A stretch of 64,000 bases of DNA from Lachnospiraceae bacterium (GTDB taxonomy: Bacteria; Bacillota; Clostridia; Lachnospirales; Lachnospiraceae), in assembly GCA_024699045.1 (NCBI GenBank), contig JAILQK010000155.1, positions 1 to 64,000 on the forward strand, written 5' to 3'. The notes beneath the pieces are model-generated. The model searched no databases. It worked only from the letters and a program-made list of their open reading frames with translations, and was not told the origin of the DNA. The position numbers and the translations under genes are program-made. Shown here piece after piece: positions 1 to 64,000 of the stretch; within the stretch, counting starts at the first letter, position 1, and each line of letters opens with the position of its first letter.

Positions 1-2
1 AG

Positions 3-1397
3 GCGGATGAGTCAGCCTCCTACCTGAAACTTAAGGACGAGACCGGAGACAAGACCATCTATGCGAGATGGGGACATGCGGGTACTTACAGTATTGCGCT
101 CAAGAGTTCAACCTCCGCATCACCCACGGGAGACGGTACCAGTACCTTTACCATTACAAGAACCATACCGGCAGGAACGGAGGCTTCTACAGATCCGCAG
201 AGAATCTACTACCGTACTGTGAACGGTACAGCCATCGGCGGCACGGCGGATTCCATCAACTTCTACCATGTGGGCGGAGCGAATGTATTTGCGCTCTTCT
301 CCGACAAAGAATGTTACACGATGGTGGATAATGCCAAAAAGCCGGGAACCATCAACCAGACAACAGGCGAGGCTGTTGTGGAATTAGATGTAACAAAAGA
401 GAATATCACGACAAGATACTATGGAGATGAGACACCGAGAGAGACGAACGGAATCTTTGCACAGTTGTTTAACTTAAAAACAACAACGACCAGATATTAC
501 ACAGTTGAGATTTACCGTCTCACCAGCACAATGGGTGAGGTGACCGGTGCCGTGGGAACGAAAGAAGCGACACGTAACATGACAGTGCCTTCGGGTTATC
601 TGTTGGATACTTCGGTATACGGTAATTATTCGCATCAGTATACATGGAACTTTAGATTTACAGAGCATCATAGTCCCGGCAAGACAAGTCTCAATAATAC
701 AAAATTAAGCGAGATTATAACGGATAAAAACAGAGAGTACTATTTAAGACAGGCAAATACGACTCTGGAGATCAACCTTAAAAGCTGTCCGTATAAACCG
801 GATGATGGTCACCAAATCGGTGGTATGACAATTCCCGGTGCATCCGGCGAGGCACAGAACTGGTTTACCCTGCAGTATACGGACGGAACAGCGGAGAGAG
901 GTTTGACGAGTCATGCTGATATCAAAGCAAGTAAAGCAGGAGACTTTGGTATGAGCAACTGGGAGAGCATTACCTGGAAGGAGTATGATGTAGGAGGATG
1001 GGTATTCTTCCCCAATATTGACGGTTCGGGACATGGAAATATTTATAATCCTACCCTGTCCTTAAGAGCTACGGATAATGGGGCACCCGATCAGGTCGGC
1101 ATTGCTCCTGCGGCGACCACAGACTATAAGAAGGGCGATACCGTGAAGTTCTCCGTGATCTATGACGAGCTGATCAATTCCTACAGCAACGTCAGCGTGG
1201 ATACTTCGAAGCTGACTACCTATATGCCGGTCACGAACGTGAAATGTACAGGAGGAGCAGGCACCAACATCCTCACCTTTGAGGGTACGGCAGCCGCAGA
1301 CTTCTCTAACACTACAGGCAACGGCACCGGCACGAATGAACAGCTGATGAAGATCAAACCGGTAAGCGGCACTGTTAAGGACATCAAAGGCAACTGA
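3..1397 (+). CDS. Secreted/surface protein, C-terminal part (5' end outside window), Calx-beta-like repeat
   Basis: Frame 3 is open from base 3 (ADESASYLKLKDETGDKTIYARWGHAGTYSIALKSSTSASPTGDGTSTFTITR...) and joins the ORF listed at 219. The segment 'TFTITRTIPAGTEAS...IYYRTVNGTAIGGTADSINF' resembles a Calx-beta motif. Confidence 0.75.
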   Translation, partial: ADESASYLKLKDETGDKTIYARWGHAGTYSIALKSSTSASPTGDGTSTFTITRTIPAGTEASTDPQRIYYRTVNGTAIGGTADSINFYHVGGANVFALFSDKECYTMVDNAKKPGTINQTTGEAVVELDVTKENITTRYYGDETPRETNGIFAQLFNLKTTTTRYYTVEIYRLTSTMGEVTGAVGTKEATRNMTVPSGYLLDTSVYGNYSHQYTWNFRFTEHHSPGKTSLNNTKLSEIITDKNREYYLRQANTTLEINLKSCPYKPDDGHQIGGMTIPGASGEAQNWFTLQYTDGTAERGLTSHADIKASKAGDFGMSNWESITWKEYDVGGWVFFPNIDGSGHGNIYNPTLSLRATDNGAPDQVGIAPAATTDYKKGDTVKFSVIYDELINSYSNVSVDTSKLTTYMPVTNVKCTGGAGTNILTFEGTAAADFSNTTGNGTGTNEQLMKIKPVSGTVKDIKGN

Positions 1398-1445
1398 AAA
1401 TAGTAATAGAGAGAAAGGATCATTGTTGATACCTCCTTACCCAAC

Positions 1446-1479
1446 GAAAGGCCGGCAGACGAAAGTCTGCCGGCCTTTC
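1446..1479 (+). terminator. Perfect 15-bp inverted repeat with GAAA loop (terminator-like hairpin) directly upstream of the group II intron
   Basis: GAAAGGCCGGCAGAC-GAAA-GTCTGCCGGCCTTTC. Confidence 0.85.
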
Positions 1480-1979
1480 AGTATGACGGGCACGCCGTCA
1501 GTCTGTGGTGAAAGTCCACGAGGGGCGTAGTTGCCAACGAACCCATAGCGATTCCCAAGGTTTACATCGTGAGATGTAGGCGAGAAGAAGGGATAGCGAA
1601 ATCGTAGCCTGACGAACAGAAATCTGATACAAGGCGTACACGGCGGATGAGCTGGCTAAATGCAGTAAAGTCCAAAAGGCAACCGTACCCCATGTGCGTA
1701 AATCAGGCAGGTAGACGAGGAAAGACTGGCAGGCTTATCCCGTGAGGTCTCATAGGCGGCGTATTAGCCGTAGTAACAACGAACTGTGAGAAGTCAGCAG
1801 AAGCCATAGTAGGCACGACTCTGAAATGAGCCTTACCAAAGGGCTGAACAATGCAACCGTGTAATCAAATGTATGCTCCATGGAATACCTGACAGCGGGA
1901 ATGGCGAAACGTAAATGAGCAGGTACTGCACAACTTAGGGCGAATCCATGGGAACGGAAAGGAGAAAGCACACAAGGCA

Positions 1980-3263
1980 ATGTCGGAACTGTTAGAAAAA
2001 ATACTGTCCAATGACAACATGAACGCTGCCTACAAGAGAGTCTGCGCTAACAAAGGGGCAGGCGGAGTGGATAACGTGACGGTTGAGGAACTCGGAGATT
2101 ATATCAAAGAACATTGGAACGGTATCAAGGAGCAAATAAGGCAACGGGAGTACAAACCCCAGCCGGTCAGGAGGGTAGAAATACCCAAGCCAAACGGCGG
2201 AGTGAGGAAACTCGGTATCCCGACCGTAATGGACAGGGTAATTCAGCAAGGTATTGTACAGGTCATAAGCCCCATGTGTGAGCCGCTGTTCTCGGAGTGG
2301 AGCTATGGCTTCAGACCGAACAGAAGCTGTGAAATGGCTATCAGCCAACTACTGAAATACCTGAATGAGGGCTACGAGTGGATAGTGGATATAGATCTGG
2401 AGAAATTCTTCGATAATGTACCGCAGGACAAGCTTATGAGTCTTGTGCATAACATTATCAATGACGGCGATACGGAGTCTCTTATCCGCAAATACCTGAA
2501 AGCAGGAGTCATGACACCACAGGGTTACGAGGAAACAAGACTCGGTACACCGCAGGGTGGAAATCTGTCACCGCTCTTATCAAACATCATGCTGAATGAA
2601 CTGGACAAAGAACTTGAAGCAAGAGGGCTTCGGTTCACGAGATACGCGGACGACTGCGTAATCGCAGTCAAAAGCGAATCAAGTGCAAAGAGAGTCATGC
2701 GAACGGTATCGGACTGGATTCAGAGGAAGTTGGGACTAAAGGTTAATATGACGAAGACCCATATCACAAGACCAACGAAGCTGAAATACCTTGGATTTGG
2801 CTTTTATAGGGACAGTAAAGCGAAAGAATGGAAGTGCAGACCGCATCAGGAATCTGTGAAGAAATTCAAGAGCAAACTGAAAGAACTGACTTGTAGAAAA
2901 ATGCCTGGAACGGTCACGAGTAAAATAGCAAAGATCAACCAGGTGACAAGAGGGTGGATTAACTATTATGCCCTCGGCTCCATGAAAACGGTGATGACAG
3001 AGATTGACGCACATTTAAGGACACGGCTTCGGGTTATTATCTGGAAACAGTGGAAAGTGCCGAAGAAACGAGAATGGGGACTGCTTAAATTAGGTGTCGC
3101 TCCTTATTGGGCAATGCGAACATCGCAATGGGGCGACCACTACCAACTCGTTGCAACCAAATCCTGTTTGAGTCGAGCAGTATCTAAAGAAGTGCTTGAA
3201 AAAGCAGGTCTTGTAAGCTGCCTTGACTATTACAATAAGCGTCATGCTTTGAAGTTATGTTGA
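1980..3263 (+). CDS. ltrA: Group II intron reverse transcriptase/maturase (no C-terminal endonuclease domain apparent)
   Basis: RT motifs IPKPNGGVRKLGIPT, YGFRPNRSCEMAI, GTPQGGNLSPLLSNIMLNELD, RYADDC; maturase segment RGWINYYALG. Confidence 0.95.
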   Translation: MSELLEKILSNDNMNAAYKRVCANKGAGGVDNVTVEELGDYIKEHWNGIKEQIRQREYKPQPVRRVEIPKPNGGVRKLGIPTVMDRVIQQGIVQVISPMCEPLFSEWSYGFRPNRSCEMAISQLLKYLNEGYEWIVDIDLEKFFDNVPQDKLMSLVHNIINDGDTESLIRKYLKAGVMTPQGYEETRLGTPQGGNLSPLLSNIMLNELDKELEARGLRFTRYADDCVIAVKSESSAKRVMRTVSDWIQRKLGLKVNMTKTHITRPTKLKYLGFGFYRDSKAKEWKCRPHQESVKKFKSKLKELTCRKMPGTVTSKIAKINQVTRGWINYYALGSMKTVMTEIDAHLRTRLRVIIWKQWKVPKKREWGLLKLGVAPYWAMRTSQWGDHYQLVATKSCLSRAVSKEVLEKAGLVSCLDYYNKRHALKLC

Positions 3264-3298
3264 ACCGCCGTATGCCGAACGGCACGTACTGGTGGTGT
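3262..3298 (+). ncRNA. Group II intron domain V
   Basis: ACCGCC-GTA-TGCC-GAAC-GGCA-CG-TAC-(T)-GGTGGT folds as the domain V hairpin with a 2-nt bulge plus one additional unpaired T. Confidence 0.75.
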
Positions 3299-3415
3299 GA
3301 GAGGGCGGAGAAAATCCGCCCTACTCGATTAGTCTAATACAAGTTTATTATGATAGAATACTAAAGTGATAATCTGAAGAAGCAGGTAAGCATCCAAGTG
3401 AAAGGAACCGGAGAA

Positions 3416-4054
3416 ATGAATGTATCATTTGAGAATAATAAGATCATGATCAACAGCAGGAATATAGTTTTATATGATGTTCTTGAAAAAATAGATGAGG
3501 ATATCAAGCGCCTTAAGCTTGAAAAAAAGGACGGAATGCATCTGCGACTTCTCGCAGAGGAAACATTGGGTATGCTTAAGACCATAACCGGACAATTCAT
3601 GGCCTATCTTTGGTTTGAGAAAAAAGATAATGAGATAATCATGCATCTAAATGCTAAAACAGGCAGTATAGATATTGATAAGAAGAAGGAGCTGATAAAC
3701 GTCTCTTCTTCCGGGAAAAACGAATATGCCAAGGGCATAATGGGTAAGATCGGAGATATCATGGAAAATGCGGTCATGGCCCGGAGCGATGTGGATGATA
3801 TCGGTCTTGACCGTGAATTCGGAAATGATGAGCAAGATGATATCTCTTTACAGGATAAGACATCCGATATAAGTTATGCGTGGTCACTTCAGGAATATAA
3901 AAATGAGCTTGAAACCGAGTCGGATATCGATGTTGAAACAAAAAGGGATATCCTGGAGAAATCAATAGTAGCAAGCCTGGCGAAGGATGTAACGGTAGGG
4001 GTGAGAAGAGATACGGTCGAAATGAAGACGGTAATGGAGCTTAAAGGTAAATAA
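3416..4054 (+). CDS. Conserved hypothetical protein, degenerate HATPase-like (start 3416 preferred over 3398)
   Basis: RBS GGAGAA-ATG at 3416; 'HLRLLAEETLGML...VSSSGKNEYAKGIMGKIGDIME' resembles an HATPase_c-like N-box family. Confidence 0.6.
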   Translation: MNVSFENNKIMINSRNIVLYDVLEKIDEDIKRLKLEKKDGMHLRLLAEETLGMLKTITGQFMAYLWFEKKDNEIIMHLNAKTGSIDIDKKKELINVSSSGKNEYAKGIMGKIGDIMENAVMARSDVDDIGLDREFGNDEQDDISLQDKTSDISYAWSLQEYKNELETESDIDVETKRDILEKSIVASLAKDVTVGVRRDTVEMKTVMELKGK

Positions 4055-4059
4055 AAAAC

Positions 4060-4089
4060 ACGGGTCTGAATTATTCAGACCCGTATTTT
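4060..4089. terminator. Terminator (possibly bidirectional)
   Basis: ACGGGTCTGAAT-T-ATTCAGACCCGT followed by ATTTTA; A-run on the other side. Confidence 0.85.
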
Positions 4090-4095
4090 AGTCAA

Positions 4096-4169
4096 TCGAG
4101 GCGACGGGATTCGAACCCACGGCCTCTGCGTCCCGAACGCAGCGCTCTACCAAACTGAGCCACGCCTCG
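4096..4169 (-). tRNA. tRNA-Pro (CGG)
   Basis: Reverse complement CGAGGCGTGGCTCAGTTTGGTAGAGCGCTGCGTTCGGGACGCAGAGGCCGTGGGTTCGAATCCCGTCGCCTCGA; full cloverleaf, anticodon loop TTCGGGA; CCA not encoded. Confidence 0.97.
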
Positions 4170-4239
4170 AAAATAAAGAATATAAATTAAAAAGAAAGCA
4201 CCAACCCCATGGCTCGATGTCCACAGAACCAGTGCTCAC

Positions 4240-4312
4240 TGCGCCTCCAGGGACTCGAACCCTGGACACCCTGATTAAGAGTCAGGTGCTCTACCAACTG
4301 AGCTAGAAGCGC
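4240..4312 (-). tRNA. tRNA-Lys (CTT)
   Basis: Reverse complement GCGCTTCTAGCTCAGTTGGTAGAGCACCTGACTCTTAATCAGGGTGTCCAGGGTTCGAGTCCCTGGAGGCGCA; anticodon loop CTCTTAA. Confidence 0.97.
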
Positions 4313-4470
4313 ATGCCAAAATCAAGCGCAAAAGAGATTTTACTATAATATGCATATATATGCAAGGGTTTTTTGCAAAATCGGCTATTTTGCTATTTTC
4401 AGTCATATTATGATAATTGGCAAAATTAACAATGGTCAAACCGTATATACAAATATGATACAATTGTGAC

Positions 4471-5403
4471 ATGAATTATATAGTGATGGATTTAGAATGG
4501 AACATGGGCAGGCCCCGTGAGGAGCTCAAGGTCATGCCGTTTGAGATAATAGAGATCGGAGCGGTAAAGCTTGATGATAAGCTTAATGAAATCGGGAGGT
4601 TTTCACACCTCGTGCATCCGAGAGTATATCGAAAACTCCACTGGATGAATAAAAAGATCGTTCATTTGGAAAACAGTGATCTCGAGGATGCGGAAGATTT
4701 TGAGATGGTCTACTCTGAATTCTCAGCTTTTTGCGGAGAAGAACCTTTTTTATTTTGTACCTGGGGAGATACCGATCTGACAGAGTTTCAGAGAAATATC
4801 TATTATTTTGACTGTATCCCCTTGGCGGAAGGACCTGTGGAGTTTCTGGATGTTCAAAAGCTTTGCGGATACAATGAAGGATCTCCCAAGGAGCGTATGT
4901 CGCTCGAAAAGGCGGTTGATGAGTATGGGATACCCGAAAATGAGGGGTTTCACCGGGCAGTCAATGATGCGGCTTATACTGCAGAGATACTTAAAAGGAT
5001 CGACCGGAAATACGAAAAATATACATCTTTTAATACATACCATCCACCGAAAACCAAAGGAGAAGAGATCATAAAGGATTACGGGAGATATAAAAAACAT
5101 ATCTCCAGATGCTTCAGGGATAAGCACGAGCTGCTTTATGATAATACGATAAGGACTCTGACATGCCCTATCTGCGGTCAGAGAATAAAAAAAGAGATCC
5201 CGCTGTTTTCATTAAACAGCAAGCATTATCAAATGATGGGGGTATGTGAAAAGCACGGTGCGGTTAAGGCAAAGATACGGATAAAAAAGGAAGAAATACA
5301 GAATCTGCCTTATGCCGTAAAGACGATCAGACTGATAAATGAAGAAGAAAAAGAGAATCTTATAATCAAGTATCAGAAATCTATATCATCAAAATCAGAG
5401 TGA
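4471..5403 (+). CDS. 3'-5' exonuclease, DnaQ-like DEDD family, with C-terminal Cys motif
   Basis: Exo I 'VMDLEWN', Exo III 'HRAVNDAAYTAEI'; C-terminal CPICGQ. Confidence 0.8.
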   Translation: MNYIVMDLEWNMGRPREELKVMPFEIIEIGAVKLDDKLNEIGRFSHLVHPRVYRKLHWMNKKIVHLENSDLEDAEDFEMVYSEFSAFCGEEPFLFCTWGDTDLTEFQRNIYYFDCIPLAEGPVEFLDVQKLCGYNEGSPKERMSLEKAVDEYGIPENEGFHRAVNDAAYTAEILKRIDRKYEKYTSFNTYHPPKTKGEEIIKDYGRYKKHISRCFRDKHELLYDNTIRTLTCPICGQRIKKEIPLFSLNSKHYQMMGVCEKHGAVKAKIRIKKEEIQNLPYAVKTIRLINEEEKENLIIKYQKSISSKSE

Positions 5404-6884
5404 TATCTTTTCCGTCTCTTTTTTATGTCCATACGCCGGGTCATTGCATTTCCAAAGTTATAAGCTTTTATTACATGGATAAGAAATATTATGAAGGCCA
5501 CGACCACGATAGCCAGGACTACGTAAGGAAGAACATCCATTATATTGATGTATGTTATGTCCTTTTCTTCGGGCTTGTTAATAAATGCATCCTTAAAAAG
5601 GGTGACAGAGTCAGTTGCCTGCTCTAAGATCATATGGCTGCTGCCGACGTAGTCTCCCGAAAGACTGTAAATAATATCGGCAAGGATATTATCACCGGGA
5701 TCATCTCTGTATTCAATGGACGAATCAAGCTTTGAAAAGGGCGTACCGGACGGAACCACCACAAAAGAAGTGGGATCCATAGTGATAAAAGAGTCGGTAC
5801 TTCCAAAGGAGGAATCGTCCGTCTGGAAAAACGGAGCTTCCCGTAAGGAATATGAATCGTCGTTTTCGGCAATATTAAGCCGGGTATAGTTTCCGAACCC
5901 GAAATCAAACAGAGTGCGGGTATCGGTATAATTTTTCTCTGCCTGATCCTTCATAACGACACATATAAGAGACAGTCCGTTATCTTCAGCTACGGTGACA
6001 AGCGTTGAGCCCGCGGCGACGGTATAGCCGGTCTTGCCCCAGATGACAGGATCATATGAATAAGAAAGGCCGGGATACATTTTATGATGATTCAGCATAT
6101 GTATCTCGTCGGGCTGGGTTGCAGTTACCGCAACATCATAGCTTCGCATGGATGCCAGACGTCTGCAGGTATCGTTATCATTAAACGCTTTTGCTATAAG
6201 GGCCATGTCATACGGAGATATATAATGATCCTCATTCGGAAGACCGTTTGCATTAACAAAATGAGTGTTTTTGCAGCCAAGCTCTGCAGCTCTTTGATTC
6301 ATAAGCTCCGCAAACTTTTCCACCGAACCCGATACATGTTCGGCTATTGCAGACGCAGCTTCATTGGCTGAAGCAAGCATGACGCAAAGGATCGCTTCTT
6401 CCATGGGAATAGCCTGGCCGACATCCAGTCCCACGTTCGAGGATGTACGATCGATTCCAAACACCGCTTTATCGGATAAGGTAACGGTTTCCGACAAAGA
6501 ACAGTTTTCCACAGCAAGGAGACAGGTCATGATCTTTGTGATCGAGGCAGGGAAATACGGCTGATCCATGTTTTTCTGATACAGTATCACTCCATTATCG
6601 GCATCCATGAGGATGGCGCCTTCAGCGGTTATCAGCGGAGCGGAGATGTTTCCCAGCGTTTTTGAAGGGATGTGGAGCGAGGCCGGGTCAGACTCTGCTT
6701 CATCGGAGGACACGGAGTCGGTGCTTACGGTTTCTGTATCTTCGTCTGCATATGCCGGATATGAAAAAACTTGTAAAGACAAAATCCAGAAAGCAAGGAC
6801 GGATACGCAGATCCGGAAGGATTTTGACTTTTTGACTGTCCCGTGTAGTATAATCATGTCACATATTTTAAGATGCGACGGCAA
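5373..6884 (-). CDS. dacF: D-alanyl-D-alanine carboxypeptidase (serine-type, DacF-like)
   Basis: SITK (SxxK), SAN and KTG (WGKTGYT) motifs; signal sequence; C-terminal TM segment. Confidence 0.88.
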   Translation of the reverse strand: MPSHLKICDMIILHGTVKKSKSFRICVSVLAFWILSLQVFSYPAYADEDTETVSTDSVSSDEAESDPASLHIPSKTLGNISAPLITAEGAILMDADNGVILYQKNMDQPYFPASITKIMTCLLAVENCSLSETVTLSDKAVFGIDRTSSNVGLDVGQAIPMEEAILCVMLASANEAASAIAEHVSGSVEKFAELMNQRAAELGCKNTHFVNANGLPNEDHYISPYDMALIAKAFNDNDTCRRLASMRSYDVAVTATQPDEIHMLNHHKMYPGLSYSYDPVIWGKTGYTVAAGSTLVTVAEDNGLSLICVVMKDQAEKNYTDTRTLFDFGFGNYTRLNIAENDDSYSLREAPFFQTDDSSFGSTDSFITMDPTSFVVVPSGTPFSKLDSSIEYRDDPGDNILADIIYSLSGDYVGSSHMILEQATDSVTLFKDAFINKPEEKDITYINIMDVLPYVVLAIVVVAFIIFLIHVIKAYNFGNAMTRRMDIKKRRKRYHSDFDDIDF

Positions 6885-6943
6885 AAATGTAAATGACGAA
6901 GAATATGCCGTTTTTCGGGAGCATAACCGATTGGGAGGAGATC

Positions 6944-7612
6944 ATGCGGCTTAGACATATCCCGGGGTCGGAAGATGAAATAAAAAAAAGCACTTGGGTA
7001 TATCAGAGCCCGGAGGAAACCCAAAAAAGTATTAAAGATCCATTATTTATAGAAATAGGAATGGGAAAAGGCAGGTTTATAATAGATAACGCTTTTTCAT
7101 ATCCGGACATCAACTTCATTGGTATAGAGATGTACGAAAGCGTGATGGTAAAAGCAACCAGACGCCTGGATGCGCTCCCACGAGAGGAGCAGCCCAAAAA
7201 TCTTCATTTTGTAAGGATGGATGCCAGAGATATTAAAGAATACTTTCCACCGGAGAGTGTAGACAGGATATATCTTAATTTTTCAGATCCCTGGTCAAAA
7301 ACAAGACATGCACACCGCAGACTTCCATCGGCCCTGTTTTTGAACAGATTCAACAGTATATTAAAAACCGGAAGCACCATAGAGTTTAAGACTGATAACC
7401 TGGGACTGTTTGAATTCGCGCTTGAGGAATATGAAAAAGCCGGCTTTACATTAATATACAAAACCTATGATCTTCATGCCGATGAGGAGGCGATGAAAAG
7501 CAATATAATGACCGAATATGAAGAAAAATTTTCGGCCAAAGGTAATAAGATATGCAAATATATAATATGCAAGACGGGTTCGGCAGATAATGTCTTGACC
7601 GTTCAATCATAA
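6944..7612 (+). CDS. trmB: tRNA (guanosine(46)-N7)-methyltransferase
   Basis: FIEIGMGKGRFI, NFSDPWSKTRHAHRRL, EFKTDNLGLFEFA; GGAGGAG RBS before the ATG at 6944. Confidence 0.95.
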   Translation: MRLRHIPGSEDEIKKSTWVYQSPEETQKSIKDPLFIEIGMGKGRFIIDNAFSYPDINFIGIEMYESVMVKATRRLDALPREEQPKNLHFVRMDARDIKEYFPPESVDRIYLNFSDPWSKTRHAHRRLPSALFLNRFNSILKTGSTIEFKTDNLGLFEFALEEYEKAGFTLIYKTYDLHADEEAMKSNIMTEYEEKFSAKGNKICKYIICKTGSADNVLTVQS

Positions 7613-7629
7613 AAAGTTACAGTATCATC

Positions 7630-8199
7630 ATGGCTGACTCCAGTGTTACAAAAAATGCTTTGGCATCCGCATTAAAGAGGCTGATGAAGAAACAGGGATT
7701 TGAAAAGATCTCTGTTTCCGAGATCTGTGAAGAATGCGGGATGAACCGAAAAAGCTTTTATTATCATTTCAGGGATAAATATGATCTGGTGAACTGGATC
7801 TTCTATGAAGATTTTCTGGGACATCTCCAGACAGCATCATACGAAGACGGGTGGGATGCTCTGAAGGATCTGTGTGAAAGCTTTTTCGCTGACAGGGAAT
7901 TTTATCTGGAAGCTTTGAAGATCGAGGGACAGAATTCGTTCCGGGAGTATGTGATCGACACGGTAAAACCTCTGGCTCTGTATTTTTCCCGGGATGTATT
8001 CAGTGAAGATTCCGAAAAAGACTTTTTTTATACATTCTTTGCCGATGCTTTTTTACATGCCATATCACGATGGCTTCGGGAGAATGACCCGATATCGCCG
8101 GAGGAATTTGTAAAATGCATGCGGTCAGTTCTGGTCAATATTGCATTTAAGACGGCAAAGGGGGATGAAACGCAGGGGCTATCTTCTCCAACACGCTGA
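7630..8199 (+). CDS. TetR/AcrR family transcriptional regulator (DhaS-like)
   Basis: N-terminal HTH 'KISVSEICEECGMNRKSFYYHFRDKYDLVNWIF'. Confidence 0.85.
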   Translation: MADSSVTKNALASALKRLMKKQGFEKISVSEICEECGMNRKSFYYHFRDKYDLVNWIFYEDFLGHLQTASYEDGWDALKDLCESFFADREFYLEALKIEGQNSFREYVIDTVKPLALYFSRDVFSEDSEKDFFYTFFADAFLHAISRWLRENDPISPEEFVKCMRSVLVNIAFKTAKGDETQGLSSPTR

Positions 8200-9169
8200 T
8201 GACATCGGTCTCAAGGACGCTCATGCCTGTATTTTGGGGATACACCACACTTCCGTCGGATGCGATCTCAAATATGAATGGGATGTCGGAAATGATCTCA
8301 TTCACGAGTTTTATATCCGCGTAGAGATCCCATATCAGAATAGGGTATTCCTGATCAAGCCGGGCGCGTTTGGCAAATTTTCCGGCGACACCCTTGTCAC
8401 CGTCTTTTTGTATGAGGAAGATAAAAGCACTTCCGTAGGAAAGCCATTTGTCTATCGCATCTCCATCGGCCAATGAGCCGGTCTCATCCGAAGAATAAAA
8501 ATAATGGATCACATAAAGGGCCCGGTCAGATTTTAGTTTTCTGCAGACCGAGTCAGCTTTACTGCTGCTTATATTGACTGAGATAACTGCATTTCCCAGA
8601 TTTTTAATGGTCTTGATCTCTTCATCCGATATAACCGGGTCATTTAAGAACAATATGAAGGCACAAGTCGGATTTGAACGTATTACATCACATAGAGATG
8701 GGGTAATATTTCCTTTATCCAGTAATATCACATATGTATTTACACCAAGCGGCTTAAGACGGTTTATTAAGACACGTATGTCCCCGGTATCGATCCCTTC
8801 GGTCGACGTGCCGTCAAAATGGATCTGTACGACCCACGGAAGCATATAACCTCGTTTTTTCGATTCTTTGTGTATTGTACGCGCACCGTATGTCCAACTG
8901 TCATATCCGAGATTGAGGCCAAAGGTTTTTATTACCTTGTGATCAACCGTGGCAAGGAAATTTTCCAGCATTGTATAATATGGACTGTCATCGTTTTTCA
9001 GGAGGTTTGTTATATGCCCAAAGGTAGCCTTCTGGAAGCGCCCTTCGGAATATTGCTTTCCAAGGTCAGCCAGACGCCTGAGAGACCGTTTTGGATCATT
9101 GGTCACATCTTTTATGCCGCGATCTACGGCAGTTTCTATAAGTACTCTGGTAAAATTCTTATCATTCAT
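8147..9169 (-). CDS. Radical-SAM-like protein lacking the CxxxCxxC cluster motif (putative pseudoenzyme)
   Basis: N-terminal 'MNDKNFTRVLIETAV...' and 'LPWVVQIHFDGTST-EGID' resemble the Firmicute radical SAM pattern 'MNDKTF...IPWAILMDPTSACNLxCTGCW' with the Cys segment missing. Family call is from memory of such sequences. Confidence 0.55.
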   Translation of the reverse strand: MNDKNFTRVLIETAVDRGIKDVTNDPKRSLRRLADLGKQYSEGRFQKATFGHITNLLKNDDSPYYTMLENFLATVDHKVIKTFGLNLGYDSWTYGARTIHKESKKRGYMLPWVVQIHFDGTSTEGIDTGDIRVLINRLKPLGVNTYVILLDKGNITPSLCDVIRSNPTCAFILFLNDPVISDEEIKTIKNLGNAVISVNISSSKADSVCRKLKSDRALYVIHYFYSSDETGSLADGDAIDKWLSYGSAFIFLIQKDGDKGVAGKFAKRARLDQEYPILIWDLYADIKLVNEIISDIPFIFEIASDGSVVYPQNTGMSVLETDVISVLEKIAPAFHPPLPS

Positions 9170-9402
9170 AAGGCTGGATCAAATAATAATAATCTGATGC
9201 ATATGTTTACCGTGTAAAGAGAAAAGGTATCCGCATCACAGTTTAATTCTCCAAAAAAAGAGTTTGCAGGTAAACGGACAAAATCCGGATTTTGTCCTAA
9301 AAAGGTTGCATGAATAAAAACAAAAGTTATGATAACAATAGGCAGAAACCGTGTTCTTAAATCCAATTGTTCTATTGTTATATCAATTGAGAGGGGAGAA
9401 AT

Positions 9403-9774
9403 ATGATAAATCAATTAAAATGCGGTTTGAGTGAACCGACATTGTTTCTGGTAAAGCTTTATGAAGCGGAAATCGCCGGTCTTATAAGCAAAAACAAAAA
9501 CAACAAGCATTTTTTCAGCTTTATAGAGGATCCGGATTCGTTTGATTATGAGCATTTTGACGAGAACTGGTGGCCGCTTTTCAGGTTTTCGGATATCGGG
9601 ATGAGGGCAATGAAAAACGGCAGGGACAGGGTGATCGAAGCCTTTAAGCGTCTGAAGGGAAAGGACAAAAAAGAGGCGGATCATTACGTCGATCTGTATA
9701 GTAAAAAGGAGGAGCCGATAGACAACGATGATATCTATCATATTCCGGATGACGTAAATAATCCCGGCGTATAA
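9403..9774 (+). CDS. Small hypothetical protein (123 aa)
   Basis: Intact ORF with RBS GAGAGGGGAGAAAT-ATG; no family recognised. Confidence 0.6.
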   Translation: MINQLKCGLSEPTLFLVKLYEAEIAGLISKNKNNKHFFSFIEDPDSFDYEHFDENWWPLFRFSDIGMRAMKNGRDRVIEAFKRLKGKDKKEADHYVDLYSKKEEPIDNDDIYHIPDDVNNPGV

Positions 9775-9889
9775 TAGCGGGTAAGCACTACGGATAAAGA
9801 ATGCGGTTTTCTGCCATGAGGTTTTTTACAGTTCGGAAGTGTGCTAAAATTAAGCTCAATGATATCCTAAGCACGAAGGAGCAGGGGAA

Positions 9890-11212
9890 ATGAGATTCAA
9901 TAGATATTTTAAGGACAATAAATGGATGCCGTATGCTATAGCCGGGTGCATCATAGTGCTATTTTATCTGCTGGCAAGTCATATAAATTACCTGTTTATA
10001 GGGATAGAGTCTTTTCTCTGGTTTATATCTCCGGTTGTAGGCGGAGCAATCATTGCTTATATTCTGGACCCTCTGGTCAAAGTTTTCGAGACAAAGGTGT
10101 TTGCCGGGCTTTATAAAAAACCGGGAGCCAGACGTATCCTTTCGGTTTGGATAACGCTGATCCTGGTATTGATCTTCGTGGCATTGTTCATGGTGGCGCT
10201 GGTCCCTCAGATAGCGCAGTCCTTAAGGAGCTTTGTTTCCAACTTTGATTATTATGCCCAAAGCCTTCAAAATCTGCTTGATTCCATGAGCCGGGAATTT
10301 AAGAGCGGCTTTGTAGATATATCCAACATAACCCAGCTCCTTGAAAAAGAGATAGGAAAGATAGTTGATTATTTACAGGATAATCTGGGAAATATAGTCA
10401 ATAAATCGTTGAATGTCGGAAAGTCCATAGCAAACACCGGGATATCCTGTATCCTTGCGATATATATGCTTTTGGATAAGAGTCGTCTTCAGAGAGCCTG
10501 GAAGAGATTTTTGCAGGCGCTCCTGCCGGACAAAAGATATACCGAAGTAGCGGCTTTCTGGAACAGGTGTAACAACATACTGGTACGATATATTGCCGGA
10601 GACCTTTTGGACGGCCTTATCGTCGGAGTGGCAAATTTCATATTTATGACATTGGCCGGAATGGATTTTGCTGTGCTTGTGTCGGTGATCGTTGGGATAA
10701 CCAATCTGGCCCCCACATTCGGACCGCTGGTCGGGGCCATAGTCGGGGCTTTGTTCCTTGTATTTGTCAATCCGTGGTATGCTCTCTGGTTCTTATTGTT
10801 TACAATAGTCCTTCAGACACTGGACGGATATATAATAAAGCCAAAGCTTTTCGGGAACACGCTGGGAATCTCGGCCTTGTGGATCCTGATATCTATCATT
10901 GTACTGGGCCGTATGTTCGGCGTGGCGGGGATCCTTCTTGCAATACCGGTTGCCGCTATCCTGGACATTGTTTATAAAGAGCTGATACTTGGCCGACTGG
11001 AACGCAGGAAGGAAGAGAAGAGGATAGCTATCGCCGAGGCCGAGGCAAAAAGGAGTGCGGACGAGGCGGCTAAGAAGGCAGCCAAAGAAGCAATAAAGGC
11101 AGTTGTAAAAAAGGACAGCCTTTCAGCCGGGTCAGAAGAGGAAAGAGAAAAACTGTCCGAGGATCCGGAATTAACATCAAAGAGCAAGGCTTCGGAAAAC
11201 AATGATATTTGA
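9890..11212 (+). CDS. AI-2E family transporter (PF01594-type permease)
   Basis: Multi-TM protein with 'VGVANFIFMTLAGMDFAVLVSVIVGITNLAPTFGPLVGAIVGALF' and 'QTLDGYIIKPKLFG'. Confidence 0.9.
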   Translation: MRFNRYFKDNKWMPYAIAGCIIVLFYLLASHINYLFIGIESFLWFISPVVGGAIIAYILDPLVKVFETKVFAGLYKKPGARRILSVWITLILVLIFVALFMVALVPQIAQSLRSFVSNFDYYAQSLQNLLDSMSREFKSGFVDISNITQLLEKEIGKIVDYLQDNLGNIVNKSLNVGKSIANTGISCILAIYMLLDKSRLQRAWKRFLQALLPDKRYTEVAAFWNRCNNILVRYIAGDLLDGLIVGVANFIFMTLAGMDFAVLVSVIVGITNLAPTFGPLVGAIVGALFLVFVNPWYALWFLLFTIVLQTLDGYIIKPKLFGNTLGISALWILISIIVLGRMFGVAGILLAIPVAAILDIVYKELILGRLERRKEEKRIAIAEAEAKRSADEAAKKAAKEAIKAVVKKDSLSAGSEEEREKLSEDPELTSKSKASENNDI

Positions 11213-11984
11213 AACTCATGCGCATTATGATGACGCTGCATTCTCGGAGGACAGAGACGAGCTGCTTTCAAAAAGTCTGAAACAGGCCGGAGTGGCCCGG
11301 GTGATGAATGTTGCAGCCGATACTAGATCCGTGGATAGTACAGACAGGCTTTCAAAAGAGTATGAGAGTGTTTATGCGGCTCTCGGAATACATCCGTCGG
11401 AGATACAGGATCTAACAGAAAACGATATCCTTCATATAAAAGATCTTATCCTTGGGAACAAAAAGGTAAGGGCGATAGGAGAGATCGGTTTTGATTATCA
11501 TTACGATGACCCTGACAAGGCGGCGCAGGAAAAATGGTTTATCAGACAGATCGAGCTGGCCGGTGAGCTCTCGCTGCCCATCATAGTCCATTCCCGTGAT
11601 GCGGCAGAGGATACGATGAGGGTCATAAGTAATATTTATTCTGAAACCGGATCCCGGATAAACGGGGTGATCCACTGTTTTTCCTATTCAAAAGAAGAGG
11701 CTGTTAAATATACGGATCTTGGGTTCTTTATCGGAGTAGGCGGAGTCGTAACATACAAAAACGGGAAAAAACTGAAGGAAGTGGTGGAGAAGATCCCTTT
11801 GGACCGGATAGTTACCGAGACGGATTCTCCGTATCTTTCACCTGAACCTCACAGAGGAGAAAGAAACTCTTCGATGAACCTGCCTTATATCATTAGGGCG
11901 ATAGCCGGGATAAAAAACGAAACTCCCGAAAAAGTCGAGGAGATCACCTATAATAATGCGTTGAGATTATACGGTCTGGAATGA
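11202..11984 (+). CDS. tatD: TatD family metal-dependent hydrolase
   Basis: ETHAHYDD, IGEIGFDYH, VHSRDAAEDT, ETDSPYLSPEPHRGERN. Confidence 0.95.
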   Translation: MIFETHAHYDDAAFSEDRDELLSKSLKQAGVARVMNVAADTRSVDSTDRLSKEYESVYAALGIHPSEIQDLTENDILHIKDLILGNKKVRAIGEIGFDYHYDDPDKAAQEKWFIRQIELAGELSLPIIVHSRDAAEDTMRVISNIYSETGSRINGVIHCFSYSKEEAVKYTDLGFFIGVGGVVTYKNGKKLKEVVEKIPLDRIVTETDSPYLSPEPHRGERNSSMNLPYIIRAIAGIKNETPEKVEEITYNNALRLYGLE

Positions 11985-12835
11985 ATAACGGGTATCTGGC
12001 AGACAATACAAAGCTTGTTATGGATCGGTATGGCTTTACCGCGAGCAAGCGCTTCGGACAGAATTTTATCAGGGACCGTAAGGTTTTAGAAGATATAGTC
12101 AGGGCATCCGGTCTGACTGATGAAGAGGCTGTCGTTGAGATCGGGCCCGGAATAGGCGTGCTTACCGAATTTCTTGCTGAAGCCGCCGATCATGTGTATG
12201 CGGTTGAGGTAGACAGGAAGCTCATACCGATTCTCCATGAGACCCTGAGCGGTTATGATAACATCAGCATCATAAATCAGGATATCATGAAAACAGATCT
12301 AAATGCGCTTACCGGCGGCAGATCTTTCCGGATCGTGGCAAATCTCCCTTATTACATAACGACACCGATCATAATGGGACTGCTTGAGTCGAAGGTGCAC
12401 TGCAAGTCCTTAACAGTTATGGTACAAAAAGAAGTAGGAGAACGAATGACGGCTGATCCCGGAAGCAAGAGTTACGGTGCGCTTTCATTGGCGGTCAGAT
12501 ACCGGACCCGGGCCGCGATCGTCCGGCAGGTGCCGGCAGCCTGCTTTATCCCGTCCCCGAAAGTGGACTCCGTTGTTGTGCATATGGAAACATACGACCA
12601 GCCTGCCGTGACTGTAACAGATGAAGCGTTGATGTTTGATATCATTAGAGGAGCATTTAATCAGAGGAGAAAAACTTTGGCAAATGCCCTTGCGGGATAT
12701 GCGGGCATCAACCTGGAGAAAGAACGGATCGCACAGGCGATAGAGGCTATCGGGGCAAAGCCTGCCGTAAGAGGAGAGGAGCTTTCGTTGGAGGATTTCG
12801 CAAAACTTACGGATCATATACACAAATTCTTGTAG
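11981..12835 (+). CDS. rsmA: 16S rRNA (adenine1518/1519-N6)-dimethyltransferase
   Basis: FGQNFIRDRKVL, VEIGPGIGVLTEFL, VANLPYYITTPII; ATGA overlap with tatD. Confidence 0.96.
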   Translation: MNNGYLADNTKLVMDRYGFTASKRFGQNFIRDRKVLEDIVRASGLTDEEAVVEIGPGIGVLTEFLAEAADHVYAVEVDRKLIPILHETLSGYDNISIINQDIMKTDLNALTGGRSFRIVANLPYYITTPIIMGLLESKVHCKSLTVMVQKEVGERMTADPGSKSYGALSLAVRYRTRAAIVRQVPAACFIPSPKVDSVVVHMETYDQPAVTVTDEALMFDIIRGAFNQRRKTLANALAGYAGINLEKERIAQAIEAIGAKPAVRGEELSLEDFAKLTDHIHKFL

Positions 12836-12981
12836 TGGTTGTATGTTTTGTAGTACAATATATGGGTTAATTAGAAGGATCAAACAGATCCGTGACGATC
12901 CGCAGAGCATTTCCGACCGGTGGATCATGAAAAGATGTCGGGGAAAGAGATTGTCAGAAAAAGCTTTTAAGAGGCGTCGTT

Positions 12982-15879
12982 TTGGATAAGTACGAAAAAA
13001 AAGTCAGAATCAATCAGATCCGTTCTTTGATCGAGAACGGAGAATATCAGGAGGCTCAGGAAATAGCCGATACCATCGACTGGAAGCAGGAGCGAAGCAT
13101 CCGCACGCTAAGGATGGTAAGCGAGGTATATAAGATAAACCGCAGATACGAGGATGCTCTCAACGTATTGGCCCTGGCATATCAAAAAGACCCCGAAGAT
13201 CCCATAAAACGAAAAATCGTATACGATCTGTGTGAGCTGACCATTAAGATGGGACAGGTCGGCCTTGCCGTGCAGTATATGAAAGAGTTTTCAAAGATGG
13301 CTCCGACCGATGCCGGGAGATATATACTGCAATATAAACTTCTAAAGGCTACCGATGCAGATAATAACGAACGCATAGAACTGTTGGAGGAATTCAACAG
13401 CAAATATTTTTCCGATTACGACGGAAGATGGGCATATGAGCTTGCCGTGCTGTATCATGAGACAGGCAAAAACGATAAGTGCGTGGACTGCTGTAATGAG
13501 ATCATGCTCTGGTTTGTTACGGGGCCGATAGTCGCAAAAGCTCTTAAACTCAAAAGCCTGCATCAGGAGCTTACCTATGAGGAGAAGCAGAAGCTACTGG
13601 CTGAGGATGGGGAGTACGGAGAGGAGGTGCTGTATCAGAAGCGCCATAAAACAGAAACCGCTCCGGTATATATGAATACAACTCCGATCATAGGTGACGG
13701 ATACAGCGCTACCGATGCCGAAGACAGGATAGACGGTCAGGATGCCCTGGTCCAGGTACAAAGCGTTGATGAGCTGCCCGAGAAACCGGAGCCCGAGGAG
13801 CAGGGATTATCCATTGAGGTGAAAAAGGTAGATCCTTCTTTGGAGCCTACGATAAGGATGGCGGAAAAAAAGACCGGCCCATCGATACTTTCAAGAGAAA
13901 CAACGGTACTGCCGGATGTAAACAAGGCATTGTCAGGACCTTCCGTTCAACCCGCATCCCAACATATAGACAATCCTCCGGTGGATGACAGACATACGGC
14001 GCCTCCGACAATAGACCCATCGGCTGTGGCCGGGGCTTATCCCGATCCCCGGGACGATAAAGACGGCACGGTCCCTATACAGATCCCTCCTGCCATACCG
14101 GGAGTTGAAGATGCGATCACGCAGACCGGGACCATAGCGCAGCAGGAGATATCCGTAAATCTGGATAAATACAGCACCATGAATCTCCAGGCCGAGCTTC
14201 GTGAAAACATGGAGAAACTTCAGGAGCAGACCGGGGAACCGTTGAGGGAGAGAGAAGAAAAGCTTCCCGACAGGGTGGCAGGACCGGATAAAGACCTGAC
14301 CGAGATAAAGGCCAAAAGAGAGACAAAGCCAATGGCGCAGACAGTATCTGCGGCGGATACGCTAAATAAAGCGGTGCAGTCAGACAGCCGCGCAGGGGAG
14401 GCGCCGCCGTCCGTGAAGGATGACCCGGCTAAGCCCGGAGAAATGTCACAGGAAGAGATAGCATCCAAAATAACCAGCGTGCCGGTTCCGGAGCAGTTTA
14501 AGAATATCATCTCACAGGAGAAGGACGGTCAGATGCAGCTTAACGTACCGGAGGAAGATCAGGTCGATGAGAAGCAGATAACCGGACAGATGGATATAGA
14601 AAGTATTCTTGCAACATGGGATAAACTTCAGGAGGAGGCAAGGGACAGACGCATACGTGCCGCGAAGAGGAAATCCCTGGAGCAGACAAACGAACTTGCA
14701 AAAGAGGTAATAGACAGGCTTCCGGGGTATGAGGCCCCACAGGAAGAGGACGTTCCGGTGGAACCGCAGGACAAGTCCGGATCCGAGCCACTGAGTAGCG
14801 CATCATTGACTTCCGCATATACAGGACCTTTAGTCGTTCCGGCAAATGAGACGGGAGAGGTAAATACCGAGAAGATAGAGGAGGCGCTTAAGAATGAACT
14901 GGAGCAGGAGCTTCATGAACGTAAGGACGAAACTCCCGGGGATGAGACTTCGGATAAGTATAGGGACGAGGAGATAGAAGAAGAGATCCCGCAGGACAAT
15001 CCGGAACAGGAATATAAGGATGAGAATGAGGGCTACAGGGAACATGGCCATTCTTCAGCCGGAGATTCGGAAGCCGCCGAGCCCACACAGGATGATTCCA
15101 ATCAGGAAGCCGCCAGGAAAAAAACAGGTTTTGTTACATATGAAACAGTGGAGCTTCCCAGCGTATTCGACAGCTTCCGTCATATAAAAGGATTACCGCC
15201 ACAGCTTAAAGATGCCGAGGACAAGATGTCGATGGAATCCGGACACGGAAATGTGCTCATAGTAGGAAGCGAACATGCCGCAAGGATGGAGCTTGTCCAG
15301 GCGCTCGTCAGAGATATGAGTGAGAAGAATCCAAAGGGAGAGATCAAGGCGGCATCAATAGATGCGGATACTTTCAACAGCAAGGACGTTGACAAATCCT
15401 TAAAAGCACTGGCCGGTAATATGTTGGTGATCGAGGCTGCAGGCAGACTCTCTGATGACGCGATGAACTCCATGCTGTCAGTATTGTCAGGCGGTGACAG
15501 CGAGATCCTTGTGATCCTTGAGGATTCACGGGGAGGAGCCAAGAATCTGAGCGAATATTCCGGGTTTGCGGATGTTTTTGATGTGACGATCGACATGCCG
15601 ACGCTAAGCAATGATTATCTGGTCAATCACGCAAAGAGCTATGCCGGAGATAAGGGCTATATCCTGGATGATATGGCGGTCCTTGCCTTATATCAAAGGA
15701 TAGATGAGCGGCAGACCGCAGATCATGTCGTGACATCGGATGAAGTTGAGCATATAATAGACTTAGCGATAAAAAGCGCAAATAAGAAAAACCTGAAGCA
15801 TTTAGGAGATGTGCTGCTGGGCAAGAGATATAACGATGAGGATCTTATAGTGCTTCGCGAAAAAGATTTTGCGAAATGA
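12982..15879 (+). CDS. Large protein: N-terminal TPR-like region, long disordered acidic linker, C-terminal degenerate AAA+ (SpoVK/CbxX-like) domain
   Basis: TTG start after AGAGG; helical repeats in about the first 210 aa; low-complexity P/E/D/K middle; C-terminal 'NVLIVGSEHAARMELVQALVRDM' (Walker A-like, lacks GKT) and 'NMLVIEAAGRLSDDAMNSML'. Confidence 0.65.
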   Translation: MDKYEKKVRINQIRSLIENGEYQEAQEIADTIDWKQERSIRTLRMVSEVYKINRRYEDALNVLALAYQKDPEDPIKRKIVYDLCELTIKMGQVGLAVQYMKEFSKMAPTDAGRYILQYKLLKATDADNNERIELLEEFNSKYFSDYDGRWAYELAVLYHETGKNDKCVDCCNEIMLWFVTGPIVAKALKLKSLHQELTYEEKQKLLAEDGEYGEEVLYQKRHKTETAPVYMNTTPIIGDGYSATDAEDRIDGQDALVQVQSVDELPEKPEPEEQGLSIEVKKVDPSLEPTIRMAEKKTGPSILSRETTVLPDVNKALSGPSVQPASQHIDNPPVDDRHTAPPTIDPSAVAGAYPDPRDDKDGTVPIQIPPAIPGVEDAITQTGTIAQQEISVNLDKYSTMNLQAELRENMEKLQEQTGEPLREREEKLPDRVAGPDKDLTEIKAKRETKPMAQTVSAADTLNKAVQSDSRAGEAPPSVKDDPAKPGEMSQEEIASKITSVPVPEQFKNIISQEKDGQMQLNVPEEDQVDEKQITGQMDIESILATWDKLQEEARDRRIRAAKRKSLEQTNELAKEVIDRLPGYEAPQEEDVPVEPQDKSGSEPLSSASLTSAYTGPLVVPANETGEVNTEKIEEALKNELEQELHERKDETPGDETSDKYRDEEIEEEIPQDNPEQEYKDENEGYREHGHSSAGDSEAAEPTQDDSNQEAARKKTGFVTYETVELPSVFDSFRHIKGLPPQLKDAEDKMSMESGHGNVLIVGSEHAARMELVQALVRDMSEKNPKGEIKAASIDADTFNSKDVDKSLKALAGNMLVIEAAGRLSDDAMNSMLSVLSGGDSEILVILEDSRGGAKNLSEYSGFADVFDVTIDMPTLSNDYLVNHAKSYAGDKGYILDDMAVLALYQRIDERQTADHVVTSDEVEHIIDLAIKSANKKNLKHLGDVLLGKRYNDEDLIVLREKDFAK

Positions 15880-15901
15880 TCGACCCGTACGGAGGAATAC
15901 G

Positions 15902-17890
15902 ATGACTGAAAAAAAGAAGACGGTTGCGGTAAAAAAGTCCGCTGCACCTGAGAAGAAAACAAAAAAGGCAAAAGTGGCAAAACCGGCAAAGCCTTTAGAG
16001 AGAGTTTTTTTCAGCGAAGATGATGCCTATTATTTCGGTCAGGGCGTACATTATGACATATATAAAAAACTGGGGGCACATCCCTCGGCGGAAGGCGGAA
16101 AAAGAGGATTTCATTTTGCCGTCTGGGCACCACATGCAAAATATGTGTCTGTCATAGGCGAGTTTAATTCCTGGGAGAACGGGGCAAACCCCATGGATAG
16201 AGAGAATACGGTCGGAATATGGACAGTATTCATTCCCGGCGTCAAAGAGGGCGCTATGTATAAATATTACATAGTAACGGCGGAAGGAGAAGCGTTATAT
16301 AAGGCTGATCCTTACGCAACGTATGCCGAAAAAAGACCCGGAACCGCATCCATTACTTATGATCTTAGCCATTTTACATGGAAAGACAGTAAATGGATGG
16401 AAGCCCGTAAAAAGAAAAACATGAAAAAAGAACCGATGGCTATATATGAATGTCATATAGGTTCCTGGATGAAACACCCGACGGAGGAAAATGACGGGTT
16501 CTATTCATACAAAGAGTTTGCTGACAGAGTATGTGAATACCTTAAAGAGATGCCGTATACTCACGTTGAGCTGATGGGGATCGCGGAGCATCCGTTTGAC
16601 GGCTCATGGGGATATCAGGTAACCAGCTACTATGCTCCGACGTCCAGATACGGAACGCCCGATGATTTCCGGTACCTTGTGAATAAGCTCCATGAACAGG
16701 GAAAGGGAGTTATTCTGGACTGGGTACCGGCGCATTTTCCGAGAGATGCTCACGGTCTTGCAAATTTTGACGGGGAAGCCTGCTATGAATACGCGGATCC
16801 CAAAAAGGGAGAGCACCCTGATTGGGGAACAAAGATCTTTGATTACGGCAGAAGCGAAGTCAAGAATTTTCTTATCGGTAATGCAATATACTGGATGCAG
16901 GAATTTCATATAGACGGATTGCGGGTAGATGCCGTTGCATCAATGCTCTATCTGGATTACGGCAAGCGGGACGGTCAATGGGTAGCCAATAAATACGGTG
17001 GAAACAAAAACCTCGAGGCGATAGAATTCTTTAAGCATCTGAATTCCTGTGTCCTGGGCAAATTCCCCGGAGCGATGATGATCGCAGAGGAGTCAACGGC
17101 ATGGCCCAAAGTAACCGGACAGGTTGAAGATGATGGATTGGGCTTTTCATTCAAATGGAATATGGGATGGATGCATGATTTCTGTGATTATATGAAGCTC
17201 GATCCGTATTTCAGAAAGAACAGTCACTATAAGATGACTTTCGCCATGAGTTATAACGCCGCAGAAGATTATATACTGGTGCTGTCACATGACGAGGTAG
17301 TTCATTTGAAATGCTCCATGCTGGGAAAAATGCCCGGATATACCGTTGATAAGTTTGCAAATCTTCGTACAGGATATGCATTTATGATGGGTCATTCCGG
17401 AAAGAAGCTCCTTTTTATGGGGCAGGAATTCGGTCAGGAACGAGAATGGAGTGAAGCCAGGGAGATAGACTGGTTTTCGCTGGAGGATCCTCTGCACAAA
17501 GGAATGCAAAACTGGTTTGGGGATCTGTTAAGGCTTTATAATAAATACCCCAGTATGTATGAACTCGATGAAGGGTTTGAAGGTTTTCGCTGGATAAATG
17601 CGGATGATACCGAAAAGAGCATATATTCTTTTTACAGGCAGGATCATACCGGGAAGAACAATATATTGTTTGTCATGAATTTTACCCCTATGGAAAGGGA
17701 CGATTACCGGGTGGGGCTTCCCAGTCAGGCAAAGTGCACCCTGCTGTTGAATTCCGATGACGTCAAATACGGAGGAAACGGCGCAGATATCCCGAAAAGC
17801 CTAAAGGCGGAAGCAATACCCTGGGATGGACAGCCGTATTCTATCGGGTTCCGTCTGCCTCCTTTCGGCTCGGCGATCTTCAAATTCTAA
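15902..17890 (+). CDS. glgB: 1,4-alpha-glucan branching enzyme
   Basis: GH13 motifs DWVPAHFPRD, DGLRVDAVASMLYLDY, AEESTAWP, LSHDEVVH; GGAGG RBS before the ATG at 15902. Confidence 0.95.
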   Translation: MTEKKKTVAVKKSAAPEKKTKKAKVAKPAKPLERVFFSEDDAYYFGQGVHYDIYKKLGAHPSAEGGKRGFHFAVWAPHAKYVSVIGEFNSWENGANPMDRENTVGIWTVFIPGVKEGAMYKYYIVTAEGEALYKADPYATYAEKRPGTASITYDLSHFTWKDSKWMEARKKKNMKKEPMAIYECHIGSWMKHPTEENDGFYSYKEFADRVCEYLKEMPYTHVELMGIAEHPFDGSWGYQVTSYYAPTSRYGTPDDFRYLVNKLHEQGKGVILDWVPAHFPRDAHGLANFDGEACYEYADPKKGEHPDWGTKIFDYGRSEVKNFLIGNAIYWMQEFHIDGLRVDAVASMLYLDYGKRDGQWVANKYGGNKNLEAIEFFKHLNSCVLGKFPGAMMIAEESTAWPKVTGQVEDDGLGFSFKWNMGWMHDFCDYMKLDPYFRKNSHYKMTFAMSYNAAEDYILVLSHDEVVHLKCSMLGKMPGYTVDKFANLRTGYAFMMGHSGKKLLFMGQEFGQEREWSEAREIDWFSLEDPLHKGMQNWFGDLLRLYNKYPSMYELDEGFEGFRWINADDTEKSIYSFYRQDHTGKNNILFVMNFTPMERDDYRVGLPSQAKCTLLLNSDDVKYGGNGADIPKSLKAEAIPWDGQPYSIGFRLPPFGSAIFKF

Positions 17891-17997
17891 GGGGCTATAT
17901 CTTGTGGGTTGAGAAATATCGTCATATGGCCGATATTTTAAAAGAGACGATAAATGGATTTGCGTTTGAGAGGACAGATTAACAAGGAGGTAACATT

Positions 17998-18660
17998 ATG
18001 GCATTAGACGGAATCGGAGCCGGCAGCTCGTTCAATACGGCGGACTATTATACATTCAGAAAAAAGACCGAAGTTGATGCGGCTGAACAGGAGAACAAGC
18101 AGTCCAAGTCTGCCACTTCATCGGGAGTTGTATATGAAAACACTTCTGATACGGCAGATACATCAGCGGGTGCAACAAAGGCTAAAACGGTCGATCACGC
18201 AGCTATCGTGGAAAAGATGAAAAAGGATGCAGAGCAGCAGACCGCTAACTTACGATCGATAGTGGAAAAGCTCATGCTGGGTCAGAGCAAAGCTTCAAGC
18301 ATTGCAGGGGCCGAGACCGGTGAGAATTCTCTGACCAATGACGATGACATGTGGAAATTCCTCGCCAGTGGGGACTTCACGGTAGATGCGGCCACCAAGG
18401 CTCAGGCTCAGGCTGATATAGCCGATGACGGTTATTGGGGAGTAGAGCAGACATCGGACAGGATACTTGATTTTGCAAAGGCTCTTGCCGGAAATGATCC
18501 GAGTAAGGCACAGCAGTTGTTCGATGCTTTCAAAGAGGGTTATTCGCAGGCAGAAGAGACATGGGGAGATAAGCTTCCCGATATTTCGCAGCAGACCTTC
18601 GATGCGGTGGAAAAGAAATTTAATGAGTGGATGAATCCTGAAGCAGCTGTGGAAGAATGA
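17998..18660 (+). CDS. Conserved hypothetical protein (220 aa), Lachnospiraceae-type
   Basis: AAGGAGG RBS; C-terminal 'DDGYWGVEQTSDRILDFAKALAGNDPSKAQQLFDAFKEGYSQAEETWG'. Confidence 0.65.
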   Translation: MALDGIGAGSSFNTADYYTFRKKTEVDAAEQENKQSKSATSSGVVYENTSDTADTSAGATKAKTVDHAAIVEKMKKDAEQQTANLRSIVEKLMLGQSKASSIAGAETGENSLTNDDDMWKFLASGDFTVDAATKAQAQADIADDGYWGVEQTSDRILDFAKALAGNDPSKAQQLFDAFKEGYSQAEETWGDKLPDISQQTFDAVEKKFNEWMNPEAAVEE

Positions 18661-18682
18661 GAGCTATAAAAAACTGAGATAT

Positions 18683-18725
18683 AAAAGGCTATGAGAACTG
18701 AAAAAGGCTCATAGCCTTTTTTTTT
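18683..18725 (+). terminator. Rho-independent terminator
   Basis: AAAAGGCTATGAG...CTCATAGCCTTTTTTTTT. Confidence 0.95.
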
Positions 18726-18852
18726 GAGTTCTTGAATTGTATACAACGATTTAGTATAATATGAAAGACTTTGTATTATTTTCCAAACAAAGCTTCGGTC
18801 GGTATGACGTCCGGAGCCTGCGATATACCGGGGGAGAGATGAGATCATAATT

Positions 18853-19746
18853 ATGGATATCAGGGCATATGCTAAAATCAATCTGGCGCTTGACATTGTG
18901 GGCCGGAAGGAAGACGGATATCATGAACTGCGTACTATCATGCAGCAGATAGATCTTTATGATGAGATAAAACTGTATGCCGAAGCAGAGATCGGAGGAA
19001 GCGGCGAAAAAGGACAGATCCTGGTATCCTGTAATGATTCAATGGTTCCTACCGATGAGAGAAATCTGGCATACAAGGCGGCCAGGCTGCTCTTTGACGA
19101 GTTTGAGATCACGGATGCCATATTGATAGAGATAGAAAAAAACATACCGGTTTCGGCCGGACTTGCCGGGGGATCAACAGATGCGGCAGCGGTCCTTAAG
19201 GGTATAAATGAATACTTCGGACTTGGGCTTTCTCAGGAGGAGCTTATTCAAAGAGGGGTAAGACTTGGAGCGGATGTGCCTTTTTGTATAATGGGAGGCA
19301 CGGCATATGCGGGAGGAATAGGGGAGGAACTGGTTCCTCTCGGTGCTTTGGATGAATTTATCGTGCTTGTTGCAGTCCCCGACACAAGAGTATCGACAAA
19401 ATGGGCATATAACGCATATGATCAGCTGGCATCCCAGGGTAATATAAGACACCCGGATATCGATCAGATGAGAGCGGCCATAGAGATGGAAGATTTCGGA
19501 TGCATACCGGATTTTCTCGGAAATGTGCTGGAATATGCCACCATCCCGGAGTATGCCATTATTTCCAAGGTAAAAAACACAATGATGCAAAACGGCGCGG
19601 CCGGGGCATTGATGAGCGGTTCCGGACCCAGTGTATACGGGCTTTTTATGGACGAGGATAAGGCGGCCAAGGCATACGATGTATTGGATATGTTCAATCT
19701 GGTCCCGGAGGAGAGAATATTTCTCACGGGATTTCACAATGAGTAG
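18853..19746 (+). CDS. ispE: 4-diphosphocytidyl-2-C-methyl-D-erythritol kinase
   Basis: AYAKINLALDIVGRKEDGYHEL, PVSAGLAGGSTDAAAVL, MSGSGPSVYGLF. Confidence 0.95.
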   Translation: MDIRAYAKINLALDIVGRKEDGYHELRTIMQQIDLYDEIKLYAEAEIGGSGEKGQILVSCNDSMVPTDERNLAYKAARLLFDEFEITDAILIEIEKNIPVSAGLAGGSTDAAAVLKGINEYFGLGLSQEELIQRGVRLGADVPFCIMGGTAYAGGIGEELVPLGALDEFIVLVAVPDTRVSTKWAYNAYDQLASQGNIRHPDIDQMRAAIEMEDFGCIPDFLGNVLEYATIPEYAIISKVKNTMMQNGAAGALMSGSGPSVYGLFMDEDKAAKAYDVLDMFNLVPEERIFLTGFHNE

Positions 19747-19756
19747 GTGAAAAGAT

Positions 19757-20419
19757 ATGGGCTTCTATGAGAATGAGGAGGATGCATTTCTCCCTTTAAG
19801 AGACGTTGTTTTCAAGCAGCTTAGGGAAGAGATCCTGTACGGCAAGCTTAAGCCGGGAGAGAGACTTATGGAAATAGCGCTTTCCGAAAGACTGGGGGTC
19901 AGCCGGACTCCGGTAAGGGAAGGCATAAGGCTTTTGGAAAAAGAAGGTCTTGTTGTGATGCTTCCGCGCAGAGGAGCCCATGTTGCGAGCATCACGGCCA
20001 AACAGCTCGAAGACGTTCTGGAAGCCAGACGAACACTTGAGACGTTTGCCGTAAATACCTGCTGCGCAAGGATAACAAAAAAGAGATTTGAAGAGCTTAA
20101 AGAAGCAAATAAAAACTTTGCGGAGGCAGTGGAGAGCCGGGATCTCAGGAAAATGGCGGATACCGATACCGAATTCCATAATGTGATCATAGATACGGCG
20201 GGAAACGAAAAAGTTAAGGAGCTTCTGATCAGTCTGAAGGAACAGATCTTTCGGTATAAATATGAATTTATGAAGGAAATGGATGATCCGACAATTCTGG
20301 TCAGAGAGCATGACCAGATAATAAAAGCTATCGGCGACAGCCGTTCCGATAAGGCGGTAGAGCTTTTAAGAATGCACATCGATTCTCAGGCTATAGCCAT
20401 TTACAGAAAACTGAAATGA
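19757..20419 (+). CDS. GntR family transcriptional regulator (FCD domain)
   Basis: LREEILYGKLKPGERLMEIALSERLGVSRTPVREGIRLLEKEGLV and FCD-type C-terminus. Confidence 0.92.
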   Translation: MGFYENEEDAFLPLRDVVFKQLREEILYGKLKPGERLMEIALSERLGVSRTPVREGIRLLEKEGLVVMLPRRGAHVASITAKQLEDVLEARRTLETFAVNTCCARITKKRFEELKEANKNFAEAVESRDLRKMADTDTEFHNVIIDTAGNEKVKELLISLKEQIFRYKYEFMKEMDDPTILVREHDQIIKAIGDSRSDKAVELLRMHIDSQAIAIYRKLK

Positions 20420-20787
20420 CAAAAGACTGCTGTTTGACGATAGAGACCCGGACCGCTCAAAGCGAAGCAGTTATCACAGAGACCAAAGCCCGATACTGCC
20501 GGAAAGGCGGGAGACATCATATATTGTTCGATATTGAGGGTGACAGATGTCGTATCGGGTTTGATGACAACAGTCTGCTTTATAAAAGGACGGGAGTCCT
20601 TTCATATGAACTCAGTCTGATCTCCGGAAAAACTACAGATGCGGAAATGAGTACTCCTTACGGACGCACCGGCATAACATGTACGACCCGTAAATATGAG
20701 ATTCGGACCGAGAGAGACGGGTTTATCATAGAAACAGATTATGATATAGCTGATGAAAGATATGAAATGAAGATACGATTAAGCTAA
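20416..20787 (+). CDS. DUF1934-like (YwiB-type) small beta-barrel protein
   Basis: ATGA overlap with the gntR gene; 'ETKARYCRKGGRHHILFD...GDRCRIGF' pattern. Confidence 0.55.
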   Translation: MTKDCCLTIETRTAQSEAVITETKARYCRKGGRHHILFDIEGDRCRIGFDDNSLLYKRTGVLSYELSLISGKTTDAEMSTPYGRTGITCTTRKYEIRTERDGFIIETDYDIADERYEMKIRLS

Positions 20788-20801
20788 CAGGAGGGAGAAA
20801 A

Positions 20802-21692
20802 GTGAGGATCAGAAAAGCTATTATACCGGCGGCGGGGCTCGGGACGAGATTTCTGCCGGCAACAAAGGCTCAGCCAAAGGAGATGCTTCCGATAGTCGAC
20901 AAGCCTACCATACAGTACATTATAGAAGAGGCGGTAGCCAGCGGTATTGAAGATATCGTTATCGTTAACGGAAGGAACAAAGGCTCCATAGAGGACCATT
21001 TTGACAGGTCTATAGAGCTTGAGATAGAGCTTGAGAAGAAGGAAAAAGAAGAAGAGCTCGAAATGGTAAAATCCATTCCGGAAATAGCGAACATTTATTT
21101 TATCAGGCAGAAAAAACCACTTGGATTGGGACATGCCGTGCTGTCAGCCCGCCGGTTCATAGGAGATGAGCCTTTTGCCGTATTATTGGGCGATGATGTT
21201 GTCGTATCCAAAAAACCGGCCCTGAAGCAGATGATAGAAGCATATAACGAGTATAACAACAGTATCATAGGGGTACAGACCGTGCCTCACGAGGTTACCT
21301 ATCAGTACGGTATAGTAAACGGAAAAGCTGTTGATGACAGGGTTTACAAGGTAAAAGATCTGGTGGAGAAACCTCCGATAGATAAAGCCCCCTCTGATGT
21401 GGCGATCCTGGGCAGATATATCCTGACACCGAATGTGTTCAATTATCTCGAGAATCAGGAAAGAGGCGCGGGAGGCGAGATACAGCTTACAGATGCGCTT
21501 AAACGCCTGGCAAAAGATGAAGCAGTTTATGCCTATGATTTTAAGGGGCACAGATACGATTGCGGATCAAAGGTAGGTTTCTTACAGGCAAATATAGAGT
21601 TTGGACTGCGCAGACCCGAACTGAAGAAGGATTTGGAAGCCTACATTAAAAGTCTGGCTCAGAACATAGAAAAAGCCATAGATTTTGATTAA
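20802..21692 (+). CDS. galU: UTP--glucose-1-phosphate uridylyltransferase
   Basis: KAIIPAAGLGTRFLPATKAQPKEMLPIVDKPTIQYIIEEAVASGI; GTG start after GGAGGG. Confidence 0.96.
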   Translation: MRIRKAIIPAAGLGTRFLPATKAQPKEMLPIVDKPTIQYIIEEAVASGIEDIVIVNGRNKGSIEDHFDRSIELEIELEKKEKEEELEMVKSIPEIANIYFIRQKKPLGLGHAVLSARRFIGDEPFAVLLGDDVVVSKKPALKQMIEAYNEYNNSIIGVQTVPHEVTYQYGIVNGKAVDDRVYKVKDLVEKPPIDKAPSDVAILGRYILTPNVFNYLENQERGAGGEIQLTDALKRLAKDEAVYAYDFKGHRYDCGSKVGFLQANIEFGLRRPELKKDLEAYIKSLAQNIEKAIDFD

Positions 21693-21702
21693 GGAGAATA
21701 GC

Positions 21703-22188
21703 ATGAGTACGGGATGGATAGTCACTATAGTTCTGTTTGTTATACTGGTCGGTCTGGCGATCGCGTTGTATTTCTTCGGAAAGAGAGCACAAAAAAAACA
21801 GGAAGAGCAGCAGGAGCAGATCGAGGCATCGGCACAGGTAGTCCAAATGCTCATAATAGACAAAAAGAAGATGCGGCTGAACGAGGCGGGACTGCCCGAT
21901 GCGGTGATACAACAGACTCCGAAGCTCATGAGACGTTCAAAGGTGCCTGTTGTAAAAGCAAAAGTCGGGCCTCAGGTCATGAGTTTCATTGCCGACGCAG
22001 CGATATTTGATGAGATCCCGGTAAAGAAAGAGGTTAAGGCTACGGTGAGCGGGATATACATCTCAAAAGTAAAAGGGGTAAGAGGCTCTCTCAACAAAGG
22101 GGCCGAGCCTGTCAAGAAAAGCCGTTTCCAGCAGTTTAAGGAAAATCTGCAGGAAAAAGCGGGAGCAACCCCCACTAAAAAGAAGTAA
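21703..22188 (+). CDS. Hypothetical protein with one N-terminal TM helix
   Basis: AAGGAG RBS; TM 'IVTIVLFVILVGLAIALYFF' then basic/coiled region. Confidence 0.65.
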   Translation: MSTGWIVTIVLFVILVGLAIALYFFGKRAQKKQEEQQEQIEASAQVVQMLIIDKKKMRLNEAGLPDAVIQQTPKLMRRSKVPVVKAKVGPQVMSFIADAAIFDEIPVKKEVKATVSGIYISKVKGVRGSLNKGAEPVKKSRFQQFKENLQEKAGATPTKKK

Positions 22189-22242
22189 ACCGGCACATGA
22201 CCGGACCGATGACACGAATACTGATAAAGGACGGGAAATAAA

Positions 22243-23679
22243 ATGGCAGATAAGAAAAAAGTCGAGCAGATCACTTCAATGGATGAGGATTTTGCCAGAT
22301 GGTATACAGATGTGGTAAAAAAGGCCGAGCTTATGGATTATTCCAGCGTAAAAGGATGCATGATATTCCTTCCGGCGGGATATGCCCTTTGGGAGAATAT
22401 TCAGAACCTGCTGGACAGAAGATTTAAGGAGACAGGCGTCGAAAACGTTTATATGCCGATGTTTATTCCCGAGAGTCTGCTGCAGAAGGAAAAAGACCAT
22501 GTAGAGGGCTTTGCACCGGAAGTTGCATGGGTCACCGAAGGCGGAGGAGAGAAGCTGGAGGAACGCATGTGTGTAAGGCCGACTTCAGAGACATTATTTT
22601 GCGATCTTTATAAGGATATCGTGCATTCATACAGAGATCTTCCCAAGGTATTTAATCAGTGGTGCTCCGTCGTAAGGTGGGAGAAGACGACAAGACCGTT
22701 TCTAAGATCCAGAGAATTCCTGTGGCAGGAGGGGCATACGGTACATGAGACCGCGGAGGAGGCGGAAGCGCGGACGTTGCAGATGCTTAATGTTTACGCG
22801 GACTTTTTGAGGGAAGATCTAGCCATCCCGACCATAAAAGGCCAGAAAACGGAAAAGGAACGATTTGCAGGAGCGGTCAGCACATATACGATAGAAGCAA
22901 TGATGCATGACGGAAAAGCCCTTCAGAGCGGGACATCGCATAATTTCGGGGACGGCTTCGCAAAGGCTTATGGGATCGAGTATACCGGCAGGGATAATTC
23001 ACAGCATAATCCTTTTCAGACTTCGTGGGGACTTTCCACCAGGCTGATAGGTGCGCTGATAATGGTTCACGGAGATAATGACGGTCTGGTGCTCCCGCCC
23101 AGGATAGCTCCGACCCAGGTAGTTATCATTCCCATACAGCAGCAAAAAGACGGTGTTCTGGATATGTGCCGTAAGGTTGCAAAGGAAAAACTGGAGGGAC
23201 TCAGGGTAAAGATCGATGATACCGAGAGATCTCCCGGGTTTAAGTTTGCCGAACAGGAAATGAGAGGTTTTCCGGTCCGCATAGAGATAGGCCCGAGGGA
23301 TATCGAAAACGGTGAATGTGTAGTGGCACGCCGCGATACCGGTGAAAAGATGACGGTAAAGCTGGATGAGCTGACAGCCTGTGTGCCGAAGCTTTTGGAT
23401 AATATACAAAAGGACATGTATGAGAGGGCGAAAGAACATCTTGAGAACTCCATATATGATGCCGTTGATTATGAGGAATTTAAGAAACTCATAGATGAAA
23501 AGCCGGGATTTGTAAGAGCTATGTGGTGCGGAGAGCAGGAATGTGAGGATATGATAAAGGCGGATACTACCGCAACATCCAGATGCATGCCTTTTGAAAA
23601 CAACTCGCCGATATCGGATAAATGTGTATGCTGCGGAAAACCGGCCAAAAAGCTTGTGATATGGGGGAAAGCATACTGA
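22243..23679 (+). CDS. proS: Prolyl-tRNA synthetase, short archaeal/eukaryote-like type
   Basis: 478 aa; '[35 protein letters not shown]', '[17 protein letters not shown]', C-terminal [18 protein letters not shown]. Confidence 0.95.
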
Positions 23680-23692
23680 TCAATAAGGAACG

Positions 23693-25075
23693 ATGCGCGA
23701 CAAGCGGGAATATATGGAGTTTAGACTTCCGGAAAATGTAAGATATATAATCCGTACTTTACAGGACGCAGGCTTTGACGCATATGCAGTCGGAGGCTGC
23801 GTTCGTGATGTTCTGCTTGGAAGAAAGCCTGCAGACTGGGATCTGACCACCAACGCGGATCCGCAGGAGGTCAAAAAGCTTTTTCGCCGGACCATAGACA
23901 CCGGGATAAAGCACGGTACGGTAACGGTAATGCTTAATGATGAGGATCACAATTATAAGGGATATGAGGTCACAACGTATCGGATAGACGGGGAATACGA
24001 GGATTCAAGACATCCGAAGGAAGTCATCTTTACGAAGGATCTTGGTCAGGATCTGGAACGACGTGACTTTACGATAAACGCCATGGCATATAATGAACAG
24101 GCCGGACTCGTTGATGGATTTGACGGAAAGAACGATCTTAAGCAGCACATTGTCCGGGCGGTGGGAGATCCCTATGAAAGATTCGAGGAGGATGCGCTCA
24201 GGATACTGAGAGCATACAGGTTCGCGGCTCAACTGGGCTTTTGTATAGAACGGGAAACAGAGGCGGCGGCCGTGAAGCTTAAGGGCAGCCTCAGAAAGAT
24301 CTCGGCGGAACGGATTCAGGCAGAATTGACCAAACTCATATGTTCACCTCATCCCGATGTATTGTTCGATATGTATAAGGCGGGTATCACCGGGGTTATC
24401 CTTCCTGAGTTTGACCGGTGTATGAAAATGGATCAGAAAAACCGCCATCATATTTATAATGTTGGTGAGCATACGATAAGAGCCATGATGGTCAACGCAG
24501 AGTATTCGGAGGTTGAGTTTGATCCCGATACCTTGAGGTATATACGATATGCACTCCTTTTTCATGATTTCGGAAAACCGGATGCAATGACCGAGGACGG
24601 GAACGGAGCAAGACATTTTAAGGGACATGCACAGATCTCGGAACGGATAGCAACAGAGATAATGAAGAGACTGAAGCTTGATAACGATACCATAAACACG
24701 GTGTCTGCCCTTGTGAAGTGGCATGACTACCGTCCCAATCCGACGGAAGCGAATGTGAGAAAAGCCATGAACCGGACCGGGACAGATATTTTCAGGCTTT
24801 TGTTCCCGGTAAGGGTGGCGGATACACTTGCCCAGTCGATGTATAAACGGGAAGAAAAGCTCTCTTATGAGAGGGAGCTGATGAGGATCTACATCAAAAT
24901 ATTACAGGATAAAGATCCGATCACAGTAAAAGATCTGGCGATAACCGGTAAGGATCTGATAGAACACGGGTATGAACCCGGACCGGATATCGGAAGGAAA
25001 CTGCAGGAGCTGTTGGAAGAGGTTTTGGAAGATCCGAAATGCAACACAAGAGAAATACTCTTATCCAGAATATGA
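23693..25075 (+). CDS. cca: CCA tRNA nucleotidyltransferase with HD domain
   Basis: AVGGCVRDVLLGRKPADWDLTTNADP, RRDFTINAMAYNE, ALLFHDFGKPDA. Confidence 0.95.
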   Translation: MRDKREYMEFRLPENVRYIIRTLQDAGFDAYAVGGCVRDVLLGRKPADWDLTTNADPQEVKKLFRRTIDTGIKHGTVTVMLNDEDHNYKGYEVTTYRIDGEYEDSRHPKEVIFTKDLGQDLERRDFTINAMAYNEQAGLVDGFDGKNDLKQHIVRAVGDPYERFEEDALRILRAYRFAAQLGFCIERETEAAAVKLKGSLRKISAERIQAELTKLICSPHPDVLFDMYKAGITGVILPEFDRCMKMDQKNRHHIYNVGEHTIRAMMVNAEYSEVEFDPDTLRYIRYALLFHDFGKPDAMTEDGNGARHFKGHAQISERIATEIMKRLKLDNDTINTVSALVKWHDYRPNPTEANVRKAMNRTGTDIFRLLFPVRVADTLAQSMYKREEKLSYERELMRIYIKILQDKDPITVKDLAITGKDLIEHGYEPGPDIGRKLQELLEEVLEDPKCNTREILLSRI

Positions 25076-26550
25076 TCATATATAAACTGGCTGTGATCAC
25101 GGTATTATCCGCGGGTCTTCTGATATCCTGCGGAAAGACTGAGCCTGCACCCGTGCCGGATACGGTTTCCGATGCCGTTATACAGGAAAAGCTTGAATCG
25201 GCGGAGCTTGAGGCGCATGATACTGCGATCTTCATGGATTATGAAGCCAAGCATGGGGAAGTAAAGCTTATGTCAGCGGATAATGGGCGGACGTATACAG
25301 TCGCGATCGATAATCTTACCGAATTTAAGGATAATTACGGGAAGGTTTCAGTCCCCGAGCTTTTTGAAATGGGAATGATCGTGGAAGTGGATGTCTCGGT
25401 ACATTCAAAGACCCTTAAATCCATGCAGCAGGCGCCGGATGCCTTTGTAAGACGTGATGTGGAAGATTTTGAGATCAACCGGAACAGAGGCGTGTTCAGT
25501 CTGGATGACGGTACAAATCTCCGCATAACGGAGAACACATTGGTGATAAAGGGTGATAAAACCGTAAAAATGACCGACATATCCGAAAGCGATATCCTTT
25601 TACTGCGGGGGATAGATCATGATCTGTACAGCATAAAGATCACATCGGGATACGGACATTTAAGGGTAAAGGGCGCTCAGTATTTTGAAGGAGGCTGGAT
25701 ACAGATAGCCGGCATGTTCAGGCCGGTATCCGATGATCTGCTGATAGATGTCCCGGAGGGAGAGTATGATCTGGTCGTCTCCTATAAAGGACAGGGCGGC
25801 ACGAAGCATGTAGTCATAACACGGGGAAAAGAAACCAAGGTGGATGTGTCGGATCTGAAGGGAGATCTGATCAAGACGGGAGAACTCGTGTTTACCATAA
25901 GACCTCCGGAGGCTGATCCAACGGTAAAGATCGATGGGGAGAAAGTGAACCATCTTAAGCCCGTGGAACTGGAATACGGGGTATATCTTCTTGAAGTAAC
26001 GGCAGAAGGCTATACAGCGATAAAGGAGCGGGTCGCGGTCGGATCTGAGGCGGCGAATATCGATATAGAGCTTTTGAAGGATGAGAATGACAGCGGTGAG
26101 GTTTCCCAGAATAAGACATCAAAGACTGCTTCCAAACCTCCGGCATCCGCAAATGAGCTTCCATCGACTCTCAGCAGTACAACAGGGGTTTCCGCAAACG
26201 GAACAAATACTGCCGGGAGCAGGTCAAGCAGGTCTTCATCAACAGGAAGCACCTCAAACCGGAGTACGTCATCCTCGGCGAGCTCGTCTGCATCCAGCTC
26301 TTCCGCCGGGGTGGGAACGGATTCCTCGATCCAGCAGGGGAGCCGTATATACATCGATGCACCGGCGACCGCTGAGGTGTATTTTGACGGAATATATAAA
26401 GGGATAGTACCGTGTTCCTTCCCGAAAGAAAGCGGAACACATGTAATAACTCTCAGGAAAGACGGATACGAGACCAGAACCTTTACGGTTACGGTCGACA
26501 ACAGTACACAAAATGATACGTACTCTTTTTCGGCTTTGCAGGAGCAGTGA
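25072..26550 (+). CDS. Lipoprotein with PEGA domains and Ser-rich linker (ORF extends upstream to 25039)
   Basis: Lipobox 'VLSAGLLISCGK'; PEGA-like 'PTVKIDGEKVNHLKPVELEYGVYLLEVTAEGY' and 'ATAEVYFDGIYKGIVPCSFPKESGTHVITLRKDGYETRTF'. Confidence 0.8.
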   Translation: MIIYKLAVITVLSAGLLISCGKTEPAPVPDTVSDAVIQEKLESAELEAHDTAIFMDYEAKHGEVKLMSADNGRTYTVAIDNLTEFKDNYGKVSVPELFEMGMIVEVDVSVHSKTLKSMQQAPDAFVRRDVEDFEINRNRGVFSLDDGTNLRITENTLVIKGDKTVKMTDISESDILLLRGIDHDLYSIKITSGYGHLRVKGAQYFEGGWIQIAGMFRPVSDDLLIDVPEGEYDLVVSYKGQGGTKHVVITRGKETKVDVSDLKGDLIKTGELVFTIRPPEADPTVKIDGEKVNHLKPVELEYGVYLLEVTAEGYTAIKERVAVGSEAANIDIELLKDENDSGEVSQNKTSKTASKPPASANELPSTLSSTTGVSANGTNTAGSRSSRSSSTGSTSNRSTSSSASSSASSSSAGVGTDSSIQQGSRIYIDAPATAEVYFDGIYKGIVPCSFPKESGTHVITLRKDGYETRTFTVTVDNSTQNDTYSFSALQEQ

Positions 26551-26593
26551 AAACACAGGAAGAAAACAAGGGGTAAACAGGGAGAAGAGCAAA

Positions 26594-28288
26594 ATGGGAT
26601 ATATGGAAGAATACAACAGATGGTTATCGGAGCTTGACGGATCAGATCCGTTATATAAGGAGCTTGTCCGGATAGAAGGAGACGAAGATGAGATAAAGGA
26701 TCGGTTTTACAAGGAGCTCAGTTTCGGAACGGCAGGACTCAGGGGAAAGATCGGCGCAGGAACAAATCGCATGAACCGTTTTACGGTCAGCCGCGCATCA
26801 CAGGGGATCGCGGATCTCATAAAGGAGGAGGGGGAGGAAGCCTGCGATAAGGGTGTGGTCATTGCGCATGATCCCAGGCATTTTTCCAAAGAGTTTTCCG
26901 TGCTGACGGCCTGTATATTCGCGGGAAACGGGATCAAGGCGTTTATATTTGATGACCTCAGACCCACACCGCAGCTTGCCTATGTCATCAGACAGCTGCA
27001 TGCCGTTTCGGGAATAAATATAACGGCATCCCATAATCCGAAAGAATATAACGGGTATAAAGCTTATTGGTCGGACGGTTGTCAGGTAGGATCGGATATC
27101 GCTGACAGGATGACCGAAAAGATCCGGAAAGTGGACATGTTTGGGGGAGTGACCGTCGCGGATTTTGACCGGGCGGTAAAGGACGGGCTTATAGAGGTCC
27201 TGTCCCCGGAATGGGATAAAAAATATCTGGAAGAGATCGGTTCACTGTCAATACATAAGGGCGAGGAGCTTGATCTGACCATTCCCATAGTGTATACCCC
27301 GCTTAACGGCGCCGGACACGTTCCGTTCATGAAAATGCTTTCCAATGCCGGGTTTGTAAACAGATATGAAGTTAAGGAGCAGTCTGAACCCGATCCGGAT
27401 TTTACTACAGTGGGATATCCCAACCCGGAAGATCCAAAAGCATTCGCTCTGGCAGAAAAGCTTGCGGAAAAGACGGGGGCCGAGCTTATCATGGCTACGG
27501 ATCCCGATTCCGACAGGTTTGCCATAGAGATAAAAAGACCGGATGGGACCTATCTTCCGCTGAACGGAAACCAAACCGGATATATCCTTGTTAATTATAT
27601 TCTGGAGGGCAGAAAGACCGCCGGGAAGCTCCCTTCGAACGGGGCTATGGTAAAATCCATCGTAACAGGCAATTTGAGCACGTTGATAGCGGAGAGTTAT
27701 GGGATAAAGATGTTCGAGTCACTTACCGGATTCAAGAACATCTGCGGAAGGATACCGTTGCTTGAAAAAAGCGGCCTTGTATATCTGTTCGGATACGAAG
27801 AGTCCGTGGGATATGCAGCATCCGTAAATATCCGTGACAAGGACGGGATCTCCGCAGGAATGCTTATAGCGGAAGCGGCGGCGTACTATAAAAAACAGGG
27901 CAAGACCCTGCTTGATGTATTAACCGAAATATATGAAAAATACGGGTATTTCGCGGAGGATGAACCCAATATAGTGCTTGACGGAATAGAGGGGGCAGCG
28001 CGCATCGGACGCATGATGGCGTTTACAAGAGCGGAGATTCCCGAAACGGTCGGAGGGATCAGGGTAGTAAGCGTAATAGATTACAAAGACGGATATGAAG
28101 ATATCCCGCCTTCAGATGTTTTGAGGTTTTTCCTTGAGGATGGCTCCTGGTATGCGGTAAGGCCTTCCGGGACAGAGCCAAAGATCAAATTTTATTTTTA
28201 TTCCAGAGATAAGTCACGGGAAGCGGCGCTTGAAAAAAATAAAAGGATCCGGGATGAAGTATTTACCCGGATCCGGTCGGTCGTTTGA
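26594..28288 (+). CDS. pgcA: Phospho-sugar mutase (phosphoglucomutase)
   Basis: FGTAGLRGKIGAGTNRMN, NITASHNPKEYNGYKAYW, ATDPDSDRFAI, GYEESVGYAA, RPSGTEPKIKFYF; RBS GGGAGAAG before the ATG at 26594. Confidence 0.94.
   Translation: MGYMEEYNRWLSELDGSDPLYKELVRIEGDEDEIKDRFYKELSFGTAGLRGKIGAGTNRMNRFTVSRASQGIADLIKEEGEEACDKGVVIAHDPRHFSKEFSVLTACIFAGNGIKAFIFDDLRPTPQLAYVIRQLHAVSGINITASHNPKEYNGYKAYWSDGCQVGSDIADRMTEKIRKVDMFGGVTVADFDRAVKDGLIEVLSPEWDKKYLEEIGSLSIHKGEELDLTIPIVYTPLNGAGHVPFMKMLSNAGFVNRYEVKEQSEPDPDFTTVGYPNPEDPKAFALAEKLAEKTGAELIMATDPDSDRFAIEIKRPDGTYLPLNGNQTGYILVNYILEGRKTAGKLPSNGAMVKSIVTGNLSTLIAESYGIKMFESLTGFKNICGRIPLLEKSGLVYLFGYEESVGYAASVNIRDKDGISAGMLIAEAAAYYKKQGKTLLDVLTEIYEKYGYFAEDEPNIVLDGIEGAARIGRMMAFTRAEIPETVGGIRVVSVIDYKDGYEDIPPSDVLRFFLEDGSWYAVRPSGTEPKIKFYFYSRDKSREAALEKNKRIRDEVFTRIRSVV
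28245..28274. repeat. Perfect 9-bp inverted repeat at 3' end of pgcA
   Basis: GGATCCGGG-12 nt-CCCGGATCC. Confidence 0.7.
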
Positions 28289-28302
28289 TCAAACAGGGAT
28301 TT

Positions 28303-29061
28303 CTATAATTGAAAGTCCAATCCCACGGGGCAGTGATCGGAGCCGTAGACATCGGTCAGGATATCAGTGCTTTTGATCGCATCCCGCATACGTTCCGAAA
28401 CGATAAAATAATCTATCCGCCATCCGGCATTGTTCTGGCGGGCATGGAATCTGTATGACCACCAGGAATATACTCCGGTTTCATCCGGATGGAGATATCT
28501 GTAGGAATCGGTGAAGCCTGATCTGAGCAATACCGACATTTTATCGCGTTCCTCGTCGGTGAATCCGGCATTGTGGTGGTTGGAAGAAGGATTTTTCAGG
28601 TCGATCTCCTCATGAGCAACATTCAGATCTCCGCAATAGATAACAGGTTTCTTTTGGTCAAGCCGCATCAGGTATTCCCGCATCGCGTCTTCCCATTCCA
28701 TGCGGTAAGAAAGACGCGAGAGATCCTGTTTGGAATTCGGGGTATAGCAGACAACGAAGAAGTGATCCTCATATTCTGCTGTGATCATACGACCCTCGTG
28801 GTCGTGTTCTTCTATTCCCAGTCCGAAGGTCACGGATAAAGGTTCCTCTTTTGTAAAGAGTGCCGTACCGGAGTAGCCTTTTTTCTCTGCGTAATTCCAA
28901 TACATATGATAACCGGGAAGGTCAAAATCCTTAAGCTGTCCTTCTGATAGCTTGATCTCCTGAAGACCGATGGCATCAGCGTCCGATCGGATCGCGAAAT
29001 CGGAAAAACCTTTTTCTATGCAGGCTCTAAGGCCGTTTACGTTCCAGGATATATATTTCAT
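28303..29061 (-). CDS. xth: Exodeoxyribonuclease III / AP endonuclease
   Basis: MKYISWNVNGLRA, LQEIKLSE, YCGDLNVAHEEIDLKNP, GWRIDYFIVSE, SDHCPVGLDF. Confidence 0.95.
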   Translation of the reverse strand: MKYISWNVNGLRACIEKGFSDFAIRSDADAIGLQEIKLSEGQLKDFDLPGYHMYWNYAEKKGYSGTALFTKEEPLSVTFGLGIEEHDHEGRMITAEYEDHFFVVCYTPNSKQDLSRLSYRMEWEDAMREYLMRLDQKKPVIYCGDLNVAHEEIDLKNPSSNHHNAGFTDEERDKMSVLLRSGFTDSYRYLHPDETGVYSWWSYRFHARQNNAGWRIDYFIVSERMRDAIKSTDILTDVYGSDHCPVGLDFQL

Positions 29062-29082
29062 TTTTTCACCATGCGTTTTGGA

Positions 29083-29292
29083 TCAGGAGATCGCCGTTAC
29101 TTCGTAGTCTTTTGCCTCGACTGCGGATCTGAGCATGTCGTCGGGAACATCTTTGCTCAATTCGACCACTGCTGTACCGTCCTTATGTGAAACAGTGGCA
29201 GAAGAAACACCGTCAAGTCCCTCAAGGGCTTTTTTTACATTCATCTCACAGTGCTCGCACATCATCCCGTTTATACTTATGGTTTTATTCAT
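29083..29292 (-). CDS. Possible nested in-frame ORF: stand-alone CopZ-like chaperone (69 aa)
   Basis: Minus strand reads AAGGAGG-AAACC-ATG-AATAAAACC; ATG first base at 29292; product MNKTISINGMMCEHCE...VTAIS is one complete HMA domain. Confidence 0.6.
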   Translation of the reverse strand: MNKTISINGMMCEHCEMNVKKALEGLDGVSSATVSHKDGTAVVELSKDVPDDMLRSAVEAKDYEVTAIS

Positions 29293-31650
29293 GGTTTCCT
29301 CCTTGTGAATATCTTTATTCCCTATTGTATCATGTTTCCCCGTTCTTTGTATCGCCCGGTCATGTTTCGGGTCATACAGTCTGAAAAGATTAAGCCGCAG
29401 GGCATTTACGCATACGGTGACCGAGGAAAAGCTCATTGCCAGCGCTCCGATCATCGGTTTCATCTCAAAATCCCAGTTGAACAGTGCCTGATAAAGACCT
29501 ATCGCCAACGGGATGCATATTATATTATAAAAGAAAGCCCAGAAGAGGTTTTGATGGATATTCCGTATCGTTGCCCTGCTCATCCTGATCGCTGCGGGAA
29601 CATCCGAAAGCCGGCTTTTTACAAGGACTATATCTGCAGCATCTATGGCGACATCGGTCCCGGCCCCTATAGCGATCCCCGTATCGGCCCTTGTAAGCGC
29701 GGGAGCATCGTTTATCCCGTCACCAACCATTGCAACACGCCCCTCTTTTTGAAGATCTTTTATCGCCCGCTCTTTTTCATCCGGACGAAGACCTGCGATG
29801 ACGTCGCTTACTCCGGCGGCAGAACCTATCGCTTTTGCGGTCCGCTCATTATCTCCCGTAAGCATAACAACTTTGATGCCCATATTTTTCAGCTGCCGGA
29901 TGGCCTCGGGTGCTTCGTCTTTTATCGTATCGGCTACTGCAATGATCCCGAGGAGTTTTTCATTATCGGCAAAATAAAGCGGGGTTTTTCCTTTCCGTGC
30001 AAGAGCATCCGCCTGTTGTCGGATCTGATCTTCTATAATGACCGACTCTGAAATAAAATCAGCGTTTCCTCCTATTATTGCCTTCCCGTCAAGTCTTGCG
30101 GTAAGTCCCTTACCCGGAAGGATGGAAAAATCCGTTACATCGGGAACGGAAATCCCAATGTTCTTTGCATAGGAAGTTACGGCCTTAGAAAGAGGATGCT
30201 CGCTTTTTGCCTCTAATGCGGCCGCAGTTATGAGGAGTCGGTCTTTTGAACAGCCGGTGTTTTCGATCATATCCGTCACTTCCGGGTTCCCGTTTGTGAT
30301 CGTACCTGTTTTGTCGAGTGCTACGATCTCCGTACGACCGGCGCCTTCAAGAGAGGCAGCGGTTTTGTATAAAATGCCGTTACGGGCCCCCATCCCGTTT
30401 CCTACCATTATGGCCACAGGGGTCGCAAGGCCCAGGGCGCAGGGGCAGGAAATGACCAGAACGGATATCGCTCTTGCAAAAGCGATACCGAATTCTGCTC
30501 CGGCGATCAGCCATCCCAAAAGCGTGAGCAGAGATATTATCATAACTGCGGGACAGAATACAGCGGAGACTTTGTCGGCGATGCGGGCAAGGGGAGCTTT
30601 TGTGGCGGCAGCATCGGAGACCATTTTGATGATCTGGGAAAGAGTTGTATCCGCGCCGACTCTTGTTGCCCGTCCTTTGATATAGCCTGACGTGTTTATG
30701 GTTGCGGCAGAGATCGTGTCTCCCGTTGTTTTGTCCACGGGTATCGATTCTCCGGTGAGCGCTGCTTCATTTATCGCTGTGACACCATCTATTATCACAC
30801 CATCAACGGGGATGCTTTCTCCCGGTCTGATCACAAATATATCACCGACCCGTACATCCGATATGTTCACTTCCGTGACAACTCCGTCTTTTTCTACATT
30901 TGCCGTCTGAGGAGTAAGACGCATGAGAGATTTCAGGGCATCCGTAGTTCTGCCTTTTGAATATGATTCCAGAGTCTTACCGATGGTGATGAGCGTCAGT
31001 ATCATGGCAGAAGATTCAAAGTACATGTGATCGTGGCCCAATATCATTACCTGCCCATGGTCGCCTTTGCTCATGGCGTCCGTTAACATCAGCAACGCAC
31101 CGAGGGAATAGAAAAAGGCCGCAGAGGATCCCATTGCCACAAGGGTATCCATATTGGAACTGCCGTGTCTAAGAGCACCGAATCCTGAAATAAAGAACTT
31201 ACGATTGATATACATCACGATCATCGTAAGAAGCATTTCTATGATCCCCAAGGCAGCATAGTTATCGATCATTTCCGGCACCGGAAGATCAAGCATCATA
31301 TGCCCCATGCTGAAGTACATCAGGATCAGAAGGAAGACGGAAGAAGAGATAAGTCTTTTTATCATCGCAGGAGTCTCTTTATCTTCCAGGGCCGCTTCTT
31401 CGGCTTTAAGGCGTTCGTAATCATCGGAGCGATCCGGAGCGGAATCGGAAAAGGCCGTGGATGCGCCGTATCCTGCATCCTCAACCGCGCGGATCACATC
31501 TTCTTCTCTGGCGGATCCTTCGACCGTCATAGAATTGGTCAGGAGACTGACCGTTACTTTATCCACACCGGAAACCTTACCGACCGCTTTTTCCACATGC
31601 ATCTGACAGGCGGCGCAGGACATCCCGGAAACATTGTATTTTTCGGCCAT
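29083..31650 (-). CDS. copA: Copper-translocating P-type ATPase with N- and C-terminal HMA domains (CopA-CopZ fusion)
   Basis: GMSCAAC (N-terminal HMA), ISCPCALGLATP, DKTGTITNG, GDGINDAPAL, C-terminal INGMMCEHCEMNVKKALEGLDGV. Confidence 0.94.
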   Translation of the reverse strand: MAEKYNVSGMSCAACQMHVEKAVGKVSGVDKVTVSLLTNSMTVEGSAREEDVIRAVEDAGYGASTAFSDSAPDRSDDYERLKAEEAALEDKETPAMIKRLISSSVFLLILMYFSMGHMMLDLPVPEMIDNYAALGIIEMLLTMIVMYINRKFFISGFGALRHGSSNMDTLVAMGSSAAFFYSLGALLMLTDAMSKGDHGQVMILGHDHMYFESSAMILTLITIGKTLESYSKGRTTDALKSLMRLTPQTANVEKDGVVTEVNISDVRVGDIFVIRPGESIPVDGVIIDGVTAINEAALTGESIPVDKTTGDTISAATINTSGYIKGRATRVGADTTLSQIIKMVSDAAATKAPLARIADKVSAVFCPAVMIISLLTLLGWLIAGAEFGIAFARAISVLVISCPCALGLATPVAIMVGNGMGARNGILYKTAASLEGAGRTEIVALDKTGTITNGNPEVTDMIENTGCSKDRLLITAAALEAKSEHPLSKAVTSYAKNIGISVPDVTDFSILPGKGLTARLDGKAIIGGNADFISESVIIEDQIRQQADALARKGKTPLYFADNEKLLGIIAVADTIKDEAPEAIRQLKNMGIKVVMLTGDNERTAKAIGSAAGVSDVIAGLRPDEKERAIKDLQKEGRVAMVGDGINDAPALTRADTGIAIGAGTDVAIDAADIVLVKSRLSDVPAAIRMSRATIRNIHQNLFWAFFYNIICIPLAIGLYQALFNWDFEMKPMIGALAMSFSSVTVCVNALRLNLFRLYDPKHDRAIQRTGKHDTIGNKDIHKEETMNKTISINGMMCEHCEMNVKKALEGLDGVSSATVSHKDGTAVVELSKDVPDDMLRSAVEAKDYEVTAIS

Positions 31651-31653
31651 ATC

Positions 31654-31896
31654 TTATATAACCTCGTACATATCGCGCGCTTCTTCTTTTTTTACGGTCT
31701 CTGCCACGGAAACAACTCTGACTTTTACGGTTTTGTCTCCGAAGGTTATACTTATCCTGTCGTTGGGCTTAACATCCGTCCCTGCTTTAGCCACCCTGTC
31801 GTTAACCGTCACGCGTCCTGCGTCACAGGCCTCGTTTGCCACGGTCCTGCGTTTTATCAGCCGGGATACTTTTAGATATTTATCCAGTCTCATCAT
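31654..31896 (-). CDS. rqcP: RNA-binding S4 domain protein (RqcP-like)
   Basis: MRLDKYLKVSRLIKRRTVANEACDAGRVTVNDRVAKAGTDVKPND. Confidence 0.88.
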   Translation of the reverse strand: MMRLDKYLKVSRLIKRRTVANEACDAGRVTVNDRVAKAGTDVKPNDRISITFGDKTVKVRVVSVAETVKKEEARDMYEVI

Positions 31897-31915
31897 TTAC
31901 CTCACAATCAAATAA

Positions 31916-31942
31916 GAGCGTCTATCTAAATGACAGACGCTC
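31916..31942 (-). terminator. Hairpin after hup, possible terminator/attenuator
   Basis: GAGCGTCT...AGACGCTC inverted repeat; minus-strand downstream sequence TTATTTG. Confidence 0.6.
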
Positions 31943-31973
31943 CCGTTGTTGATCTTAAATTGAACTATCCGGA

Positions 31974-32252
31974 TCACTTCTTGTTTACAAGATCCTTAAG
32001 AGCCTTACCGGGCTTGAACTTAGGAGCCTTTGAAGCTGCGATCTTCATTGTTGCGCCGGTCTGAGGATTTCTGCCCTCACGAGCTGCCCTCTTTGCTACT
32101 TCGAAGGTACCGAAACCAACAAGCTGGATCTTATCACCCTTCTTAAGCTGTGCTCCGACTGTATCCGTGAAAGCCTTAAGAGCCTTCTCTGCATCCTTCT
32201 TTGAAATGTCAGCTTTACTAGCCATTGCTGCAACTAATTCTGTCTTGTTCAT
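31974..32252 (-). CDS. hup: HU family DNA-binding protein
   Basis: MNKTELVAAMASKADISKKDAEKALKAFTDTV...GFGTFEVAKRAAREGRNPQTG. Confidence 0.97.
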   Translation of the reverse strand: MNKTELVAAMASKADISKKDAEKALKAFTDTVGAQLKKGDKIQLVGFGTFEVAKRAAREGRNPQTGATMKIAASKAPKFKPGKALKDLVNKK

Positions 32253-32422
32253 CTGATGAACTCCTCCTCTAAATATTAAAGATTCTCAACATGTGGCACT
32301 TTATTGCGACCACATCATACTTTATAACTGTAAAAGATGGCTTTGTCAAGCATTCTTATAAAAAAGATGATAATTTGGCGGGAGGGTTATCATGTTCTGA
32401 AAAAAAACACGCAAAAGCCGAG

Positions 32423-32452
32423 TTGACATAAAAAGAATATATGTGCTAGAAT
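32423..32452 (+). promoter_or_regulatory. Sigma-70-type promoter for the 32558 gene/ftsEX operon
   Basis: TTGACA (32423-32428), 18-nt spacer, TAGAAT (32447-32452). Confidence 0.75.
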
Positions 32453-32557
32453 ACTATATCTTGTGCAGAGAAGGCGAAATATCGCCAAAACAGTATCAAT
32501 ATTTAGAAAAAAAAGATATAATCATATAAGCAGGTTATCCTGCCCGGATGACGGCAG

Positions 32558-33223
32558 ATGAAAACATACGAAATATTGGGAATCAGGATAAGGGACTATT
32601 CAGTCAGAGAGGCACTTCATAGTACAACGGAGCTGCTTTCGGACAATACGCCCTCCATCGTGTTTTTTTTGACGAGGGGGGTGCTTCTTGGTGCGACCGA
32701 TTCTGAAGAACATAAGGCTTTTATGGAAGAGGGTGCAGACATAACCATGGTGGCATCCTCAGATATTTTTAAGGCGGCAAATGTTTCGGAAAAGGGCAGG
32801 GAAAGGGAGATCGAAAGAAATCTGTATATCAAAGGACTATTAAGGATGTTGTCCCGGGAACACAGAAGGATATATCTTATGACTCAGAACGCCGTGCAGA
32901 TGGAAGAGCTAAAGACCTTACTGGGGACATTCGAAAATGCACTGCAGATAGCCGGATCGTTTGTAAATACCGATGGAGCATCGGTCGAGGATATCACGAA
33001 CGACATTAATACGGTAACGCCTTATGTAGTGTTTGCGGTAATGGACGGCAATGAGGGGATCGACTTTGTCAGTGCCGGTAAGAAATATATGAACACCAGG
33101 CTGATGATCGTGCTTCAGCCGGAGATGTTAAAGGTAAAAGAGGATGGTTCGGTAAAAAAAGGTTTTACGACCAAGCTTTCAGAAAAGCTGTTTACGCGTA
33201 TAGCCGGACGGTATAAGGAGTAA
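32558..33223 (+). CDS. WecG/TagA/CpsF-fold protein, degenerate active site
   Basis: 'ILGIRIRDYSVREALHSTTELL', 'RRIYLMTQNAVQMEELKTLL' and 'ITNDINTVTPYVVFAVMDGNEGIDF' parallel GT26 blocks, but 'PNxxxL' and 'PDGxGV' are not conserved. Confidence 0.55.
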   Translation: MKTYEILGIRIRDYSVREALHSTTELLSDNTPSIVFFLTRGVLLGATDSEEHKAFMEEGADITMVASSDIFKAANVSEKGREREIERNLYIKGLLRMLSREHRRIYLMTQNAVQMEELKTLLGTFENALQIAGSFVNTDGASVEDITNDINTVTPYVVFAVMDGNEGIDFVSAGKKYMNTRLMIVLQPEMLKVKEDGSVKKGFTTKLSEKLFTRIAGRYKE

Positions 33224-33238
33224 AGAGGAGTCGGACAA

Positions 33239-33925
33239 ATGATCTTATTGGAAGATGTGGTAAAAACATACAGTTCGGGTTCACCGGCGCTGAATGGGAT
33301 AAGTCTTAATATTGATGCGGGGGAATTTGTATTTATCGTCGGGGACTCGGGAAGCGGAAAAAGCACCCTTATAAAGCTTTTATTGAGGGAATTAAAGCCC
33401 ACATCGGGACACATTATCGTTAATAATACCGATGTCACACGGTTACGCCACGGGCGGATCCCGAAATACCGCAGGAATATAGGGTGTGTATTTCAGGATT
33501 TCCGTCTCCTCAAGGACAGGAATGTATATGAAAATGTCGCATTTGCGCAAAGAGTGGTCTCGGTCCCCGGAAGAGAGATAAAGAGAAATGTGCCGCAAGT
33601 CCTGTCAACTGTCGGACTGGCTGAAAAATACAGCTCCAAACCGAAGGAGCTCTCCGGAGGAGAACAGCAAAGGGTCGCTGTGGCAAGGGCCATAATAAAT
33701 AAGCCTCCGATACTGCTGGCCGATGAGCCCACCGGTAATCTGGACCCTAAAAATTCATGGGATATAATGAAGCTTCTCGAAAAGATAAATCGAAACGGAA
33801 CTACCGTTCTGGTCGTTACACATAACCGTGAGATAGTGAATGCCATGCAGAAAAGAGTGATCACCATGAAAAAGGGCGTGATCCTTGCGGATCAGGAGAA
33901 GGGAGAATACATAGATGAGGATTAG
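33239..33925 (+). CDS. ftsE: Cell division ATP-binding protein FtsE
   Basis: [44 protein letters not shown]. Confidence 0.96.
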
Positions 33926-34814
33926 CACATTGGGATACACCATGCAGCAGGGTGTAAAATCCATTTTCAGGAACAAAGTATTCTCTTTGGCCACTATAGC
34001 GACGATCGGAGCCTGTATCTTCCTTTTCGGGATCTTTTATTCTGTCGTGGTCAATTTTCAGAACATTATCCATCAGGCAGAGTCCGGCGTGGCCGTGACG
34101 GTCTTTTTTGAAAAGGACATTTCCGATGAAAGGATACAGGAGATCGGAGAGGAGATCAGCATGAGAGCCGAAGTGTCGAGGGTGGTCTTTGTATCCGCAG
34201 AGCAGGCCTGGGCTGATTTTAAGGACGAGTATCTGGGGGAATATGCAGATACCTTCGGTGACGATAATCCTCTTGAGGACGATGCGAACTATGAGGTTTA
34301 TCTGAGCGACGTATCCATGCAGGAGCAGCTGGTCGAATATATCTCCGGACTTCAGGGGGTAAAAGAGATCCACAAATCCGCAAATGTTGCAAATACGTTA
34401 AACGTTGCCAACAACCTTGTAAGCTATGTATCACTTGCGATCATATTTATCCTTTTTGCGGTCTCCATTTTCCTTATCAGCAATACGGTGGCGATAGGGA
34501 TATCCGTAAGGCGTGAAGAGATAGCGATCATGAAGCTTATAGGGGCTACCGATTTTGTGGTACGGTCCCCATTCCTTTTTGAGGGGATCATCCTCGGACT
34601 TATCGGAGCCGCGATTCCTCTTGTGATCATATATTATATATATAACAAGGCTGTAGGTTACGTTATCAAGGAATTTGCGGTGCTGAATTCGATACTTGCT
34701 TTCATTCCCGTGGAGCAGATCTTTTATACGCTGGTCCCTATCGCGTTGATCCTCGGCGTGGGAATAGGATTTCTGGGGAGCGCCATAACCGTTCGCAGAC
34801 ATTTGAGAGTATGA
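33915..34814 (+). CDS. ftsX: Cell division protein FtsX
   Basis: 4-TM FtsX topology; 'TMQQGVKSIFRNKVFSLATIATIGACIFLFG', 'VAIGISVRREEIAIMKLIGAT'. Confidence 0.95.
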   Translation: MRISTLGYTMQQGVKSIFRNKVFSLATIATIGACIFLFGIFYSVVVNFQNIIHQAESGVAVTVFFEKDISDERIQEIGEEISMRAEVSRVVFVSAEQAWADFKDEYLGEYADTFGDDNPLEDDANYEVYLSDVSMQEQLVEYISGLQGVKEIHKSANVANTLNVANNLVSYVSLAIIFILFAVSIFLISNTVAIGISVRREEIAIMKLIGATDFVVRSPFLFEGIILGLIGAAIPLVIIYYIYNKAVGYVIKEFAVLNSILAFIPVEQIFYTLVPIALILGVGIGFLGSAITVRRHLRV

Positions 34815-36190
34815 CAGGATTATTCCGGAAAACAAAATACGGGATCATATTTGTGCTGTGCCTGTTTCTGTGCATGGCACAATTTTCATTCCTGCCCGGG
34901 ACTGTTGCCTATGCGGATGAAGATGAGAATGATGATGGCAATGAGGAAGACAGCGGGGATAACAAAGAAGAAGACAAAAATGAAGAGAATAACAGCGGAA
35001 CAAGCGGTTCCTCTTCAGAGATCGAGGATATAAAACGTCAGATCGAAGAGTCCAAGGAGGCAAAAGAAAAGGCTAACGAGACCAAGCAGCAGCTTGCATC
35101 GGGCATGGCGGATGTACAGCAGGTGATAGGGTCTTTGGAGACGGAAAAGAACAATGTGGTAACATATGTTGCAACGCTGGATGCTGCAATGGAGCAGATA
35201 CAGGACGATCTGGACGCGATCAATGTGTCGATATCCGAAAATGAGGTTCAGATAGAGGATGCCAGAAGAGCGATCGAGAAGGCCGAAGCAGCGTTAGATG
35301 AGGCCGAAAGGGTGAGACAGGAGGAATACGAGAATATCAAGGATCAGGTAAAGTTTATGTACCTGGCAGGCAGATCCACCTTTTTGGAGATACTGGTTAC
35401 CGCCGAGAGTGTGAGCGATCTTTTGAACAGAACGCATTATATTTCGAAGATCATGGATTACGATCGCGAAAAGCTGAATGAGTATGCTGAGGCTGTGCGT
35501 GAGGCCGATGAGGCCAGACAGTTTCTGGAAGAGAATAAGGCGATCCTGGAAGAAAAGCAGGCGGCTCTGGAAGAAAAACAGGCAGAAGCTGAGGGAAAGA
35601 GGGACGATATGTCCACTCTGATCTCTGCAAAAGAAGCGGAGATAGGGCAGTACAATGCCGAAATCGGCAGCAAGGAAGAGCAGATCAAAGAATATGAACA
35701 GATGATAGCTCAGCAGGATGCGGAGATTGCCGCGATAGAGCAGGCGATTAAACAGCAGCAGGCTGCACTTGCAGAAGCAAGCCGAAGGGTGTACGGTGGA
35801 GGAAAGTTTGTATGGCCTGCACCGGGATACACAAGGATATCCGATGATTTCGGAATGCGGATACATCCTACGCTCGGGGTTCAGATGATGCATAACGGTA
35901 TTGATATGGCGGCCCCCACCGGTTCCCCGATACTGGCGGCGGCAGACGGAACCGTAATAGCGGCCTCATATTCCGGTACTATGGGAAACTATATCATGAT
36001 CGACCATGGTTCTGATATAATAACCGTGTATATGCATGCATCCTCGCTTGGGGTATCAGCCGGGCAGGAAGTATCGGCGGGAGACAGGATAGGATCCGTC
36101 GGGTCGACGGGAAGGAGTACCGGACCGCATCTGCATTTCGGAGTAAGAAAAGACGGGTCATATGTCAATCCGTGGTCCTATCTGAAATAA
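34811..36190 (+). CDS. Murein hydrolase activator EnvC-like, coiled coil plus M23 peptidase domain
   Basis: Signal peptide, coiled coil, 'GMRIHPTLGVQMMHNGIDMAAPTGSPILAAADGTV...STGPHLHFGVRKDG'. Confidence 0.92.
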   Translation: MTGLFRKTKYGIIFVLCLFLCMAQFSFLPGTVAYADEDENDDGNEEDSGDNKEEDKNEENNSGTSGSSSEIEDIKRQIEESKEAKEKANETKQQLASGMADVQQVIGSLETEKNNVVTYVATLDAAMEQIQDDLDAINVSISENEVQIEDARRAIEKAEAALDEAERVRQEEYENIKDQVKFMYLAGRSTFLEILVTAESVSDLLNRTHYISKIMDYDREKLNEYAEAVREADEARQFLEENKAILEEKQAALEEKQAEAEGKRDDMSTLISAKEAEIGQYNAEIGSKEEQIKEYEQMIAQQDAEIAAIEQAIKQQQAALAEASRRVYGGGKFVWPAPGYTRISDDFGMRIHPTLGVQMMHNGIDMAAPTGSPILAAADGTVIAASYSGTMGNYIMIDHGSDIITVYMHASSLGVSAGQEVSAGDRIGSVGSTGRSTGPHLHFGVRKDGSYVNPWSYLK

Positions 36191-36223
36191 GGGATGCGAC
36201 CGATCAATAAAAGAGGTGTTTTA

Positions 36224-37477
36224 ATGAACGAAAAAACATGGGAACAGACCGGAAAGGGGCAGTACGAACTAAAGACCTCTCCGTATAGCGGATATAATGA
36301 ACCGGCCGGCAAAAGGGACAAAAAGGGACATTTCATGACTCCTTTCATCCTGGGATTTGCAGCAGGAATACTTCTGGTGCTCGTGATCTACTTTGCTGCG
36401 TTCCGTTTCTCGAATTCATTATCGCTCGCAACCCAGAAAAAGATCGGGCTGCTGGAATCCGTAATAGACCGGTACTATATGGGAGAAAGAGAAGAGCAGT
36501 CCGAGGCGGACGGGATATACAAAGGTATAGTCGGTTCGCTCGGGGATAAATATGCCGGCTATTTTACGAAGGAAGAACTGACCATCTCCAGAGAGGACAG
36601 CGCAGGAGAATTTTCCGGGATAGGCTGTACGATAGGAATGGATCAGGAGCTGGGGGTATGTTTCATCGCTTCAGTTATGGAGGGATATGCGGCGGAAGAA
36701 GCCGGGATACAGGAGGGAGACTATTTTCTCGAGGTAGACGGGGAGGACGCCACAGGATGGTCATCATCGGAGGTCGCGTCTCATGTTAAGGGTAAGACGG
36801 GGACAACCGTAGATCTCAAGATGCTTCGCGGTACCGAGGAGCTGGATTTTACCGTGGAACGGGTCATGGTTGAAGTGGAGACCGTGGAATCAAGAATGGA
36901 GGATGAGAAAGAAAAGATCGGATATATCAGGATCCTTGAATTCGATGAGATAACCGTTTCACAGTTTATTGATGCAAAGAAACAACTTGAAGAAGAGGGA
37001 ATGAAGGCATTGATCCTCGATCTCAGGAGCAATCCCGGAGGACTGGTAGACGCCTGTTCCGATATCGCTTCAGAGATGCTGCCCAAGGGACTGATCGCAT
37101 ATTCCGAGACAAAGGACGGCAGGCGGTTTGAGTGGAAGTCTGACGGAAAGAGCGAGATAGATATTCCCGTAGTGATACTTGTGAATAAAAATACGGCATC
37201 GGCAGCCGAGATCCTTACAGGGGCGATGAAGGATTACGACAAGGCGAAGATCATCGGAACAACGACCTTCGGAAAGGGGATAATACAGAATACATACGGG
37301 CTTGGAGACGGCACAGCGGTCGAATTTACCGTCGGGCAGTATTATCTCCCGAACGGAGAGATGATACATGAAGTAGGGATAGATCCCGACATAGAGGTAG
37401 AGCTTGATGCCGAAGCATATCTTAAGGATGGATCGGATAATCAGCTTGAAGCAGCCCTGAAGGAATTAAAAAAATAG
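36224..37477 (+). CDS. ctpA: S41 family C-terminal processing peptidase
   Basis: PDZ domain plus 'LILDLRSNPGGLVDA', 'VNKNTASAAEILTGAMKDYDKAKIIGTTTFGKGIIQ'. Confidence 0.94.
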   Translation: MNEKTWEQTGKGQYELKTSPYSGYNEPAGKRDKKGHFMTPFILGFAAGILLVLVIYFAAFRFSNSLSLATQKKIGLLESVIDRYYMGEREEQSEADGIYKGIVGSLGDKYAGYFTKEELTISREDSAGEFSGIGCTIGMDQELGVCFIASVMEGYAAEEAGIQEGDYFLEVDGEDATGWSSSEVASHVKGKTGTTVDLKMLRGTEELDFTVERVMVEVETVESRMEDEKEKIGYIRILEFDEITVSQFIDAKKQLEEEGMKALILDLRSNPGGLVDACSDIASEMLPKGLIAYSETKDGRRFEWKSDGKSEIDIPVVILVNKNTASAAEILTGAMKDYDKAKIIGTTTFGKGIIQNTYGLGDGTAVEFTVGQYYLPNGEMIHEVGIDPDIEVELDAEAYLKDGSDNQLEAALKELKK

Positions 37478-37569
37478 ATCCATAAATTCATCGTAGGGTT
37501 TTCTACTGTTCTTAAATTATGATATAATCAGAATTCGGATAAAATTTAAGGAGAGAGGAAATTTCTGCA

Positions 37570-39357
37570 ATGGAAAGAGAAGAGTTTTTATCTTTATACA
37601 GGCATTCGCTGGCACATGTTCTTGCAAAAGCAGTCATAGAGATCTTTGGAAAAGAGGTTCAGTATGCCATTGGTCCGCAGATAGCCGACGGGGCTTATTA
37701 TGATTTTGTTCTTCCGAGATCAGCCTCGCCCGAGGATTTTGCGGCGATAGAAGAGCGTATGCGCGAAATATTAAAGCGTAAGGAACCCTGGACAAGACGG
37801 GAGATCTCCAAAAAAGAGGCACTGGATCTGTTTCAGGATCAGAAATACAAGAAAGAGATAATAAACGATCTACCCGAAGATGAAACGATAAGCATATATT
37901 ATACAGGGGATGATTACGTTGATCTTTGCCGCGGGCCGCATGTTGAGAATTCAGCAGAGCTCCTTCAGACCGCGTTTAAGGTAAAAGCAGTATCCGCCGC
38001 TTATTGGAGAGGCGATGCCAAAAATGACTCAATGCAGAGGATATATATCTATGCCTTTCCCTCCAAGGATGAATTAAAGAAGCACCTGGCGTTTGTCAAA
38101 GAAGCAGAAGAAAGGGATCATAAAAAGCTTGGCCCCGAACTGCAGCTTTTCATGTTCCATGAATCCGCGCCCGGCATGCCGTACTGGCTTCCCAGAGGAT
38201 GGAGACTGTATCGCGCGCTTGTGGAATACTGGAGAAATATTCACGACAGGAACGGATATCAGGAGATATCCGCACCTGTCATAAACAACAAAAAACTGTG
38301 GCTTATCTCAGGTCACTGGGCGCATTACAAAGACAATATGTTCATCATACCGGGAACGACATGGACTCCTGATGCGGATGACGTTATGGCCGCAAAACCC
38401 ATGAACTGCCCGAATGCGATGCTTACATATGCCAAGACAAACCATTCCTACAGAGAACTTCCCATAAGATATAACGAGCTCGATATGGTACATCGCAAGG
38501 AAAAGAGCGGTGCGCTTAACGGGCTTTTCAGAGTGCAGGCTTTCAGACAGGATGATGACCATACTTTTGTGACCGTTTCGCAGATCGAGGAGGAAATAGA
38601 TAATATCATCTCTATCGCCGACGAGATATATTCAACCTTTGGTATCACATACAGAGCGGAGCTTTCCACGCGCCCGGAGGATTTCATGGGTGATATCGAG
38701 GACTGGAATCAGGCCGAGGCAGCATTAAAACGGATACTTGACAATAAATACGGAGAGGGCGGTTACGAGGTCAACGAGGGAGACGGAGCCTTCTACGGAC
38801 CCAAGATAGATCTTCAGATCAAGGACGCGCTGGGCCGTGAATGGCAGTGCGGCACGATACAGCTTGATTTCCAGCTCCCTCATAATTTTGGGCTTACTTA
38901 TCAGGATCAGACCGGGAAGATGATCCAGCCGGTCGTTATCCACCGGGCGATATTTGGTTCCCTGGAGCGGTTTATCGGCATTCTGATCGAAAACTTCAAG
39001 GGAGCATTTCCCTTCTGGCTCTCACCTTATCAGGTCGGAATAGTTCCCATAAGGGTGGAGCATAATGAATATGCGCTCGAAGTAAAAAAAATCCTTGAGA
39101 ATGCAGGGATCAGAGCGGAATGTGATACGGCCGACAAGAACATGAACGAAAAGATCAAAGAGTACAAAAATCTCAAAGATCCTTATATCATCGTTGTAGG
39201 GGATAAAGAAGCGGCAGACAGAACGGTGTCGATCAATATCCGCGGCGTGAAGCAGCAGCTTCACGGAGTGACGATCGAGAGACTGGTAGCAATGTGCCGG
39301 AAGATGAATGAGGAGCACATGATAGATCTTATAGTCTCCGATGAGGGGAAAGAATAA
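37570..39357 (+). CDS. thrS: Threonyl-tRNA synthetase lacking N-terminal TGS domain
   Basis: Starts directly at editing-domain HSLAH; CRGPH editing motif; class II motifs; MNCPNAM; HRAIFGSLERF. Confidence 0.93.
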   Translation: MEREEFLSLYRHSLAHVLAKAVIEIFGKEVQYAIGPQIADGAYYDFVLPRSASPEDFAAIEERMREILKRKEPWTRREISKKEALDLFQDQKYKKEIINDLPEDETISIYYTGDDYVDLCRGPHVENSAELLQTAFKVKAVSAAYWRGDAKNDSMQRIYIYAFPSKDELKKHLAFVKEAEERDHKKLGPELQLFMFHESAPGMPYWLPRGWRLYRALVEYWRNIHDRNGYQEISAPVINNKKLWLISGHWAHYKDNMFIIPGTTWTPDADDVMAAKPMNCPNAMLTYAKTNHSYRELPIRYNELDMVHRKEKSGALNGLFRVQAFRQDDDHTFVTVSQIEEEIDNIISIADEIYSTFGITYRAELSTRPEDFMGDIEDWNQAEAALKRILDNKYGEGGYEVNEGDGAFYGPKIDLQIKDALGREWQCGTIQLDFQLPHNFGLTYQDQTGKMIQPVVIHRAIFGSLERFIGILIENFKGAFPFWLSPYQVGIVPIRVEHNEYALEVKKILENAGIRAECDTADKNMNEKIKEYKNLKDPYIIVVGDKEAADRTVSINIRGVKQQLHGVTIERLVAMCRKMNEEHMIDLIVSDEGKE

Positions 39358-39373
39358 GTGATCGATAGCTCGG

Positions 39374-39394
39374 CAGGCTGCTTAAGGCAGCCTG
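39374..39394 (+). terminator. Hairpin between thrS and carB (weak terminator/attenuator)
   Basis: CAGGCTGC-TTAAG-GCAGCCTG, no clean T-run. Confidence 0.45.
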
Positions 39395-39430
39395 TTGTCA
39401 TATACTAAATAATACAGAGGAGAAACACAA

Positions 39431-42400
39431 ATGGCGCAGAGAACAGATATCCATAAGGTGCTGATAATCGGGTCCGGACCGATCATAATCGGACAGGCCT
39501 GTGAATTTGATTACTCAGGTACGCAAGCCTGTAAGGCGCTGAAAAGCCTGGGGTATGAAATAGTCCTGGTAAACTCCAATCCCGCAACGATAATGACGGA
39601 TCCGGAGACGGCGGACGTAACCTATATAGAACCGCTGAATGTAGACAGGCTGACTCAGATAATCGAAAAAGAGCGGCCGGATGCGCTGCTCCCGAATCTG
39701 GGAGGACAGAGCGGACTGAATCTGTGCGCAGAGCTGTATAAGGCGGGAGTTCTTGATAAATATAATGTAAAAGTCATAGGAGTTCAGGTTGATGCCATAG
39801 AGCGGGGAGAGGACCGGGTTGAGTTCAAAAAGACCATGGACAGCCTTGGGATAGAGATGGCGCGGTCCAGAGTTTCCTACTCGGTAGAAGAAGCGTTGGA
39901 GATAGCGGAGGAGCTCGGGTATCCTGTCGTGCTGAGACCGGCATATACAATGGGTGGCGCCGGAGGCGGCCTGGTATATAACAAAGAAGAACTCAAGACC
40001 GTCTGTGCCAGAGGACTTCAGGCCTCTATAGTTCATCAGGTCCTGGTCGAGGAATGTGTTTCAGGCTGGGAGGAGCTGGAGCTGGAAGTCGTCCGTGATA
40101 AGGACAACAATATGATCACGGTCTGCTTTATCGAAAATGTCGATCCCATGGGGGTTCATACGGGAGATTCTTTCTGTACCGCTCCGATGCTCACGATATC
40201 AGAAGACGTGCAGAAGAAGCTTCAGGAACAGGCTTATAAGATAGTAGAACATATCGGCGTGATAGGCGGGACCAATGTGCAGTTTGCGCACGATCCGAAA
40301 ACCGGACGCATCATAGTCATAGAGATAAATCCCAGGACCTCAAGGTCATCGGCGCTGGCCTCAAAAGCGACCGGGTTTCCGATCGCTCTGGTCTCGGCAA
40401 AGCTTGCTACCGGACTCACACTGAAAGATCTAAAAGACAGTGTCTGGGGAGACCTTTCGCAGTACAGACCCGAAGGGGATTTTGTGGTGGTCAAGTTTGC
40501 CAGATGGGCTTTTGAAAAATTCAAAGGAGTTGAGGATAAGCTCGGGACCCAGATGAGAGCGGTCGGAGAAGTAATGTCCATAGGAAAGACCTACAAAGAA
40601 GCTTTCCAGAAAGCGATAAGATCTCTGGAAAAGGGCAGATACGGATTGGGGCATATGACAGGTCTGAGCGGGCTTTCACTTCAGGAGCTGTTACAAAAGC
40701 TTGCGACTCCGAATTCGGAAAGACATTTTGAGATGTATGAAGCGCTCAGAAAAGGGGCAACGATAGATGAGATCCATGAGATCACTAATGTAAAGAGATA
40801 CTTCATTGAGCAGATGAAAGAGCTGGTCGATGAAGAGGAAGAGCTTTTGAAGAGTAAGGGCAGCCTTCCTTCCGATGAAAAGCTTATACGGGCGAAGAAG
40901 GACGGCTTCTCCGACAGATATCTGTCAGAGATACTCGGGATCTCCGAGGATGACATACGTGAAAGAAGGACCGCGCTGGGGGTTACCGAGGTCTACGATG
41001 CGGTACATGTGAGCGGGACCGAAAACAGTGCATATTACTATTCAACCTATAACTCTGATAAGACTGCGGACATAGCCGATCGCAGCAAGAAAAAGGTAAT
41101 GATCCTCGGAGGAGGTCCTAACCGGATAGGACAGGGGATCGAATTTGATTATTGCTGCGTACATGCGGCAAAAAGTCTTAAAAAGCTGGGATTTGAGACG
41201 ATAATCGTAAACTGCAATCCCGAGACGGTATCGACCGATTACGACACGTCTGACAGACTTTATTTTGAGCCGCTCACATTGGAGGATGTGCTTTCGGTTT
41301 ATCACACTGAAAAGCCGGACGGCGTGATCGCTCAGTTTGGAGGCCAGACCCCGCTTAACCTGGCGGCATCTCTTAAGAAAAACGGCGTGAACATTCTCGG
41401 GACCTCTCCGGAAGTCATAGATCTTGCCGAGGACAGGGACAGATTCAGAAATATGATGGACAAGCTCGGGATCCCCATGCCGGAATCCGGAATGGCAACT
41501 ACCGTAGAAGAGGCTAAAAAGGTGGCAGCGGAAATATCCTATCCCGTGATGGTCAGACCTTCATATGTCCTTGGCGGCAGAGGAATGGAGATCGTATATG
41601 ATGACAACCAGATGGAGGAGTATATGAAGGCGGCGGTGGGGGTCACTCCCGACAGACCGATCCTTATAGACAGATTTCTTCATCATGCAACAGAGTGTGA
41701 GGCCGATGCGATCTCTGACGGAGAGATGGCTTATGTGCCGGCAGTGATGGAGCATATAGAGCTGGCGGGAATTCATTCCGGGGATTCGGCATGTATCATT
41801 CCGTCAAAGCATATTTCGGAGAATAATCTTAACACCATCAAGGATTATACCAAAAGGATGGCAGTCGAAATGGGTGTGAGGGGGCTGCTCAATATACAGT
41901 TTGCGATAGAAGATGACAAAGTATTCGTGATCGAGGCCAATCCGAGGGCCAGTCGTACGGTGCCTTTGGTCTCCAAGGTGTGTGGGATCCGAATGGTCCC
42001 GATAGCGGTTGAGATAATCTCCGGAGAGCTTACCGGAAAGCCTTCCCCGGTTCCGGGCCTCAAAGAAAGGCACATCCCGTATTACGGTATCAAAGAAGCG
42101 GTATTTCCGTTCAATATGTTCCCCGAGGTGGATCCGCTCCTGGGGCCGGAGATGCGCTCCACGGGTGAAGTTCTGGGAATAGCGGAGAGCACCGGCCTTG
42201 CTTTCTGCAAGGCAGAGGAGGCCGCAAAAAGCGGTCTGCCGAATAACGGGACGGTGCTTATATCGCTTAACAAGGCGGATAAGCCCGAGGTGGTAGAGCT
42301 TGCCAGGGCTTTTCATGATGCAGGCTTTAATATAATGGCAACAAAAGGAAACCATGACAGGATAACGAACGCCGGGATCCCCGCCCAGATGGTAAAGAAG

Positions 42401-42652
42401 CTGCATGAGGGAAGGCCGAACGTGATCGATTATATGACAAACGGAGAGATCCAGCTGGTGGTTAATTCTCCTATCGGAAAAGACTCTATCTACGATGACA
42501 GCTATCTGAGAAAGGCTGCGGTCAAAAACCGGATCACCTATATCACCACCGTGGCGGCTGCAAGAGCGGCGGCGGAAGGGATAGGATTCGAGAATAAAAA
42601 CGGCAAAGGAGAAGTGAAGAGTCTCCAGGAGTGGCACAAACTGATAAAGTAG
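39431..42652 (+). CDS. carB: Carbamoyl-phosphate synthase large subunit
   Basis: IGSGPIIIGQACEFDYSGTQACKALKSLGYE; duplicated ATP-grasp halves; 1073 aa. Confidence 0.98.
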   Translation: MAQRTDIHKVLIIGSGPIIIGQACEFDYSGTQACKALKSLGYEIVLVNSNPATIMTDPETADVTYIEPLNVDRLTQIIEKERPDALLPNLGGQSGLNLCAELYKAGVLDKYNVKVIGVQVDAIERGEDRVEFKKTMDSLGIEMARSRVSYSVEEALEIAEELGYPVVLRPAYTMGGAGGGLVYNKEELKTVCARGLQASIVHQVLVEECVSGWEELELEVVRDKDNNMITVCFIENVDPMGVHTGDSFCTAPMLTISEDVQKKLQEQAYKIVEHIGVIGGTNVQFAHDPKTGRIIVIEINPRTSRSSALASKATGFPIALVSAKLATGLTLKDLKDSVWGDLSQYRPEGDFVVVKFARWAFEKFKGVEDKLGTQMRAVGEVMSIGKTYKEAFQKAIRSLEKGRYGLGHMTGLSGLSLQELLQKLATPNSERHFEMYEALRKGATIDEIHEITNVKRYFIEQMKELVDEEEELLKSKGSLPSDEKLIRAKKDGFSDRYLSEILGISEDDIRERRTALGVTEVYDAVHVSGTENSAYYYSTYNSDKTADIADRSKKKVMILGGGPNRIGQGIEFDYCCVHAAKSLKKLGFETIIVNCNPETVSTDYDTSDRLYFEPLTLEDVLSVYHTEKPDGVIAQFGGQTPLNLAASLKKNGVNILGTSPEVIDLAEDRDRFRNMMDKLGIPMPESGMATTVEEAKKVAAEISYPVMVRPSYVLGGRGMEIVYDDNQMEEYMKAAVGVTPDRPILIDRFLHHATECEADAISDGEMAYVPAVMEHIELAGIHSGDSACIIPSKHISENNLNTIKDYTKRMAVEMGVRGLLNIQFAIEDDKVFVIEANPRASRTVPLVSKVCGIRMVPIAVEIISGELTGKPSPVPGLKERHIPYYGIKEAVFPFNMFPEVDPLLGPEMRSTGEVLGIAESTGLAFCKAEEAAKSGLPNNGTVLISLNKADKPEVVELARAFHDAGFNIMATKGNHDRITNAGIPAQMVKKLHEGRPNVIDYMTNGEIQLVVNSPIGKDSIYDDSYLRKAAVKNRITYITTVAAARAAAEGIGFENKNGKGEVKSLQEWHKLIK

Positions 42653-42709
42653 GAAGACAAAGATCTTCCGATAAGAAAAACAAACTATAATCATTCAGGA
42701 GGGAGAAAC

Positions 42710-43108
42710 ATGAAGTCACTGATCAACGAGTTTAAGGAATTCATATCAAAAGGTAATGTTATGAGCATGGCCATAGGTATTATCATCGGGGGTGCGTTCA
42801 CAACCATTGTCACATCGGTCGTAGAGGATATCATAGGACCGCTCATTGGCCTGATATGCGGGGGGCTTGATTTTTCTTCTCTTTCGGTAGGGATCGGTGA
42901 TGCGCAGATCATGTTCGGAAATTTCATCCAGGCGGTCATTAATTTCCTTATCACTGCAGTGGTGCTTTTCCTTATTATCAAGTCATTCAATACGATGAAA
43001 GAAAAGGCTGACAAGCTCAGAAAGAAAGAAGAGGAAGAGGCAGCCGCTGAGGAGCCTTCGGAAGAGGTTCTGCTGCTCAGAGAGATAAGAGATTCCCTGA
43101 AAAAATGA
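42710..43108 (+). CDS. mscL: Large-conductance mechanosensitive channel
   Basis: LINEFKEFISKGNVMSMAIGIIIGGAFTTIVTSVVEDIIGPLIG. Confidence 0.95.
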   Translation: MKSLINEFKEFISKGNVMSMAIGIIIGGAFTTIVTSVVEDIIGPLIGLICGGLDFSSLSVGIGDAQIMFGNFIQAVINFLITAVVLFLIIKSFNTMKEKADKLRKKEEEEAAAEEPSEEVLLLREIRDSLKK

Positions 43109-43572
43109 TAATAGAACGGGCAAAAAAAGGCGATCAGGCGGATATTGAAAGACTTTTGGAACAGGTCTGCAAAGTACATGCCGATATCAGGCCGGATCTT
43201 TTTCTGGAAGGAAAACGCAAATATACCGCCGCGGAACTGGCAGATATCATTATGGACGACGGGAGGCCGATATTCGCAGCCCGTGACGAGGACGGAACAT
43301 TTTTGGGTTATTGCTTTACGGTCATAGAAGAACACAACGGATTTAATGAACCACCGCATAAGACCCTGTATATCGATGATCTTTGTGTGGACGAGAATAT
43401 CCGGGGCAGACACGTCGGCAGATCACTGTATCTTTATGTGAAGGAATGGGCCAGACAGAACGGATTTTATAACATCACTCTCCATGTATGGGAAAACAAT
43501 GAAAAAGCCAAAAGCTTTTATAATGCCATGGGGATGAAGATCCAGCTTTACGGAATGGAAGAAGTGCTTTGA
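43105..43572 (+). CDS. GNAT family N-acetyltransferase
   Basis: 'LYIDDLCVDENIRGRHVGRSLYLYVKEWARQNGFYNITLHVWENNEKAKSFYNAMGM'; ATGA overlap with mscL. Confidence 0.92.
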   Translation: MIIERAKKGDQADIERLLEQVCKVHADIRPDLFLEGKRKYTAAELADIIMDDGRPIFAARDEDGTFLGYCFTVIEEHNGFNEPPHKTLYIDDLCVDENIRGRHVGRSLYLYVKEWARQNGFYNITLHVWENNEKAKSFYNAMGMKIQLYGMEEVL

Positions 43573-43696
43573 AAACGTAAAAAAACTTCCTAATGTATAC
43601 AGATCCGTAGTATAATGAAAATGCAGGGTGTCGGGACGGATCCTGCTATTCTTGCAGTAGAAACACCAATACAGGAATAAACAAGGGGGTATTTGA

Positions 43697-44836
43697 ATGA
43701 AGCAGACTGAAATGCTTGCCATGATCCTGGCAGGCGGACGCGGAAGCAGGTTAAAGACGCTGACAAGTAAGATCGCTAAGCCTGCGGTATCTTTTGGAGG
43801 AAGATACAGGATCATAGATTTTCCTCTTTCAAATTGTGCCAACTCAGGACTGGATGTCGTAGGGATACTGACACAGTATGAGCCGGTGCTTCTCAGTTCG
43901 TATGTATCTCAGGGGAGATACTGGGGACTTGATTCAAGGGATTCCGGGGTGTTTGCGATAGCCCCAAGGGAAAAGGCGGATGCCGAACTGGATGTATATA
44001 AGGGGACGGCAGATGCCATAACGCAGAATATAGATTTTATCGATACATATGACCCCGAATATCTTCTGGTTCTTTCAGGGGATCATATCTACAAGATGAA
44101 TTACTCAAAGATGCTTGCGTATCATAAAGAGCGCAAATCAGACGCCACGATCGCGGTCATAGGTGTCCCTATGAAAGAAGCGAGCCGTTTCGGGATAATG
44201 AATGCGGATGAGAACGACAAGATATACGAGTTCCAGGAAAAGCCCAAGCATCCGAAGAGCAATCTGGCATCGATGGGTATATATATCTTCACATGGAAAA
44301 CAATTAGAAAGCTTTTACTCGCAGATGCCAAAAACGAAAAATCAAGCCATGATTTCGGTAAGGATATAATACCGGCGCTCATGGATGCCGGAAGGAATGT
44401 ATTTGCATACAGATTCAAGGGATACTGGAAGGATGTCGGAACCATAGATTCTCTTTGGGAGGCCAACATGGATCTGCTCGATCATGCCAGTGAGCTGAAT
44501 CTTTCCGATTATTCATGGCGTATCTATTCCGAGGATCCTACGGATCTGCCTCAGTACATTGGGCCTGACGCGGAGATCGATACGGCATATATCACACAGG
44601 GCTGCGTGGTTGACGGAAAAGTGGTCAATTCGGTTCTGTTCACCAATGCCCGCGTCGCTTCCGGTGCGGTGGTAAGAGATACTGTTCTGATGCCGGGAGT
44701 GGAAGTCGCGGAAGGGGCAAGAGTTACACGGGCTCTGGTAGCGGACGGTGTAAAGATTGGGAAGGGCGCGAAGGTTGGATCGCCCAGCAGTTCAGAGATA
44801 CTGCTCGTGGATCAGGATGTAAAGGGGGTGGAGTAA
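43697..44836 (+). CDS. glgC: Glucose-1-phosphate adenylyltransferase
   Basis: [43 protein letters not shown]. Confidence 0.97.
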
Positions 44837-45952
44837 ATGCCGAGAGCTTTGGGAATAGTCACTCCGTCAGGTAACAATATAAGAGTGAACGGGATGGATT
44901 TTTTCCGCCCGATATCGGCCTTTTCGTTTCTTGGAAGATACAGGATCGTTGATTTTCCGGTGTCGAACATGTCTAACAGTGATATTGAGCATATACAGGT
45001 ATATGTGAGTCAGAATCCCAGATCCCTGGCAGAGCATCTGGGTACCGGACGCACATATAACATCAATTCCAAGAGAGGGAAGCTGCAGCTTTTATTTAAT
45101 CAGGATTCAAAAGTAAATGAGATCTATAATACCGACATCAGAGCGTACTCGGACAATATGGATCTTATCGAGCTGGCTTCGGAGCCTTATGTTATCATCA
45201 CACCTGGTTACATGATCTTCAAGCAGGATTACAGTGACCTGCTCAAGGAGCATATAGCTTCCGGGGCAGAGGTAACTCTTCTTTATCATAAGGTAGATAA
45301 CGCAGATAAAACATTCCGCAACTGCCATACGATCGCGCTGAACCGGCAGAAGGGAATAAAGTCTATAAGCGTCAATGACGGATCGGATCCTGAAACGAAT
45401 ATCTTCATGGACACTTATGTGATGCAGAAGGATCTGTTCATCAAGCTCATACATAAGGCGCAAAAGAGATCGTCGGTATACCGGCTGATAGATATGATAA
45501 ACGAAGAGATAGACGAACTTGATATAAGAGGGTTGCCGCATAAGGGTTATTTCAGTGCAGTGACGGATTTCAAGAGTTATTATGATGCCAATCTCGAGCT
45601 TCTCGATTTCGGAAAGGCAAACGATCTGTTTACCGATGAATGGCCGATCTATACAGTTACTACGGATGCCTGTCCGGTCCGGTATGTGAAGGGCTCAAGG
45701 GTAAAGAATTCCGTGGTAGCGAACGGCTGTGTTGTTGAAGGGGCTGTGGAGAACAGTGTCATTGGCCGTGGTGTCGAGATCCGGAAAGGCGCGTCTTTGA
45801 AAAACTGCGTGATCCTCGGACATGCCGTGATAGGTGAGGGAGTAAGGCTTGAGGGCCAGGTCGTGGACAAGTGGGCAAAGGTAGTGAACATTAAGCAGAT
45901 CATAGCTTCACCCGACAATCCCGGATATGTTAAGAGAGGAGATGTTCTCTGA
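44837..45952 (+). CDS. glgD: Glucose-1-phosphate adenylyltransferase regulatory subunit GlgD
   Basis: FLGRYRIVDFPVSNMSNSDIEHIQVYVSQNPRSLAEHLGTG; catalytic N-terminal motif degenerate; directly abuts glgC (TAAATG). Confidence 0.95.
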   Translation: MPRALGIVTPSGNNIRVNGMDFFRPISAFSFLGRYRIVDFPVSNMSNSDIEHIQVYVSQNPRSLAEHLGTGRTYNINSKRGKLQLLFNQDSKVNEIYNTDIRAYSDNMDLIELASEPYVIITPGYMIFKQDYSDLLKEHIASGAEVTLLYHKVDNADKTFRNCHTIALNRQKGIKSISVNDGSDPETNIFMDTYVMQKDLFIKLIHKAQKRSSVYRLIDMINEEIDELDIRGLPHKGYFSAVTDFKSYYDANLELLDFGKANDLFTDEWPIYTVTTDACPVRYVKGSRVKNSVVANGCVVEGAVENSVIGRGVEIRKGASLKNCVILGHAVIGEGVRLEGQVVDKWAKVVNIKQIIASPDNPGYVKRGDVL

Positions 45953-45967
45953 GAGGAGATGTTCTCT
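45934..45967. repeat. Perfect 2 x 17-bp tandem duplication across the glgD stop codon
   Basis: GAGAGGAGATGTTCTCT | GAGAGGAGATGTTCTCT. Confidence 0.95.
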
Positions 45968-45993
45968 GACAGGATATCGTTTTAGTGTTTATG

Positions 45994-46026
45994 ACCGGGG
46001 ACGCAAAGAGCGCTCCCCGGTTTTAT
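45994..46026 (+). terminator. Rho-independent terminator after glgCD
   Basis: ACCGGGGA-CGCAAAGAGCGC-TCCCCGGTTTTATT. Confidence 0.88.
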
Positions 46027-46078
46027 TATATGTTACGGTTTTGATACAGATGACTTTGGATATGGGCGGGACCGGCTG

Positions 46079-49000
46079 TCAGCAAAGCTTTATGCTAAGA
46101 AGGCGGATATCTCCTGAAAGACGGATCTCCATTGTCCCTTCGGATTCAAGAACGGAAGGATCCTCAAGGGGACACTCTGTCTCAGTCCAAACAGCAGGCC
46201 AGGAGACCGGAGGCGTGGAATACTCCGCGGGTAGATCATATACCGTCAAAGGCTTGGGATGGGAAGAGGTATTTCCGTTCCAGGAGACGATCTTTTTCCC
46301 GTTCCATATGATTTCCGCACTCCCGCAGGACTCAGACATAAGTATAAGAGACACTTTTTCCGTCTTATCCGGGATCCGGCATTTTGAAAAGACCAGGGAC
46401 GCTCCGGAGAGGGGGTTCAGGGCAGAGGCGGCTGTCATACCGTAACTTCCTTTTACGAATTCCACATCCCGACAGTCATCACAATAATAAACCGGGGTCA
46501 GTTCCGAGAGATCCCTGTAGCCGAACGTATCTCCGTCGATATGTATGTCGGTGGACAAAAGCTCGGTCACTGCGTTACAGCCGCAATAGATATGATATTT
46601 TCCTTCATATAAGATATACTCTCTTCTTACGACATCAAAGATCTGAAGGGTTTCAAGCTCTGTCGACAGGGTGACGGTCTTTTCCTCACCGGGATCCAGA
46701 TCTTTTACACGCGTAAATGCGATAAGCCTTCTTCCGTATCCGGCATTTGAGAGGCGATCATCTTCTATATCCGACCGTGCATATATCTGCACAACTTCAT
46801 CGGTGGTACGGGCTCCGGAGTTTTTAAGTTTAAGGATTATTTCAAGAGATCTTCCGTCACCTGAAATATCTGCCGATATCCCGGAGTATATGATTTTGCC
46901 ATAAGACAGACCGTATCCGAAAGGATACATCAGACCGTCCGAAATATACCGGTAAGTCCTTTTCCCTATTATGTCATAGTCAGATATATCGGGCAGGATG
47001 CTTTCAGATACCGGCCAGCTTTGGACCAGCCTGCCGGCGGGAGCGGCATCTCCGAACAGGGCAGCAGCTACTGAATCTCCGAGATACTGCGAACCCGTGG
47101 CGGAGAGGAGCAGCGCATCGGTTTGCTTTTCCGATCCGTTCATGGTATAGGGGTAATTTGACAGCATTACGGTTACGACTTTTTTGTCCGTGGCGATCAA
47201 TCGATCCAGCAGCTTTTGCTGGTGTGAGGGGAGGGCAAGTGATTTACGGTCGAAATCCTCTCTTGCGGATATCATGGGATTGCATCCAAGGACAAGAATG
47301 ACAGTATCTTTGTTTTTGACAGTATCCATTGCTTTATCAAGTCCGTCCGAGACTTTTTCGAGACGGAAAGCCTTTGCTGGCAGGCTGTCATCGGCTTTAA
47401 CGATATTGTCATCGGTTACTCCAACCGGCTTTAGAAACCTGTTTCTTATCACGAAACTGTCATCAGATTCTTTTTCCATATGGAATCTGCAGGTAACAAA
47501 CCAGTCAAACACATCCTGTTTATCGGCTTTCAGGGTCCCGAGGACCTCTTCAGGGGCATTGTAGAACATGCTCTGCACATACCGTCCGGTTGCAACGTTT
47601 CTGATGGTATAGTTTCCGTCATTCCAGTCTTCTACATAGAAAAGATCCCCCTTATCGGGTTCTGAAAGGCATATGGTATCGTCGTCATTGATATGCCAGG
47701 CTTTGCCTTTACAGGTTATCCGGAAGGTGTCCAGACCGTTCGAATATGCAATATCCGCAGAAAGCAAAGAGGAGATACCGTCCCTGATGCTGTGACGGAA
47801 GGGGGGGATGCCGGTATACCAGTCCTGATACCACTCATCTGCCAAAGGCCCTATCAGGGCGATCTTTTCTGTCCGGCCCTTATCAAGGGGCAGGCAGTCG
47901 TTTTTGTTTTCAAGCAGGACCAGAGATTCTTCGGTGAGTTTGTGGCAGATTTCACGTGCTCTTTCAGAATCAAGGTCACGGGATGAGATATCATCATAGG
48001 GGCTGCGGCCATCCGGATCATATATTCCAAGCCTCATACCAACGGAAAGGATATTTTTCAGGGCAGTATCAAGCTCGTCCTCTGAGAGCAGCGACAGCTC
48101 CATAGCACCCCGGAGTGCGTGTTCCACGTCCTCCGGCTTATCATTTATCATGTCAACACCGGCTTTTATCGACTCGGATAAACATTCAGCCGGGGTGCCG
48201 GATTCGTGGTGGTATTTATTAAGTCTTCCCATGGCAAAGCCGTCGCTGACCGCATGAAGCAGACCATATTTTTCTTTGAGCATATCCTTTACTTCATGGT
48301 CGAGCATTGCCGGGATCCCGTTCACTTTGTTATAGGAGGTCATTATGCCCAAGGCTCTTCCTTTGGCCAAGGCGGTAAGAAAAGCCGGGAGATAGTATTC
48401 ATATTTGTCCCGGGGACCTATCGATGAGTTTGAAAAGAAGCGGTCTTTTTCATTATTGTTGCCATAGAAGTGCTTCAGGGTCGATCCGCACAGCACATGA
48501 TAAGGGTCATCCCCCTGCATTCCGCGTATATATGCCAGGGCATTACAGGACGTAAGGAAGGGGTCTTCTCCGTAGCCTTCTTCATTCCTGCCCCATCGGG
48601 GATCTCTTTCCATATCGATGGTTGGGGCCCATCTGGAAAGCCCCGAACGCCTGTGCCGTTTCCAGCAGGCGCGGGCTTCCGTTCCTACGATCCTTCCGGC
48701 CTGCATGATAAGGTCGGGATCCCATGAAGCGCTCATACCGACAGGCTCGGGAAAGGATGTAGTGGTATCCGGTTCGGGTCCGAGCCGGTTCTGTTCATTT
48801 CTTGCCTCTACCCCGTGCGTGGCTTCCCCGCCAAGTACGAAGCCTTCGACACCAAGACGGCCTACGCCCATTTCCGGATGGGAGTACAAAACGATCTTTT
48901 CTTCAGCCGACATCTGTGATAAAAGCCAGTCGATCCGCTCTTCATGGGAATATCCGGGATCATGAAATCTGTTGTTTATCCCATCGGGTGAAAGAAGCCG

Positions 49001-49588
49001 GTCCATATATCCAAGCAGGACTTCTTCGGAATATATGACCCTTCCCTCCATTCCGCATCTTCGACCGCCGTCTACATTTTCCTGTCTGTCATCGAAGAAG
49101 ATGCACTCAGAGGGATCAAGATCGTATTTCTTAAACAGAGCCTCGTAAATTTCTCTGTGAGGCTTCAGGAAGTGTACTTCATAAGAGATCACGCCTCCGT
49201 CCAGACAATCAAAAAAAGGCAGACCGTCCGTATGGGTATGGAACATACGGCTTGAATAGTTAGAGAGCAGATAAAGATGATAGCCTGCTTTTTTTAGTTC
49301 TTTCAGTTTGTCCCAGACTCTCGGCCGCGGGATGGGCATTCTCTCGAGATGTCCCAGCATGTACCGTATGTGAACCTCGTCTTCCGGGTATTTCTTCACG
49401 TAATCTTCGACGATATCGTCAAACGGACGTAAGCCTATATCAAATTCAAGCCAGAGAGGATCGTCAAATATTCTGTGGCCAAAGGCTTTTGCTCCGGTTT
49501 TATCGGAGATGGTCTCCATGATAAGGCCAAGCCATCTGTAAGAGAGCAGAACACCGCCTATATCCAGTATTATGTTAGGGTATCGCAT
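46079..49588 (-). CDS. HAD-family hydrolase fused to glycoside hydrolase family 3 (beta-glucosidase/xylosidase-like), with a possible beta-trefoil insert
   Basis: N-terminal 'NIILDIGGVLLSY', 'LLSNYSS', 'CIFFDDRQENVDGGRRCGM' (HAD-IA); then 'RDPRWGRNEEGYGEDPFL', 'STLKHFYGNNNE', 'AVSDGFAM', 'YPFGYGLSY' (GH3), in one 1169-aa ORF. Confidence 0.88.
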   Translation of the reverse strand: MRYPNIILDIGGVLLSYRWLGLIMETISDKTGAKAFGHRIFDDPLWLEFDIGLRPFDDIVEDYVKKYPEDEVHIRYMLGHLERMPIPRPRVWDKLKELKKAGYHLYLLSNYSSRMFHTHTDGLPFFDCLDGGVISYEVHFLKPHREIYEALFKKYDLDPSECIFFDDRQENVDGGRRCGMEGRVIYSEEVLLGYMDRLLSPDGINNRFHDPGYSHEERIDWLLSQMSAEEKIVLYSHPEMGVGRLGVEGFVLGGEATHGVEARNEQNRLGPEPDTTTSFPEPVGMSASWDPDLIMQAGRIVGTEARACWKRHRRSGLSRWAPTIDMERDPRWGRNEEGYGEDPFLTSCNALAYIRGMQGDDPYHVLCGSTLKHFYGNNNEKDRFFSNSSIGPRDKYEYYLPAFLTALAKGRALGIMTSYNKVNGIPAMLDHEVKDMLKEKYGLLHAVSDGFAMGRLNKYHHESGTPAECLSESIKAGVDMINDKPEDVEHALRGAMELSLLSEDELDTALKNILSVGMRLGIYDPDGRSPYDDISSRDLDSERAREICHKLTEESLVLLENKNDCLPLDKGRTEKIALIGPLADEWYQDWYTGIPPFRHSIRDGISSLLSADIAYSNGLDTFRITCKGKAWHINDDDTICLSEPDKGDLFYVEDWNDGNYTIRNVATGRYVQSMFYNAPEEVLGTLKADKQDVFDWFVTCRFHMEKESDDSFVIRNRFLKPVGVTDDNIVKADDSLPAKAFRLEKVSDGLDKAMDTVKNKDTVILVLGCNPMISAREDFDRKSLALPSHQQKLLDRLIATDKKVVTVMLSNYPYTMNGSEKQTDALLLSATGSQYLGDSVAAALFGDAAPAGRLVQSWPVSESILPDISDYDIIGKRTYRYISDGLMYPFGYGLSYGKIIYSGISADISGDGRSLEIILKLKNSGARTTDEVVQIYARSDIEDDRLSNAGYGRRLIAFTRVKDLDPGEEKTVTLSTELETLQIFDVVRREYILYEGKYHIYCGCNAVTELLSTDIHIDGDTFGYRDLSELTPVYYCDDCRDVEFVKGSYGMTAASALNPLSGASLVFSKCRIPDKTEKVSLILMSESCGSAEIIWNGKKIVSWNGNTSSHPKPLTVYDLPAEYSTPPVSWPAVWTETECPLEDPSVLESEGTMEIRLSGDIRLLSIKLC

Positions 49589-49746
49589 TCGTATCCGGTA
49601 GTCCTTTCAGTTGATCATATAAAACAGATTCGTAATAATTTTATACGTTTTTGCGATATCCTACAATATAACAGGCACGTTTGTAAGGGAATGATAAGTA
49701 ACGTATAATGTTGAGAGGATCCGGAAAAAGATAAGGCTGGTCGGTC

Positions 49747-51135
49747 GTGAAGCTTATAGGGAGCAGGGATTTTTACAAAAAAACGATGGCTGTCGCCGTT
49801 CCGATCATGATACAGAACGGTATCACGAATTTTGTCGGAATGCTGGACAATATCATGGTTGGAAGGGTCGGTACAGATGCGATGAGCGGGGTATCTATAG
49901 TAAACCAGCTCTTTTTCGTATTCACACTTTGTCTTTTCGGGGCTACCGCCGGGATAGGGATATTTACGGCCCAGTTTGCCGGTAAGGGCGACAGGGACGG
50001 GATCCGTTATACCATGAGGATGAAGCTCATGGTCTCCGTTGTCCTGGTGGTGATAGGGATGATCGTTTTCACTTCAAGCGGAACCGGACTTATCAGACTA
50101 TGGCTTCAGGGAGACAGCGGAACCGGGGATCTGACGGAAACACTTTTGGCCGGGGAGCGTTATCTAAAGGTATTGATGTTTGAGATGGCTCCGCTTGCCC
50201 TTGCTATGTCCTATACGGGGACCTTAAGGGAAACAGGGGAAACTATACTCCCGATGAAAGCCGGTATCCTGGCGGTATTGGTCAATCTGGCCGGAAACTA
50301 TATCCTGATATACGGAAAACTTGGAGCACCGGCGCTCGGGGTCACGGGGGCCGCTCTGGCGACGGTGATCTCCAGATATGTGGAAGCGGCGTTCGTTATT
50401 ATATGGACCCATACACATGCATCAATAAATCCATTCATAACAGGATTGTTCAGGAGTTTTTACATTCCCGGTGACCTTATCGGAAAGATGGCACTTAAGG
50501 CATTTCCGCTCCTGTTGAACGAGACGCTGTGGTCCGGGGGTCAGACAGTATTGAGTCAGCAGTATTCCCTTATGGGGCTGGATGTGGTAGCGGCAATGAA
50601 TATATCCAATACAGTCAACAATGTATTCAATATCGTTTTTATCGCGATGGGAGATGCTATCGCCATAATCCTGGGACAGGAACTCGGAAAAAAGAAGACG
50701 GATCGAGGAGGTCTTCTGGAGAAGGCGCATCAGTTATCGTTTTTTACGATACTTGTCTGTTTGATGTCAGGGGCACTGCTGTTTCTGGTGTCTTCGGCAT
50801 TCCCGAGGATATATAACACTTCGGACACCATACGGGAAATAGCAACAGGACTGATACGGGTGTGCGCGGTTTTCATGCCACTGTATGCCTATGAGAACTC
50901 ATCTTATTTTACGCTCAGATCCGGAGGAAAAACATGGATAACTTTTGTATTTGATTCCATGTTTGTCTGGGTCGTATCCATTCCGGCGGTATTCCTGCTG
51001 ATAAAGACAACATCGCTTACGATCCTGCCGTTATTTACCTGTGTGCAGCTTTTGGAACTGATAAAATGCGGGATAGGCTTTGCACTGGTAAATAAAGGTA
51101 TCTGGATCAATGATCTTACAAAATACTCATCTTAA
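49747..51135 (+). CDS. MATE family efflux transporter
   Basis: 12-TM; 'PIMIQNGITNFVGMLDNIMVGRVGTDAMSGVSIVNQLFF'. Confidence 0.93.
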   Translation: MKLIGSRDFYKKTMAVAVPIMIQNGITNFVGMLDNIMVGRVGTDAMSGVSIVNQLFFVFTLCLFGATAGIGIFTAQFAGKGDRDGIRYTMRMKLMVSVVLVVIGMIVFTSSGTGLIRLWLQGDSGTGDLTETLLAGERYLKVLMFEMAPLALAMSYTGTLRETGETILPMKAGILAVLVNLAGNYILIYGKLGAPALGVTGAALATVISRYVEAAFVIIWTHTHASINPFITGLFRSFYIPGDLIGKMALKAFPLLLNETLWSGGQTVLSQQYSLMGLDVVAAMNISNTVNNVFNIVFIAMGDAIAIILGQELGKKKTDRGGLLEKAHQLSFFTILVCLMSGALLFLVSSAFPRIYNTSDTIREIATGLIRVCAVFMPLYAYENSSYFTLRSGGKTWITFVFDSMFVWVVSIPAVFLLIKTTSLTILPLFTCVQLLELIKCGIGFALVNKGIWINDLTKYSS

Positions 51136-51319
51136 TATCCGGTGATCAGCGCAACTTCCGGTTTTATGATAACAATTCACGGATCGGTCACATTAGTCCT
51201 GTATGATATACAGATTATGCAGCAGAGAGCGAAGTTATGTTGACCTTTGGTTCATATATGTGGTAAAATAACACGTTATCAAATACTATATATAGATATT
51301 TAGAGAGGTTATTCAGATC

Positions 51320-52393
51320 ATGAAAGAATACAGACGGAGGATGACGGCCTGTATGATCGTATCCGCGCTTGCGATCATGCTTATGGCCGGATGCGGAGAT
51401 AAAACAGGAGGAGAGACGGAAACCCTGGCAACAGTAGATCCTGCAAAGTATGTAACGCTTGGGGAGTATAAAGGGCTTACGGCAGAGACAGAGGATACTA
51501 CGGTAAGCGAAGGAGATATCGAGCGCAGCATACAAAGCGAACTGGCTGCACATACAGAGGCCGTTGAGGTAAAGGGCAGGGCCGCACAGATGGGAGATAT
51601 AGTAAATATCGATTACGTCGGCCTGAAAGACGGAGTTGCTTTCGATACAGGAAGCGGGACAACCGATCTTAAGCTGGGCTCGGGAAGATTTATCTCCGGT
51701 TTTGAGGAGGGGGTCGTCGGGATGAAGACCGGTGAGGAGAAGGATCTGGATCTGACATTTCCGGAGGATTATCAAACCACAGAGCTTGCCGGAAAGGACG
51801 TGGTATTCCAGGTAACGTTAAATTCCATTTCGGAAGAAAAGGTTCCCGAACTTACCGACGAGTTTGTGCAGTCACTGGATTACAACGTAAATACCGTAGA
51901 AGAATATAAACAGTATGTGAAGAATAAGCTTACCGAACAAAATAAATCCAGCGCTAAGGCCAGTCAGGAATCGGATCTGATGAAGCAGGCGGTGGATAAT
52001 GCAGAATGCGATACGGATAAGCTTCCCGAGTGGCTTGTATCTCAAAATGCCACGGAGTTTAAGTCCAGCACCGAGTCTTTTGTTATGCAGTATGGGATGA
52101 CCCTGGAAGATTATCTTGCCCAGACCGGCGGTGATATGGAGAGTTTCGAAGCCAGTGCGAACGAATACGGAGCGGAAAAGGCCAAAAGCGATCTGGTGGT
52201 CCTTGCGATAGCCAAAGCGGAAGGGCTTGAGGTGACCGATAAGGACATGGAGGACTATTACATAGAATACGCAAATGAATACAAAGCTACACCGGAACAG
52301 ATAAAAAATGCGATACCGGAAGACGAATTAAGGAACTATCTCCTTCAGGAAAAGGTAATGGACTTTATATACGAAAATGCGGTTTTTAAGTGA
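51320..52393 (+). CDS. Trigger-factor-like FKBP peptidyl-prolyl isomerase, lipoprotein
   Basis: Lipobox 'AIMLMAGCGDK'; FKBP core 'GDIVNIDYVGLKDGVAFDTGSGTTDLKLGSGRFISGFEEGVVGMKTGEEKDLDLTFPEDYQTTELAGKDVVFQVTL'; Tig-type C-terminal helices. Confidence 0.88.
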   Translation: MKEYRRRMTACMIVSALAIMLMAGCGDKTGGETETLATVDPAKYVTLGEYKGLTAETEDTTVSEGDIERSIQSELAAHTEAVEVKGRAAQMGDIVNIDYVGLKDGVAFDTGSGTTDLKLGSGRFISGFEEGVVGMKTGEEKDLDLTFPEDYQTTELAGKDVVFQVTLNSISEEKVPELTDEFVQSLDYNVNTVEEYKQYVKNKLTEQNKSSAKASQESDLMKQAVDNAECDTDKLPEWLVSQNATEFKSSTESFVMQYGMTLEDYLAQTGGDMESFEASANEYGAEKAKSDLVVLAIAKAEGLEVTDKDMEDYYIEYANEYKATPEQIKNAIPEDELRNYLLQEKVMDFIYENAVFK

Positions 52394-52447
52394 ACCTTAA
52401 ACGGATAAGGCATAAAGGGATCGAACGGAGGACAGCGGGAGACGGAT

Positions 52448-53839
52448 ATGGAACTAACAGATGTCAGAACATTGTATAAACAGACAGAGAGATTTATTGA
52501 TAAGGAGATAACGGTAGGAGGCTGGATACGGTCCAATCGTGATTCAAAAAGCTTTGGATTCCTGACATTGTCGGACGGGACATATTTTAATACCCTGCAG
52601 GTCGTGTACGGCAATAAGCTGGACAACTTTCCTGAGCTTACAAAGCTGAACGTAGGAACGGCGGTTATAGCAAAAGGCCGGTTTGTTGCTACACCGGAAG
52701 CAAAGCAGCCTTTTGAGATGCAGGCTGTGGATATCGTGGTCGAAGGGGCAGCGGGGCCGGATTACCCCCTGCAGAAAAAGAGACATACACTGGAATATCT
52801 GAGGACGATGACACATCTCAGAGCCCGGACCAATACTTTTCAGGCTGTTTTTCGTGTCAGATCTCTTGTTGCATATGCCATCCACCGGTTTTTTCAGGAG
52901 AGGGATTTTGTTTATGTCCACACCCCGATCATTACCGGATCCGATGCGGAAGGCGCCGGAGAAATGTTTCAGGTGACGACGCTGCCGCTTAATGATATTC
53001 CCAGGACGGAGAACGGAGAGGTGGATTTTGCCGAAGACTTTTTCGATAAGCCGACGAACCTTACCGTGTCGGGACAGCTCAACGGAGAAACTTTTGCATG
53101 TGCATTTAAGAATATATATACGTTCGGACCGACCTTCAGGGCGGAAAATTCCAATACGACCCGGCATGCGGCAGAGTTTTGGATGATAGAGCCGGAGATC
53201 GCCTTTGCCGACCTTGAGGACGACATGGAGCTGGCCGAGGATATGATCAAATATATCATAAGATACGTTTTGGAGAATGCGCCGGAAGAGATGGCCTTTT
53301 TCAATTCATTCATAGACAAGGGGTTGATCGAGAGGCTTACGCATGTGATAGAGTCTGACTTCGGAAGAGTAACTTATACCAAGGCGGTCGAACTGCTCAA
53401 GGAGCATAACGATGAATTTCAGTATAAAGCCGAGTGGGGCTGTGACCTTCAGACGGAGCATGAAAGATATCTTACTGAGAAGGTCTTTAAGAAGCCGGTC
53501 TTTGTTACCGATTATCCCAAAGACATAAAAGCGTTTTACATGAAGCAGAATCCGGACGGAAAGACCGTTGCGGCCATGGATTGTCTTGTTCCCGGGATAG
53601 GAGAGATAATCGGGGGATCTCAGCGTGAAGAGGATTATGACAAGCTGCTTGGCAGGATGAAGGAGCTTGGGATGGAGGAGGATCAGTACGATTTTTATCT
53701 TGATCTCAGAAAGTACGGGACGGTCAGACATGCCGGCTTTGGGCTCGGGTTTGAGCGGGCGGTCATGTACATCACAGGCATGGAGAATATAAGGGATGTG
53801 TTGCCGTTTCCCAGAACCGTAAACAATTGTGACATCTGA
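52448..53839 (+). CDS. asnS: Asparaginyl-tRNA synthetase
   Basis: [74 protein letters not shown]. Confidence 0.97.
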
Positions 53840-53844
53840 CGGGG

Positions 53845-55236
53845 GTGTATTTGAAGAACAATAAGGCAAGGATAATATCATTAATGGTCGCCGTTTCTTT
53901 ATTGGCGGGAGGGTTCGGAAGATCCGCATTTGCGGACACAAAGTCACAGCTTCAAAAAGAAACAGCCGCAAATCAGGAAAAGCTTGATGAAACCGAGGCC
54001 GAAGCAAGCGATCTTGAGTCCGAAAAGGAGATGGCCGAGGAAGAACTGGCGGAAGCGCAGAACCGGCTTGTAGAGCTGATCGCCTCGGTAGCTATCCTCG
54101 AGAGTGATATCGAGAAAAAGAAGGAGGAGATCGCGCAGGCTGAGATCGAGCTTGCTGCAGCGGAGGAAGAAGAAGAGCGTCAGTATAATACCATGTGTGC
54201 CCGTATCCGATACATGTACGAGAACGGGACGAACAGCTCTACGGAATATATAGATATACTGCTAAATGCCGAGAGTCTGACGGATGCGCTGAACAAGGCG
54301 GCATACGCCGAAAAGCTGGCGGAATTTGACAGAAACATGCTAAACAAGTATGTGGCGGCAAAGGAGGCTCTGGCTGAAAGGAAGCAGGTTCTGGAAGACG
54401 ACCTTTCGGAGCTTGAAGAGGTCCAGACCGATCTGGAGGAGAGCGAAGCAGAACTTAATGCAACGATAGAAGAGCAGCAGTCCACCATAGAAAACTTCAG
54501 TTCCAGACTTGCGGCGGCAAAGAGCGAAGCGAAAGCTTATCAGAAAAAGATAGAAGAGGACAATGCCAAAATTGCCAAGATAGTGGCGGCAGAAAAGGAA
54601 GCAGCAAGGAAGAAGGCTGAAGAAGAGGCTGCGAAAAAGAAGGCGGCAGAAGAAGCAGCTAAAAAGAAAGCTCAGGAGGAGGCATCGGCTGCCGAACAGA
54701 GCAAAGCGAAAGAGGAGGCCTCAAAGACTACAGAAAAGTCTGAAGAGCAGCAGGAAGCAAAGACAGAAGAAAAGTCCGAGGAGGAGCAGGAAAAGCAATC
54801 CGAAGAAAGCCAGGAAGAACAGTCTTCGGAAGCACAACAGGAGGAGTCCGAAGAAAAGTCGGAAAGCGGAAGTTCAGGTTCCTCGGGTGGGGGCAAAGGA
54901 GGAGAAATAGCGTCCTATGCCCAGCAGTTTATCGGTAATCCATATGTTCCCGGAGGAACCAGCCTTACCGACGGATGTGACTGTTCAGGATTTACGCAGT
55001 CGGTATACAGTCATTTCGGTTACAGCCTGCCGAGAAGGTCATCTGATCAGGGACAGTACGGTACTGCAGTCGACGGGATGGAAAATGCGCAGCCGGGAGA
55101 TATCTTTTATTATGTGGGTCATGTGGGAATATATATAGGAAACGGATATATTGTCCATGCATCGACGCCCGCTACGGGTATCAAGGTCACACCGGCTACT
55201 TACAGATCGATATCATCGATAAGAAGGATCGTATAA
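53845..55236 (+). CDS. Secreted coiled-coil NlpC/P60 peptidoglycan hydrolase (CwlO-like)
   Basis: Signal peptide, coiled coil, KAEEEAAKK and Q/E/S-rich linker, 'DCDCSGFTQSVYSHFGYSLPRRSSDQ...GDIFYYVGHVGIYIGNGYIVHAS'. Confidence 0.93.
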   Translation: MYLKNNKARIISLMVAVSLLAGGFGRSAFADTKSQLQKETAANQEKLDETEAEASDLESEKEMAEEELAEAQNRLVELIASVAILESDIEKKKEEIAQAEIELAAAEEEEERQYNTMCARIRYMYENGTNSSTEYIDILLNAESLTDALNKAAYAEKLAEFDRNMLNKYVAAKEALAERKQVLEDDLSELEEVQTDLEESEAELNATIEEQQSTIENFSSRLAAAKSEAKAYQKKIEEDNAKIAKIVAAEKEAARKKAEEEAAKKKAAEEAAKKKAQEEASAAEQSKAKEEASKTTEKSEEQQEAKTEEKSEEEQEKQSEESQEEQSSEAQQEESEEKSESGSSGSSGGGKGGEIASYAQQFIGNPYVPGGTSLTDGCDCSGFTQSVYSHFGYSLPRRSSDQGQYGTAVDGMENAQPGDIFYYVGHVGIYIGNGYIVHASTPATGIKVTPATYRSISSIRRIV

Positions 55237-55962
55237 ATGTTCAGTTTCAGATCAAGGATAAGATACAGCGAATGTGATTCAAACGGACATCTGGCCCTGA
55301 CAGCCCTGCTTAATTATTTTCAGGATTGTTCTACACTCCAGTCTGAGGAGCTTGGAATAGGTGTTAAGGCCCTCCACGAAAAGGGAACGATGTGGGTGGT
55401 CAATTCCTGGCAGATCGATATAGGCAGATTTCCCGAGCTCGGGGAGGAAGTGGAGACAATAACACTTCCTTACGATATCAAAGGTTTTTTCGGAAGGAGA
55501 AATTTCTGTATGAAGGATGCGTCGGGGGAGTATCTTGCAAAGGCAGATTCACTCTGGACGTATATCTCCATGGCTTCGGGAAAACCCGAAAGGATCCCGG
55601 ATGATATCCTGAGAGGATATAAAATGGACACCAGACTCGAAATGGATTATCTCGGGAGGAAGATATCAAATCCTGCGGACATTGAGGGCAGGGAGATGAC
55701 GGGGATCCCTGTGACCGAATATCTGCTTGATGCGAATCATCATGTTAACAACGGGAAATATGTAGAGCTTGCTTCCGGGATGGTTCCCGGGGTGAACGAT
55801 GCAAAAAGACTGAGGGTGGAATACAGAAAACAGGCATTTCTGGGGGAAACGATAATTCCGACTTTATATGAAACAAAGGACAGGGTAGTGATAAGGATGT
55901 CCGATACGACCGGGAACCCGTATGCAATAGTGGAATTCTCAGATTTCAGGTCAGATGTATGA
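55237..55962 (+). CDS. Acyl-ACP thioesterase family protein
   Basis: 'RIRYSECDSNGHLALTALLNYFQDCSTLQSEELGIG', 'DANHHVNNGKYVELA'. Confidence 0.88.
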   Translation: MFSFRSRIRYSECDSNGHLALTALLNYFQDCSTLQSEELGIGVKALHEKGTMWVVNSWQIDIGRFPELGEEVETITLPYDIKGFFGRRNFCMKDASGEYLAKADSLWTYISMASGKPERIPDDILRGYKMDTRLEMDYLGRKISNPADIEGREMTGIPVTEYLLDANHHVNNGKYVELASGMVPGVNDAKRLRVEYRKQAFLGETIIPTLYETKDRVVIRMSDTTGNPYAIVEFSDFRSDV

Positions 55963-56789
55963 TAGAAGTAGGAAAAACAATAACCTTAAATGTAAAAAGG
56001 ATGTCCCCGCAGGGGGCCTATCTTTCGGACGGGGAAAGTGATGTTCTGTTGCCGGCCAGGCAGGTTCCGGATGATACGCAGACAGGCGATGCGCTGACAG
56101 TCTTTATCTATCGGGATTCAAAGGACAGGATCATATCCACGGTGAGAGTTCCATTCATAAGGCTTGGAGAGATCGCCAGGCTTAAAGTCAAAGAAATGAC
56201 AAAGATCGGGGCTTTTTTGGATATGGGGCTTGAACGTGATCTGCTTCTGCCTTTTCATGAGATGACATCCGGACCGTCATCCGGCAAAGAGGTCCTTGTT
56301 GCCATGTATCTGGATAAATCCGGGAGACTTTGCGCAACTGAAAAGATATATAAATATCTGGAAAGCAATGCCCCGTATAAAAAGGACGATGAGGTCTCAG
56401 GGACGCTTTATGAGATCAGCAGAAATTTCGGGGCTTTTGTTGCAGTGGATGACAGATATTCCGCCCTTATCCCTGCCAGGGAATTTTCGGGAGGGGCAGA
56501 ACCGGGAGACACGATAGTATGCCGGGTCACGGGAGTCAAGCCGGACGGAAGACTGGATCTTTCCATGAGAAAAAAGGCATATCTTCAGATGGGCGATGAT
56601 GCCGGGACAGTTTTAGATCTCATAATGTCGGACGGGAGCCTCCCGTTTACCGACAAGGCATCGCCTGAGCTGATAAAAGAAAAAACCGGGTTATCAAAGG
56701 CTGCATTTAAGAGAGCCGTGGGGCATCTCTTAAAAGAGAAAAAGATAGTGATAAAGGAGGATGGGATATATGAAAGCGATACAGACTGA
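55959..56789 (+). CDS. S1-domain RNA-binding protein (CvfB family)
   Basis: 'LKVKEMTKIGAFLDMGLERDLLLPFHEM', 'GTLYEISRNFGAFVAVDDRYSALIPAREF'. Confidence 0.88.
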   Translation: MIEVGKTITLNVKRMSPQGAYLSDGESDVLLPARQVPDDTQTGDALTVFIYRDSKDRIISTVRVPFIRLGEIARLKVKEMTKIGAFLDMGLERDLLLPFHEMTSGPSSGKEVLVAMYLDKSGRLCATEKIYKYLESNAPYKKDDEVSGTLYEISRNFGAFVAVDDRYSALIPAREFSGGAEPGDTIVCRVTGVKPDGRLDLSMRKKAYLQMGDDAGTVLDLIMSDGSLPFTDKASPELIKEKTGLSKAAFKRAVGHLLKEKKIVIKEDGIYESDTD

Positions 56790-57150
56790 CAGGGCACCGG
56801 CGGCGATAGGACCGTATTCTCAGGCGATCGATGTCGGAGAAATGATATTTACCTCGGGGATAATTCCCGTGATACCATCTACAGGAGAGATCGAGGGGGA
56901 GGATGCTCCTTCCCAGGCCCGGCAGGCGTTTAAGAATCTCGCAGCCCTGCTGGAGGATGCGGGATCGGGAATCGATAAAGTGATCAAGACGACGGTCTTT
57001 ATCAAGGACATGAATGACTTTGCAAAGATCAACAAGGTTTACGAGGAATTTTTCTGCATACCCTATCCGGCCAGAAGCTGCGTCGAGGTCGCTCGTCTTC
57101 CCAAGGATGTACTGATCGAGGTAGAGGCTGTCGCAGAAAAAAAGGCCTGA
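56770..57150 (+). CDS. ridA: RidA family protein
   Basis: 'APAAIGPYSQAIDVGEMIFTSGIIPV...FKNLAALLEDAGSGIDKVIKTTVFI...PARSCVEVARLPKDVLIEVEAVA'; start 56770 gives better RBS spacing than 56761. Confidence 0.95.
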   Translation: MKAIQTDRAPAAIGPYSQAIDVGEMIFTSGIIPVIPSTGEIEGEDAPSQARQAFKNLAALLEDAGSGIDKVIKTTVFIKDMNDFAKINKVYEEFFCIPYPARSCVEVARLPKDVLIEVEAVAEKKA

Positions 57151-57243
57151 TAATTTGACAATATCGGGAAAATATGGTTTAATCCGACCGACACTTTGTA
57201 TGTCGTAGCAGACACCCCATATAAAACAAAGGAGGTTATCATA

Positions 57244-57477
57244 ATGAAGATTGAAAACATCAAAGATATCGACAAATTCTTTAAGGTAGTTGACGAGTGC
57301 AAGGGCAAGGTTGAGCTTGTAACGGGCGAAGGCGACAGACTTAATCTTAAGAGCAAGCTGTCTCAGTACGTTTCGATGGCCAATATCTTTTCAGATGGTG
57401 TCATCAAGGAGCTTGAACTTGTGGCGTATGAGCCCGAAGATATAGACAAGCTTGTCAATTACATGATCAATCAGTGA
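57244..57477 (+). CDS. Small conserved protein (77 aa)
   Basis: AAGGAGGTT RBS before the ATG at 57244; 'VVDECKGKVELVTGEGDRLNLKSKLSQYVSMANIF'. Confidence 0.75.
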   Translation: MKIENIKDIDKFFKVVDECKGKVELVTGEGDRLNLKSKLSQYVSMANIFSDGVIKELELVAYEPEDIDKLVNYMINQ

Positions 57478-57507
57478 GTTGTTTTCATTGAAAGACCGGC
57501 AGTAAGA

Positions 57508-57537
57508 CCCCCGGCCGCTGTGCGGCGGGGGATTTTT
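57508..57537 (+). terminator. Rho-independent terminator
   Basis: CCCCCGGCCGC-TGT-GCGGCGGGGG-ATTTTT. Confidence 0.88.
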
Positions 57538-57628
57538 CATTTATGCGATTTCGGCTTACTCTTTTGTTGACACTCCCAGTGAGAATGAGATAAAGTTAAG
57601 TTTAAAAAGTGATCTAGGAGGGTGATTT

Positions 57629-59092
57629 ATGTATTATATAGGCGTAGATCTGGGTACTTCGGCAGTTAAGCTTCTTTTGATGGAATCTGACGGAACGATC
57701 GTAAAGATAGTGTCAAAAAAATATCCTATTTCTTTTCCGTCACCCGGATGGTCGGAGCAGGAGCCGGATGACTGGTGGGATGCCGTCAAAAAAGGGATTC
57801 CTGAGCTGATTTCAGCGATAGATGCGTCAAAGGTTGCCGGTATCTCTTTCGGGGGCCAGATGCATGGACTTGTGATACTCGATAAGGAAGACAAGGTGAT
57901 CCGTCCGGCTATTCTGTGGAATGACGGAAGGACACAGAAAGAAACGGATTATCTCAATAATGTCATCGGCAAGGATAAACTTTCCGCATATACGGCTAAT
58001 ATAGCATTTGCGGGTTTTACAGCGCCTAAGATCCTTTGGTTAAAGGAAAATGAGCCTGAGAATTTTGCACGTATAGATAAGATAATGCTCCCGAAGGATT
58101 ATATTGCCTACAGGTTAACGGGGGTTCATTGTACCGACCCCTCGGATGCATCGGGAATGCTGCTCTATGACGTAAAGAACCGTAAGTGGTCCAAAGAAAT
58201 GTGTGATATATGCGGCATCAACGAAACAATGCTGGCAAAGGTATATGAGTCATATGAAAAAGTCGGGACCGTAAGGGCAGAGATCGCTTCCGAACTTGGA
58301 CTGTCCGATTCCGTTATAGTCGCAGCAGGCGCCGGGGATAACGCAGCGGCAGCGGTAGGGACCGGAACAGTCGGAGAGGGGTTATGCAATATAAGTCTCG
58401 GGACCTCAGGTACCATATTTATCTCCAGTCACGATTTCAAGATGGATACTTTTAATGCGATACATTCATTTGCACATGCCGATGGTTATTATCATTTGAT
58501 GGGATGTATGCTTTCGGCGGCATCCTGTAAGGCGTGGTTCATCGAGGATATATTGAAGACGGACGATTATGCCGGAGAGCAGGGGAAGATAACCGACGAT
58601 ATGCTGGGCAGGAACAATATATTCTTTATGCCTTATCTGATGGGAGAAAGATCTCCGTATAATAATCCCAATGCCAGAGCGGCATTTATCGGGATGTCAA
58701 TGGACAGCACCCGTACGGATATGCTTCAGGCAGTTATGGAGGGGATAACTTTTGGGATCCGGGATTCATATGAAGTAGCCAAGGCGCTTGGGATAGATGT
58801 AAAGCGTACAAGGATATGCGGGGGCGGATCCAAAGGAGAGCTTCCGAAGAAGATGATGGCGGATATCCTTAATATTGATGTCGATGTCCCCGAGAATGAT
58901 CAGGGGCCTGCAATGGGAGGCGCGATCCTTGCGGCTGTGGCAGCAGGAGAGTATCCGTCTGTCGAGGAGGCCACCGAGAAGATAGTAAAGATGGAGGGAA
59001 CCATACATCCCGATCCGGCCGTTGCGGCTCTTTACGAGGAGAAATATCAGCGCTACAGAAAGCTGTACCCGTTGCTTAAGGAGTGGTACTGA
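57629..59092 (+). CDS. xylB: Xylulokinase
   Basis: FGGY kinase; 'YIGVDLGTSAVKLLLM', 'GWSEQEPDDWW', 'GISFGGQMHGLV', 'AGAGDNAAAAVGTGTV', 'RICGGGSKG'. Confidence 0.95.
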   Translation: MYYIGVDLGTSAVKLLLMESDGTIVKIVSKKYPISFPSPGWSEQEPDDWWDAVKKGIPELISAIDASKVAGISFGGQMHGLVILDKEDKVIRPAILWNDGRTQKETDYLNNVIGKDKLSAYTANIAFAGFTAPKILWLKENEPENFARIDKIMLPKDYIAYRLTGVHCTDPSDASGMLLYDVKNRKWSKEMCDICGINETMLAKVYESYEKVGTVRAEIASELGLSDSVIVAAGAGDNAAAAVGTGTVGEGLCNISLGTSGTIFISSHDFKMDTFNAIHSFAHADGYYHLMGCMLSAASCKAWFIEDILKTDDYAGEQGKITDDMLGRNNIFFMPYLMGERSPYNNPNARAAFIGMSMDSTRTDMLQAVMEGITFGIRDSYEVAKALGIDVKRTRICGGGSKGELPKKMMADILNIDVDVPENDQGPAMGGAILAAVAAGEYPSVEEATEKIVKMEGTIHPDPAVAALYEEKYQRYRKLYPLLKEWY

Positions 59093-59173
59093 CCTGTAAC
59101 GACAAGCGCCCGGGGTTTACAGAAATAGACTTACAAGCGTATAATATTTCTGTATGAGCTTTGGGGGAAACAG

Positions 59174-59914
59174 ATGAAAGACTTTTTTAGTTTCGATAGC
59201 AGTTTTTTCAGGATGTTGGACAAGCTGGGCAGCCTTTTTATCCTGAATCTTCTGACCCTCGTCTGCTCGATCCCTATAGTTACGGTGGGAGCATCATTTA
59301 CGGCACTGTACTATGTGACAATGAAAATGGTCAGAGACGAGGAGACTTACGTAATCAAGGATTTTTTCAGGTCTTTCAGGCAGAATTTCCTTCAAGGGAC
59401 AGCGATATGGATGATCTTACTGGTCATTGCGTCTGTACTGGTCTATGACTACAGGCTCATGGCACTTAATCCGGAAGCTATTCCGGGAGCAAAAGTTTTT
59501 ACGATACTGATAATGGCGTGCTCCGTGTTTTATGCGCTGGAACTGGCTTTTGTTTTTCCGGTTCTCGCTAAGTTTTACAATACTGTGAGACAGACCATGA
59601 AGAATGCGCTTTTTATGGGAATAAGGCATTTCCCAAAGACTGTGGCGATCATTTTTATCGATGTTATTTTTCTGGTGATCACTATAGTTGGATTATACCG
59701 AAACGGGCGCAGTTTTGTAGCTCCGCTGTATGTTTGTTTAGGTTTTGCCGTGCCGGCGTATGCAAATTCATATATACTCGTAAAAATATTTGATCAGTAT
59801 ATTCCGGAGGAGGATGTTTCCTGTAAAGAGCTGGAAACAGGGGTGGCGATCGAAGAAATGGAAACAGATTCATCAATAGACACAGGCGAATATGGCAAAG
59901 AAGAAAAACGGTAA
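59174..59914 (+). CDS. YesL family (DUF624) membrane protein
   Basis: 'FFRMLDKLGSLFILNLLTLVCSIPIVTVGASFTALYYVTMKMVRDEETYVIKDFFRSFRQNF'. Confidence 0.9.
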   Translation: MKDFFSFDSSFFRMLDKLGSLFILNLLTLVCSIPIVTVGASFTALYYVTMKMVRDEETYVIKDFFRSFRQNFLQGTAIWMILLVIASVLVYDYRLMALNPEAIPGAKVFTILIMACSVFYALELAFVFPVLAKFYNTVRQTMKNALFMGIRHFPKTVAIIFIDVIFLVITIVGLYRNGRSFVAPLYVCLGFAVPAYANSYILVKIFDQYIPEEDVSCKELETGVAIEEMETDSSIDTGEYGKEEKR

Positions 59915-61433
59915 CAACGACGGACTTGACATTATCAATATAACGCAGTGGGCGATACCCACCGCGATACTTTTTATCTATGTATTGGTCACTTTGTACA
60001 GTTTTTCGTCCGATATGAAAAAGGATGCACTCTACTCTTTACGTCAGAAAATATCGGATTATAACGATTCTCTGATCCTTTCTTTTAATTCCAAGATGGA
60101 AATATCTCAGGCCGTTGCCACGGCTACAAGTCAGGTCGTATCCAGAGATCTGGCAGCGGGAAAGGATGTAAAAGAGATCATGAAGGAGGTCGTGGAACCC
60201 ACTGTGGATGATGCCATCGCGATCGGAGCAGAGCTTGTCGATGCATCGGGAAAAGGGGTATCTTCTGACGGGAGGGAGGTCTCCTATGCAGATACCGAGA
60301 CATTGGAGAAGTGTTTGAAAGAGAATACGATAGTGTATTCCGCTCCGTATGAACAAGGGGGAGCCTGGTATGTCAATCTTGTCGTGCCCGTAAAAGGAGC
60401 TTCAGGAAAGGCCGAATACGCTTTGAGCTACCAGTTTATAACAGATGTTTTCAGTGAGATCCCGACAACGAGTAAATTTGACGGCAGGACATGCTATGCT
60501 CTGGTAGGAAGTGACGGCACGGTTTTAAGTGTAGCGGGAAGGAACATACTTACCAAAGGGGAAAATATCTTTGATTCTGACAATGTTGTAATACCTACTT
60601 CAACCGTTAATCGTACCAAGAACAATTTCAGCAATCGCAATGCCGGTTATACAGACTGTACCGTTGGAGGAGAGGGCAGGGTCATGGTCTATGATCCGGC
60701 CACTTATTCCGGGATCAACGTCATCTCGTTTATGACTGCCAGCTATATAGAGAATGAAGCACATTCCACATATGGCAACATGGAGAACATCATGGTCCGG
60801 ATAGTTGTGGCAATGGTTGCGTTCTTTATAGCGATACTGGCGATCCATCTGGCCAATAAAGCGGTCAATACAAAGCATAATCAGTCCTTACAGGAGAAAG
60901 CGGAGACCGATCTGCTTACCGGACTTTTGAATAAGATATCAACCGAGCAAAAGGTTACGGATTATCTTGCGGAGGCGGGAAAAAAAGGACAGAGTGCTAT
61001 TCTTTTCCTTATCGATATCGATAATTTCAAGAAGGTGAACGATACCATGGGACATGCTTTCGGCGATGAGCTTCTCGCCGGACTCGGGTTGGGACTGTCA
61101 ACATTGTTCAGGGCTACGGATATAGTCGGACGAATCGGAGGGGATGAGTTCCTTGTTCTTATGAGAAATATCAATCCTGATGAGGAAACCAAGAAAAGAG
61201 AGGCTGATAAACTCCTGACATTCTTCAGAGACTTTAAGGTCGGCGAGTATGTTCAGTACAGATGCACGGCTTCCATAGGAGGAGCGGTCTTCAGTCAGGA
61301 CGGAAAAGATTTTGAAGAGCTCTATAAAGCGGCGGACAATGCAATGTATGAATCAAAGCGGCACGGGAAAAACCGGGTCGCCTATTACGGAGAGGTATTG
61401 GAGGGACCTGTAACGGAACTGGGCAGACATTAA
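59892..61433 (+). CDS. Diguanylate cyclase with Cache/PDC-like extracytoplasmic sensor
   Basis: Two TM segments flanking a sensor; 'TDLLTGLLNK', 'DIDNFKKVNDTMGHAFGDELL', 'GRIGGDEFLVL'. Confidence 0.92.
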   Translation: MAKKKNGNNDGLDIINITQWAIPTAILFIYVLVTLYSFSSDMKKDALYSLRQKISDYNDSLILSFNSKMEISQAVATATSQVVSRDLAAGKDVKEIMKEVVEPTVDDAIAIGAELVDASGKGVSSDGREVSYADTETLEKCLKENTIVYSAPYEQGGAWYVNLVVPVKGASGKAEYALSYQFITDVFSEIPTTSKFDGRTCYALVGSDGTVLSVAGRNILTKGENIFDSDNVVIPTSTVNRTKNNFSNRNAGYTDCTVGGEGRVMVYDPATYSGINVISFMTASYIENEAHSTYGNMENIMVRIVVAMVAFFIAILAIHLANKAVNTKHNQSLQEKAETDLLTGLLNKISTEQKVTDYLAEAGKKGQSAILFLIDIDNFKKVNDTMGHAFGDELLAGLGLGLSTLFRATDIVGRIGGDEFLVLMRNINPDEETKKREADKLLTFFRDFKVGEYVQYRCTASIGGAVFSQDGKDFEELYKAADNAMYESKRHGKNRVAYYGEVLEGPVTELGRH

Positions 61434-61475
61434 AGATTACTAAAAATCGTTAAGTATTTTTGGTGAGTTATGGTA

Positions 61476-61504
61476 TTGGTTTGGAGCCTTCTAATTGTTA
61501 TACT
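61476..61504 (+). promoter_or_regulatory. Putative sigma-70 promoter of the ABC ATPase gene
   Basis: TTGGTT (61476-61481), 17-nt spacer, TATACT (61499-61504). Confidence 0.6.
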
Positions 61505-61508
61505 TTTA

Positions 61509-61536
61509 CCGTTGGGCCGGATATCCGGTTCAACGG
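61509..61536. promoter_or_regulatory. 28-bp near-palindrome at the predicted transcription start (operator or 5'-UTR hairpin)
   Basis: CCGTTGGGCCGGATATCCGGTTCAACGG. Confidence 0.6.
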
Positions 61537-61576
61537 ATTTATTATTTAATCATCAAAATAGGAGGTTATTTGTTTT

Positions 61577-62692
61577 ATGGCTAGTCTTTCATTAAAGAAT
61601 ATCTGTAAGGTTTATCCCAATGGCTTTGAGGCGGTTAAAAATTTCAATCTTGAGATTCAGGACAAAGAGTTTATCATATTTGTCGGACCTTCAGGATGCG
61701 GTAAGTCGACTACACTCAGAATGGTTGCCGGGTTGGAGGAGATCACATCGGGAGAGCTCAGGATCGGTGACAGACTTGTAAATGATGTGGAGCCCAAGGA
61801 CAGGGATATTGCCATGGTATTCCAGAATTACGCACTGTATCCTCATATGACAGTTTACGATAATATGGCTTTTGGCCTTAAACTCAGGAAGGTTCCCAAG
61901 GATGAGATCGATAAGATGGTCAAAGAAGCGGCAAAGATCCTCGATCTTACCAAGCTGCTTGACAGAAAGCCTAAGGCTCTTTCCGGAGGACAGAGACAGA
62001 GAGTGGCAATGGGTCGTGCGATAGTCCGTAATCCTAAAGTATTCCTTATGGACGAGCCTCTTTCAAACCTTGATGCAAAGCTTCGTGTACAGATGAGGAC
62101 CGAGATCGCAAAGCTTCATCAGAAACTCGGAACGACGATAATATATGTTACACATGACCAGACCGAGGCCATGACCCTTGGCGATCGTATAGTTGTAATG
62201 AAAGACGGCGTGGTTCAGCAGGTAGATACGCCGCAGAACCTTTATGACAAGCCTACGAATCTTTTTGTTGCCGGATTCATGGGATCACCTCAGATGAACT
62301 TCCTTGATGCTACCGTAAAGAAAGACGGAGAGAATGTGTGCCTGGAGTGCGCAGGACATACGATCCCGCTTCCTCCCGCTAAGGCAAAGAAGCTCATTGA
62401 AGGCGGATATGACGGCAAGACGGTTACATTCGGTATAAGACCTGAGGATGTTTACGATTCCGAGGTTACTATAAATACGCTTCCCGACGGAGCGGTATTC
62501 GAGGCAAAGATCAACGTATATGAGCTTCTCGGAGCAGAAGTATTCCTGTATTTTGATCTTGCGGATTTCCCGATGACGGCCAGGGTCGATCCCCGTACGA
62601 CAGCGCGTCCCGGTGATACGGTTAAATTTGCTATCGATGTTGAGAAGATCCATGTATTTGATAAGGAGACAACCAATACGATCACAAATTAA
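61577..62692 (+). CDS. msmK: Carbohydrate ABC transporter ATP-binding protein (MsmK/UgpC family)
   Basis: Walker A 'GPSGCGKSTTLRMVAGLE', 'LSGGQRQRVAMGRAI', MalK-type C-terminal OB domains. Confidence 0.93.
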   Translation: MASLSLKNICKVYPNGFEAVKNFNLEIQDKEFIIFVGPSGCGKSTTLRMVAGLEEITSGELRIGDRLVNDVEPKDRDIAMVFQNYALYPHMTVYDNMAFGLKLRKVPKDEIDKMVKEAAKILDLTKLLDRKPKALSGGQRQRVAMGRAIVRNPKVFLMDEPLSNLDAKLRVQMRTEIAKLHQKLGTTIIYVTHDQTEAMTLGDRIVVMKDGVVQQVDTPQNLYDKPTNLFVAGFMGSPQMNFLDATVKKDGENVCLECAGHTIPLPPAKAKKLIEGGYDGKTVTFGIRPEDVYDSEVTINTLPDGAVFEAKINVYELLGAEVFLYFDLADFPMTARVDPRTTARPGDTVKFAIDVEKIHVFDKETTNTITN

Positions 62693-62718
62693 AAAGCTGT
62701 CTGTGATGATTTAAATGC

Positions 62719-62750
62719 GGCCGCACATCTTCAATGATGTGCGGCCTTTT
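62719..62750 (+). terminator. Rho-independent terminator
   Basis: GGCCGCACATC-TTCAAT-GATGTGCGGCC-TTTT. Confidence 0.95.
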
Positions 62751-62826
62751 AGTATAAGAGATATTGTAACAATGAGGCAGATCCCGGGCGGGAACATATC
62801 GGGCTATATGTGGAAGGGAGTCAATT

Positions 62827-63945
62827 ATGGGAGAAATAGAAGTTAAAGGAACCGGAAAACTCGGATTTGGTCTTATGAGACTGCCCCGAACGGGAGTCAT
62901 GATAGACATTCCTCAGGTATGCGAAATGGTGGACAGGTTTATGGAGGCCGGCTTTACATATTATGATACCGCTTTCATATATCCCGGATCGGAGAACGCA
63001 GCCAAAAAAGCGCTTGTAGAAAGATACCCCAGAGAGTCCTATACTCTCGCAACGAAACTGTATGCGTCCGTGGTCCCTCTGGAGAAGGCGGCGAAAGCTG
63101 AGTTTGAAACCAGTCTTAACAGAACGGGAGCGGGGTATTTTGATTATTATCTGTTGCATACGCTGAATGCAAGGAATTACAAAAAGTATGAGAAGTTCCA
63201 TTTATGGGATTTTGTAAGGGAGGAAAAGGAGAAGGGAAGGATAAAGCATTATGGGTTTTCGTTCCATGATTCACCGGAGCTGCTGGATCTGATCCTGACT
63301 GAGCATCCCGATACGGAATTTGTGCAGCTGCAGATCAACTATGCCGACTGGGAGAGTCCGACGGTGCATTCCAGAGAGATATACGAGGTCGCAAGACGTC
63401 ACGGAAAGCCTATTGTTGTGATGGAGCCGGTAAAAGGAGGCGGGCTGGCAAATCCTCCACAAAATATAAAGGATATCTTTGACAGTTATGATCCAAATGC
63501 CTCATATGCCTCCTGGGCGATAAGATTTGCCGCATCCTTGGACGGAATACTCTCCGTTCTTTCAGGGATGTCCAATATTGCCCAAATGGAGGACAATCTT
63601 TCATATATGAAGGATTTCAAGCCGTTATCGGATGAGGAGCAAAAAGTCATACAGAAGGCTCAGGCTGAATACGGAAAGCTTGATATGGTTCCCTGTACAG
63701 CCTGCAGGTATTGCACGGAAGGCTGTCCTAAAAAAATAAACATACCGGAGATCTTTGCGGCAGTGAACATGAGAAAGGTCGGCGGTCAGATCGACAGATC
63801 GGAAAGGCATTATAGTGAAACGGTCGCGGGTGGCAGCAGCGCATCCGATTGCATCAAATGCCGCCAATGCGAGCAGCATTGTCCTCAGCATATACAGATA
63901 GCGGATGAACTGGAGAGGGCGGCAAAGCTCTTTGAGGCTGAATAA
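62827..63945 (+). CDS. Aldo/keto reductase with C-terminal 4Fe-4S dicluster domain
   Basis: AKR core 'GFTYYDTAFIYPGSE...KALVERYPRESYTLATKL'; CTACRYCTEGCP and CIKCRQCEQHCP. Confidence 0.95.
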   Translation: MGEIEVKGTGKLGFGLMRLPRTGVMIDIPQVCEMVDRFMEAGFTYYDTAFIYPGSENAAKKALVERYPRESYTLATKLYASVVPLEKAAKAEFETSLNRTGAGYFDYYLLHTLNARNYKKYEKFHLWDFVREEKEKGRIKHYGFSFHDSPELLDLILTEHPDTEFVQLQINYADWESPTVHSREIYEVARRHGKPIVVMEPVKGGGLANPPQNIKDIFDSYDPNASYASWAIRFAASLDGILSVLSGMSNIAQMEDNLSYMKDFKPLSDEEQKVIQKAQAEYGKLDMVPCTACRYCTEGCPKKINIPEIFAAVNMRKVGGQIDRSERHYSETVAGGSSASDCIKCRQCEQHCPQHIQIADELERAAKLFEAE

Positions 63946-64000
63946 ATACGGGGATTTGTACAGGTTACTTTGAAGCGTTATAATACTTCCTGATCATATG

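Follow-up and report, generated by a model that had tools for sequence, protein, structure and literature searches.

A degenerate WecG/TagA-like protein encoded ahead of ftsEX in Lachnospiraceae is a putative regulator of an envelope-remodelling operon

The window analysed here is a stretch of 64,000 nt from a Lachnospiraceae bacterium (assembly GCA_024699045.1, contig JAILQK010000155.1, positions 1-64,000, forward strand). It contains an operon whose first gene, an intact open reading frame of 221 codons plus stop at 32558-33223 (+), encodes a degenerate relative of the GT26 (WecG/TagA/CpsF) glycosyltransferases, hereafter pseudoGT. The features of the locus are as follows:

32423-32452, + strand: sigma-70-like promoter, TTGACA-N18-TAGAAT, with TG before the -10 element (consensus match only, 11/12)
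32558-33223, + strand: pseudoGT, heading the operon and encoding a degenerate WecG/TagA/CpsF paralogue of 221 aa (profile, alignment, tree and fold evidence)
32666-32677, + strand: FLTR codons (residues 37-40), replacing TPN(A) of GT26 (TagA T37-P38-N39), with T in place of N39
32747-32764, + strand: MVASSD codons (residues 64-69), replacing VPDGxG of GT26, with A66 in place of the catalytic base D65 of TagA
32807-32809, + strand: E84 codon, aligned to TagA R83, a charge reversal common to most of the subfamily
32999-33010, + strand: N148-D-I-N151 codons, whose two Asn are the sole invariant residues of a 65-member alignment
33029-33058, + strand: VFAVMDGNEG codons (residues 158-167), replacing VGLGxPKQE of GT26; the QE pair is gone in the window's genus
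33239-33925, + strand: ftsE, ABC ATPase (Pfam ABC_tran, 3.1e-38)
33915-34814, + strand: ftsX (Pfam FtsX_ECD, 3.9e-21)
34811-36190, + strand: M23 peptidase with PcsB-type coiled coil, a PcsB/CwlO-like hydrolase (Peptidase_M23, 1.5e-36; CC_PcsB, 1.1e-8)
36194-37477, + strand: S41/PDZ carboxy-terminal processing peptidase, CtpA-like (Pfam Peptidase_S41, 1.2e-52)

The first-pass annotation had proposed this promoter, a start of ftsE 15 bp past the pseudoGT stop, and FtsEX with two peptidases downstream, and this layout is borne out. The promoter carries the extended TG, and a sequence of the scanned length would contain about 2.2 promoter-like matches by chance, most of them weaker; a scan of 32253-33300 revealed no terminator-like site. 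The ftsE start at 33239 is preceded by a Shine-Dalgarno-like AGAGGAG, the four downstream genes were all identified by Pfam, and ftsE is 96-99% identical to that of the sister loci. The window also contains a threonyl-tRNA synthetase gene (37570-39357), a protein that occurs in two divergent forms in the family (L147-L176), both of which are carried by G003 and G107.

Taken alone, the window protein scores E = 0.041 against PF03808 (14.1 bits, under the 27.4-bit cut-off), so that its homology to GT26 becomes significant only when relatives are included; the NCBIfam models TarA and wecG_tagA_cpsF do not match it. Five relatives outside the window's genus, scored singly, reach at most 77.7 bits against TarA (cut-off 350) and 65 against TIGR00696 (cut-off 69), and PF03808 is matched by 62 of the 65 members of the pseudoGT family. 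The window protein is detected at 6.9e-50 with a profile built from 60 family members of other genera and at 2.3e-8 with one built from canonical GT26 proteins; for 2000 shuffled versions of it, the best values were 0.0011 and 0.12, respectively. When the profile of the genus was aligned with canonical GT26 using hhalign, a probability of 96.6 was obtained (E 5.9e-10, 184 columns), and the profile of the 65-member family detects Thermoanaerobacter italicus TagA at 1.3e-33 and its structures 7mpk, 5wb4 and 5wfg at ~1e-33 over residues 2-198. The motif order read in the first-pass annotation is reproduced by these alignments, which place FFLTRGVLL on ATPNAEIV of TagA, VASSDIF on VPDGSGI and FAVMDGNEG on VALGAPKQE. 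The comparison to TagA that it had called for thus revealed similarity by sequence and also by fold: with an AlphaFold model of the window protein, built from six input sequences, the top 14 Foldseek matches were all TagA/TarA (E 5.5e-5 to 3e-3, TM 0.5-0.65), and the next match had an E of 0.026. It should be noted that the pLDDT of this model is only 49.7 (low confidence), and we therefore take the Foldseek result as support and not as proof. Judged by these profile comparisons, the product of 32558-33223 belongs to the GT26 homologous superfamily.

To describe what has been lost, we set 60 degenerate proteins from genera other than the window's against 30 canonical GT26 sequences of the order. 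The residues N39, D65, G66, G86, D88, G163, Q167 and E168 (TagA numbering) and a C-terminal R-A-P...E-W..R block are present in all 30 canonical proteins. Among the 60 degenerate proteins, N39 is retained in three and D65 in two, G66 is replaced by D or E in 54, and position 83 is occupied by E in 43 and by D in six. The C-terminal block RAP..LEWxYR is deleted in the window's genus and in ~56 of the 60 other members, and the QE pair is kept in ~44 of the 60 (~72%). All six proteins of the window's genus have T at position 39 and A at 65, with S and E at positions 66 and 83, and they have lost QE as well. The window protein accordingly lacks the TPN motif, the Asp of PDG, an Arg or Lys at position 83, GxPKQE and the C-terminal appendage, and the activity of TagA is known to depend on T37, D65 and this appendage (PMC6493773). 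The designation "pseudo-glycosyltransferase" given in the first-pass annotation is consequently appropriate, and the identity of the window protein as a pseudoenzyme is, at the level of its sequence, well supported.

In a few members that branch early, such as L092, the alignment to TIGR00696 still extends over almost the full model, from which we infer a stepwise loss; judging from the alignments, it looks as if the pocket residues were lost first, then the appendage and, in the lineage of the window, QE last. Only two of the ~220 residues of the family are invariant (N148 and N151), and a W is common at TagA position 183. Judged by the order of the structural elements, N148 and N151 would be placed where the helix preceding beta-7 ends, probably on the face of the sheet opposite the old active site. 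The retention of QE in most members outside the window's genus makes a residual or new ligand-binding role possible.

Retention of QE, together with the conserved polar residues that have newly appeared where the active site used to be, might also be taken to mean that the protein is a repurposed enzyme, whose altered pocket (D/E66, E83, QE, N148/N151) catalyses another reaction of envelope metabolism, for example with another nucleotide or sugar. This reading seems rather improbable to us: the mean pairwise identity of the family is only ~27%, with just the two invariant residues, the window's genus has neither QE nor an acid at position 66, and the appendage needed for catalysis by TagA is deleted.

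The degenerate proteins form a single clade, set apart from canonical GT26 by a branch with 100/100 support, and the tree indicates a single origin. Local pseudogene decay is ruled out by this single clade and by the open frames without internal stops found in the carriers. Because synonymous sites are saturated and dN/dS is mostly uncomputable, pN was compared with pS; the values for the genus, 0.14-0.18 and ~0.8, respectively, show that the gene is under purifying selection, to a lesser degree than ftsE and ftsX. Across 49 loci, the mean p-distance is 0.73 for the pseudoGT protein, 0.43 for FtsX and 0.28 for FtsE.

The degenerate form was detected in 81 of 200 genomes of the Lachnospiraceae family (80 genera), and the PF03808 scores split into two classes, canonical (E < 1e-46) and degenerate (> 1e-23). 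In a second sample of 196 genomes of the order, all matches at the degenerate level fell within the Lachnospiraceae family. In 70 of the 81 carriers, representing ~70 genera, pseudoGT lies upstream of ftsX on the same strand at 0.9-5 kb (67 from a systematic linkage count plus three more seen linked separately), while none of 33 canonical GT26 genes is linked to ftsX. The remaining copies comprise five at contig ends, two that are unlinked despite a continuing contig (G147 and G157) and four in genomes without an FtsX match. The usual order is pseudoGT-(yitT)-pucR-ftsE-ftsX-pcsB-ctpA, with pucR and yitT identified by Pfam: a PucR-type regulator separates pseudoGT from ftsE in most genera and a YitT membrane protein in some, and pseudoGT was observed to abut ftsE directly only in the window's genus. 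The claim that pseudoGT heads the ftsEX operon stands as far as its position upstream of ftsX and the conserved synteny are concerned.

Conserved as it is, this genomic association is not accompanied by obligate co-occurrence, as pseudoGT is absent from more than half of the sampled genomes, most of which have FtsX. Moreover, four genomes without an FtsX match (G105, G175, G179 and G183) keep pseudoGT together with pucR and ctpA, and the gene is therefore not strictly an FtsEX accessory. Their loci (L057, L091, L084 and L089 in G105, G183, G179 and G175, respectively) look as though the ftsE-ftsX-pcsB segment had been deleted in one piece, and the tree positions imply at least two separate losses of it. 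It could be argued from the presence of pseudoGT in some genomes without FtsEX, and its absence from some with it, that the gene is a passenger with an unrelated cytoplasmic role, merely co-transcribed with ftsEX. We consider this improbable, because the linkage is kept across ~70 genera with little in between beyond yitT, pucR and, in a few genomes, an MsmX-like ATPase. The latter, a sugar-ABC ATPase, lies between yitT and pucR in the deep-branching L087 and L092, ~1.7-2.9 kb past the pseudoGT start; a similar gene is located upstream of pucR in several genomes without pseudoGT (L132, L135, L141-L143).

The PucR-type regulator deserves attention as a possible partner in its own right. The pseudoenzyme might sense a sugar nucleotide or an envelope precursor in the cytoplasm and pass a signal to the adjacent PucR/CdaR-like operon regulator, FtsEX being only co-regulated. 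This would agree with the location of pucR beside pseudoGT or one gene further on in most loci of other genera, with the persistence of the order pseudoGT-pucR-ctpA where FtsEX is gone, and with the retention of QE and of an altered pocket in most members. However, the window's genus has lost pucR from the operon while pseudoGT stays at ftsE, and every one of 20 sampled loci without a neighbouring pseudoGT contains the pucR-ftsE-ftsX core. The correlation between pseudoGT and PucR distances likewise drops to a partial value of 0.05 once FtsX and Ctp are controlled for, and we regard the PucR reading as unlikely, although it is the main rival with respect to the target. The regulator, characterized by an HTH_30 and a GGDEF-like domain and the N-terminus MISNQILQNT, is located directly upstream of ftsE in all 20 sampled loci without a neighbouring pseudoGT (L127-L146). 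In L085, pseudoGT starts at 7986 and pucR lies 839-1927 after it. The only PucR homologue of this type detected in the genome of the window is on another contig (L126 1336-2592; G000 C34:13457-14542), away from ftsEX and next to acetyltransferase-like, anaerobic radical-SAM activase-like and deaminase-like genes. The literature searched contained no paper linking PucR to ftsEX in Lachnospiraceae.

When PucR and Ctp are controlled for, the pseudoGT distances retain a partial rho of 0.55 with those of FtsX. Controlled for threonyl-tRNA synthetase (ThrS), which is a poor species marker with two paralogous forms, so that only 16 genomes of one form were used, rho is 0.69 with FtsE, 0.64 with FtsX, 0.50 with PucR and 0.37 with Ctp; given a reference value of 0.68 between FtsE and FtsX, pseudoGT tracks these two proteins as closely as they track each other. 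These sequence distances favour FtsEX as the partner, though the signal is not fully separable from common descent.

The first-pass annotation had suggested a regulatory link between wall-polymer synthesis and FtsEX. In such a scheme, the paralogue could act allosterically on an active GT26 enzyme, or as its decoy, and so couple wall-polymer initiation to FtsEX. The oligomeric state governs the activity of GT26 enzymes (PMC6493773), and the fold appears to be retained in the paralogue, as far as a low-confidence model can indicate, which would suit such a role. It was found, however, that a canonical GT26 gene is absent from 68 of the 81 pseudoGT carriers and that the two genes do not co-occur above chance (Fisher p 0.29). 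This weakens the proposed link, rules out modulation of an active GT26 enzyme as a general explanation, and makes such a partnership very improbable in our view. The four genomes with pseudoGT, pucR and ctpA but no FtsX match count against the link as well. In L114, L116, L117 and L124, canonical GT26 domains are part of 400-655 aa open frames that extend far beyond the domain itself and are possibly fusions with another envelope-synthesis domain.

We return to FtsEX, which we infer to be the likeliest target. According to the reading that we prefer, and to which we assign a probability of about one half, pseudoGT is a GT26 pseudoenzyme, inherited vertically, whose putative role in the cytoplasm is to regulate the FtsEX/hydrolase operon or to serve as an adaptor for it. 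In the Lachnospiraceae lineage, a WecG/TagA-type glycosyltransferase would have been duplicated long ago, and one copy would have kept the Rossmann-like GT fold, lost the catalytic apparatus for UDP-sugar and polyprenol, and been passed on by vertical descent at the head of the pucR-ftsE-ftsX-pcsB-ctpA operon. As a non-catalytic component of this envelope-remodelling operon, it would most likely contact FtsE/FtsX and thereby determine the timing of M23 hydrolase activation by FtsEX. The probable surfaces for binding a partner or a ligand are the acidic pocket created by substitution (D/E66 and E83, TagA numbering) and the patch with the invariant N148/N151. A more specific version, namely a lineage-specific regulator of an FtsEX-PcsB switch derived from a dead GT26 enzyme, with the Asn pair and the acidic pocket as docking or sensing surface, is offered only tentatively. 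We do not propose membrane binding through a C-terminal amphipathic helix, since the hydrophobic moments are no higher than those of shuffled tails (6% at p<0.05).

Compared with TagA/TarA of T. italicus (PDB 5wb4, 5wfg, 7mpk), the window protein has the same N-terminal Rossmann-like fold and element order over residues 1-198 and shares D60, G132, I150 and N151, but it lacks N39, D65, G66, R83, G86, D88 and the RAP..LEWxYR/arginine appendage and, in the window copy, additionally Q167/E168. The PcsB/CwlO-type FtsEX hydrolase systems of Firmicutes likewise carry genes for a coiled-coil peptidoglycan hydrolase and a Ctp peptidase behind ftsE-ftsX; here, a pseudo-GT26 gene and usually also a PucR-type regulator are placed in front. 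The pseudo-glycosyltransferases VldE and ValL are also GT-fold proteins that no longer make glycosidic bonds, but these are active enzymes of another GT family involved in antibiotic synthesis, whereas the window protein has lost its catalytic positions. GT26 and FtsEX are both already known; a dead GT26 subfamily and a pseudoGT-headed ftsEX operon were not found in the literature searched, which left most subscription journals outside its coverage, and they are apparently new.

In summary, a conserved pseudoenzyme of single origin heads this operon in ~40% of the sampled Lachnospiraceae genera. Many of its members score above the Pfam WecG/TagA cut-off and could be misread as wall-polymer glycosyltransferases, a risk that concerns genomes without any such enzyme. 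The operon governs the cleavage of the cell wall in growth and division, and the finding that its first gene encodes a glycosyltransferase-shaped protein devoid of its catalytic parts suggests that, in many Lachnospiraceae of the gut and rumen, an old enzyme has been put to new use as a regulatory or structural component. It provides a concrete and testable candidate for a regulator of FtsEX hydrolase timing in Firmicutes, and, if this view is true, a dead GT26 regulator would represent a previously undescribed kind of FtsEX control.
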